Shown here: positions 1 to 28,714 of the stretch, in pieces
How the letters are laid out: the number at the start of each line of letters is the position of its first letter
Numbering within the stretch: the first letter of the stretch is position 1
IMG/VR virus record: IMGVR_UViG_3300032285_000620
Span: 1-28,714 of that record
Source: a virus
DNA length: 28,714 bases
Direction: 5' to 3' (one strand)
Notes under the pieces: generated by a model
The model's input: only the letters and a program-made list of their open reading frames with translations
Told to the model about the DNA's origin: nothing
The model's database searches: none
Translations under genes and position numbers: made by a program

Positions 1-89
1 ACTGATGCAGACGGTGTTTCACCTTCGGCCAGCACGCCGAGCAGCCTAAGTGCCCGATTGATTTGTTCGCCAGCGGTGTACGTGGTCAT
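1..89 (-). CDS. Partial tail adaptor / P22 gp4-like protein (N-terminus only)
   Basis: Only the first 29 codons are inside the window; the gene runs off the left edge. The visible residues begin MTTYTAGEQINRALRLLGVL and continue with a stretch containing AEGETPSA. This helical start (alternating ALRLLGV followed by GETPSA) recalls, from memory, the opening of the head-tail adaptor family that includes P22 gp4, which seals the portal after DNA packaging. The start ATG lies two bases after the TGA of the preceding leftward gene, so the two are probably translated together. The position, just after coat and small head genes, fits an adaptor gene. The family call rests on a short N-terminus and is tentative, but that it is coding is well supported by the spacing. 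Confidence 0.6.
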   Translation of the reverse strand, partial: MTTYTAGEQINRALRLLGVLAEGETPSAS

Positions 90-91
90 GC

Positions 92-280
92 TCAGACTCC
101 TTCAGTTTCACCTTTGCGGGTGTATTTGCGCTTTACAACAAGTGTGTTGGCCGCTTCTTCAGAGTCTGAAGGCGTATCTGGATTGTAGCGCACCCAGCCA
201 TTTTGTTCATCCGCTTCTGCCTCTAAGTGCATCGTTGCGACCTTAGCGCCGTGGAGAGGGTGTGTGAGGTAAATAACCAT
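92..280 (-). CDS. Small protein of unknown function (62 aa)
   Basis: A 62-residue acidic protein, MVIYLTHPLHGAKVATMHLE at the start and a basic, lysine/arginine-rich end. I do not recognise a family. It lies between the last small structural gene of the head module and the tail-adaptor gene, on the same strand, and its TGA is two bases from the next ATG. No clear ribosome binding site precedes its ATG; a hairpin (290-312) stands just upstream instead. Small proteins at this place in podovirus head modules are often head-joining or decoration proteins, but nothing in the sequence proves that here. It could also start at a later codon, although the tight spacing favours it being real. Confidence 0.65.
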   Translation of the reverse strand: MVIYLTHPLHGAKVATMHLEAEADEQNGWVRYNPDTPSDSEEAANTLVVKRKYTRKGETEGV

Positions 281-289
281 GATTTTAGA

Positions 290-312
290 AATGGGGGTGA
301 TTAGCCCCCATT
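290..312 (-). terminator. Hairpin, weak terminator or mRNA boundary
   Basis: An 8-bp perfect stem (AATGGGGG pairing with CCCCCATT) with a 7-base loop lies between two leftward genes. On the minus strand the stem is followed by TTTCTAAAATC, so the T-tract is weak. It is the third hairpin in a row placed just after a small head gene, which suggests stepwise reduction of transcript downstream of the coat gene or stabilisation of transcript ends. Confidence 0.5.
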
Positions 313-315
313 AGA

Positions 316-552
316 TTAGCCGATGAGCCAAGCGGAGCCGTTGCAGAAGACTGGAACGACATACGAACCGCCGCCAACAACAGTTGCGCCAATACCAGCG
401 GTATAAGCAGCGTTAGAGTTGCTAACAGCAGCGCGTGTGCCAGCCAAAGCAGTAGAGGCCGTAGGCAAAGTAGCCACGGTGTACAGCTTGAACTGGGCAG
501 AGTCAAGCGCAGGGTCGGAATATGCTACGCCGATTGGTTGATTGTTTGCCAT
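316..552 (-). CDS. Small structural protein with MANxxPIGVAY N-terminus (78 aa)
   Basis: A 78-residue, Ala/Gly/Thr/Ser-rich, cysteine-poor protein with the small-residue composition of phage head or fiber proteins. Its first eleven residues, MANNQPIGVAY, closely match those of the 142-aa protein encoded at 10528-10956 (MANTKPIGVAY), so both probably carry the same N-terminal module. A good ribosome site (AAAGGA) lies about six bases before the ATG, directly after the terminator-like hairpin at 564-585. It sits in a series of small genes after the coat gene, a place where podoviruses often encode head decoration or fiber proteins. The virion role is inferred from composition and context; I do not recognise a named family. 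Confidence 0.75.
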   Translation of the reverse strand: MANNQPIGVAYSDPALDSAQFKLYTVATLPTASTALAGTRAAVSNSNAAYTAGIGATVVGGGSYVVPVFCNGSAWLIG

Positions 553-563
553 GATATTCCTTT

Positions 564-585
564 AAAAACGGGGGCCGAAGCCCCC
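564..585 (-). terminator. Rho-independent terminator with C(TTCG)G loop
   Basis: On the minus strand five G residues, a C(TTCG)G tetraloop and five C residues form a strong GC stem, followed by G and five T residues. The cUUCGg loop is an especially stable RNA tetraloop. It lies just after the stop of the 135-aa gene and directly before the ribosome site of the next gene, so it probably ends only part of the transcripts. Confidence 0.8.
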
Positions 586-590
586 ATTAT

Positions 591-998
591 TTACTTCAAG
601 AATGCCGAGTAAGCAGCATCACCAGTCTTCACGAAACGGTATGTGTAGGAACCGAAACGTGGAACGGTAACAGAGCCAAAGATCGTGATACCAGTGCCTG
701 CGGTGACAGGAACGGTAGACGATGCGCCGCTGTTGTTGTTGTTGCAAATGGTCAATTCAAAAGCTGAACCGACTTTTGCGCTAGGGATGGCTGCGTCGAG
801 CAACGCTGCGGTGGGCAGAGTCACGGTCAATGTAGCGTCCGTAGCTTTTGCACAAACAACCAAACCAACTACAACTTGAGCAGCAGTCAGGGTGGTGTCA
901 GCAGTCAAGCTGGTGGGGATAGTTTGTACGGTCAGTTGGGCTTCCAGCAAGTTGCCGTCGCCAATTTGATAACCGCCTGCGCCGTTAGGGAGTGCCAT
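591..998 (-). CDS. Structural protein, probable head decoration or head-fiber protein (135 aa)
   Basis: A 135-residue protein rich in Thr, Val, Ala and Gly with alternating beta-strand-like stretches. It begins MALPNGAGGYQIGDGNLLEA and has a later segment ending in FGSYTYRFVKTGDAAY. The composition is that of small beta-rich virion proteins. From memory, starts of the form MALPxGAGGxQIGDGN recur in phage structural genes next to the coat gene, but I cannot name a curated family. The ribosome site AAGGA stands ten bases before the ATG. The gene follows the coat gene and is bracketed by two terminator hairpins with the same C(TTCG)G loop, which fits a strongly transcribed structural gene. Decoration function is inferred from position and composition. 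Confidence 0.75.
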   Translation of the reverse strand: MALPNGAGGYQIGDGNLLEAQLTVQTIPTSLTADTTLTAAQVVVGLVVCAKATDATLTVTLPTAALLDAAIPSAKVGSAFELTICNNNNSGASSTVPVTAGTGITIFGSVTVPRFGSYTYRFVKTGDAAYSAFLK

Positions 999-1013
999 GA
1001 TAATTTTCCTTAA

Positions 1014-1050
1014 AAAAGATTAAACGATGAAAGGGGCCGAAGCCCCGTTT
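1014..1050 (-). terminator. Terminator after the coat gene, C(TTCG)G loop
   Basis: Read on the minus strand, a GGGGC-TTCG-GCCCC hairpin (stem at 1033-1046) with flanking A/T pairing begins nine bases past the coat stop codon. TTTC follows it and a run of six T residues comes further on at 1014-1019. It is nearly a copy of the hairpin at 564-585. Confidence 0.75.
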
Positions 1051-1054
1051 CAAA

Positions 1055-2263
1055 TTAGCCCCACAGGCGAACGCCCATTTGTGGACGAATCGTGCTGTAG
1101 CCATACAAGACGTCAATACGGCAAGGCATACGGTCGTTGTTGATGTCGTACTGACGCACAACACGCAAGCTGATACCGTTGTGCACAGCGCGAGCAGCCA
1201 TGTCAACACCTTGTGGCAACAGCAAGTCAGCAGTTGCGAAGGTGATGGCATCTTTGTGGTACACCAAGTTTTGAGCGTACTGAGTAGATGCAGCGCCCAC
1301 GAACACCACAGCCTTGCCAGAAGCAGGGAAGCTGTCCACGGTAGCCAAAGCATTGGCGGCAGTGTAGATAGGGGCAACAGTGATGTTACCAGCGCCGGAG
1401 CTGTCCAAGGTAGTTGCAGCAGTAGCAACGAATTGGAACAACGAACCGGTGGACTCACGGGTCTGTGGGTTCACAGCGTAGCAGTCAGCCACAGTGAACA
1501 CGTCGCCGATCTTAACCACGCCAGCGTTACCAGCGCCGGTGATGGCGATGGTGGTAGCGCCTTGCGAAGACACAGAAGCAGACAAAGTGCCGCCGGTAGC
1601 AGTACGCGAACCGGTGGTGAACTGCTTGATCGACTGAGACATGTTGATCTCGTCAAAGCCCAACACGCCAGTGCCCATCATGCCGTTCTTGAACTGCTTG
1701 CTGATGGTGTCGGTGGGGTTGAACAGACCTTTCATGCCTTCAACCAAACCAGCGTTAGCGGCAGGGTTGACGGTAGCGTAACGTGGGGACATCACGGCAG
1801 CGTTCTCGTTCAGCTTCTGCTGGGCTTGCAACAGCACCAAAGAAGTCGAAGGAGTGGTGCCAGGTGTACCAACGCTGTTACCGATGTTCAGGTAAGCGTT
1901 AGCAACGTCAGCGTCGATGCTGGAGGCCAGCTGGCTGATACGAGGCTTCAACACACGCTCTGCGAAGTCATCCAATTGCATGGTCAATTCAGCAGATGTG
2001 AAGTTGACACCGATGTGCTTTTGGCTGGCAACGGTCAAGGTGGTGTACTGTTCGTTGTCGTCCTGAACTTGCAGGGCAGCGCCGTCAGTCACCAAGGCGC
2101 GGTCGGGCAAACGGATACGCAGTGTAGAGCCGATCTTTGCGCCTTCAACAGCGAAAGAATCGTCATACTGACGGTTCACGTTACGGGTCAACACGAGGTT
2201 GTTTTCAAGGATCTCCAAACTCTTGCGAGTTATCATGTCGATCGTTAGGATAGAGTTACTCAT
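1055..2263 (-). CDS. Major coat protein, P22 gp5 family (402 aa)
   Basis: This builds the capsid shell. The protein begins MSNSILTIDMITRKSLEILE, with conserved-looking text QYDDSFAVEGAKIGSTLRIR and a C-terminus on the theme of RVVRQYDINNDRMPCRIDVLYG, which I recognise as the P22 coat-protein type of the HK97 fold. Length is 402 aa against about 430 for P22 gp5. A Thr/Ser/Gly-rich middle part (about residues 205-320) fits the inserted telokin-like I-domain of that family. I chose the ATG at 2263 rather than a start 14 codons upstream because AAGGAA lies seven bases before it. Scaffold and portal genes lie upstream. The region between coat and scaffold is interrupted by an antisense HNH gene. 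A strong terminator follows. Confidence 0.93.
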   Translation of the reverse strand: MSNSILTIDMITRKSLEILENNLVLTRNVNRQYDDSFAVEGAKIGSTLRIRLPDRALVTDGAALQVQDDNEQYTTLTVASQKHIGVNFTSAELTMQLDDFAERVLKPRISQLASSIDADVANAYLNIGNSVGTPGTTPSTSLVLLQAQQKLNENAAVMSPRYATVNPAANAGLVEGMKGLFNPTDTISKQFKNGMMGTGVLGFDEINMSQSIKQFTTGSRTATGGTLSASVSSQGATTIAITGAGNAGVVKIGDVFTVADCYAVNPQTRESTGSLFQFVATAATTLDSSGAGNITVAPIYTAANALATVDSFPASGKAVVFVGAASTQYAQNLVYHKDAITFATADLLLPQGVDMAARAVHNGISLRVVRQYDINNDRMPCRIDVLYGYSTIRPQMGVRLWG

Positions 2264-2264
2264 T

Positions 2265-2292
2265 TTGACATTCCTTATTTCAATGGTAAGAT
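2265..2292 (+). promoter_or_regulatory. Candidate sigma70 promoter for the HNH gene
   Basis: TTGACA (2265-2270, perfect -35) and TAAGAT (2287-2292, 4 of 6 for -10) are separated by 16 bp and point rightward at the HNH gene 32 bp further on. It overlaps the ribosome site of the oppositely directed coat gene. It would let the endonuclease be expressed independently of the late leftward transcript. Confidence 0.6.
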
Positions 2293-2324
2293 GAAGTCTT
2301 TGCAATCACCCAAAAAGGCACAAC

Positions 2325-2885
2325 ATGATTAGCTTTACGATGGGCGGTATTGAATACCGTTTGTTTGACCATCTTTACGCCGTTTCGCGTTGCGGAAAAG
2401 TTCTTAGAAATTTGCACCCTTACACTCCACATGACCATCCGCAAGGATACCTCATGTTGGGGCGCAGACGGCTTATGCACCGAGTTGTAGCGGCTTGCTG
2501 GTTGGAGGATTTTGATCCCCTTAAACAAGTTCATCACATTAACGGCAACAAAGCTGACAACAGAGCCGACAATCTTGAGTGTCTTACCGCCAAAGAACAC
2601 TTTGGAGAAAGGCATCTTGACATATCGAGCCAAATTGGAAGATACGCTCGAACAGACGCTGCCCGGCAAAAGATACGCGAGTTTCGTATGGGCACGATTG
2701 ACAGCGAAGAAACGCGCAGCAAAAAAGCTGCGATCCTTGCTGTTGTCGGTCCCAAAACTCAATGTAGCTTTCAAGGTATCACCTATCCTTCTGTTTCTGC
2801 TGGCGCTCGGGCGGCGGGTATTGCTCCTGCCACTTTTCGCCAACGATGCAAATCTAAGAACTTTCCAGATTACAAATTGACCTAG
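2325..2885 (+). CDS. HNH homing endonuclease, free-standing (186 aa)
   Basis: This is a site-specific nuclease of the kind that spreads itself between phage genomes. The HNH core VHHINGNKADNRADNLE spans about residues 69-85, with H70, H71, N79 and N83. The N-terminal half has the usual mixed strand/helix lead-in (YAVSRCGKVL, HRVVAACW). The C-terminal 40 residues (CSFQGITYPSVSAGARAAGI, then a stretch with TFRQRC) resemble a NUMOD1-type DNA-binding helix-turn-helix repeat found in HNH and GIY-YIG homing enzymes. AAGG precedes the ATG at 2325. It is the only rightward gene in the first 12.9 kb. Its TAG overlaps the TAG of the scaffold gene on the other strand in a single CTAG. A long open frame on the minus strand at 2280-2843 is its shadow. 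Confidence 0.9.
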   Translation: MISFTMGGIEYRLFDHLYAVSRCGKVLRNLHPYTPHDHPQGYLMLGRRRLMHRVVAACWLEDFDPLKQVHHINGNKADNRADNLECLTAKEHFGERHLDISSQIGRYARTDAARQKIREFRMGTIDSEETRSKKAAILAVVGPKTQCSFQGITYPSVSAGARAAGIAPATFRQRCKSKNFPDYKLT

Positions 2886-3670
2886 CGGTTCTGCGATTGC
2901 AGCTTCTTAATCTGCCGTGCACGTTCAGCTTCAATCCACTGCGAGGCCGTCATGCTCTTGATAGAGCGCGGGTCCGTAGTGTCCAAAGTTGTCGCTCCAG
3001 AGGAGCGTGCAGTAACAGGAGAAATCGGCGCTGGCGCAGATGTTGTCTTTTTGACCGGGGGCGCTGAAACCAGTTTGGCTTCAATTTTCCCAATCTCTTT
3101 CGCCTGACTCAAGGGCGACATGCGCGAGATACGTTCCGCTTCTTTAGGGTTGGAGCCGAGGTAGTACGCTAACTCAGGCCCAATCTCCGAAGACTGGATC
3201 GTTTCAGCCATCACGTTCGTGACTGGAAGTTTGGGGTTGTAGGCGACTTGTTCAAAGTCGTCGTACTTATTCCGTGCTTCTTCCTCAAGATCGTGGTAGC
3301 TCTCAAGAACAGCTGATTGCTGCTTCGCGGCTTCACGTTTGGCGATCAGTTCTTCGGCTTTCTGATAGGCCAATGCTTCCGCATAGGCTTCAGGGCTTTC
3401 AAACTGGTCAACAGACGATGCTGCTGGCGCTTTCACAATTTGCGTTTCCGCAGACCGTTGTGCTTGCTCTCGTTCCCACTTGCGCTGCTCTCTTGCGAGG
3501 CGTTTGCCGATCATCGCGTCAATTTCAGCCTGGGAGTATTTTTTCTCCTCGGCCTGTTCAACTTGATTCTCAGCGACTTCCGGCGTACTTTCAGCAACTT
3601 CAGGTGTGGCCGTCACATCCGTGGTTGGCGCGGAGTCTACTTCCGCTAGGGCTTGGACTTCTTCAGTCAT
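2882..3670 (-). CDS. Capsid scaffolding protein (262 aa)
   Basis: Scaffolds direct assembly of the coat shell and leave before DNA enters. The protein has an acidic, Pro/Glu/Val-rich N-terminus with repeated PEVAE-like words (about residues 22-40). A long charged helical middle with YSQAEIDAMIGKRLAREQRK begins near residue 45 and has coiled-coil character. A basic C-terminus (ARQIKKLQSQNR) fits the coat-binding end of P22- and T7-type scaffolds. The gene lies directly before coat in transcription order, apart from the HNH insertion. A short inverted repeat overlaps the AGGA ribosome site region before its ATG. The function call rests on composition, helix pattern and position, because scaffolds diverge fast in sequence. 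Confidence 0.85.
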   Translation of the reverse strand: MTEEVQALAEVDSAPTTDVTATPEVAESTPEVAENQVEQAEEKKYSQAEIDAMIGKRLAREQRKWEREQAQRSAETQIVKAPAASSVDQFESPEAYAEALAYQKAEELIAKREAAKQQSAVLESYHDLEEEARNKYDDFEQVAYNPKLPVTNVMAETIQSSEIGPELAYYLGSNPKEAERISRMSPLSQAKEIGKIEAKLVSAPPVKKTTSAPAPISPVTARSSGATTLDTTDPRSIKSMTASQWIEAERARQIKKLQSQNR

Positions 3671-3725
3671 GTTTTCTGAATCCTAAGATTCCTCGGTCAA
3701 CCTGGCCGATACGGTGTTTTCAGCA

Positions 3726-4100
3726 TTATGCTGGAATTTGGGCCCAAGGCAAAGCAGGTTCAGAAATTTTCCGATCCAATTGGCGCGCGATTTGTTCAGA
3801 TACCTGTGCTTCAGCTTCTTCTTTAATTAAACGATTTTTTGATTGTTTGTTGCCTTCAAAATCTGTCCAAGTAACAGTTTCGGGAACAAAACACCAATCA
3901 AGTACTTGGGATTCACTAAGTGCGTCAAAATCGGTAAAACTATCGCCGAGGCTAAAGTTTTTTTTACCTGATGCTGTGGCTTGAAGTTTGTTTACATCAT
4001 CCGTAGCAGTACAAAGCCATTCGGCTTGAACAACTACGTTGGCCTTGTCAGCTTGCTGCGGGGCCACTACGAGCTTTTGAATTGTCCATTTAAAGTTCAT
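3726..4100 (-). CDS. Conserved phage protein of unknown function (124 aa)
   Basis: Using the ATG at 4100 (MNFKWTIQKLVVAPQQADKA) gives 124 residues; this start has a ribosome site (AAAGGAAA) before it, unlike the one six codons upstream. The N-terminal half looks like a beta-strand unit (WTIQKLVV, NVVVQAEWLCTA). The second half has WCFVPETVTWTDFEGNKQSK and then a helical stretch with EEAEAQVSEQIARQL. I recall similar proteins next to tail-fiber genes in podoviruses but cannot assign a role. The gene and its neighbours up to about 6600 are visibly richer in A and T than the portal and terminase genes. It follows the 87-aa gene, whose stop overlaps the longer alternative start. Confidence 0.75.
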   Translation of the reverse strand: MNFKWTIQKLVVAPQQADKANVVVQAEWLCTATDDVNKLQATASGKKNFSLGDSFTDFDALSESQVLDWCFVPETVTWTDFEGNKQSKNRLIKEEAEAQVSEQIARQLDRKISEPALPWAQIPA

Positions 4101-4111
4101 GATGTTTCCTT

Positions 4112-4375
4112 TTAACAATCTTCAGCGCCGTCAAACTCTGGCAGTGTTTTTAAATGTTCGTATGCTTGCTCAATAAAATTTGTACCGTCTAATTTTGGAA
4201 CAAAAACATAAAATTTAGTGGCAAAATTTTTACTTGCGTTTTCATTGTTAAACGAAACAGCAGCCGTTGCGCTTAATTTACTAGCATCTACTTTTTCTAC
4301 TCTTATGTAGGAAATGCCGAGATTTACAAGAATATCGAAATTATCTAGCAAAGAAATTTGTTTTTTGAAAGCCAT
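4112..4375 (-). CDS. Hypothetical protein (87 aa)
   Basis: An 87-residue protein, MAFKKQISLLDNFDILVNLG at the start and acidic at the end (FDGAEDC). It alternates strand-like and charged segments and has no membrane helix. I do not recognise it. It lies just after the tailspike gene and before the 124-aa conserved protein, in the AT-rich fiber region, with AAGGAAAC as a likely ribosome site before its ATG. It may be a chaperone or accessory protein for the spike, as small genes after fiber genes often are, but that is only inference from position. Confidence 0.65.
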   Translation of the reverse strand: MAFKKQISLLDNFDILVNLGISYIRVEKVDASKLSATAAVSFNNENASKNFATKFYVFVPKLDGTNFIEQAYEHLKTLPEFDGAEDC

Positions 4376-4384
4376 TTTGTTTCC

Positions 4385-6124
4385 TTATAAACGTGTTGGA
4401 AATGAAATTACCCCAAAATCACCCCAATTTTGTACGGCGGTTTGAATAGTAACGGTCCCATTTGCTGCAATGTCCACTGCCATTGGTACTTGACCGCTGG
4501 CTGTATTTGCGCGGCCATAAGTTCGAATCAAACCTAATGGCCTATAACCCGCTGGCAATGTAAAGGCTACCGTTCCACTTGAGCCGCTAGCAAGTTCACC
4601 GACAATCGAAACAACGCCATTTTGATCTTGAAAATACGCAACATTTTGTGAGCCGCCACCAACATTTGCCCAACTGTTTTGGAAAGTTGGAGAAAGCCAC
4701 CCAATGACTTTTACGCCAGCTTGATAGCCGATAAATTCGCCACCAAAAGTTGACCCGACAATTGAAGGACTTGCGTTTAAAAATCCAATTCTGTATGGGC
4801 TAGATGTATACAAGCCAGCAAAGTTATTACCGCCTAAATATGAATATGTTACGCCATTTGCACCATTAACATAAAGCCAAGAAGTAGAGCCGCCCTCACC
4901 ATTTGAAACAATATCATTTCCTGAAATGACAGATGATTTTACAGAATCGCAATTTATTACAGTGTCGGTAGATCGACCAAAATTATTTCCGGTAAAAGTG
5001 CAGCGTTCAATTACACCACCACAATTGAACAAAAAGTTTGAATAGCCATATCCGTCCATTGTGTTAAAGCTACATCCAGTAACGGTTAAACCGTATAAGT
5101 CTGAATTAGCTTGAAACATTTTCCCAGTAATTACCTGTAAATTAGTAAAATTACTTGATTGAATATTTCCGTAAGGTGCGTAAAAAGCAGTTGCACAGCC
5201 GTAAAATTGTGAATTTGTAATTTGTGCCCCATAAATTTGCCCTTGAGCATATATAAAATTTACGGAGCCATCAACAATAATATCGCTAAAAAATCCTGCA
5301 TTGCCTACCCCAACACCAGGCCCACCACCGCTGCCTAAAGCCGAAAAGTTAATGCACCGACCGCAACCATAAAACCAAAGATGATCATAAAATTGATTTT
5401 CTTTAACGGCGTTATAGATCATCCCCGCATTGCTGTTTGTATATGTAATAGTTGCTTGCGCAACCAAAGAAACAAATGTTATTCCATACCCAATAACGCC
5501 CGAAATATACGCATTTAAAGTGCCATTTGCACCTTTTACGTTGTTAAATGTTACGGTTCCATTGCCGTTTACTGTCATGCTATCTGCGTACCAACTTCCT
5601 TGGCATGAAAACTGAATCACATTGGTGTAAACAGTCCCATCGGTTGCTGTAACAGTAGCATTCCAAATAACTGCTGAACCTCCCAAAAACGGATTTGCGT
5701 TAAATGTTATGGAATTAGATGTATAGGCAGTAGCCACAATTGGTACGCCAGCCGAAGTGTAAGTAGACCCTGCCCATACAGTAAAAGACAACCCTGAAAA
5801 TTGTGTTGAAATTCCATAGTTTGTAAAAACTGGAATGTTTAAATCTTTTTGTAAAAATGTTACCACCGTTCCCAAAGATTGTGGGATATTGCCATACAAT
5901 TTTACGCCGCCAACGTAATTTGTCGGCGATGCAATTTCAACGCTTGTGCCAACTAAATATTTTCCAGCGGGAAAATATACGCTGCCAGTTGTTGCAATTG
6001 CTGCATTAACAGCTTTTTGGATAGCCGCTGAATCATCAGTGTAACCGTTACCAGTAGCGCCAAAATCCAACACATTGATTGGCGATCCCGCAATCATCGA
6101 ATATGAAACTTTAGTAAGCGACAT
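4385..6124 (-). CDS. Tailspike with pectate-lyase-type beta-helix (579 aa)
   Basis: This is probably the receptor-binding spike that grips or cuts surface polysaccharide. Residues about 13-45 read INVLDFGATGNGYTDDSAAI and then QKAVNAA...GSVYFPAGKYLVG, the signature opening of the pectate-lyase-3 / glycosyl-hydrolase-28-like right-handed beta-helix. The rest is long, with N, G, S and T repeats at roughly helix-rung spacing (NNFAG, NNFGRSTD, NDIVSNG), ending in a short beta domain about residues 500-579. No long head-binding domain precedes the helix, so attachment may be through the short proteins encoded just upstream (6139-7126). Catalytic residues cannot be assigned by eye. The gene is AT-rich compared with the portal, a common sign of exchange of host-range genes. 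Confidence 0.85.
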   Translation of the reverse strand: MSLTKVSYSMIAGSPINVLDFGATGNGYTDDSAAIQKAVNAAIATTGSVYFPAGKYLVGTSVEIASPTNYVGGVKLYGNIPQSLGTVVTFLQKDLNIPVFTNYGISTQFSGLSFTVWAGSTYTSAGVPIVATAYTSNSITFNANPFLGGSAVIWNATVTATDGTVYTNVIQFSCQGSWYADSMTVNGNGTVTFNNVKGANGTLNAYISGVIGYGITFVSLVAQATITYTNSNAGMIYNAVKENQFYDHLWFYGCGRCINFSALGSGGGPGVGVGNAGFFSDIIVDGSVNFIYAQGQIYGAQITNSQFYGCATAFYAPYGNIQSSNFTNLQVITGKMFQANSDLYGLTVTGCSFNTMDGYGYSNFLFNCGGVIERCTFTGNNFGRSTDTVINCDSVKSSVISGNDIVSNGEGGSTSWLYVNGANGVTYSYLGGNNFAGLYTSSPYRIGFLNASPSIVGSTFGGEFIGYQAGVKVIGWLSPTFQNSWANVGGGSQNVAYFQDQNGVVSIVGELASGSSGTVAFTLPAGYRPLGLIRTYGRANTASGQVPMAVDIAANGTVTIQTAVQNWGDFGVISFPTRL

Positions 6125-6133
6125 TTTTTAACC

Positions 6134-6149
6134 CTTGTTTATGAACAAG
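6134..6149. other. Hairpin across the stop codon and ribosome site before the tailspike gene
   Basis: CTTGTT and AACAAG form a 6-bp stem with a TATG loop. On the minus strand it spans the end and TAA of the 155-aa gene and the ACAAGG that would serve as the tailspike ribosome site, so it could regulate spike translation. On the plus strand it is followed by TTTGTTTT and could also stop antisense transcription. Confidence 0.4.
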
Positions 6150-6606
6150 TTTGTTTTACGTAAGACCAATTTGCAGTTGCTGTCGTAAAGTTATTAACTG
6201 CTTGCACATCATTACCTACTAAAGCAATAATAACTTGAGTTCCATTACTTAACAATGCGATGCGAGAAGATGACCCATCCCAAATAACAATTGCAAATGC
6301 ATCAAAAGCTACGGCATTACCCGCAGCCCATGTAACAACAACATAGTAAACGCCAGCAGAACCACTACAAGTAAACAATGTAGTCGGTACAATGCTTAAT
6401 GATGCTGTTGATTTAAGAGAGTTAAACCCAGTAGTTCCAATAACTTCTCCAGTAGCAGAAACAGAAGATGCGCTAATTGCTCGACCAGCAGTTAAGTTTG
6501 CAACAGACACTTGTTTAGTTGCGCCGCTTTGAACAATAGGCAATACTTCTGTGCCAGCAAGAGGTGTAGTTGACGCCGGTAGCGCGGAAATTTTTAAATC
6601 GGCCAT
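6139..6606 (-). CDS. Fiber-associated protein (155 aa)
   Basis: A 155-residue, Ala/Val/Thr/Ser-rich protein. The first 40 residues (MADLKISALPASTTPLAGTE, then VLPIVQSGATKQVSVANLTA) form a motif I recognise from the N-termini of many phage fiber and spike proteins, where it probably serves as an attachment or trimerisation unit. The rest is beta-rich with a C-terminal NWSYVKQ segment. It lies between a fiber-type gene and the tailspike gene on the same strand. As a separate short gene it may act as an adaptor that links a spike to the virion. No catalytic motif is seen. It could instead be a decoration protein with a fiber-like head. Confidence 0.75.
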   Translation of the reverse strand: MADLKISALPASTTPLAGTEVLPIVQSGATKQVSVANLTAGRAISASSVSATGEVIGTTGFNSLKSTASLSIVPTTLFTCSGSAGVYYVVVTWAAGNAVAFDAFAIVIWDGSSSRIALLSNGTQVIIALVGNDVQAVNNFTTATANWSYVKQTCS

Positions 6607-6616
6607 GATTTATTCC

Positions 6617-7126
6617 TTAGTAATAATTAAACTCAATGACAGACGTCAAAGGCGGCGCTTCAGAAAAAGTAAAGTTTGATCCCGAAAGGGTGTATGTATT
6701 CTTGTTTTGATACACCCCATTAATATAAATATTTGTTTGTAAAATGCCTGCGGGTGCAGTAGGCATACTAAAAACTTTTAAAACGCCGTTGCCGGTACCG
6801 TTTATTGTTTGAATGTTTGCGGGATTAAAAGCGCCTGTAATGTTGTCGTATGTAGCAATCAGTACATCGTTTGAGTCTTTTAATACAAACTTGTACGCAA
6901 CCCCGCTTGTTAACCAAACCTCACCACTGTTAGGCACGCGCCCTGCTGCGTTTAGCACAATCGGATTGGGGTGAAATGTACCCCCCGACGAAGTGGTATA
7001 TGTGGGCGCAGGTGTTGTTGTACCCGCGTTGTATGCGTACAGTTTGCCACCGGTCAGGACTGCGCCGGTATTGGTAAAGAACTGAGCAGCAACACCGGCG
7101 GCGGGGGAAAGAAGAACCGTTGCCAT
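6617..7126 (-). CDS. Fiber / tailspike head-binding-type protein (169 aa)
   Basis: The N-terminal 75 residues (AAQFFTNTGAVLTGGKLYAY, followed by NAGTTTPAPTYTTSSGG and NPIVLNAAGRVPN) match the module that opens many podovirus fibers and spikes and binds them to the tail. Here it is a free-standing 169-aa protein. The second half (about residues 105-169) has a beta-strand pattern with TNIYINGVYQNKNTYTLSG, similar to short repeats in fiber C-termini. The ribosome site GGAG lies inside the last codons of the 54-aa gene upstream, eight bases before this ATG, so expression is coupled. It most likely anchors or forms the base of the receptor-binding apparatus with the next two gene products. Confidence 0.8.
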   Translation of the reverse strand: MATVLLSPAAGVAAQFFTNTGAVLTGGKLYAYNAGTTTPAPTYTTSSGGTFHPNPIVLNAAGRVPNSGEVWLTSGVAYKFVLKDSNDVLIATYDNITGAFNPANIQTINGTGNGVLKVFSMPTAPAGILQTNIYINGVYQNKNTYTLSGSNFTFSEAPPLTSVIEFNYY

Positions 7127-7131
7127 TTAGG

Positions 7132-7296
7132 TCACTCCAAAAGAATTTGACCGCCGTCCTCTTGGACGAGGTTAACGCCAGATTCAGTAAGCAAATTGCC
7201 CACCGAAGCCCCGTTGTCACGGGTGCCTGTAAAGAGCGTAGCAATGCCACCAAGCCCAAGACCTAGCGCGTTGCGGAGGGCGACACCGAAGCTCAT
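7132..7296 (-). CDS. Small fiber-linked protein (54 aa)
   Basis: A 54-codon gene, MSFGVALRNALGLGLGGIAT at the start and NLVQEDGGQILLE at the end. It starts in a 4-base ATGA overlap with the 100-aa gene upstream and ends six bases before the next ATG, donating that gene's GGAG ribosome site, so gene order and spacing strongly support it. The N-terminus is Gly/Leu/Ala-rich and could associate with membrane or pack as a helix. The acidic EDGGQILLE ending resembles short beta-rich words I recall in phage tail proteins. Function unknown; by context it belongs to the virion base or fiber region. Confidence 0.7.
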   Translation of the reverse strand: MSFGVALRNALGLGLGGIATLFTGTRDNGASVGNLLTESGVNLVQEDGGQILLE

Positions 7297-7595
7297 TGCT
7301 TATTGATAGGTTTGCAGTAGATCGAACCAGCGTCAGCCACTTGAATCGCGCTCACGCGCCAAGGTGCGCCGGTGCCCATAGGCAAATAGAACGGGATCGG
7401 GGTGTACGCAGGGATCGGGGTGCTGGCAGTGGTTGCCACAGCCGCAGGGCCAATCTCGACATAGCATGGGGTCGTAGACCAGATCACCACACCTTCAGGA
7501 CCAGGATTCCAGTCGGAAGTGTTGCCAGCAGTGCCGGTGTAGGACGCTGTACGGCCAGGAAAATCGGCCTTTGATAGTGGGTTGAGAAGTTCCAT
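7293..7595 (-). CDS. Putative structural protein (100 aa)
   Basis: A 100-residue beta-rich protein starting MELLNPLSKADFPGRTASYT, Pro/Thr/Ala-rich in the middle (TTASTPIPAYTPIPFYLPMG) and ending GSIYCKPINKQ. There is no signal peptide or membrane helix. It looks like a small virion protein with an immunoglobulin-like or jelly-roll composition, but I cannot name a family. It lies between the 120-aa protein and the fiber genes; its stop codon overlaps the next start (ATGA). AAGGATCATC before its ATG supplies a ribosome site. Possibly a head-fiber or decoration protein. Confidence 0.75.
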   Translation of the reverse strand: MELLNPLSKADFPGRTASYTGTAGNTSDWNPGPEGVVIWSTTPCYVEIGPAAVATTASTPIPAYTPIPFYLPMGTGAPWRVSAIQVADAGSIYCKPINKQ

Positions 7596-7603
7596 GATGA
7601 TCC

Positions 7604-7966
7604 TTATGCCAAGAATTTTAACTTGTACAGCGTGCGGAGATAAATTTCAATGATGTTGTCAATCAACTGTTGCAACGACATATCGGTCCGGTCAACCACA
7701 TCATACCTAGCAGCTTCAATCTGCGCGAGTGAGTCTTCCAAGAATTCGATAATGTTAGCCGTTTTCTTGGCCGAATGCAAAGTAATTGGGCCAATTAAAC
7801 CATGACGGCCTTGATAGGACTCAGCAAAGTCATCAGCCGCATCAATGATGCGGTCATAGAAAATGTTAAGTGCCGTGTGCTTGGAAAAACTGCGGGTGTT
7901 CAAATGAACGGAATGGGCGACATCCCGAGCCAGAAACAACAAACCTAAAAAATCAGCGGCTTTCAT
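7604..7966 (-). CDS. Small helical protein, DUF5856-like, with Dps-reminiscent ligand pattern (120 aa)
   Basis: A 120-residue all-helical protein. Its first half reads LARDVAHSVHLNTRSFSKHT and then ALNIFYDRIIDAADDFAESY. From memory this is like a phage family called DUF5856. By eye it also recalls the ferroxidase segment of Dps proteins: H21-x-N, H30, D45 and E49, with H-to-D (15) and D-to-E (4) spacings equal to those of E. coli Dps H63-D78-E82. The first His spacing is 9 rather than 12, although H18 would give 12. Its ATG overlaps the portal stop (ATGA), so it is translated with portal. It could be a ferritin-like internal protein, or a helical protein with chance similarity. The function is unproven. 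Confidence 0.8.
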   Translation of the reverse strand: MKAADFLGLLFLARDVAHSVHLNTRSFSKHTALNIFYDRIIDAADDFAESYQGRHGLIGPITLHSAKKTANIIEFLEDSLAQIEAARYDVVDRTDMSLQQLIDNIIEIYLRTLYKLKFLA

Positions 7967-10140
7967 TGCGGCATTCCTTGTGGTGCGTATTCAGCGCTTT
8001 CGGGCATCATCTCATTCTGTTCACGGCCAGGCATCTCGCCCACCAGATCGCCAGAGGTAATCATGCCGTGGACCGTGCCCATAACAATGTCTTGAATCTG
8101 CTCGGGCGACATAGATGCCTGCACTTGAGCCAAACGCTTGGTTTCGGCCTCGTATGCTTTGACTTGAGCCTCAAAGTCCTTGCGCTCCATGTCTTGCATC
8201 TCAATGGACTTGCCCACGTTTCGCAGCATCTGGTGCATCTGTTCCATCTCTTGACCCATCGCCTGCATCTGCATTTGAGCAGCCTGCAACGCTGGGTCTT
8301 CATTAGCATCTGACAAGAGTTTAGGATCAATGGTTTTCTGGAACCGCTTTGCCATCTCTTGAGCGCCAGGCCAGTCCATGTTTTTGACAAACAGGTCACC
8401 GGCCACAGACCACAGCTGGGGGTTACCCTGCAACAGTTGTGCCATTGCTTCAAGTGCCGCTTGACGCTTGGTCGCGTAGCCTGGGCCGGTGGTCGCCACG
8501 ACATCGTACTTGCCGACGCCTGGATTGTAGATTTTCTCAATCACGATGCCTTGCTGGTCAACGATCTTGTTGACTGGCTCGGGCTGATCGGGGTTGATTT
8601 TGACCATTTTGGTTTCGCCGTCCTCACCAATGATTCGGGCAATGCGCTGTGTGTCGTAAATTTTCGGAATCAAGTCCACCAACTGACGGGCCACGTGACG
8701 CACGGCGCGGGTGAGGTTGTCACCGTAGTGATAGGTGCCCACGTCGCCTTCTCGCTGGCGAGCGAGAATGGCTTTGCCCGAACGCTCGTTGGAACCCATG
8801 CCCAAAGAAGCGTTGTATTGTCCAGTGGTGGACTTGATGTCCTCAGACGCGCCTGCCTTGGCCTGTAGAAGGCCCGTAGAAGCCATCGGAGGCTGGGCAC
8901 GCTGGGGTAGTGGCAGGATGGAGCCAGAACCGTTTGTAACGTCTGGATTGACCTCCAAATACGGCCAGTTGTTTGTGTTAGCGGTCTTCCACTTGTCTTC
9001 GTAGCCTTCAAACTGACCGCCGTAGCCGATAAACGGCGCTTTGGGGGCCAGAGCCAGCATCTCTGCCTCTTGGGACACCCAGTAGTTGTACATACGCTGG
9101 GCATCCTTGGCGTTACGCACCAAACCCGACACGTACAGACGGCCATCGACCTCAAATTCGTTGCCGACAACACGAATAACGGGAATCCACTTGCCTGCCC
9201 ACTCTTTTTCTTCAAGGATTTCGTAGCCGTTGATCTTGCAGTACTTCACCCGAGGGCGCTCGGACACCCGATTGCGCTTGGGTTTGCCAAACATTGCCCG
9301 TAAAGCCTTGTCTTCTGGCGTGCCTTCAAACGCTGTTTGATTGCCGGGGTACAGATTCAGGGTGGCTTTGTCGTAGTCGATGTAGTAGTACCCTGCGATA
9401 CGCACGGTGTCTTCATTGAGCCAGTTGCTGATCGACTGATCGCCCACGCCAAGCGACTGCAAGGTCGAAATAGGGGCTGCATCGGGGTATTGGCGCTCGT
9501 ATTCGGCTTTTGTCAGGTCTTCGGTGATAAAACACCACTTGGCATCCGCGCCAGTGGGGTCTTGAATCAGCGGGTCCATGTAGACCGAGAAGCTGTTACG
9601 CACACGGCCAATCTTAATGTCCTGATCGAACGTGTTTTCGTCACAATACTCGGTCATCAGGGTGATGTAACCCTCGCCGTAGGACACTTGGTTCTCGCAG
9701 GCGGTGTCATAGGCCACATCAGCGTCCGAGATGTACTCAATGTGCCGAATCATGCCGTTGAAAATGTCCGCCACTTCGATGTCGGCGTTGTCATCCACAG
9801 GGATGACCTTGGCCCCGGGGCGATTTTGGCGCATGTCGTTGGTGACTTGGCGCACATGCTGGGGCAGTTTGTTGATGGTCAGCGTTGGACGGGCGTTGAT
9901 TGTCTGCCCTTGGACCGCGCCACGGGTAGCCAATACGTCAGCAGGCCACTGCCAGTGGTTGTCCGGTGAGCCAGCGTAGAAACGCAAGTCGTCGATCTCA
10001 TCCTCACGAGACTCGGCCAGCGCCGATACGGCCATATCCAGACGGGCACGCGCAACGGTCAGAATATCTGAGTCGCTTTTTAGTGGTTTGCCACCGGCAG
10101 CTACGTTAGCTGCGGCGACTATTCCGGTTGGATCAGCCAT
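7963..10140 (-). CDS. Portal protein, P22 gp1 type (725 aa)
   Basis: The portal is the dodecameric ring at the packaging vertex through which DNA enters and leaves. Length (725 aa) matches P22 gp1 (725). Recognisable text includes the N-terminal helical start with SREDEIDDLRFYAGSPDNHW, QVTNDMRQNRPGAKVIPVDD (about residues 97-116), CENQVSYGEGYITLMTEY and the basic clip/wing region. The C-terminal quarter (about residues 600-690) is a Gln/Met/Glu-rich helix (AAQMQMQAMGQEMEQMHQML), the barrel-like part of P22-type portals. The ribosome site AGGGG stands six bases before the ATG. It overlaps the end of the GroES-like gene and, at the other end, the 120-aa gene. Confidence 0.95.
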   Translation of the reverse strand: MADPTGIVAAANVAAGGKPLKSDSDILTVARARLDMAVSALAESREDEIDDLRFYAGSPDNHWQWPADVLATRGAVQGQTINARPTLTINKLPQHVRQVTNDMRQNRPGAKVIPVDDNADIEVADIFNGMIRHIEYISDADVAYDTACENQVSYGEGYITLMTEYCDENTFDQDIKIGRVRNSFSVYMDPLIQDPTGADAKWCFITEDLTKAEYERQYPDAAPISTLQSLGVGDQSISNWLNEDTVRIAGYYYIDYDKATLNLYPGNQTAFEGTPEDKALRAMFGKPKRNRVSERPRVKYCKINGYEILEEKEWAGKWIPVIRVVGNEFEVDGRLYVSGLVRNAKDAQRMYNYWVSQEAEMLALAPKAPFIGYGGQFEGYEDKWKTANTNNWPYLEVNPDVTNGSGSILPLPQRAQPPMASTGLLQAKAGASEDIKSTTGQYNASLGMGSNERSGKAILARQREGDVGTYHYGDNLTRAVRHVARQLVDLIPKIYDTQRIARIIGEDGETKMVKINPDQPEPVNKIVDQQGIVIEKIYNPGVGKYDVVATTGPGYATKRQAALEAMAQLLQGNPQLWSVAGDLFVKNMDWPGAQEMAKRFQKTIDPKLLSDANEDPALQAAQMQMQAMGQEMEQMHQMLRNVGKSIEMQDMERKDFEAQVKAYEAETKRLAQVQASMSPEQIQDIVMGTVHGMITSGDLVGEMPGREQNEMMPESAEYAPQGMPQ

Positions 10141-10375
10141 TAAAGACCCCTAAAACGTGAGGTTCGCGCATGACTACATAGTCCTTGCGGTCATAAGTGA
10201 ATTCTTGCCCTACGTCGAAGTATACGCGATCCCCAACTTTGAGTTCTTTACAGTCAGGGCCAGCGGATAGTATCACACCTGTCGGCATTTTCTCAGTTGA
10301 TGTGAGAACGAAGGTAGCGTGAGTTTCAACATCACGCTCCATGATCAGGCAGTTTTGCAGGGCTTTTGGGATCAT
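10133..10375 (-). CDS. GroES-like co-chaperonin (Cpn10-type, 80 aa)
   Basis: Cpn10 caps the GroEL chamber and helps fold large phage proteins such as coat. By eye the 80 residues follow the GroES pattern from end to end: an N-terminal strand with PKALQNCLIMERDVET (host: RPLHDRVIVKRKEVET), a mobile-loop equivalent with FVLT at residues 22-25 (host IVLT), TGVILSAGP at 32-40 (host RGEVLAVG), LKVGDRVYF at 45-53, and a C-terminal YVVMREPHVLGVF (host VLIMSESDILAIV). It is shorter than GroES (about 97 aa), mainly by lacking the roof-loop region. It lies between a 48-aa gene (ATGA overlap) and the portal gene, so it is made with capsid proteins. The similarity is clear by eye but has not been searched. 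Confidence 0.78.
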   Translation of the reverse strand: MIPKALQNCLIMERDVETHATFVLTSTEKMPTGVILSAGPDCKELKVGDRVYFDVGQEFTYDRKDYVVMREPHVLGVFNG

Positions 10376-10518
10376 TTTTTCTTCATAGCTGGCTTGGGCG
10401 CGGCACGTTTAACTGCATAACTTATTGCGACTGCTTGTTTCACCGGCTTACCGGCTTTGACTTCAGCGGCTACGTTTTTGCGAAAAGCCGCAGGTGATTT
10501 GGATTTAACAAGTGGCAT
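10372..10518 (-). CDS. Small basic protein (48 aa)
   Basis: A 48-residue lysine-rich protein, MPLVKSKSPAAFRKNVAAEV, followed by KAGKPVKQAVAISYAVKR and a basic tail with KPAMKKK. The segment KNVAAEVKAGKPVKQAVAIS with AYxVKR is one I have seen repeatedly in small phage proteins of unknown function. AAAGGACTGAT precedes the ATG. The TGA overlaps the ATG of the GroES-like gene (ATGA), so it is a tightly coupled member of the late operon. The strong positive charge suggests nucleic-acid binding or packing with DNA in the head, but there is no direct evidence. Confidence 0.8.
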   Translation of the reverse strand: MPLVKSKSPAAFRKNVAAEVKAGKPVKQAVAISYAVKRAAPKPAMKKK

Positions 10519-10527
10519 ATCAGTCCT

Positions 10528-10956
10528 TTAAGTGGCTGTGTGGAATATGGCGTAGTTCAAATGCAGCGCCTCAGAATAGGCGTTGTTCGTGATGTTTTTA
10601 ATCACCACGGTAAACGAGCCGTCAGCGATGGCCGCGATAAACACGTTGTACGCACCCACAGTGCCGCCAGAGGCTACGCTGATCACCACGACATCTTTGG
10701 TGCTGACAGTGCTGCAAGTGACCACAAACACAGCGTTTGCGCTTGGCGCAAGTTGAGCGTTAGCCGTAATGATCTGGCCCGACGGCGTATTGATCGTTAC
10801 GCCAGTCGTTTTGTTGTTTTGCTGCGTTACGGTGTCGTATGCACCAGCGGCATAACCAATCGTGCCTGTGGTGGAAATGTCTTTAGCCTTGACAATATCC
10901 GCGCCGATAATGTTCTGATCTTCGTATGCGACGCCAATCGGCTTGGTATTTGCCAT
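10528..10956 (-). CDS. Putative head decoration / structural protein (142 aa)
   Basis: A 142-residue Ala/Val/Thr/Ile-rich protein. It starts MANTKPIGVAYEDQNIIGAD, sharing the MANxxPIGVAYxD opening with the 78-aa protein at 316-552. The remainder is beta-rich (ITANAQLAPSANAVFVVTCS, KDVVVISVASGGTVGAYNVF). AAAGGAGAAATAA gives an excellent ribosome site before the ATG. It lies between large terminase and the portal group, not next to coat, so the two related genes flank the head module at both ends. The composition and strong ribosome site suggest an abundant virion protein such as decoration or head fiber. I do not know a named family. Confidence 0.75.
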   Translation of the reverse strand: MANTKPIGVAYEDQNIIGADIVKAKDISTTGTIGYAAGAYDTVTQQNNKTTGVTINTPSGQIITANAQLAPSANAVFVVTCSTVSTKDVVVISVASGGTVGAYNVFIAAIADGSFTVVIKNITNNAYSEALHLNYAIFHTAT

Positions 10957-10974
10957 TTATTTCTCCTTTGCCAT

Positions 10975-12504
10975 TTAAGACCCCATCCATCCAGTTGCAA
11001 CTGCCGCGCGGTCGTAGACTTGGCGGCGCTCAATGCGGGAATTGTACTCCCCACGGCTGGCTACAGGGTACGAAAACGTCAGCGCTATCGCATCCGCAGC
11101 ATCTGGAGACGCTAAACCACGCGCCTTCATGTCCTTTTTAGACTCCAAGAATATCGATCCTTTGGAGTCCGGCTTCATCATAGGCGAAATCAAATCAGTT
11201 TTCAAGAACCTGTCGTTCGGGATGCTGGCGCTTTTAAGCCATTCACGCATATCGCCCCAAATCTGCGCCCGCATGTTGCCATACATGGCCGGATTCTTGG
11301 ACTTCCAGCCAAAGTTCACGCCCTTAATTTTGTACCGCTGCTCCTTGAGCCGATCCACAATTCCCGCGCCCAGCCCGCCCTCGTCAATGAACACCATCGC
11401 AGGTTTCCATTCTTCAATCGCTTCGATCACATGCCCGACCACCGTCATAGTGTCGTCGCCCCTGTGCCGGATGATCTTCACGATGTCCCGCCCTTGCCTG
11501 ACCGCGATCACCGTCGCGTCCGCCCCAAACCGCGCGGGGTCCACCCCGATCACTATCGGCGCGCTTGGGTCTTTATACAGTGGCCGTTTCATGGCGTCGT
11601 CCACGACCAGGCTTGATATAAACTGGTCATCGCCCGCGTTGGGGAACTCGCCATACACTTCAACGTGCGCTTGTGATGAGTCAGGCCCGTATTCGTCGAT
11701 GATCTGCTGGTAGACCTGTTTGTCCGTCCCCTCGACCGTGCGGGCGTCCACCACTTTGGTCACCCAGAACTCACGCTTGCTGTGAAACGTCTCGTAGAAG
11801 TAGCCCGTATTGCGACGCGGGTTGCTAAACGCCAGCCAGAACCGGTTGGGCGTGTTCTCAGTAAAGAAACCAGCCGTCACTGCCCAAATGGCGTCATCGA
11901 TACCCGACGCCTCGTCAAAGATCACCATCACACCGTCGAAGTTGTGCACACCCGCGTAGGCGTCCGGATTCTCAGCCGACCACAGCCGCCCTTCAACGCC
12001 CCAATAGCGTGTGCCCTTCTTTAGATCGCGCTCGACCAGTTCAGTCAGCCACTTGGCGGGCATCAGCCGGGTAGCTGAGACTTCAAACCAATGGCTGTTA
12101 AGTGACATCGCCAGCCACTTGGTAATCTCGGCCCAGGTGATAGAGCGCAGCTGACTTTCCGAGTTAGCCGACACAATGGTCGTCGAGCCTATCCTGGTGG
12201 ACAGCATCCAGATGACGATCCACGAAACCAGCGCCGACTTTCCAATACCGCGCCCAGATGAGACCGAGTGGCGTAGCGTGTTGAAGTCTATTTGACCTTT
12301 GTTCTTCTTAATCTGTTCGGCAATCTCTTGCAGCACCTCGCGCTGCCATTTACGTGGTCCGTCGAAGTTTTCCAGTGGCGTGCCCTGCACGCCCCACGGA
12401 AATACGAACTTCACAAACGCCAGTGGGTTGTCTTTGTACTGCGGTGCCCACAACCGCGCCATCAGTTCCTGTTCGTCTTCAGCGCTGTACTTGGTGGTTT
12501 GCAT
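10975..12504 (-). CDS. terL: Terminase large subunit (509 aa)
   Basis: This is the DNA-packaging motor ATPase and headful nuclease. Walker A is GRGIGKS (residues 84-90, after SVSS), Walker B VMVIFDE (192-198, with D197 and E198), and a SNP motif at 227-229 fits the coupling motif. The C-terminal RNase-H-like nuclease shows IGVDPARFGAD (acidic D322), VFIDEGGLG (D374) and SPDAADAIALT (D468/D471). Length is typical for the family. It begins 26 bases inside the end of the small subunit gene. With a P22-type portal it probably packages by a headful mechanism, but packaging type cannot be read from this alone. Confidence 0.95.
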   Translation of the reverse strand: MQTTKYSAEDEQELMARLWAPQYKDNPLAFVKFVFPWGVQGTPLENFDGPRKWQREVLQEIAEQIKKNKGQIDFNTLRHSVSSGRGIGKSALVSWIVIWMLSTRIGSTTIVSANSESQLRSITWAEITKWLAMSLNSHWFEVSATRLMPAKWLTELVERDLKKGTRYWGVEGRLWSAENPDAYAGVHNFDGVMVIFDEASGIDDAIWAVTAGFFTENTPNRFWLAFSNPRRNTGYFYETFHSKREFWVTKVVDARTVEGTDKQVYQQIIDEYGPDSSQAHVEVYGEFPNAGDDQFISSLVVDDAMKRPLYKDPSAPIVIGVDPARFGADATVIAVRQGRDIVKIIRHRGDDTMTVVGHVIEAIEEWKPAMVFIDEGGLGAGIVDRLKEQRYKIKGVNFGWKSKNPAMYGNMRAQIWGDMREWLKSASIPNDRFLKTDLISPMMKPDSKGSIFLESKKDMKARGLASPDAADAIALTFSYPVASRGEYNSRIERRQVYDRAAVATGWMGS

Positions 12505-12955
12505 CTTGTTTCTTATTTGGCGCTGGCCGTGCGGTAAGCGCGGGGCTGGGTTCGTGGGCTATGACATCCACCACGTCAGCAGCGCGGCGTTCGGCTTCGG
12601 CGAGAGCGCCGATGATGGAAATGCGCTGGTCTACGTCGACAGTGATGGACTGCTTGGCGACCCAGCCGTGGACGTTCTGCAAGATCGCCAATGAGGCTTT
12701 AGCGTCGCCCTGCTCGGCTGCTTTGTGCAGTTGCTTGGAAGCGGTCAGCTCGCCATCAGCGCGGCCTTTTTGTTCGGCCATCTCAGCGACGGGGTCCATC
12801 TCGCACAACTGACGATAGGCTTTGGGCAGCATTCCAGCCGCCAGGGCTAAGTTGTCGCCTTTCAGCCCGAGCTTGGCGGCGTCATAGATGCGGTTAAGCA
12901 CCGCCTCGGTAGCGCGTATCTCGTTGATGACAAGTGGCAGTGAATGGAAACTCAT
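12479..12955 (-). CDS. Terminase small subunit, putative (158 aa)
   Basis: The small subunit recognises viral DNA and hands it to the motor. From the ATG at 12955 the protein is 158 aa: a helical N-terminus with a possible helix-turn-helix (KLGLKGDNLALAAGMLPKAY, about residues 23-42), a charged helical middle (about 45-85), a segment with LAILQNVHGWVAKQSITVDV, and a disordered basic end. A longer reading frame exists upstream, but its first 65 residues have biased low-complexity text and would cover the promoter, so I prefer 12955. The ribosome site is weak, which leaves some doubt. The call rests mainly on the position before and overlapping with the large subunit. Confidence 0.75.
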   Translation of the reverse strand: MSFHSLPLVINEIRATEAVLNRIYDAAKLGLKGDNLALAAGMLPKAYRQLCEMDPVAEMAEQKGRADGELTASKQLHKAAEQGDAKASLAILQNVHGWVAKQSITVDVDQRISIIGALAEAERRAADVVDVIAHEPSPALTARPAPNKKQDANHQVQR

Positions 12956-12985
12956 ATTCGTATGGCCGCGTGAATGCGTGCGCTC

Positions 12986-13015
12986 ATTGTAAACATAAAG
13001 CTGGTTGTCAGGCAA
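12986..13015 (-). promoter_or_regulatory. Candidate promoter for the late (terminase) operon
   Basis: On the minus strand TTGCCT (13015-13010, 4 of 6 for -35) and TACAAT (12991-12986, 5 of 6 for -10) are 18 bp apart and point at the small terminase gene, whose ATG is about 30 bp further. Pattern matching by eye only. Confidence 0.4.
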
Positions 13016-13263
13016 TTGTTTACGAGTTGCTAAAAAATAAAAAAGTTTTTGCAGACGCTCCGTTACAGCAGGCCCTTTGCGCTCGGCCCTACCCCCTCCC
13101 CCTCGCGGCGAATCCTGTGGGTCATGTGGACTGCCCACATCAAGCCGCAAACCCCCAGCAGATTGTGGACAATGTGGACAACATGCGCGAAGCTGTTAGC
13201 CGCCATCAATGTGGACAATGTGGACAACATGTAGCGGACTCTATGGCGTGAGTGGAGAGGCAT

Positions 13264-13278
13264 CACGCAAAATGCGTG
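13264..13278. repeat. Perfect 6-bp inverted repeat with 3-base loop
   Basis: CACGCA and TGCGTG are separated by AAA. It lies immediately left of the inverted-repeat-bounded tandem 9-mers, so it is part of the structured origin-like region. Confidence 0.6.
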
Positions 13279-13326
13279 GATTTAAAACGTGGACACTGTG
13301 GACACTCTGGACGCTAGTTTTAAATC
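13279..13326. repeat. 10-bp inverted repeat enclosing three tandem 9-mers
   Basis: GATTTAAAAC (13279-13288) and its perfect complement GTTTTAAATC (13317-13326) flank exactly three 9-bp units (13289-13315) plus one base. The AT-rich arms could act as an easily melted segment or as a cruciform stem. Confidence 0.75.
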
Positions 13327-13432
13327 GCTCTACCCCATATTGCCTATTTTTTAAGCAGTTGTTTCAGAAGGTTCAAATAATCAATAGTCCACAATATCCA
13401 CAAAGCGACCCGCAACTAGCAGCCACGCCACA

Positions 13433-13453
13433 TTGAGCGTGGGTCACGCTCAA
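13433..13453. repeat. Perfect 9-bp inverted repeat with 3-base loop
   Basis: TTGAGCGTG and CACGCTCAA are separated by GGT. It is not followed by a T-tract on either strand, so it is probably not a terminator. It may be an operator or an extruded hairpin in the origin-like region. Confidence 0.65.
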
Positions 13454-13590
13454 CTGTTCACATAGTCCAACGACTATCCCGCACGTCCACAATCACGTTT
13501 TTCACCGCCTGGCGTGAAGCGATCCGTTGTTTACCTGGTGGACAACACACAACAAAAAACAACCAAGGGTAAACCCCTAGAAAATAGTTG

Positions 13591-13617
13591 TTGACATGTA
13601 AAGAATTCCTGTACAAT
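13591..13617 (+). promoter_or_regulatory. Candidate sigma70 promoter for the rightward small-gene operon
   Basis: TTGACA (13591-13596) is a perfect -35 and TACAAT (13612-13617) a 5-of-6 -10, with a slightly short 15-bp spacer. It points at the gene starting at 13650, and two tandem 9-mers (13643-13660) lie just downstream over the start codon, where a bound protein could repress it. Confidence 0.6.
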
Positions 13618-13649
13618 CACCATATCAACAACCAACTGGAACATCCACA

Positions 13650-13919
13650 ATGTCCACAATCAACAGTTCAAAAATCACATGGTGCGTTATGCAAGGCGAT
13701 GCCGATGATGATTGGCTCACAACGTACTGCGCCGATGGTGACGGCATCGTGCAGGTCATCGTGTCACATCACGGCATCGAATTGTTCGATCAGCTCGACT
13801 TGTGCAAAACATGGGCGACTGACGCTGACATCGGCGCAGTCTTGGAAGCCGCACAGCATTACTTGCAATCCGCTTACCCTGATATTTTTGAAATCGCTGA
13901 ACACCACGAAGGAGTCTGA
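13650..13919 (+). CDS. Hypothetical protein, first gene of rightward operon (89 aa)
   Basis: An 89-residue acidic protein, MSTINSSKITWCVMQGDADD at the start and DIFEIAEHHEGV at the end, with a likely beta-strand first half and a helical second half (ADIGAVLEAAQHYLQSAYPD). No family is recognised. It is the first gene behind the candidate promoter at 13591-13617. The start codon lies inside the last pair of 9-bp repeats, so its expression is likely tied to whatever binds them. As the gene nearest the origin-like region it may be expressed early, but that is inference. Confidence 0.7.
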   Translation: MSTINSSKITWCVMQGDADDDWLTTYCADGDGIVQVIVSHHGIELFDQLDLCKTWATDADIGAVLEAAQHYLQSAYPDIFEIAEHHEGV

Positions 13920-13922
13920 ATC

Positions 13923-14132
13923 ATGAAAGTAAAAACCCAAGAATTTACAGCAATGAAAGGCCACGTTTCAGATGGCTGCATTGTTATTGCGCCAAGTGGC
14001 AAACAATTTACCATCGTTAACACTCTCAAAGGGTGGATGCTGCATGGGCCTGACAATCGTCCTTGTTCTGGTTATCTGCCCGCCGCGCACGATGTTGAAT
14101 ATTTTGTTGTCAATGGTCTGTCGTCAAATTAA
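13923..14132 (+). CDS. Hypothetical protein (69 aa)
   Basis: A 69-residue protein, MKVKTQEFTAMKGHVSDGCI, then short strand-like stretches (KQFTIVNTLKGWMLHG) and a C-terminus DVEYFVVNGLSSN. It is probably a small beta-rich soluble protein. AAGGAG about eight bases before the ATG is a strong ribosome site inside the end of the gene before it. No family is recognised. It belongs to the rightward operon of small genes between the origin-like region and the methyltransferase. Confidence 0.7.
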   Translation: MKVKTQEFTAMKGHVSDGCIVIAPSGKQFTIVNTLKGWMLHGPDNRPCSGYLPAAHDVEYFVVNGLSSN

Positions 14133-14142
14133 AGGAGAAACC

Positions 14143-14283
14143 ATGCACCGCTATACATACAAACCCAGTCAAGAGGCGTTAGAGAAACGCCGCGCCGCCG
14201 CTATGGATATGCTCGCCGTCTTGATCTACGCCGCCGCGCTGACTGTGTGCGCTTTGGCCTATTTTGACATCCTCACATTCTGA
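14143..14283 (+). CDS. Small single-span membrane protein (46 aa)
   Basis: Starting at the ATG at 14143, which has AAAGGAG six bases upstream, this gives 46 residues: a basic, Tyr/Lys/Arg-rich N-terminus (MHRYTYKPSQEALEKRR) and one hydrophobic helix of about 22 residues (MLAVLIYAAALTVCALAYF). By the positive-inside rule the N-terminus would face the cytoplasm. A longer frame opens upstream but overlaps the previous gene out of frame. Function unknown; small membrane proteins in phage early regions often change host membrane processes, but there is no evidence for that here. Confidence 0.7.
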   Translation: MHRYTYKPSQEALEKRRAAAMDMLAVLIYAAALTVCALAYFDILTF

Positions 14284-14292
14284 AAGCCCATC

Positions 14293-14562
14293 ATGACAAA
14301 CCGCGTAACTGAAAAACAACTGCAAGCCATCGTTGACCGTATTAACCGCATTACAGGTTCACCCCTTGAGCCTTACGCTAACGGCAAAGCCCAGATTGGT
14401 AACTATCATTTAAGCCACGCCTACGGCGGCGTATGCTTGCATCGTATGCACAATGATGGCGGCGGCGTATCGTCGCCACTGTCGGTCGGCCACGTCACCA
14501 AACGCGAGCTGGCCAATCTGATGCACGCCTACATCTGCGGATTGAATGAGGTGGCGGCATGA
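14293..14562 (+). CDS. Hypothetical protein (89 aa)
   Basis: An 89-residue protein starting MTNRVTEKQLQAIVDRINRI, a helix, then GNYHLSHAYGGVCLHRMHND and GGVSSPL, and a C-terminal helix KRELANLMHAYICGLNEV. Similar small proteins occur, from memory, in phages of Burkholderiales but without a known function. Several His and one Cys in the middle could bind a metal, which is only speculation. Its TGA overlaps the ATG of the next gene (ATGA). Confidence 0.7.
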   Translation: MTNRVTEKQLQAIVDRINRITGSPLEPYANGKAQIGNYHLSHAYGGVCLHRMHNDGGGVSSPLSVGHVTKRELANLMHAYICGLNEVAA

Positions 14563-14714
14563 AACGCGCAATCTGTACCACTGATAATTCTGCCTTCAAC
14601 CTTCACAAGGGTTTGGTAATCATCTACAAGCGGGTCATCTTCCGCAATGGTGAACACCACTACGTCACGCTGTCCGGTGACCAGTTCCCCTGCGTCTTCT
14701 TTGCTGATTTATGA
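14559..14714 (+). CDS. Hypothetical protein (51 aa)
   Basis: A 51-residue protein, MKRAICTTDNSAFNLHKGLV, then IIYKRVIFRNGEHHYVTLSG and DQFPCVFFADL. The pattern is three or four short strands, as in a small SH3- or OB-like barrel. Both ends are joined to neighbours by ATGA overlaps (14559-14562 and 14711-14714), which strongly supports it although it is short. Function unknown. Its direct coupling to the methyltransferase gene may mean a related role. Confidence 0.7.
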   Translation: MKRAICTTDNSAFNLHKGLVIIYKRVIFRNGEHHYVTLSGDQFPCVFFADL

Positions 14715-15310
14715 GAGTCCTAGTAGCCTGCGAGTATTCCGGCGCGGTGCGAGACGCATTTATCCGCGCTGGACATTACGCCGCCTCTTGTGACCTGCTC
14801 CCCAGTGAATCGCCACTGGGCGATCACTACCAGTGTGATGTGATGGACATCATCAGCCACGATTGGGACTTGATGATCGCGCACCCTCCTTGTACCTACC
14901 TGTGCAGCTCTGGCCTTCACTGGAACAAGCGCAGACCGGAACGCGCACAACAGACTGAGGCCGCGCTCGACTTTGTGCGTCAGTTACTGGACGCGCCAAT
15001 CGCGCGGATTGCCTTGGAAAATCCTATCGGGTGCATAAGCACACGCATACGCAAACCCGACCAGACGATTCAGCCCCACCAGTTCGGGCATGACGCAAGC
15101 AAGGCTACTTGCCTCTGGCTTAAGGGTCTGCCACCCCTTACACCGACCGACCAGATCGCGCCGCGATTGGTCAACGGGCGCAAGAGGTGGGGCAATCAGA
15201 CAGACTCAGGTCAGAACAAACTGCCGCCAAGCGCGGACAGATGGAAAATCAGGAGCGAGACCTACAAGGGAATCGCAGACGCAATGGCTAACCAATGGAG
15301 CAAACTATGA
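14711..15310 (+). CDS. Short Dcm-like DNA cytosine methyltransferase (199 aa)
   Basis: It would transfer a methyl group to cytosine C5 in DNA. The motif HPPC (residues 58-61, catalytic C61) is motif IV of 5-methylcytosine enzymes, ENP (103-105) stands for motif VI, and the N-terminal LVACEYSGAVRDAF is the AdoMet-binding loop region. The C-terminal IADAMANQW resembles the last helix (motif X region). At 199 residues it is far shorter than usual (over 300 aa) and leaves little room for a target recognition domain. It may protect phage DNA from restriction, or act on free or modified nucleotides. ENP instead of ENV is also seen in related phage proteins, from memory. Confidence 0.75.
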   Translation: MRVLVACEYSGAVRDAFIRAGHYAASCDLLPSESPLGDHYQCDVMDIISHDWDLMIAHPPCTYLCSSGLHWNKRRPERAQQTEAALDFVRQLLDAPIARIALENPIGCISTRIRKPDQTIQPHQFGHDASKATCLWLKGLPPLTPTDQIAPRLVNGRKRWGNQTDSGQNKLPPSADRWKIRSETYKGIADAMANQWSKL

Positions 15311-15480
15311 AAACTTATCAAATCGAACTGAAGCGCACTTCTTACGTCACATTGACAATTGAAGCCGACAGCGCAGAGGCGGCAGAGGCGCAAGCCTGGC
15401 GTGAAGTTGAATATAACGCCACCGATATGTGGGACGCAGCATGGGAATTAAACGAAATTGAGGAGATCGCCACATGCTGA
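15307..15480 (+). CDS. Hypothetical protein (57 aa)
   Basis: A 57-residue protein beginning MKTYQIELKRTSYVTLTIEA, an anti-parallel strand pair, followed by DSAEAAEAQAWREVEYN and an acidic helix. This layout, strand-strand then Ala/Glu-rich helix, is common in small phage proteins of unknown function. I chose the ATG at 15307 because it overlaps the methyltransferase TGA (ATGA) and has GGAG about eight bases upstream; a start four codons earlier lacks these. Its stop overlaps the next start. Confidence 0.75.
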   Translation: MKTYQIELKRTSYVTLTIEADSAEAAEAQAWREVEYNATDMWDAAWELNEIEEIATC

Positions 15481-15671
15481 CCGGAATGACAACCGAAGAA
15501 CGCGAACGCCTAGCCCATGCCGAAGGCTTCACCGAAGCCGCCGCGTTATTGGCTGAACTATCAGACGCGAAAGCCGACCGCGATTTATACGCGGATGCGC
15601 TGAAAACCATACTCGACCAAAAATTAACCGCCGCACAATGTAAGGTGTTAGCCCGCAGGGTGCTGTTATGA
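15474..15671 (+). CDS. Hypothetical helical protein (65 aa)
   Basis: A 65-residue helical, Ala/Leu/Glu-rich protein, MLTGMTTEERERLAHAEGFT, then EAAALLAELSDAKADRDLYA and TAAQCKVLARRVLL. GAGGAG lies eight bases before the ATG at 15474; a second ATG four codons later is possible. It overlaps the stop of the gene before (ATGCTGA) and its own TGA overlaps the next ATG. It has heptad-like spacing and may form a coiled coil. Function unknown. Confidence 0.7.
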   Translation: MLTGMTTEERERLAHAEGFTEAAALLAELSDAKADRDLYADALKTILDQKLTAAQCKVLARRVLL

Positions 15672-15847
15672 ACCACACCGAAGCCGATTACATTAACACC
15701 GGCGCAGCGTATGAACGCGCCAGCCCCGACCGAGCGCAGGCGATTGCTTACAAGCTGCGGGCTATGCTCTCAAGCGAACGGCCTGAAGATCAAACCTACG
15801 CGCGCACGCTGATCGAGAAGGGGCGCGCCGATGCTCGCAGTTCTTAG
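15668..15847 (+). CDS. Hypothetical protein (59 aa)
   Basis: A 59-residue, mostly helical protein beginning MNHTEADYINTGAAYERASP, then DRAQAIAYKLRAML and LIEKGRADARSS. It is joined to the previous gene by an ATGA overlap, which argues for coding despite its size. The spaced helical pairs look like a small DNA-associated or protein-binding bundle, but no family is recognised. It is the last or next-to-last gene before the operon's terminator. Confidence 0.65.
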   Translation: MNHTEADYINTGAAYERASPDRAQAIAYKLRAMLSSERPEDQTYARTLIEKGRADARSS

Positions 15848-15890
15848 CCTGCTACTGGCGGCGCTGCTCGCCATTCTCTTAGACTTATAA
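15831..15890 (+). CDS. Possible 19-residue membrane micropeptide
   Basis: ATG at 15831 opens a 19-codon frame, MLAVLSLLLAALLAILLDL, that is entirely hydrophobic and could span a membrane once. GAAGGGG stands about eight bases before it, and its TAA is immediately followed by the operon terminator at 15893. It begins in another frame inside the end of the 59-aa gene. Real phages use such peptides, for example as lysis or membrane regulators, but a chance frame is also possible. Confidence 0.35.
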   Translation: MLAVLSLLLAALLAILLDL

Positions 15891-15892
15891 AA

Positions 15893-15913
15893 AATGGCCC
15901 TTAACGGGCCATT
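15893..15913. terminator. Bidirectional terminator between converging operons
   Basis: AATGGCCC and GGGCCATT form an 8-bp stem with a 5-base loop. On the minus strand it is followed by TTTTTTAT, a good rho-independent terminator for the primase operon, beginning three bases after its stop. On the plus strand the following TTCTTCATTT gives a weaker terminator for the rightward operon. Confidence 0.85.
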
Positions 15914-15915
15914 CT

Positions 15916-18210
15916 TCATTTAACCAGACGCACACTAGACGCGGGCGGCTCCTCCACCATATCCCGGAGGTCTGACTTAGGATAACTCGCCAACTCTGGC
16001 GCGGCGAAAATGTGCTTTTTACTATCGTACCTGCGCGACTTCAGGCGACCCATATCCACCCATCCGGCCTCTTTAAGGGCGTGCAGCAGGGCTGGCTGCA
16101 CGATCTTAACGCTACCCTGAGCCGTACCCTGCAAACGGTCGCAGAGGGCGTGCCAGGGCGCACCAACGACACCCTTGGAAAACTCCCCCAGACGGTTCCG
16201 CATGAGGTCAACCAGGAACGATTCCGCGCCAGACATACCCGCCTCGACCATGATGGCCTTGGCCTCAGTCAACATAGGCGTGGCCCCAGGCGCAAACGCT
16301 GACACGTCACGCTGATGCAGCCAAGCCGCCACGGCGCTCTTGCCGCCGGACTCAAGCCAAGCCCAGATGGCCTCGCCTTCTGCGTCCGTCATGCGCTTGG
16401 CATCCGACCAGATAACAAACCATCGGCGGTCATCAGACGGCAGGTTAATGGCGACACGCTCGTTAGAAAATGCAATGACTTGCAGACGGTTGACCAGATC
16501 GTAAGGAGCCAAGCCCTTGCGCTGCACCATCAAGAACTCAGGCGGCGCTGCAATCAGGGGCTTGAGGGTGTTTTCGAGCGCCCTTCTATCCTTGGCCTCA
16601 GACTGGCGCAATTCGTTAATGACCAGCACCTCGGTTTCAAGGGCGTAACCCCATTGAGAGGTTACCTCCTCATTACGCACAAGGGACACGTTACGCAAGG
16701 CGTTGCCCCCAATCGCGTAAAAGAACGGTGCCCACATGGTGTCTTTACCCGACCCAGGGTTGCCGCCATGCAGCACGGCGTGGTTGATCTTCTTCTCGGG
16801 GTGCTGCACTTTGAACGCCATCACGCTCAACACATGCGCGCGCTCTTTAGCGTCAGGAATCATGCGCTCCACATGGTCAAGCCACGGCTTTACGTTGCCA
16901 GCCACAGGGGTGGGGCGGGCGTTGCGCCAGCGGTTGCCGTAGACGATGCCGTCACGTGAGCAGAGGATTGACTCGCCCGCAGCGTAGGTTACGCCCTTCA
17001 AGATGCGCGCGCCCTTGGCTTGGCGGTTTTCGTCAAAGCAGGTGCCCGCCTCGATCTTGGGGCGCTTGCCGTGGATACTGTTGCAGGCGACATGGCGAAA
17101 GATCGCGTTGAACGACTGCCGCGACACCTCATGGCGCTCGACCAAATCAAAAAAGGCATCATCGTCTTGCAGATACGCGAAGCGCTCATACCAGCCATCC
17201 TTCTCAAGCCGCCCGAGTTCCTTGCGCTCGACCTCTGCCACCACGTCGGCTACCACATCGGGGAACTCAGGCGTGGGTGTAAGTTTGGAGAGCGCAGACT
17301 CCATCGCCGCCGTGAGCAGTTCCTCACGCAGTCCAGGCGTATGCTTGGGGCCACCGTTGTCGGCGACCCACTGAAGGAAGTCACGGCTACCAAAGTCAAT
17401 GCAATGGCTGTGCAGGCACGTATACGCCCGATTAGCGGGCATATAACGGCCCTCTGGGTTGCCGTCGGTATGCTCGGCACTGTTGGGGCACATCACGCCA
17501 GCCCAGCCCTCCTGATTAGGCCGCGACAGCAGCAGGCCGTTTTCTGACAGCCAGACCATCACATCGTCTGTGCCATCGTCTGAGATACGAATCGGCTTGT
17601 ATGCGTCGCCAGCCACGGCGCTGGGCGTTACGTTCAGGGCTTTGCAGATTTCTTCCAGTGTGAAGTCACGCTCGGGGTGGAACTCACGCAAAATTGACCG
17701 AAACGAATCCCGACCAGGTTTGATGTTCACGCTTCCAGGCAGTCGGAAATTACGCACCGCATTGATTGCGCCCTTATCGGTGTAACCCGCCTCGGCAATC
17801 GCAATGATGGCGGCGCTGAACTCGGCCTTGGTCGGCTGCTCACTGAAAACGTAGCCCCACTGGAACGAACCGTCGGACGTTTCCATCTTCCAAGTCGGCT
17901 CAAGCGGCGGCACGGTGGCCTTGGTGCCCACGTCGTCCAGCACCATCACAAGGACGTATTCACAATTCGCCGCTTGGGCGCTGACGTGACCGTCTTTAAA
18001 TCGGTCAACGATAAAGCTGGCGGTGTTGCCGTAGATCGCCCAGTCGGGTTTGATCTTGGCTGTGGGCAGCATGGCGGGCCATGTGCATTTGATCGCGCCG
18101 TCGGCGTGGTATTGATATTGACCGTCCTTCAGTTGTGGCTTTTGACGCACAACGAGGAATGTTTCGCCTTCAGGCGCTAATGCGCTTAAAAACTCTGTAA
18201 AATCGGACAT
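15916..18210 (-). CDS. Primase-helicase, AEP-type primase plus SF3-like helicase (764 aa)
   Basis: It probably primes and unwinds DNA at the phage fork. The N-terminal region resembles archaeo-eukaryotic primases of replication proteins: VMVLDDVGTK (about residues 88-97, acidic pair D92-D93) and RNFRLPGSVNIKPGR (163-177). A possible zinc site follows (C241, H247, C265, C270). The C-terminal helicase has Walker A HGGNPGSGKDT (481-491), Walker B VLVINEL (528-534), and an arginine-rich sensor region with FSNERVAINL and DDRRW (581-597), as in D5/DUF5906-type helicases. It is the last gene of the leftward replication operon, ending at a strong terminator. It could initiate at the repeat array, but no direct evidence links them. 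Confidence 0.88.
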   Translation of the reverse strand: MSDFTEFLSALAPEGETFLVVRQKPQLKDGQYQYHADGAIKCTWPAMLPTAKIKPDWAIYGNTASFIVDRFKDGHVSAQAANCEYVLVMVLDDVGTKATVPPLEPTWKMETSDGSFQWGYVFSEQPTKAEFSAAIIAIAEAGYTDKGAINAVRNFRLPGSVNIKPGRDSFRSILREFHPERDFTLEEICKALNVTPSAVAGDAYKPIRISDDGTDDVMVWLSENGLLLSRPNQEGWAGVMCPNSAEHTDGNPEGRYMPANRAYTCLHSHCIDFGSRDFLQWVADNGGPKHTPGLREELLTAAMESALSKLTPTPEFPDVVADVVAEVERKELGRLEKDGWYERFAYLQDDDAFFDLVERHEVSRQSFNAIFRHVACNSIHGKRPKIEAGTCFDENRQAKGARILKGVTYAAGESILCSRDGIVYGNRWRNARPTPVAGNVKPWLDHVERMIPDAKERAHVLSVMAFKVQHPEKKINHAVLHGGNPGSGKDTMWAPFFYAIGGNALRNVSLVRNEEVTSQWGYALETEVLVINELRQSEAKDRRALENTLKPLIAAPPEFLMVQRKGLAPYDLVNRLQVIAFSNERVAINLPSDDRRWFVIWSDAKRMTDAEGEAIWAWLESGGKSAVAAWLHQRDVSAFAPGATPMLTEAKAIMVEAGMSGAESFLVDLMRNRLGEFSKGVVGAPWHALCDRLQGTAQGSVKIVQPALLHALKEAGWVDMGRLKSRRYDSKKHIFAAPELASYPKSDLRDMVEEPPASSVRLVK

Positions 18211-18235
18211 GGTTCTCTCCTTAGTTGGAATTTAG

Positions 18236-18266
18236 CCCCTGCCTAACCGCAGGGGTTTTCTTTTTT
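18236..18266 (+). terminator. Plus-strand terminator inside the leftward replication operon
   Basis: CCCCTGC and GCAGGGG form a 7-bp stem with a 6-base loop, followed on the plus strand by TTTTCTTTTTT. It therefore ends rightward (antisense) transcription, while on the minus strand no T-tract follows. It lies in the 54-bp gap between the polymerase and primase genes and overlaps the polymerase stop codon. Confidence 0.7.
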
Positions 18267-20181
18267 ACGAGTACCGCCTCGTCGTCACACCTTCAGCAGC
18301 CAAGGGTAAACCCTCAGCCCATGCGGGTGGTGTGCACATGACTTGGTGGATGTGTGCGGAGACAGCCTCAGCGTCAGACTCAGCGCACTCGACGACGATC
18401 TCGTCATGGACGTGAGCGATAACGCCATCAAGGGCGCGTAGGGAATGGCGCAAGATGTCGTGGGCGGCGGCTTGGGTGACGTTCTCACAAGCCAGGCCAC
18501 GCCACAGACGGGCGCGGGGCCATTCTGTCGCGTCGGCGGCAGGCTTCCAAGCTGCTTTGGTGTACGTCACGTTGCCTTCTTCGTCAAACTTGGCATTTGG
18601 GTAGCACAGTACCCGACCAGAGGGCAGACTGTACCAGAGCGTTTGACCGTCAAACAAGTACACAATTCTTCCAGCAGAAAATTCATGCCCTTTGTTTCTC
18701 ATGGCGCGCAGATACGCCTGCTCCAGTTGTGTGCCGTGCTGCATAGCCCACGGGTTAGCCCTGCGCCAGCCCTCCACAGCCCGCGCAACCTCGCCAGCGG
18801 ACAGGTGGATACCGTAGGCGCGTCCGAACACTTCAAACGCGCCTGCGCCGCCTAGAAAGCCAAGCGCGAGTTCCTGCACCTTGCCCACCTGACGCTGGTC
18901 GCCCGTCACCTCGTCGTAAGCCACGCGAAAGGTCGCGGTTGCGTTGACTTTGTACGGGTCAAGGCCCGAGCGGAACACATCCAGCTTGGCCTCGCCTGCT
19001 GGGCAGTTGGACAGCCACGGGTGCACACGCCCCTCGATGGCCGACCAGTCGTAGGCGATCAGGACATTCCCAGGCGCTGCCACAATGGCAGGGCGTAGCA
19101 TTTTCTTCAGAACGTCTGTAATGCGTTTTTCGAATCGTGGCACGATTTCATGGCCTCGAACCATTGCTGTGCGGACGGCTTCAGGGTCTTGAGCGCTCTT
19201 ACGCGGGAGATTATGGACTTGAGCGCCGTACGACGAAGCGCGCCCTGTTGCACTGCCTCCAGCAAAAACAAAGGCACCTCTAACTCGGGCATCTTCCTCG
19301 TCTGCCAGACTCGCAAGGCGGCTGAACTTCGCAACCGACGACGCCCAGAGGTCATCGGCGCACTGTATAACTTCGGCCACATCGGGCGGAACTTCATCAT
19401 GGTTCTCCATCGCAAGCAGATTCGCCCGCACAGTTTTGTCAATGGAATATTTCTCGCCAGTCCGCATCAGCTTCTTGGCTTCTGGCCCGACACGCTCCAG
19501 CACCCATTCGCGCATCTTGGGTGAGCGCACCGACGTGATCTGACCGTCTGTCACTTCGGCGACGATCTTTTGAATTTCGTCCATCTCAGCGCCAGCGTAC
19601 TTGATGGCGGCTTGGCACAGGGGCACGTCAACCATCAGGCCACGGTCGTTGATGCGCTCGTTGACGTGGTAGTCGAGCAGCTCGTCGGCAGACAGTGGCC
19701 GCATGGCCTTGCTGACCGCACGCATGGCACGCACGTCCTGTTCGCAGTAAGCAATCATCTCGGCCATCAGGGTCGGGTCGTTGTTGAACGTACCGTCGGC
19801 TTTTGGGATAGAGAGCAGCCGGATCAGTTGTGAGCCGCGATGGTCTTTCTTCATGACCGCGCCAGCGAAGCGCCCCACGTCCTCAAGGCCACCAGGCGCG
19901 CAGTTGGCGCGGGCTTGGGTGGCCGTGCAGTAGAACGACTCAAGGGGGTAGTTCTGTTGCAGCACATACCAAAAGATCAGCCGCTCAAAGGCGGCGTTGT
20001 GGGCGTAGATCATGTGGCCTGTGAAATCAGGCAACGGGCCAGATGTCCATGTCTGCACCTCGTCATTGTCGAAGGCGTAAGACATGCACAGAACTTCAGT
20101 GCTTAGGTCTTGCGCGTAGTTGTAGACGCCTTTGCTCTTGAGATCGCATCGGCTGCGCGTCTCAAAGTCGATATAAACCAT
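18265..20181 (-). CDS. Family A DNA polymerase with 3'-5' exonuclease (638 aa)
   Basis: This is the phage replicative polymerase. Numbered from the ATG at 20181, the proofreading domain shows YIDFETRS (Exo I, D5 and E7), IYAHNAAFE (Exo II, 58-66) and AYCEQDV (Exo III, 144-150). The polymerase part has motif A IAYDWSAIEGR (375-385, D378), motif B QRQVGKVQELALGFLGG (K434, with F replacing the usual Tyr) and motif C AHVHDEIVVE (589-598). A TTG at 20223 in the same frame would add 14 residues, but neither start has a clear ribosome site; I prefer ATG because related proteins start just before the first exonuclease motif. Its neighbours are a putative ssDNA-binding protein and the primase-helicase. 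Confidence 0.92.
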   Translation of the reverse strand: MVYIDFETRSRCDLKSKGVYNYAQDLSTEVLCMSYAFDNDEVQTWTSGPLPDFTGHMIYAHNAAFERLIFWYVLQQNYPLESFYCTATQARANCAPGGLEDVGRFAGAVMKKDHRGSQLIRLLSIPKADGTFNNDPTLMAEMIAYCEQDVRAMRAVSKAMRPLSADELLDYHVNERINDRGLMVDVPLCQAAIKYAGAEMDEIQKIVAEVTDGQITSVRSPKMREWVLERVGPEAKKLMRTGEKYSIDKTVRANLLAMENHDEVPPDVAEVIQCADDLWASSVAKFSRLASLADEEDARVRGAFVFAGGSATGRASSYGAQVHNLPRKSAQDPEAVRTAMVRGHEIVPRFEKRITDVLKKMLRPAIVAAPGNVLIAYDWSAIEGRVHPWLSNCPAGEAKLDVFRSGLDPYKVNATATFRVAYDEVTGDQRQVGKVQELALGFLGGAGAFEVFGRAYGIHLSAGEVARAVEGWRRANPWAMQHGTQLEQAYLRAMRNKGHEFSAGRIVYLFDGQTLWYSLPSGRVLCYPNAKFDEEGNVTYTKAAWKPAADATEWPRARLWRGLACENVTQAAAHDILRHSLRALDGVIAHVHDEIVVECAESDAEAVSAHIHQVMCTPPAWAEGLPLAAEGVTTRRYS

Positions 20182-20293
20182 ACTGTACTTTATAGGTGGG
20201 GGCTTCGATTTGGGTTTCGACAAGTTGCGGGAGAAAGCCAGAAAATCCGCAAGTCACCATCCTCGAACGCTGGCTTAACAGCCCCCGATTTAC

Positions 20294-20926
20294 TTAAACG
20301 CTACGGCGACGACGGCCAGTGGCAGGCGCTTCGGGCGCTGCTTCAGGCTCATCAGATGCGCCATCAAGGCCAACCCACTCGACAATCTCAAACACTGGCG
20401 TGTAGATTTTGCCAAACGACTTGTGCTGGTAGTGGTCTTTCTTCAGACGCACGACAGGCACAGGCTTGGATTGGTCTTTCTCAACTTGCGTAGCAATGGC
20501 AACGCCAAGGGTCTGGACTGCGCGTTTGCCGCCCACCGAAGTGGTCGTAAAGCGTGCCTCCATGTCCTTGTCTTCACCAGTGGTGCACTTGAGTGACATA
20601 CCGATCTGAGTTTCCCACCCACGTTTAGCGCCCGAGGGAGCGCCGTCGAGTTCTGGCAAAGGCTCAGACACACCAACCATCTTTTCGCCCAACACTTCGC
20701 CGTCACCCCAAGCAATAAAGCCGTGAATAAACGAGAAAGGATTGATCGCCCACAGGGCGTCGTCTTCCACTTCGGTCTGGTCTGCACCAAAGACCCAGTG
20801 GCCTGTCTTGTCCATTTTTAGGATGACAGTACCGGCCGGGCCAACGTCTTTTTCAAGCGCGCGCAGAGCAGTGGACAAGGTGGAAACGGCTGGCAGATTT
20901 GCCGAGGAGAATGTAGTCAATTGCAT
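20294..20926 (-). CDS. Putative single-stranded DNA-binding / recombination protein (210 aa)
   Basis: A 210-residue protein starting MQLTTFSSANLPAVSTLSTA, with WVFGADQTEVEDDALWAINP, GFIAWGD and GEKMVGVSEPLPEL in the first half, beta-strand-rich in the middle, and an Ala/Glu/Pro-rich end with a basic RRRRSV. It always seems to accompany a DUF2800-type nuclease and a phage polymerase in this arrangement, from memory, which suggests ssDNA binding or strand annealing. I see no classic OB-fold signature that would settle it. It lies between nuclease and polymerase genes with short gaps, so it belongs to the replication operon. Confidence 0.7.
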   Translation of the reverse strand: MQLTTFSSANLPAVSTLSTALRALEKDVGPAGTVILKMDKTGHWVFGADQTEVEDDALWAINPFSFIHGFIAWGDGEVLGEKMVGVSEPLPELDGAPSGAKRGWETQIGMSLKCTTGEDKDMEARFTTTSVGGKRAVQTLGVAIATQVEKDQSKPVPVVRLKKDHYQHKSFGKIYTPVFEIVEWVGLDGASDEPEAAPEAPATGRRRRSV

Positions 20927-20935
20927 TTTTAGCTT

Positions 20936-22048
20936 TCACTGAAGTTTAGAAAGAGCAGCCGTCAGGCCACTCAACTGCAACACTGCTGGGCGCGGGTCAT
21001 CCACGCTTGCCAGTGTTGTGCCCGACGATACTGTCACCACGAGTTCAGGTGGCAATGCCGTCTTGCTCTTTTTGAGTAATTTCTCAGCCACGGCTGGCGA
21101 AATCACCTCACGTTCTTTGTAGGGGTCAATCCCCGCGACGCCTAGCACCGCGACGGCTTCGTCTTCGTTGACCCACTGTCTTGTCCCGCGCTTGGCGACC
21201 AACTTGTAGCCAGGCACAGGCATATCCTTCTCAAGCAACTGAAGCGCCAGCCCACGCAAGTCTTTGATCCAGTCCTCAAGAAGCTCTGCATTCTTCAGGT
21301 ATCTGCCCAGCGTGTCAACATCTATTTCTTTGAGTTGCGTTTGCAGGGCGCGGTCTACTGCGCCGGTCATCTTGGGGCACACAGGCTTGGCGGCGCACCA
21401 GCGGCAGTGTTCACCTGCGGCCAGTTTAGCATCGGGCTGTTGTGCGGCTTTTACGGCCTTGACCAGATCACGCTCAAACTGCGCGATGCGTTCCTTGGTA
21501 GTTGTCCAGCGACGAATCATGGGCGGCTGGATGATGATGCACTCGATCTCGGTTGGACCATCAAACGCCCATGCTGCTGCTTCTGTCCGCATGGCGGCGG
21601 CTGCGTAGAACATCAGCTGCTCGTTCTCAACGGCGTCTACAACAACCCCGTCACCAAACTTCCAATCAAGAACAATAGCTTTATCTCCAATGCGACCAAC
21701 AAGGTCAGTACTACCAAACACACTTGGTAGAAGATCGCCAAACCCAACACGCGTCTCCACTTCATAAACCATCTCCTTGTCTGGGTCTACTTCGTCTAAT
21801 AAAGATAACGCGGGGACGATCTTCTCATCGTACAGGTCTTGCGTCAGCACTTGGTCTTCGTACTTCATGCCGATCACATCGACGTTCATGTCTTCCAAGA
21901 TGGCGCTGATGGCGTTGTGCAGCAGCGTGCCACGGTCTGCGTGTTCGCTGGATGGCTTGGGCGGCATCTTTTGCACCAGCACCACAGAGCCAGGGCAGTT
22001 GATGACGCGCTTGGCGGTCGAGCCGCCGACGATATTACTGTGCTGCAT
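20936..22048 (-). CDS. Cas4/RecB-like PD-(D/E)XK nuclease, DUF2800 type (370 aa)
   Basis: It is probably a DNA exonuclease used in replication or recombination. From the ATG at 22048, which has AGGAG seven bases before it, the protein shows an N-terminal GGSTAKRVINCPGSVVL and a helix with ADRGTLLHNAI, then the nuclease core GSTDLVGRI...AIVLDWKFGDG, where the D, D and K of the PD-(D/E)XK fold can be placed. A downstream HCRWCAAKPVCPKM supplies three of the four Cys used for an iron-sulfur cluster in Cas4-like enzymes; a fourth may be the C in NCPGS near the N-terminus. The first 12 codons of a longer frame are rejected. It overlaps the preceding 57-aa gene by 14 bases. Confidence 0.87.
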   Translation of the reverse strand: MQHSNIVGGSTAKRVINCPGSVVLVQKMPPKPSSEHADRGTLLHNAISAILEDMNVDVIGMKYEDQVLTQDLYDEKIVPALSLLDEVDPDKEMVYEVETRVGFGDLLPSVFGSTDLVGRIGDKAIVLDWKFGDGVVVDAVENEQLMFYAAAAMRTEAAAWAFDGPTEIECIIIQPPMIRRWTTTKERIAQFERDLVKAVKAAQQPDAKLAAGEHCRWCAAKPVCPKMTGAVDRALQTQLKEIDVDTLGRYLKNAELLEDWIKDLRGLALQLLEKDMPVPGYKLVAKRGTRQWVNEDEAVAVLGVAGIDPYKEREVISPAVAEKLLKKSKTALPPELVVTVSSGTTLASVDDPRPAVLQLSGLTAALSKLQ

Positions 22049-22208
22049 CTTTTGGCTCCTGCTTTGGTTTTGTACTGACAACAAAACCGTCGGGCATCAT
22101 GCGATAGCCGGTCGGTTCAACTGTGTCGAACTGCGCGTCTGGGGCAATGGTGTTGGCGAAGTGCAAGATGATCTGTTCGATCTCAGCTTGGGTGAATTCA
22201 ATTTTCAT
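22035..22208 (-). CDS. Hypothetical protein, first gene of replication operon (57 aa)
   Basis: A 57-residue acidic protein, MKIEFTQAEIEQIILHFANT, then IAPDAQFDTVEPTGYRMMPD and a Lys/Gln/Glu-rich end. AAAGGAC before the ATG at 22208 supports this start over one 14 codons upstream. The first half is a clear helix. It may be a small helper or regulator for the replication operon; no family is recognised. It is the first gene behind the candidate leftward promoter (22238-22267) and its end overlaps the nuclease gene. Confidence 0.7.
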   Translation of the reverse strand: MKIEFTQAEIEQIILHFANTIAPDAQFDTVEPTGYRMMPDGFVVSTKPKQEPKDAAQ

Positions 22209-22237
22209 TTCACTGTCCTTTAGTTGATGGGAAGGCC

Positions 22238-22267
22238 AGTATAACAGCAAAAATAATTGTTGTGCAA
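22238..22267 (-). promoter_or_regulatory. Candidate leftward promoter for the replication operon
   Basis: On the minus strand TATACT (22243-22238, 5 of 6 for -10) lies 18 bp from TTGCAC (22267-22262, a weak -35). The -35 overlaps that of the rightward promoter, so the two operons probably compete or are controlled together. Confidence 0.5.
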
Positions 22268-22287
22268 AAGTTTTTTACGGGTATACT
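22260..22287 (+). promoter_or_regulatory. Candidate rightward promoter for the VRR-NUC operon
   Basis: TTGTGC (22260-22265) and TATACT (22282-22287, 5 of 6) are 16 bp apart. The expected transcription start would fall at about 22294-22295, i.e. at or next to the ATG of the VRR-NUC gene, so the message may be leaderless or nearly so. Confidence 0.5.
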
Positions 22288-22294
22288 TTACGGC

Positions 22295-22591
22295 ATGAAA
22301 GAATCAGAAGTCGAACGACACTTTGTTTGGGCTGTTGAACGCGCTGGGGGCAAGACGTGGAAGTTCACGTCGCCAGGGCGCAAAGGCGTAGCCGACCGGA
22401 TCGCTTGCTTGCCGAATGGGCAGACGTGGTTTGTGGAACTGAAAACCAAAGGCGGCAGGCTGTCGCTTTTGCAACAGTTTTTTGCTGCCGATATGGTCTA
22501 CCTCAATCAACGGTACGCATGTTTATGGTCTAAGGAGCAGATAGATGAGTGGATGGAAAGAGAAATACGCGCTGTCAACAAAAGTGCTTGA
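22295..22591 (+). CDS. VRR-NUC domain nuclease (98 aa)
   Basis: A small stand-alone nuclease of the PD-(D/E)XK fold, probably acting on branched or damaged DNA in phage replication. The protein starts MKESEVERHFVWAVERAGGK and shows GRKGVADRIA (D34), WFVELKTKGGRLS (E48 and K50 of the ELK motif) and a conserved Gln pair (QQF, 60-62), then a C-terminal helix. I chose the ATG at 22295 over one at 22262 because the promoter lies between them and the family usually begins with this helix. The next gene starts inside its end, in another frame. Neighbours are replication genes. Confidence 0.85.
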   Translation: MKESEVERHFVWAVERAGGKTWKFTSPGRKGVADRIACLPNGQTWFVELKTKGGRLSLLQQFFAADMVYLNQRYACLWSKEQIDEWMEREIRAVNKSA

Positions 22592-22706
22592 GGCTGGCGG
22601 CAGCATCGAGTCGCGGTGTTTGACGAAAGGCTTTACAGAACACTACGTTTTTACTAAAGAACAACTGGAGAAATTCATAAGTGAACTCATTAAACAAACA
22701 AGTTGA
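22545..22706 (+). CDS. Hypothetical protein (53 aa)
   Basis: ATG at 22545 with AAGGAG seven bases upstream opens a 53-codon frame: MSGWKEKYALSTKVLEAGGS, then IESRCLTKGFTEHYVFTKEQ and a helix LEKFISELIKQTS. It overlaps the end of the VRR-NUC gene and the first 26 bases of the DUF3310 gene, each in another frame. The good ribosome site and the filling of an otherwise empty 90-bp gap support it. Function unknown. Confidence 0.6.
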   Translation: MSGWKEKYALSTKVLEAGGSIESRCLTKGFTEHYVFTKEQLEKFISELIKQTS

Positions 22707-22890
22707 TGGCAGTCACTACAAGGACATGCCGATCCAGCCAGTCGAGTACATCCACGCCAATGCGATGGGCTACTTGGAGGGCAACGTCGTCAAGTACGTT
22801 AGCCGCTGGCGCAATAAGAACGGCATTGCTGACTTGGAAAAGGCCAAGCACTACATCGAGTTGCTGATCGAGTTGGAAAGCCGCAAATGA
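22681..22890 (+). CDS. DUF3310-family protein (69 aa)
   Basis: A 69-residue protein with the family pattern VDGSHYKDMPIQPVEYIHAN, then GYLEGNVVKYVSRWRNKNGI and DLEKAKHYIELLIEL. DUF3310 proteins are frequent in phage replication regions; their function is not established, but the conserved His/Tyr/Arg pattern suggests a nucleotide- or nuclease-related role. The start is GTG at 22681, with GGAG about ten bases upstream; this agrees with the usual family N-terminus (LNKQVDGSHYK). Its end overlaps the helicase ATG by four bases. Confidence 0.9.
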   Translation: MNSLNKQVDGSHYKDMPIQPVEYIHANAMGYLEGNVVKYVSRWRNKNGIADLEKAKHYIELLIELESRK

Positions 22891-24203
22891 AACTGCGCCC
22901 CTATCAGGAGTTGGCGGCTGACTTCATCTACGAGCATGACCGCGCGATGGTCTTAGCGCCAGTGGGCGCAGGCAAGACCGCCATCACACTGACCGGCATG
23001 TGGGAGATGCTGCGCGATCAGCACGTCAGGCGCTTTCTCGTTCTGGCCCCTAAGCGCGTCTGCACCGACGTGTGGCCGGTCGAGGCTCCTAAGTGGGCAC
23101 CGTTCATGTCGCTGGCCGTGGCCGTGGGCACGCCAAAGGAACGCACTGCGGCGCTTAAGTCCAAAGCCCAAGTGGTCGTCACCAACTATGACAACATTCA
23201 ATGGTTGGCCGAGCAGCCGCTGAACTTTGACGGGATTGTGTTCGACGAGCTGACCCGCCTCAAGAACCCATCAGGCACACGTTTTAAGGCACTTTTAAAG
23301 GTCATGGAACCCATGCGGGTACGCTGGGGCTTGACCGGATCGTTTACGTCCAACGGGCTTGAGGATGTCTTTGGGCAGTGCAAGATCATCGACCAGAACC
23401 TGCTGGGCCGCGCCAAGGGCGCGTTCATGCAGCAGTACTTCGTCCTCATGAACCCCGAGTTTGACGAGTGGGTACCGCGCCCCGGCGCGCTAGACAAGGT
23501 GATGCACAAAATCAAACCGGCGACTTATGTGCTGGAGCCAGGCGAGTACAAGGACAAACTGCCGCCCTGCCATCACGTTGAGGTGGTCTGCAAGATGGAT
23601 TTGACGCCATACAACAAACTGAAGAAAGAGTTTGTGCTGGACACCATCACGGCGGTTAACGCGGGCGTGGTGACGGGCAAGTTGCAGCAACTGGCGTCGG
23701 GTTTCGTTTACGACACCAACAGTGAAGCCTCCGATGCGCCTGGTAAGTTCACTGTAACACAGACGCCTGTCTGGTACAGCAGCCATAAGTTTGATCGTCT
23801 TGAGGAATTATTACAGGAGAACCAACATGCAAACACCATCATTGCTTACACATACAAAGAAGAACTCGCCGAACTCAAGCGACGATTCAGCGTCACAACG
23901 CTTGACGACGACGATGCAATCGCTCGATGGAATGCAGGTAAGGTACGAATCCTTGCAGTGCATCCTAAATCCGCAGGTCACGGCCTTAACTTACAACATG
24001 GCGGGCAGCACATGGTATTTCTGTCCCTGCCGTGGAGTCTTGAGTTGTTCGAGCAAACCGTGGGGCGGCTGCACCGTAGCGGCCAGCGGCATGACGTGTG
24101 GGTCTATGTACTGATGACAGAAAAGACCGTAGACGAGAAAATCTGGGCGGCGCTGCACACTAAACAGGCAGTATCTGAAATTGCATTGGAGGCACTCAAA
24201 TGA
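22887..24203 (+). CDS. SNF2-type DNA helicase / translocase (438 aa)
   Basis: A superfamily 2 ATPase moving on double-stranded DNA. It starts MKLRPYQELAADFIYEHDRA (Q-motif-like RPYQ), has Walker A LAPVGAGKTAI (GAGKT 27-31), motif Ia VLAPKRVCTDVW, motif II FDEL (119-122, DELT instead of DEAH), LTGSF (motif III), and in the second RecA domain AGHGLNLQHG (motif V) and QTVGRLHRSGQ (motif VI, 390-400), the SNF2 hallmark. Length fits the small phage versions. Its ATG overlaps the DUF3310 stop and its TGA overlaps the next ATG. It may remodel forks together with the VRR-NUC protein. Confidence 0.9.
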   Translation: MKLRPYQELAADFIYEHDRAMVLAPVGAGKTAITLTGMWEMLRDQHVRRFLVLAPKRVCTDVWPVEAPKWAPFMSLAVAVGTPKERTAALKSKAQVVVTNYDNIQWLAEQPLNFDGIVFDELTRLKNPSGTRFKALLKVMEPMRVRWGLTGSFTSNGLEDVFGQCKIIDQNLLGRAKGAFMQQYFVLMNPEFDEWVPRPGALDKVMHKIKPATYVLEPGEYKDKLPPCHHVEVVCKMDLTPYNKLKKEFVLDTITAVNAGVVTGKLQQLASGFVYDTNSEASDAPGKFTVTQTPVWYSSHKFDRLEELLQENQHANTIIAYTYKEELAELKRRFSVTTLDDDDAIARWNAGKVRILAVHPKSAGHGLNLQHGGQHMVFLSLPWSLELFEQTVGRLHRSGQRHDVWVYVLMTEKTVDEKIWAALHTKQAVSEIALEALK

Positions 24204-24376
24204 TCGAAATGAACGAGTCTGAAAAAGCGATGGGCTGGCGCAAGCGTCAGATGGTCGAGCAGCAAGTCACCGCCCGTCAGCAGGCGTTTCGTGAGATCGC
24301 CGCCAAGATTGAAGCAATGCCGTTTAACGACGCGACGATTGACAGTTTTTTAGTTTGGTTGAAGGAACAGGAATGA
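24200..24376 (+). CDS. Hypothetical protein with duplicated C-terminal module (58 aa)
   Basis: A 58-residue charged helical protein, MIEMNESEKAMGWRKRQMVE, ending IEAMPFNDATIDSFLVWLKE plus QE. The last 24 codons (24305-24376) match those of the gene at 26143-26382 at 61 of 72 bases by my count, so the two genes share a duplicated or recombined 3' part. Starts in an ATGA overlap with the helicase and its own stop overlaps the next gene (ATGA). Function unknown; the shared module may bind a partner. Confidence 0.75.
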   Translation: MIEMNESEKAMGWRKRQMVEQQVTARQQAFREIAAKIEAMPFNDATIDSFLVWLKEQE

Positions 24377-24540
24377 AACGAATCGAGTTATGGCGCGCCA
24401 AGCTGAAGGCTGCAAAGTCTGAAGCCAAGCACAAGCAACGCCAAGCGACAGCAGCAGCGCGTAGTTACAACCGCACGTTCAAAGAAATAGAAAAATTGGA
24501 AGGGCAGATCAATGATTTCATGGCGAAAACTAAACAGTGA
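24373..24540 (+). CDS. Basic helical protein (55 aa)
   Basis: A 55-residue Lys/Arg/Ala-rich helix, MKRIELWRAKLKAAKSEAKH, then KQRQATAAARSYNRTFKEIE and GQINDFMAKTKQ, with heptad-like hydrophobic spacing. It may be a coiled coil with nucleic-acid affinity, but there is no family. AAGGAA six bases before the ATG at 24373 and an ATGA overlap decide the start; a start six codons earlier is not needed. It overlaps the next gene in another frame. Confidence 0.7.
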   Translation: MKRIELWRAKLKAAKSEAKHKQRQATAAARSYNRTFKEIEKLEGQINDFMAKTKQ

Positions 24541-24697
24541 TTTAAGTCTCAAGACTGAAGAACAAGTCTTGACGATGCTAAACGAAGAACGCGCTACGGG
24601 TAAGCGTGTCACCGTCCTGGAGCGTTTGCACCAGCGATATAACACTCTGCGCGTCGCCCGTGAGCGTGTGGAACTACTAAAGGAAGCAACCAAATGA
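24512..24697 (+). CDS. Helical protein (61 aa)
   Basis: A 61-residue helical charged protein, MISWRKLNSDLSLKTEEQVL, then TMLNEERATGKRVTVLERLH and VARERVELLKEATK. GGAAGGGC lies seven or eight bases before the ATG, inside the gene before. It overlaps both neighbours (the next by ATGA). Its Leu/Val/Ile spacing in the second half fits a coiled coil. No family recognised. Confidence 0.7.
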   Translation: MISWRKLNSDLSLKTEEQVLTMLNEERATGKRVTVLERLHQRYNTLRVARERVELLKEATK

Positions 24698-24882
24698 GGA
24701 ATTTTTTTACCCCGCCCAGTGCTGAGATGCTGGCGCTGCGTGAGCTAGAGGAGGCCAAGCGCCGTCTCTTGGAGGCTTACTCGTACCGCGAGGAAGCTGA
24801 GTGCCGAGTGGCCTGCTATTCGGAGCGTATTGATCGTTTAACGGAGTATTTGAAGCATGTCGAAACCAGTGTCGCCGTTTGA
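24694..24882 (+). CDS. Coiled-coil protein (62 aa)
   Basis: A 62-residue protein that is nearly all helix: MRNFFTPPSAEMLALRELEE, then AKRRLLEAYSYREEAECRVA and SERIDRLTEYLKHVETSVAV, with a regular spacing of Leu, Ala and Tyr. From memory, starts of the type NFFxPPSAExLAxxELEEA are common in small phage proteins of beta-proteobacterial phages. Starts in an ATGA overlap; the following gene begins inside it. Function unknown. Confidence 0.75.
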   Translation: MRNFFTPPSAEMLALRELEEAKRRLLEAYSYREEAECRVACYSERIDRLTEYLKHVETSVAV

Positions 24883-25003
24883 GTGGAAGAAAGAAGTGCG
24901 CCCAAGCATTTTTGCGAAAGACCCCTACTTCCGGGGGAACTACAAAGTGACGCCAGTCAAGCACCCGTTGCCACTGCTGCGTAACATCACGGGCAAGATA
25001 TGA
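24857..25003 (+). CDS. Hypothetical protein (48 aa)
   Basis: A 48-residue protein, MSKPVSPFEWKKEVRPSIFA, then KDPYFRGNYKVTPVKHPLPL and LRNITGKI. It is Pro/Lys-rich and lacks a membrane helix. It starts inside the end of the previous gene and its TGA overlaps the next ATG (ATGA). The ordered chain of overlaps on both sides supports coding. GGAG further upstream is a distant ribosome site, so it may depend on coupling. Function unknown. Confidence 0.6.
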   Translation: MSKPVSPFEWKKEVRPSIFAKDPYFRGNYKVTPVKHPLPLLRNITGKI

Positions 25004-25152
25004 CACAAGCTCAAAAAACATTTGAAGCCATTATGGTGACTAGCGGCCATCGCAATTTCACCAAGTCCGAAACCGGACGCTACCTTGTGCCTGCGCTTCA
25101 GACACGCTGGAAATACTTTTTGTTAGGTTGGGAATTGCGAGGTGCTGCATGA
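25000..25152 (+). CDS. Hypothetical protein (50 aa)
   Basis: A 50-residue basic protein, MTQAQKTFEAIMVTSGHRNF, then TKSETGRYLVPALQTRWKYF and LLGWELRGAA. The pattern TxSxTGRYxxPxxQxRWxxF is a motif I recall from short phage proteins of unknown function, so it is probably a real small family. ATGA overlaps link it to both neighbours. No enzyme motif is seen. Confidence 0.7.
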   Translation: MTQAQKTFEAIMVTSGHRNFTKSETGRYLVPALQTRWKYFLLGWELRGAA

Positions 25153-25205
25153 ATGACAAAGAAAATTGGCCCTTTCCTCCTTATCCATTGAGGGGACAAG
25201 CATGA
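25149..25205 (+). CDS. Possible 18-residue coupled micro-ORF
   Basis: ATG at 25149 (overlapping the TGA of the previous gene) opens an 18-codon frame, MNDKENWPFPPYPLRGQA, whose TGA overlaps the ATG of the next gene. It exactly bridges an otherwise empty 50-base gap and may serve mainly to carry ribosomes to the next gene. It ends in RGQA like the next protein because both stops lie in the same GGGGACAAGCATGA cassette. Confidence 0.4.
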   Translation: MNDKENWPFPPYPLRGQA

Positions 25206-25411
25206 CTAAAGACGACATCATCAATCGAATGCAAGAAGCAGGATTGAAAGCGCCAGCGCGAGGTGATTTCATTTTCATCCACTGGGATCAGCTTGCTTTG
25301 TTGCTTTCACATGAACGTGAGAATTTTGCCTCGGAATGTATTGATTTGGTGACTATGTATGGTGGCAGTGTTGAAATTGAAGCCGCCATCCGAGCAAGGG
25401 GACAAGCATGA
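25202..25411 (+). CDS. Hypothetical protein, MTxDDIIxRMQEAGL type (69 aa)
   Basis: A 69-residue protein starting MTKDDIINRMQEAGLKAPAR, a helix, then GDFIFIHWDQLALLLSHERE and a further helix VEIEAAIRARGQA. It shares its first part with the gene at 26379 (MTQDEIIEMAREAGL). This opening is common in phages of beta-proteobacteria, from memory, always without a known function. GAGGGGAC supplies the ribosome site before the ATG at 25202; an in-frame extension to 25166 is not needed. Its stop overlaps the zinc-ribbon peptide start. Confidence 0.75.
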   Translation: MTKDDIINRMQEAGLKAPARGDFIFIHWDQLALLLSHERENFASECIDLVTMYGGSVEIEAAIRARGQA

Positions 25412-25482
25412 CAAGCTATTGCGTGTACTGCAAGCGCCCTGTTTTCACAATATTAACTAAATGTAGGAGTTGCGGAAAATGA
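25408..25482 (+). CDS. Zinc-ribbon micropeptide (24 aa)
   Basis: A 24-codon frame between two longer genes, with ATGA overlaps on both sides and GGGGAC as ribosome site. The peptide is MTSYCVYCKRPVFTILTKCR plus SCGK: two CxxC knuckles (C5/C8 and C19/C22) ten residues apart, i.e. the minimum for one tetrahedral zinc site. This is the shape of a zinc-ribbon. It is the smallest gene here with an interpretable motif. It may bind nucleic acid or a host protein, but that is unproven. Confidence 0.6.
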   Translation: MTSYCVYCKRPVFTILTKCRSCGK

Positions 25483-26156
25483 CTAAAGACGAAGCATTGA
25501 AGCTGGTGCTTGGCAAAATTAAATCAGCAAAAAATTGCCACTTTAAGGCAATAGACACCTTGCTGTCTGAGGCAGAAGAAATCTTAGAGCAAGGCCTTGC
25601 AGAACCTGTGCAGGAGCCTGTGGCGTATGCCGTCTATCACCGGATGGGTGGGAGCAAGACTTTGCATTGGCCAGAACACCATTCTGAAGATGGTGATGCT
25701 AATGAATACAAACTTGTTCCACTCTACGCCAACCTACCCCCAGCACCTATTAAATGGTCTGATTATGAATCAAATGGCACACACCATAACAAGCCAACAC
25801 AAGAAGAAATCCAGCGTCTACGAGCACTTGTCCGTGCTCAACAAATGACCATTGACAAGCTGGAGGCAGCATTGGCACAGCCAGAGCAAGAGCCTGTGGG
25901 GGAGGTGGTTATTGAAAGCATGGGTGTGCGTGGGTCTGATGCAATGCAGGTGCGAATTCACTTTTACAAGGAAATTCCACCAATTAAGTCAAAGGTCTAC
26001 ACCACCCCGCCACAGCGTGAATGGGTTGGGCTGACTCCTGCTGACTTTGACAAACTAGAACAGTTGTTTGGCAACAAAGTCTCAAACGATTTTGTTCTTG
26101 CTGACATTTTTTGCACCATTGAAGCCAAACTAAGGAGCAAAAATGAACACCTATGA
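25479..26156 (+). CDS. Modular protein with two EPV...PP repeats (225 aa)
   Basis: A 225-residue protein. After a helical N-terminus (MTKDEALKLVLGKIKSAKNC, about residues 1-40) come two similar units: EPVAYAVYH...YKLVPLYANLPP (about 46-88) and EPVGEVVIES...SKVYTTPPQREWVGLT (about 138-186), separated by a helix with RLRALVRAQQMTIDKLEAAL. The words EPVA, PLY and PPQREWVGLT occur in many phage proteins of beta-proteobacteria, from memory, in varying number, so this looks like a fast-recombining repeat family of unknown function. The ATG at 25479 lies in the zinc-ribbon gene's stop (ATGA). Its end overlaps the next start by 14 bases. Confidence 0.8.
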   Translation: MTKDEALKLVLGKIKSAKNCHFKAIDTLLSEAEEILEQGLAEPVQEPVAYAVYHRMGGSKTLHWPEHHSEDGDANEYKLVPLYANLPPAPIKWSDYESNGTHHNKPTQEEIQRLRALVRAQQMTIDKLEAALAQPEQEPVGEVVIESMGVRGSDAMQVRIHFYKEIPPIKSKVYTTPPQREWVGLTPADFDKLEQLFGNKVSNDFVLADIFCTIEAKLRSKNEHL

Positions 26157-26382
26157 AGATGACGAGTTCAACCGGCTGGAGATGGAGTCCCGCGTGCGAA
26201 TGGAGGCCGTGAAGCAGGCAGTGGCAGACAAGCCATTCAACCCGGACTGGAACAACTTCCACGATGGCGTAGCAGTGGGCCGCGCCGCAGCGTTTGAGGA
26301 GATTGGCTGCAAGATAAAAGCCATGCCGTTTAACGACGCCACGATAGACAGTTTGTTAATCTGGCTGAAGGAGCAAGAATGA
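26143..26382 (+). CDS. Hypothetical protein with duplicated C-terminal module (79 aa)
   Basis: A 79-residue acidic helical protein, MNTYEDDEFNRLEMESRVRM, then PFNPDWNNFHDGVAVGRAAA and a C-terminal IKAMPFNDATIDSLLIWLKE plus QE that repeats the end of the gene at 24200. AAGGAG before the ATG is a good ribosome site, in the end of the gene before. It is probably one of a set of paralogous small accessory genes. Its stop overlaps the next start (ATGA). Confidence 0.75.
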   Translation: MNTYEDDEFNRLEMESRVRMEAVKQAVADKPFNPDWNNFHDGVAVGRAAAFEEIGCKIKAMPFNDATIDSLLIWLKEQE

Positions 26383-26693
26383 CACAAGATGAAATCATTG
26401 AGATGGCGCGAGAGGCTGGCCTCCATATCGCAACAGATGTGAATTGGATGCCTGTTATTGGGCTTGAATACGCTGAGAAGTTTGCCAAGCTGGTAGAAAA
26501 GAAAACGCGCGACCACATCACGAATCTGGTTGATGAATACGATGGCTGGATTGGAGATCGCATCAGAGAGGATGCAGGTGAAACAATTGAGCAACTGCCT
26601 GATGTAGATCGTGCCGCACTGTTGCAGGAGTTACTGCCCGAGATTCAAAAAACTTTTAATTTGGCATACACGAAATACAAGGAGCAAGAGTGA
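26379..26693 (+). CDS. Hypothetical protein, MTxDEIIxMAREAGL type (104 aa)
   Basis: A 104-residue acidic, mostly helical protein, MTQDEIIEMAREAGLHIATD, then VNWMPVIGLEYAEKFAKLVE and a C-terminal part LLQELLPEIQKTFNLAYTKY plus KEQE. It is related at the N-terminus to the protein at 25202. AAGGAGCAAG precedes the start, the same start cassette seen before several nearby genes. No enzymatic motif. It probably belongs to a widespread phage accessory family of unknown role. Its stop overlaps the GTG of the next gene. Confidence 0.75.
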   Translation: MTQDEIIEMAREAGLHIATDVNWMPVIGLEYAEKFAKLVEKKTRDHITNLVDEYDGWIGDRIREDAGETIEQLPDVDRAALLQELLPEIQKTFNLAYTKYKEQE

Positions 26694-27013
26694 TTGAAGA
26701 TTTAAAAGATATGGCCAAAGCCACGGGCATGACACTGCTGTTTCTTGTAATCGCAGCGGGCATATTGGCTACGGGGTTCTCGTTTCTTAAATATTTTGCG
26801 GAGCCATCCCCTGAGTACAAAGCCGCAGCACGAGTTCCACAACTCATGTCCGAAGCCGATGGCTGCAAGGTCTACCGCTTTGTGGACAACGGCACGCACT
26901 ACTTCACGCGCTGCGGCGCACAGGTAGAGACTGTCCGTAACTACACAGAAAACTGCGGCAAGGCCTGCACACGCCACCGTACCGAAACAATCACTACCGA
27001 GGGCAATCAGTGA
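26690..27013 (+). CDS. Membrane protein with Cys-rich outer part (107 aa)
   Basis: From a GTG at 26690 (AAGGAGCAAGA before it) the protein has 107 residues: a short cytoplasmic start, one hydrophobic helix (about 13-35, GMTLLFLVIAAGILATGFSF), then a soluble part with four Cys (GCKVYRF, YFTRCG, NCGKACTR). Paired Cys outside the membrane suggest disulfides in the periplasm. The GCKVYRFxDxGxxxYFTRC text recalls a small phage family (DUF4884-like), from memory. Function unknown; inner-membrane proteins in this region may exclude other phages. The TGA overlaps the next GTG. Confidence 0.75.
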   Translation: MIEDLKDMAKATGMTLLFLVIAAGILATGFSFLKYFAEPSPEYKAAARVPQLMSEADGCKVYRFVDNGTHYFTRCGAQVETVRNYTENCGKACTRHRTETITTEGNQ

Positions 27014-27291
27014 AATCATCCCGCCATCAAGCCATCCGTGAGCTGCTGCTGGAATCAGAGGACGGCATGACGATCCAAGAGATCGCCGACAAGCTGGGCA
27101 CCGGCTACAAGTCGATCCAGAAGACGATCAAACTCATCTGGGGCGTATACATCGACCGTTGGGCTGTGCCCAAGCGCGGCCAGTTCGCTGCGGTCTATAT
27201 GTGCGTGCCCGTACCTTCGCACGCTCCACATCCGACTGAGCGCTACCTACCTCAAACAATGTGGCAACCCCATGCGCCGATTACTTTGTAA
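27010..27291 (+). CDS. Putative winged-helix DNA-binding protein (93 aa)
   Basis: From GTG at 27010 the 93 residues begin MKSSRHQAIRELLLESEDGM, then TIQEIADKLGTGYKSIQKTI, a helix-turn-helix with the IADKLG-x-x-YKSIQKTI recognition helix, and a wing-like IDRWAVPKRGQFAAVYMCV. This matches the MarR/IclR-like winged-helix layout. The C-terminal 20 residues are Pro/His-rich and unstructured. It could be a phage regulator of the operon or of the divergent promoter at 22.25 kb. Target unknown. It is the only clear DNA-binding regulator candidate in the window. Confidence 0.75.
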   Translation: MKSSRHQAIRELLLESEDGMTIQEIADKLGTGYKSIQKTIKLIWGVYIDRWAVPKRGQFAAVYMCVPVPSHAPHPTERYLPQTMWQPHAPITL

Positions 27292-27373
27292 TCTACTCTG
27301 GTGGACCTTCACAGGCTTCATGGGCCTGATGTGGCTGGTGCTGCTGGCGATGCTGATAAACGCTTATGCGTAG
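27272..27373 (+). CDS. Possible small membrane protein (33 aa)
   Basis: ATG at 27272 opens a 33-codon frame, MRRLLCNLLWWTFTGFMGLM, then WLVLLAMLINAYA, with a basic start and one long hydrophobic span. It begins inside the end of the winged-helix gene in another frame and its TAG lies ten bases inside the end of the convergent endolysin gene. It has a weak ribosome site. It might be a real membrane peptide at the operon end; a chance frame is not excluded. Confidence 0.4.
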   Translation: MRRLLCNLLWWTFTGFMGLMWLVLLAMLINAYA

Positions 27374-27780
27374 GGGCGTGTGCCAGCCTTGTCGATGATC
27401 AGCTTGCTTCTGCGCGGCGCAGCACCGGCCACGTTGGGCACGCTGATGTGCACCCAGCGGTCAAACTCGCGGATGATTTGGTCGTAGGGCAAGTCAATCA
27501 GCGCCTTGACCACTTCGTCCGGCGTCATACCGGGTACACGAATGTCAGCAGCACAGCCGAGCCGATGCTGACTGCTATCTTTAGACCCCACAGCATCATT
27601 GACAGCTTTTGATCGGAAAGCCGAATTGACCATGATGGGCTTGCCGCCCAGCGTAGTCTTGACGACTTCCAAAAACTCAGCCAGGCGTTGAAGGTTTGCA
27701 GTTTCTGTTTCATTGGGCGTGTTGTCGAACTCGCGGTGGTCGGTGTGCGTGAGTTCTGCGAGGGTGAAATGTGGTGTCAT
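27364..27780 (-). CDS. Endolysin, peptidase M15 type (138 aa)
   Basis: A zinc peptidase that cuts the peptide cross-links of peptidoglycan for host lysis. The N-terminal FTLAELTHTDHREFDNTPNE is the usual opening of the M15 family. The zinc site is H72, D79 and H111 in SSQHRLGCAADIRV and RWVHIS, with SAFRSKAVNDAVGS in front (about 53-66). There is no signal peptide, so it should need the holin to reach the cell wall. The gene directly follows the holin gene (27782-28249) with a one-base gap and ends against the rightward operon. Confidence 0.9.
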   Translation of the reverse strand: MTPHFTLAELTHTDHREFDNTPNETETANLQRLAEFLEVVKTTLGGKPIMVNSAFRSKAVNDAVGSKDSSQHRLGCAADIRVPGMTPDEVVKALIDLPYDQIIREFDRWVHISVPNVAGAAPRRSKLIIDKAGTRPYA

Positions 27781-27781
27781 G

Positions 27782-28249
27782 TCAGTGCTTGTGTGAGTTG
27801 CCGAAGTAGTACGACAGGATCAGCATAGTGGCTGCGTCCAGAGAACCAAGCATACGGATGACGATCTCGCGCATAGCGTCCGGAATAGCGTCTTTGCCTG
27901 TCAACATTGTGAAGTTGATTGCAGCCCAAAGAATAAACACGCCCAAAGCAAGCATGGGAGTAACCATCTTTGAGTACCAAGGTGCTGCTGCGCTAGTGGC
28001 AATCTCTAATTCACGCTTACGGGCACTGTCCCTGTCAGCCGCATCCAGCTTTGCATATTCCAGTTCTAGGTCAGCCAGTTTCTGCGCGGCTTGTGGGTCA
28101 CCAGCGATAGCCTTTGCCACGGCTTCAACAGAATCAGATACACCAAATTTGCTGGCAATAGCAGACACAGCAGCGCCGCCCAGAGGGCCAGCAACGGCGG
28201 TAGCCAAAGCAGGCGCAACGCCTTTGAGGAGAGAAAGAAGTTCATCCAT
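27782..28249 (-). CDS. Holin of the 3-TM (GTA-type) family (155 aa)
   Basis: It forms the membrane lesion that releases the endolysin. The N-terminus is Gly/Ala-rich and hydrophobic (ALATAVAGPLGGAAVSAIAS). A charged helix follows (LADLELEYAKLDAADRDSAR, about 58-77), then the text APWYSKMVTPMLALGVFILW (about 89-108), and a C-terminal hydrophobic helix ending in YYFGNSHKH. This matches the three-transmembrane phage holin family (PF11351 type) from memory. AAAGG lies before the ATG. It sits between the 49-aa membrane protein and the endolysin. Confidence 0.85.
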   Translation of the reverse strand: MDELLSLLKGVAPALATAVAGPLGGAAVSAIASKFGVSDSVEAVAKAIAGDPQAAQKLADLELEYAKLDAADRDSARKRELEIATSAAAPWYSKMVTPMLALGVFILWAAINFTMLTGKDAIPDAMREIVIRMLGSLDAATMLILSYYFGNSHKH

Positions 28250-28258
28250 ATCAGCCTT

Positions 28259-28408
28259 TCAAAAAGGTAAATAACTTAACGCCGCATCCATCGCACGCTT
28301 GGCAAGCGGCTCGGGCAACGCCTTCACAAAATCCAAAAACCACCACGCACATGCAACATAACAAAAGACCTTAAACCATTGCTTAAAGCCTTCTATTATT
28401 TCTTTCAT
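28259..28408 (-). CDS. Small lysis-cassette protein (49 aa)
   Basis: A 49-residue protein, MKEIIEGFKQWFKVFCYVAC, then AWWFLDFVKALPEPLAKRAM and DAALSYLPF, with an aromatic-rich hydrophobic helix (about residues 11-27) and an amphipathic C-terminal helix. The ATG at 28408 overlaps the TAA of the gene before (TAATG). A longer frame upstream overlaps that gene and is rejected. By position it may be a second holin, an antiholin or a spanin-related protein; none can be chosen from the sequence. Confidence 0.7.
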   Translation of the reverse strand: MKEIIEGFKQWFKVFCYVACAWWFLDFVKALPEPLAKRAMDAALSYLPF

Positions 28409-28714
28409 TAATGGCAACCGTATTTGTTGCAGTTCAAGTAAAAATAGATGCCGCCCCAAGCAATCATGCCAAAAAGCAGCAAGCCGCCGATTACACCAGC
28501 GATCATTTCTACGGTTTCTTCAAGTTCTTTTTTCTTCTTGGCAGCGGCTTCTTTTTCACGCCGCGCTTGATGGGCAGCGTCAGCTTCCATTTGCGCCGCA
28601 CGGGCCTTGATCTTTGCCCACACATCCATTTTATTGGACGAGAAGAACAAGCCTTTTAGTTGTTCTTCAAACTCACGGGCCTGCTCAAGCGCCATCTCAA
28701 GCTCAAGCGCCTTA
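28408..28714 (-). CDS. Coiled-coil membrane protein of the lysis cassette, probably 5'-truncated
   Basis: The frame has an ATG at 28695 (95 aa) but stays open to the right edge, adding KALELE in front, and no ribosome site precedes the ATG, so the gene may start outside the window. The visible part is a charged coiled coil (LEQAREFEEQLKGLFFSSNK, then a run with ARREKEAAAKKKKELEE) followed by a C-terminal hydrophobic helix (about residues 64-87 from the ATG, GVIGGLLLFGMIAWGG). Spanins usually have the reverse order, so it may be a different lysis or membrane factor. It overlaps the 49-aa gene by one base. Confidence 0.65.
   Translation of the reverse strand, partial: KALELEMALEQAREFEEQLKGLFFSSNKMDVWAKIKARAAQMEADAAHQARREKEAAAKKKKELEETVEMIAGVIGGLLLFGMIAWGGIYFYLNCNKYGCH

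Follow-up and report, generated by a model that had tools for sequence, protein, structure and literature searches.

A tandem 9-bp repeat array that changes together with the winged helix of a phage primase-helicase, a probable replication origin

Pairs of a replication initiator and its iterons are usually known singly. In the Rep proteins of SaPIs the iterons are read by the C-terminal domain, and the isolated C-terminal domain of Cch2 binds its own repeats (PMC7581432). In P4 alpha a winged helix binds the repeats of the origin (PMC4234260), and the origins of Gram-negative PICIs hold an AT-rich region between two iteron sets (PMC6092414). In the PLE-ICP1 system, the Odn nuclease reads iterons and selects for escape or iteron change.

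We analyzed a window of 28,714 nucleotides, a 28.7-kb fragment of a freshwater phage genome, in comparison with hundreds of related phages. The window carries a cluster of 9-bp repeats that is very probably the start point of phage DNA replication, and a primase-helicase, named HEL here, that we propose as the initiator. As with the Rep proteins of SaPIs and PICIs (SaPI5 PriRep1, SCCmec Cch2), HEL is a D5-group-related primase-helicase whose C-terminal domain is the predicted iteron reader, and two iteron sets around an AT-rich region are also found in the window and its relatives. Unlike those elements, the phages considered here are seemingly lytic and podovirus-like with their own family-A polymerase, the array stands about 2.3 kb from the HEL gene and not directly downstream of it, and its repeats are 9-10-bp direct tandem pairs whose unit switches across a large family. 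P4 alpha likewise joins a primase-helicase to a winged-helix domain, which in HEL is predicted to bind the origin; its primase is of the TOPRIM type (PMC4234260), whereas the N-terminus of HEL resembles archaeo-eukaryotic primases. The initiator and iterons of PLE also diversify together, but PLE RepA belongs to the unrelated RepA_N family and PLE is a satellite, not the phage itself. An origin mechanism of the P4 alpha or SaPI Rep kind is the best reading of the locus.

In the window, terS runs leftward from a conserved start codon (ATG 12955), and the genes of the early operon are read rightward. Since the terS of relatives begins MSFHSLPL, that is, at 12955, positions 12956-13649 are non-coding; the first-pass annotation had rightly seen a non-coding stretch between divergent operons, which is longer than it had claimed. 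A promoter scan was unremarkable. Elsewhere in the window, an ORF that by eye resembles an HNH homing endonuclease (2325-2885, +) runs counter to the structural genes, on the other strand. The features of the intergenic region and the array are the following:

12956-13649, no strand: intergenic region, proposed origin region (array beside terS kept across terS relatives)
13125-13133, +: single unit TGTGGACTG, with TGTGGGTCA just before it at 13116
13164-13181, +: tandem pair TGTGGACAA TGTGGACAA
13210-13227, +: tandem pair TGTGGACAA TGTGGACAA
13288-13314, +: left inner arm, CGTGGACAC TGTGGACAC and a degenerate third unit overlapping CTGGACGCT
13306-13384, no strand: AT-rich centre and proposed melting site (from the GC content of centres in the family and the clustering of gaps), 79 bp from one inner arm to the other, containing TTTTAAATCGCT (13318-13329)
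13385-13402, -: right inner arm, TGTGGATAT TGTGGACTA, reversed
13483-13491, -: lone reverse unit TGTGGACGT
13537-13545, +: lone forward unit GGTGGACAA
13641-13658, -: reverse tandem pair spanning the start codon of the gene at 13650

Thirteen units related to TGTGGACAA and starting [TGC]GTGGA lie between the leftward terminase and the rightward early genes, mostly as strict 9-bp tandem pairs (forward 13164/13173, 13210/13219 and 13288/13297; reverse 13385/13394 and 13641/13650). The count of a dozen GTGGACAAY copies made at first pass holds if degenerate units are included; literally, only five stand in the region (13165, 13174, 13211, 13220, 13538), with one more outside (26882) and 0.47 expected per window. 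Counted over the two strands together, TGTGGAC occurs 9 times within 13100-13665 (566 bp) and 11 times in the full window; against the 9 observed, 3000 Markov copies of the region averaged 0.19 and none held more than 3. GTGGAC pairs in 9-bp tandem were found three times in the array region and nowhere else in the window. The strict tandem spacing, the AT-rich stretch (13306-13384) and the arrangement of forward units on the left and reverse units on the right had all been described correctly, with the forward single unit at 13537 as the exception to the last. So had the last pair, which spans ATG 13650; in L002, too, the homologous gene begins within a repeat. A single exact TGTGGACAA beyond the array lies at 26881-26889, within the gene at 26690-27013. 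The left inner arm is flanked by a perfect 10-nt inverted repeat, GATTTAAAAC / GTTTTAAATC, at 13279-13288 and 13317-13326.

A search of the viral collection returned more than 300 relatives of the window terS; G035 and G040, in which terS is seemingly absent, probably masked by gene calling, were left out. Most of the best 80 of these relatives carry the same array upstream of terS, and others have, at the same place, equally dense tandem repeats of TGTAAGTCA, of TGTTGGCTA or of TGTGGGTCA with a 10-bp step. Across the family the units used are TGTGGAC, TGTTGGC, TGTAAGTCA or TGTGNGTCA. The layout is kept: 9- or 10-bp tandem pairs, whose spacing proved conserved when this suggested check was run, form two arms that face inward around an AT-rich centre, and the degenerate third unit of the left inner arm is frequent. 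Over 91 unique centres in relatives, the GC content is 0.29-0.39, compared to 0.52-0.55 in the surroundings. The gaps between inner arms cluster at about 78, 90, 100 and 111 bp (79 bp in the window), with a best period of 10.5-10.75 bp (R 0.62, uncorrected for relatedness). Immediately inside the left arm there is often TTTAAATCG; TTTAAA or AAATCG was found within the first 40 bp of 42/91 unique centres against a background of 0.027 per 40 bp, an enrichment that is somewhat inflated because the choice of arm pairs favoured centres carrying the element. As the units are swapped while the arm layout and the helical-turn steps of the gap are retained, the geometry is kept and the letters change.

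HEL, whose features are listed below, gave a profile match to PF19263 (E 1.8e-11) and, in a profile search, to the NrS-1 primase-helicase 6k9c (E 1.6e-10).

15916-18210, -: HEL, 764-aa DUF5906 primase-helicase, Walker A near residues 482-490, proposed initiator (profile and fold matches)
15952-16263, -: winged-helix domain at the HEL C-terminus, residues 650-753 (AlphaFold2 domain model)
16018-16041, -: wing loop KSRRYDSK, HEL residues 724-731, covarying with the unit (covariation and model)

Foldseek on the HEL model retrieved NrS-1 (6.4e-16), SaPI5 PriRep1 (about 2e-7; 7pds, 7ola) and, by fold, pox D5/E5; by DUF5906 profile and by fold, HEL has the SF3/D5-type ATPase of such primase-helicases. 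The NrS-1 primase-polymerase-helicase is the closest solved relative of the helicase part, at a low overall identity of about 16%, and is not known to have an iteron origin. No Pfam match to TOPRIM was found in HEL; its N-terminus matched by fold an archaeo-eukaryotic-type PrimPol (S-2L 6zp9, E 9.7e-7, on a low-pTM model), and the assignment of this N-terminal primase is tentative because the full-length model is poor (pTM 0.41). The C-terminal domain was modeled better (pTM 0.70, core pLDDT 82-95), in the order alpha-beta-alpha-alpha-beta-wing-beta, with residues 705-714 as the third helix and 724-731 as the wing loop. Its structural matches are winged-helix proteins, weak at Z 4-6 (up to 6.2); the P4 origin-binding domain is absent from them, an absence that excludes nothing. 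Contigs of a Rhodoferax genome bin contain close relatives of HEL. Rhodoferax phage P26218, a candidate for a cultured relative, was rejected; according to its paper it has a DnaB-like helicase, and the phage is absent among the HEL matches listed.

We then analyzed which protein follows the unit. Over 23 related contigs the C-terminal part of HEL differed by unit type, and no strong difference of this kind was observed for the polymerase, the SSB-like protein, the SNF2 helicase or TerS. We gathered 298 HEL C-termini, 142 of them unique with enough, or nearly enough, downstream DNA. At residues 722-731, R[LIV]KSR.[YFH][DE] goes with TGTGGAC (type A), RIASRDYL with TGTAAGT (type B), RLASR.[YHF][QGST] with TGTTGGC (type C) and LLKSR[AT] with TGTGNGT at a 10-bp step (type D). 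Read as triples of residues 722/724/729, RKD predicted type A in 64/66 cases, RAL type B in 3/3, RA[QGT] type C in 19/21 and LK[TSP] type D in 28/28; 0.90 of the motif entropy was explained by this triple, and no random triple exceeded 0.78. Residue 729 alone accounted for 0.85-0.89 of the class entropy (five classes), and the best control columns at the same loci reached 0.34 for TerS, 0.31 for TerL and 0.38 for the HEL N-terminus. Since TerS adjoins the array, simple linkage would have favoured TerS over HEL. Residues 687, 701, 705 and 713 of HEL covary with the unit as well. An earlier view of the covarying stretch as a recognition helix was dropped, the models placing it in the wing hairpin.

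DNA-only scans of the viral collection, independent of how the HEL set was gathered, gave the same pairing. Loci with type-A tandem repeats yielded 42 unique HEL, each with K724 and D/E729 (42/42), and those with type-C repeats 31 HEL, 17 of them new, each with A724 (31/31). On a tree built from HEL residues 1-640, leaving out the C-terminal domain, we counted at least 15 switches of unit class, and the wing changes with the unit in 8/8 independent contrasts (p 0.008). In pairs that are about 92% identical outside the wing, for example L259 and L157, both wing and unit differ. Exceptions were also observed: for 11 HEL sequences, a search of the downstream DNA turned up no array; one wing, RIKSRDYDSK, occurs with GGAC or GGGC units (L403 versus L404); and type-B repeats accompany other wings, LVMCREYTTK, LVMSRDYTTK and RLMSRDYPSK (L474, L482, L484, L488, L490, L492). 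Because of these missing arrays, same-wing unit differences and several type-B wings, the wing is to be seen as the main and not the sole determinant. In L307, L310, L312, L313 and L316, which share one backbone and the wing RLASREYQTK, the arrays are weak and mixed, and a unit switch is possibly now under way. In L018, L065, L083 and L084, TGTGGATAA, which matches the DnaA box exactly, is the commonest array unit, and the wing is the usual K724 / D729. Overall, this strong covariation points to the C-terminal domain of HEL as the putative specific reader of the iterons.

The repeats had been proposed as DnaA boxes, in which case host DnaA would bind the units and start or regulate replication there. 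The type-A unit is indeed one base away from the DnaA box of oriC (TTGTCCACA against TTATCCACA), and exact TGTGGATAA units exist in the four relatives just named; the exact TTATCCACA, however, is found nowhere in the window, and the units, unlike the DnaA boxes of oriC, stand in strict 9-bp tandem and covary with a phage protein. Close relatives keep the place and layout of the array with units other than DnaA boxes (TGTTGGCTA, TGTAAGTCA, TGTGNGTCA), and a match to the DnaA box consensus fails at the scale of the family, since none of types B, C and D has a DnaA box as its unit. Host DnaA thus cannot be the common reader, and since the repeat sequence shifts with a few wing residues, HEL is indicated in its place; we hold the DnaA reading to be very unlikely. 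A phage protein with DnaA domain IV was rejected as binder, PF08299 being absent from the window; in 40 records with related or motif-bearing loci, this profile gave a single match, below cut-off, in a 222-kb record. The HTH protein encoded at 27010, also suggested at first pass, was rejected as a general binder because it is too patchy, its family having been found in only 6/23 compared contigs, though many of these contigs are fragments.

The position of the array between divergent operons, with one pair over a start codon, would also suit an operator cluster for divergent promoters, an early/late switch bound by HEL or another regulator while replication starts elsewhere. An origin fits better with arms that face inward around an AT-rich centre, with helical phasing and with covariation with a replicative helicase, and we judge an operator cluster alone unlikely; autoregulation could exist alongside the origin role. 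The array could also be a packaging site (pac or cos) that the neighbouring small terminase recognizes: it lies directly upstream of terS, and sites bound by terminase are often close to terS. Yet no TerS column tracks the unit type (best 0.34 versus 0.89 for HEL), and the best conserved TerS stretch of type A is 0.93-0.96 identical to its counterparts in types B, C and D; in view of this lack of covariation TerS was rejected as the binder, and a packaging site seems extremely improbable. The cumulative GC-skew minimum, looked for at 13.3 kb, was found at 21.9 kb, and lies off the array in most relatives.

Both the candidate origin of the first-pass annotation and its suggestion of iteron-like repeats, possibly bound by a phage protein, are supported. 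We consider it likely, with good confidence, that the array is a replication origin whose 9-bp iterons are bound by the winged helix of HEL, with specificity set by the wing (724-731) and helices 2-3 (687, 701, 705, 713). HEL would bind the iterons through its C-terminal winged-helix domain, and its multimers would assemble on the two inward-facing arms. After melting of the AT-rich centre by HEL, two of its helicase rings would load, start priming and pass to the family-A polymerase of the phage (18265-20223), so that replication would begin at the array.

The family, in which 125 unique HEL sequences have a linked array and several near-identical backbones bear different wings, offers an unusually large natural set of initiators and iterons for a direct test of how and why an initiator changes its origin sequence without losing function. 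It also calls for caution: DnaA-like 9-mers in phages should not be called DnaA boxes before relatives are compared. Tentatively, the wing residues may form a partly readable code for the unit and its 9/10-bp step, and the repeated joint switches may form replication compatibility groups, possibly escaping origin-directed nucleases, satellites or competitors. By analogy with PLE-ICP1, and as speculation, joint switching could be driven by conflict between phages or by their compatibility. In the distant relative MW202483, repeats of the TGTTTAC type occupy the corresponding place. This genome also encodes (L012:7083-7379) a free-standing protein of 98 aa that consists of the DnaA DNA-binding domain only (PF08299, E 1e-17).
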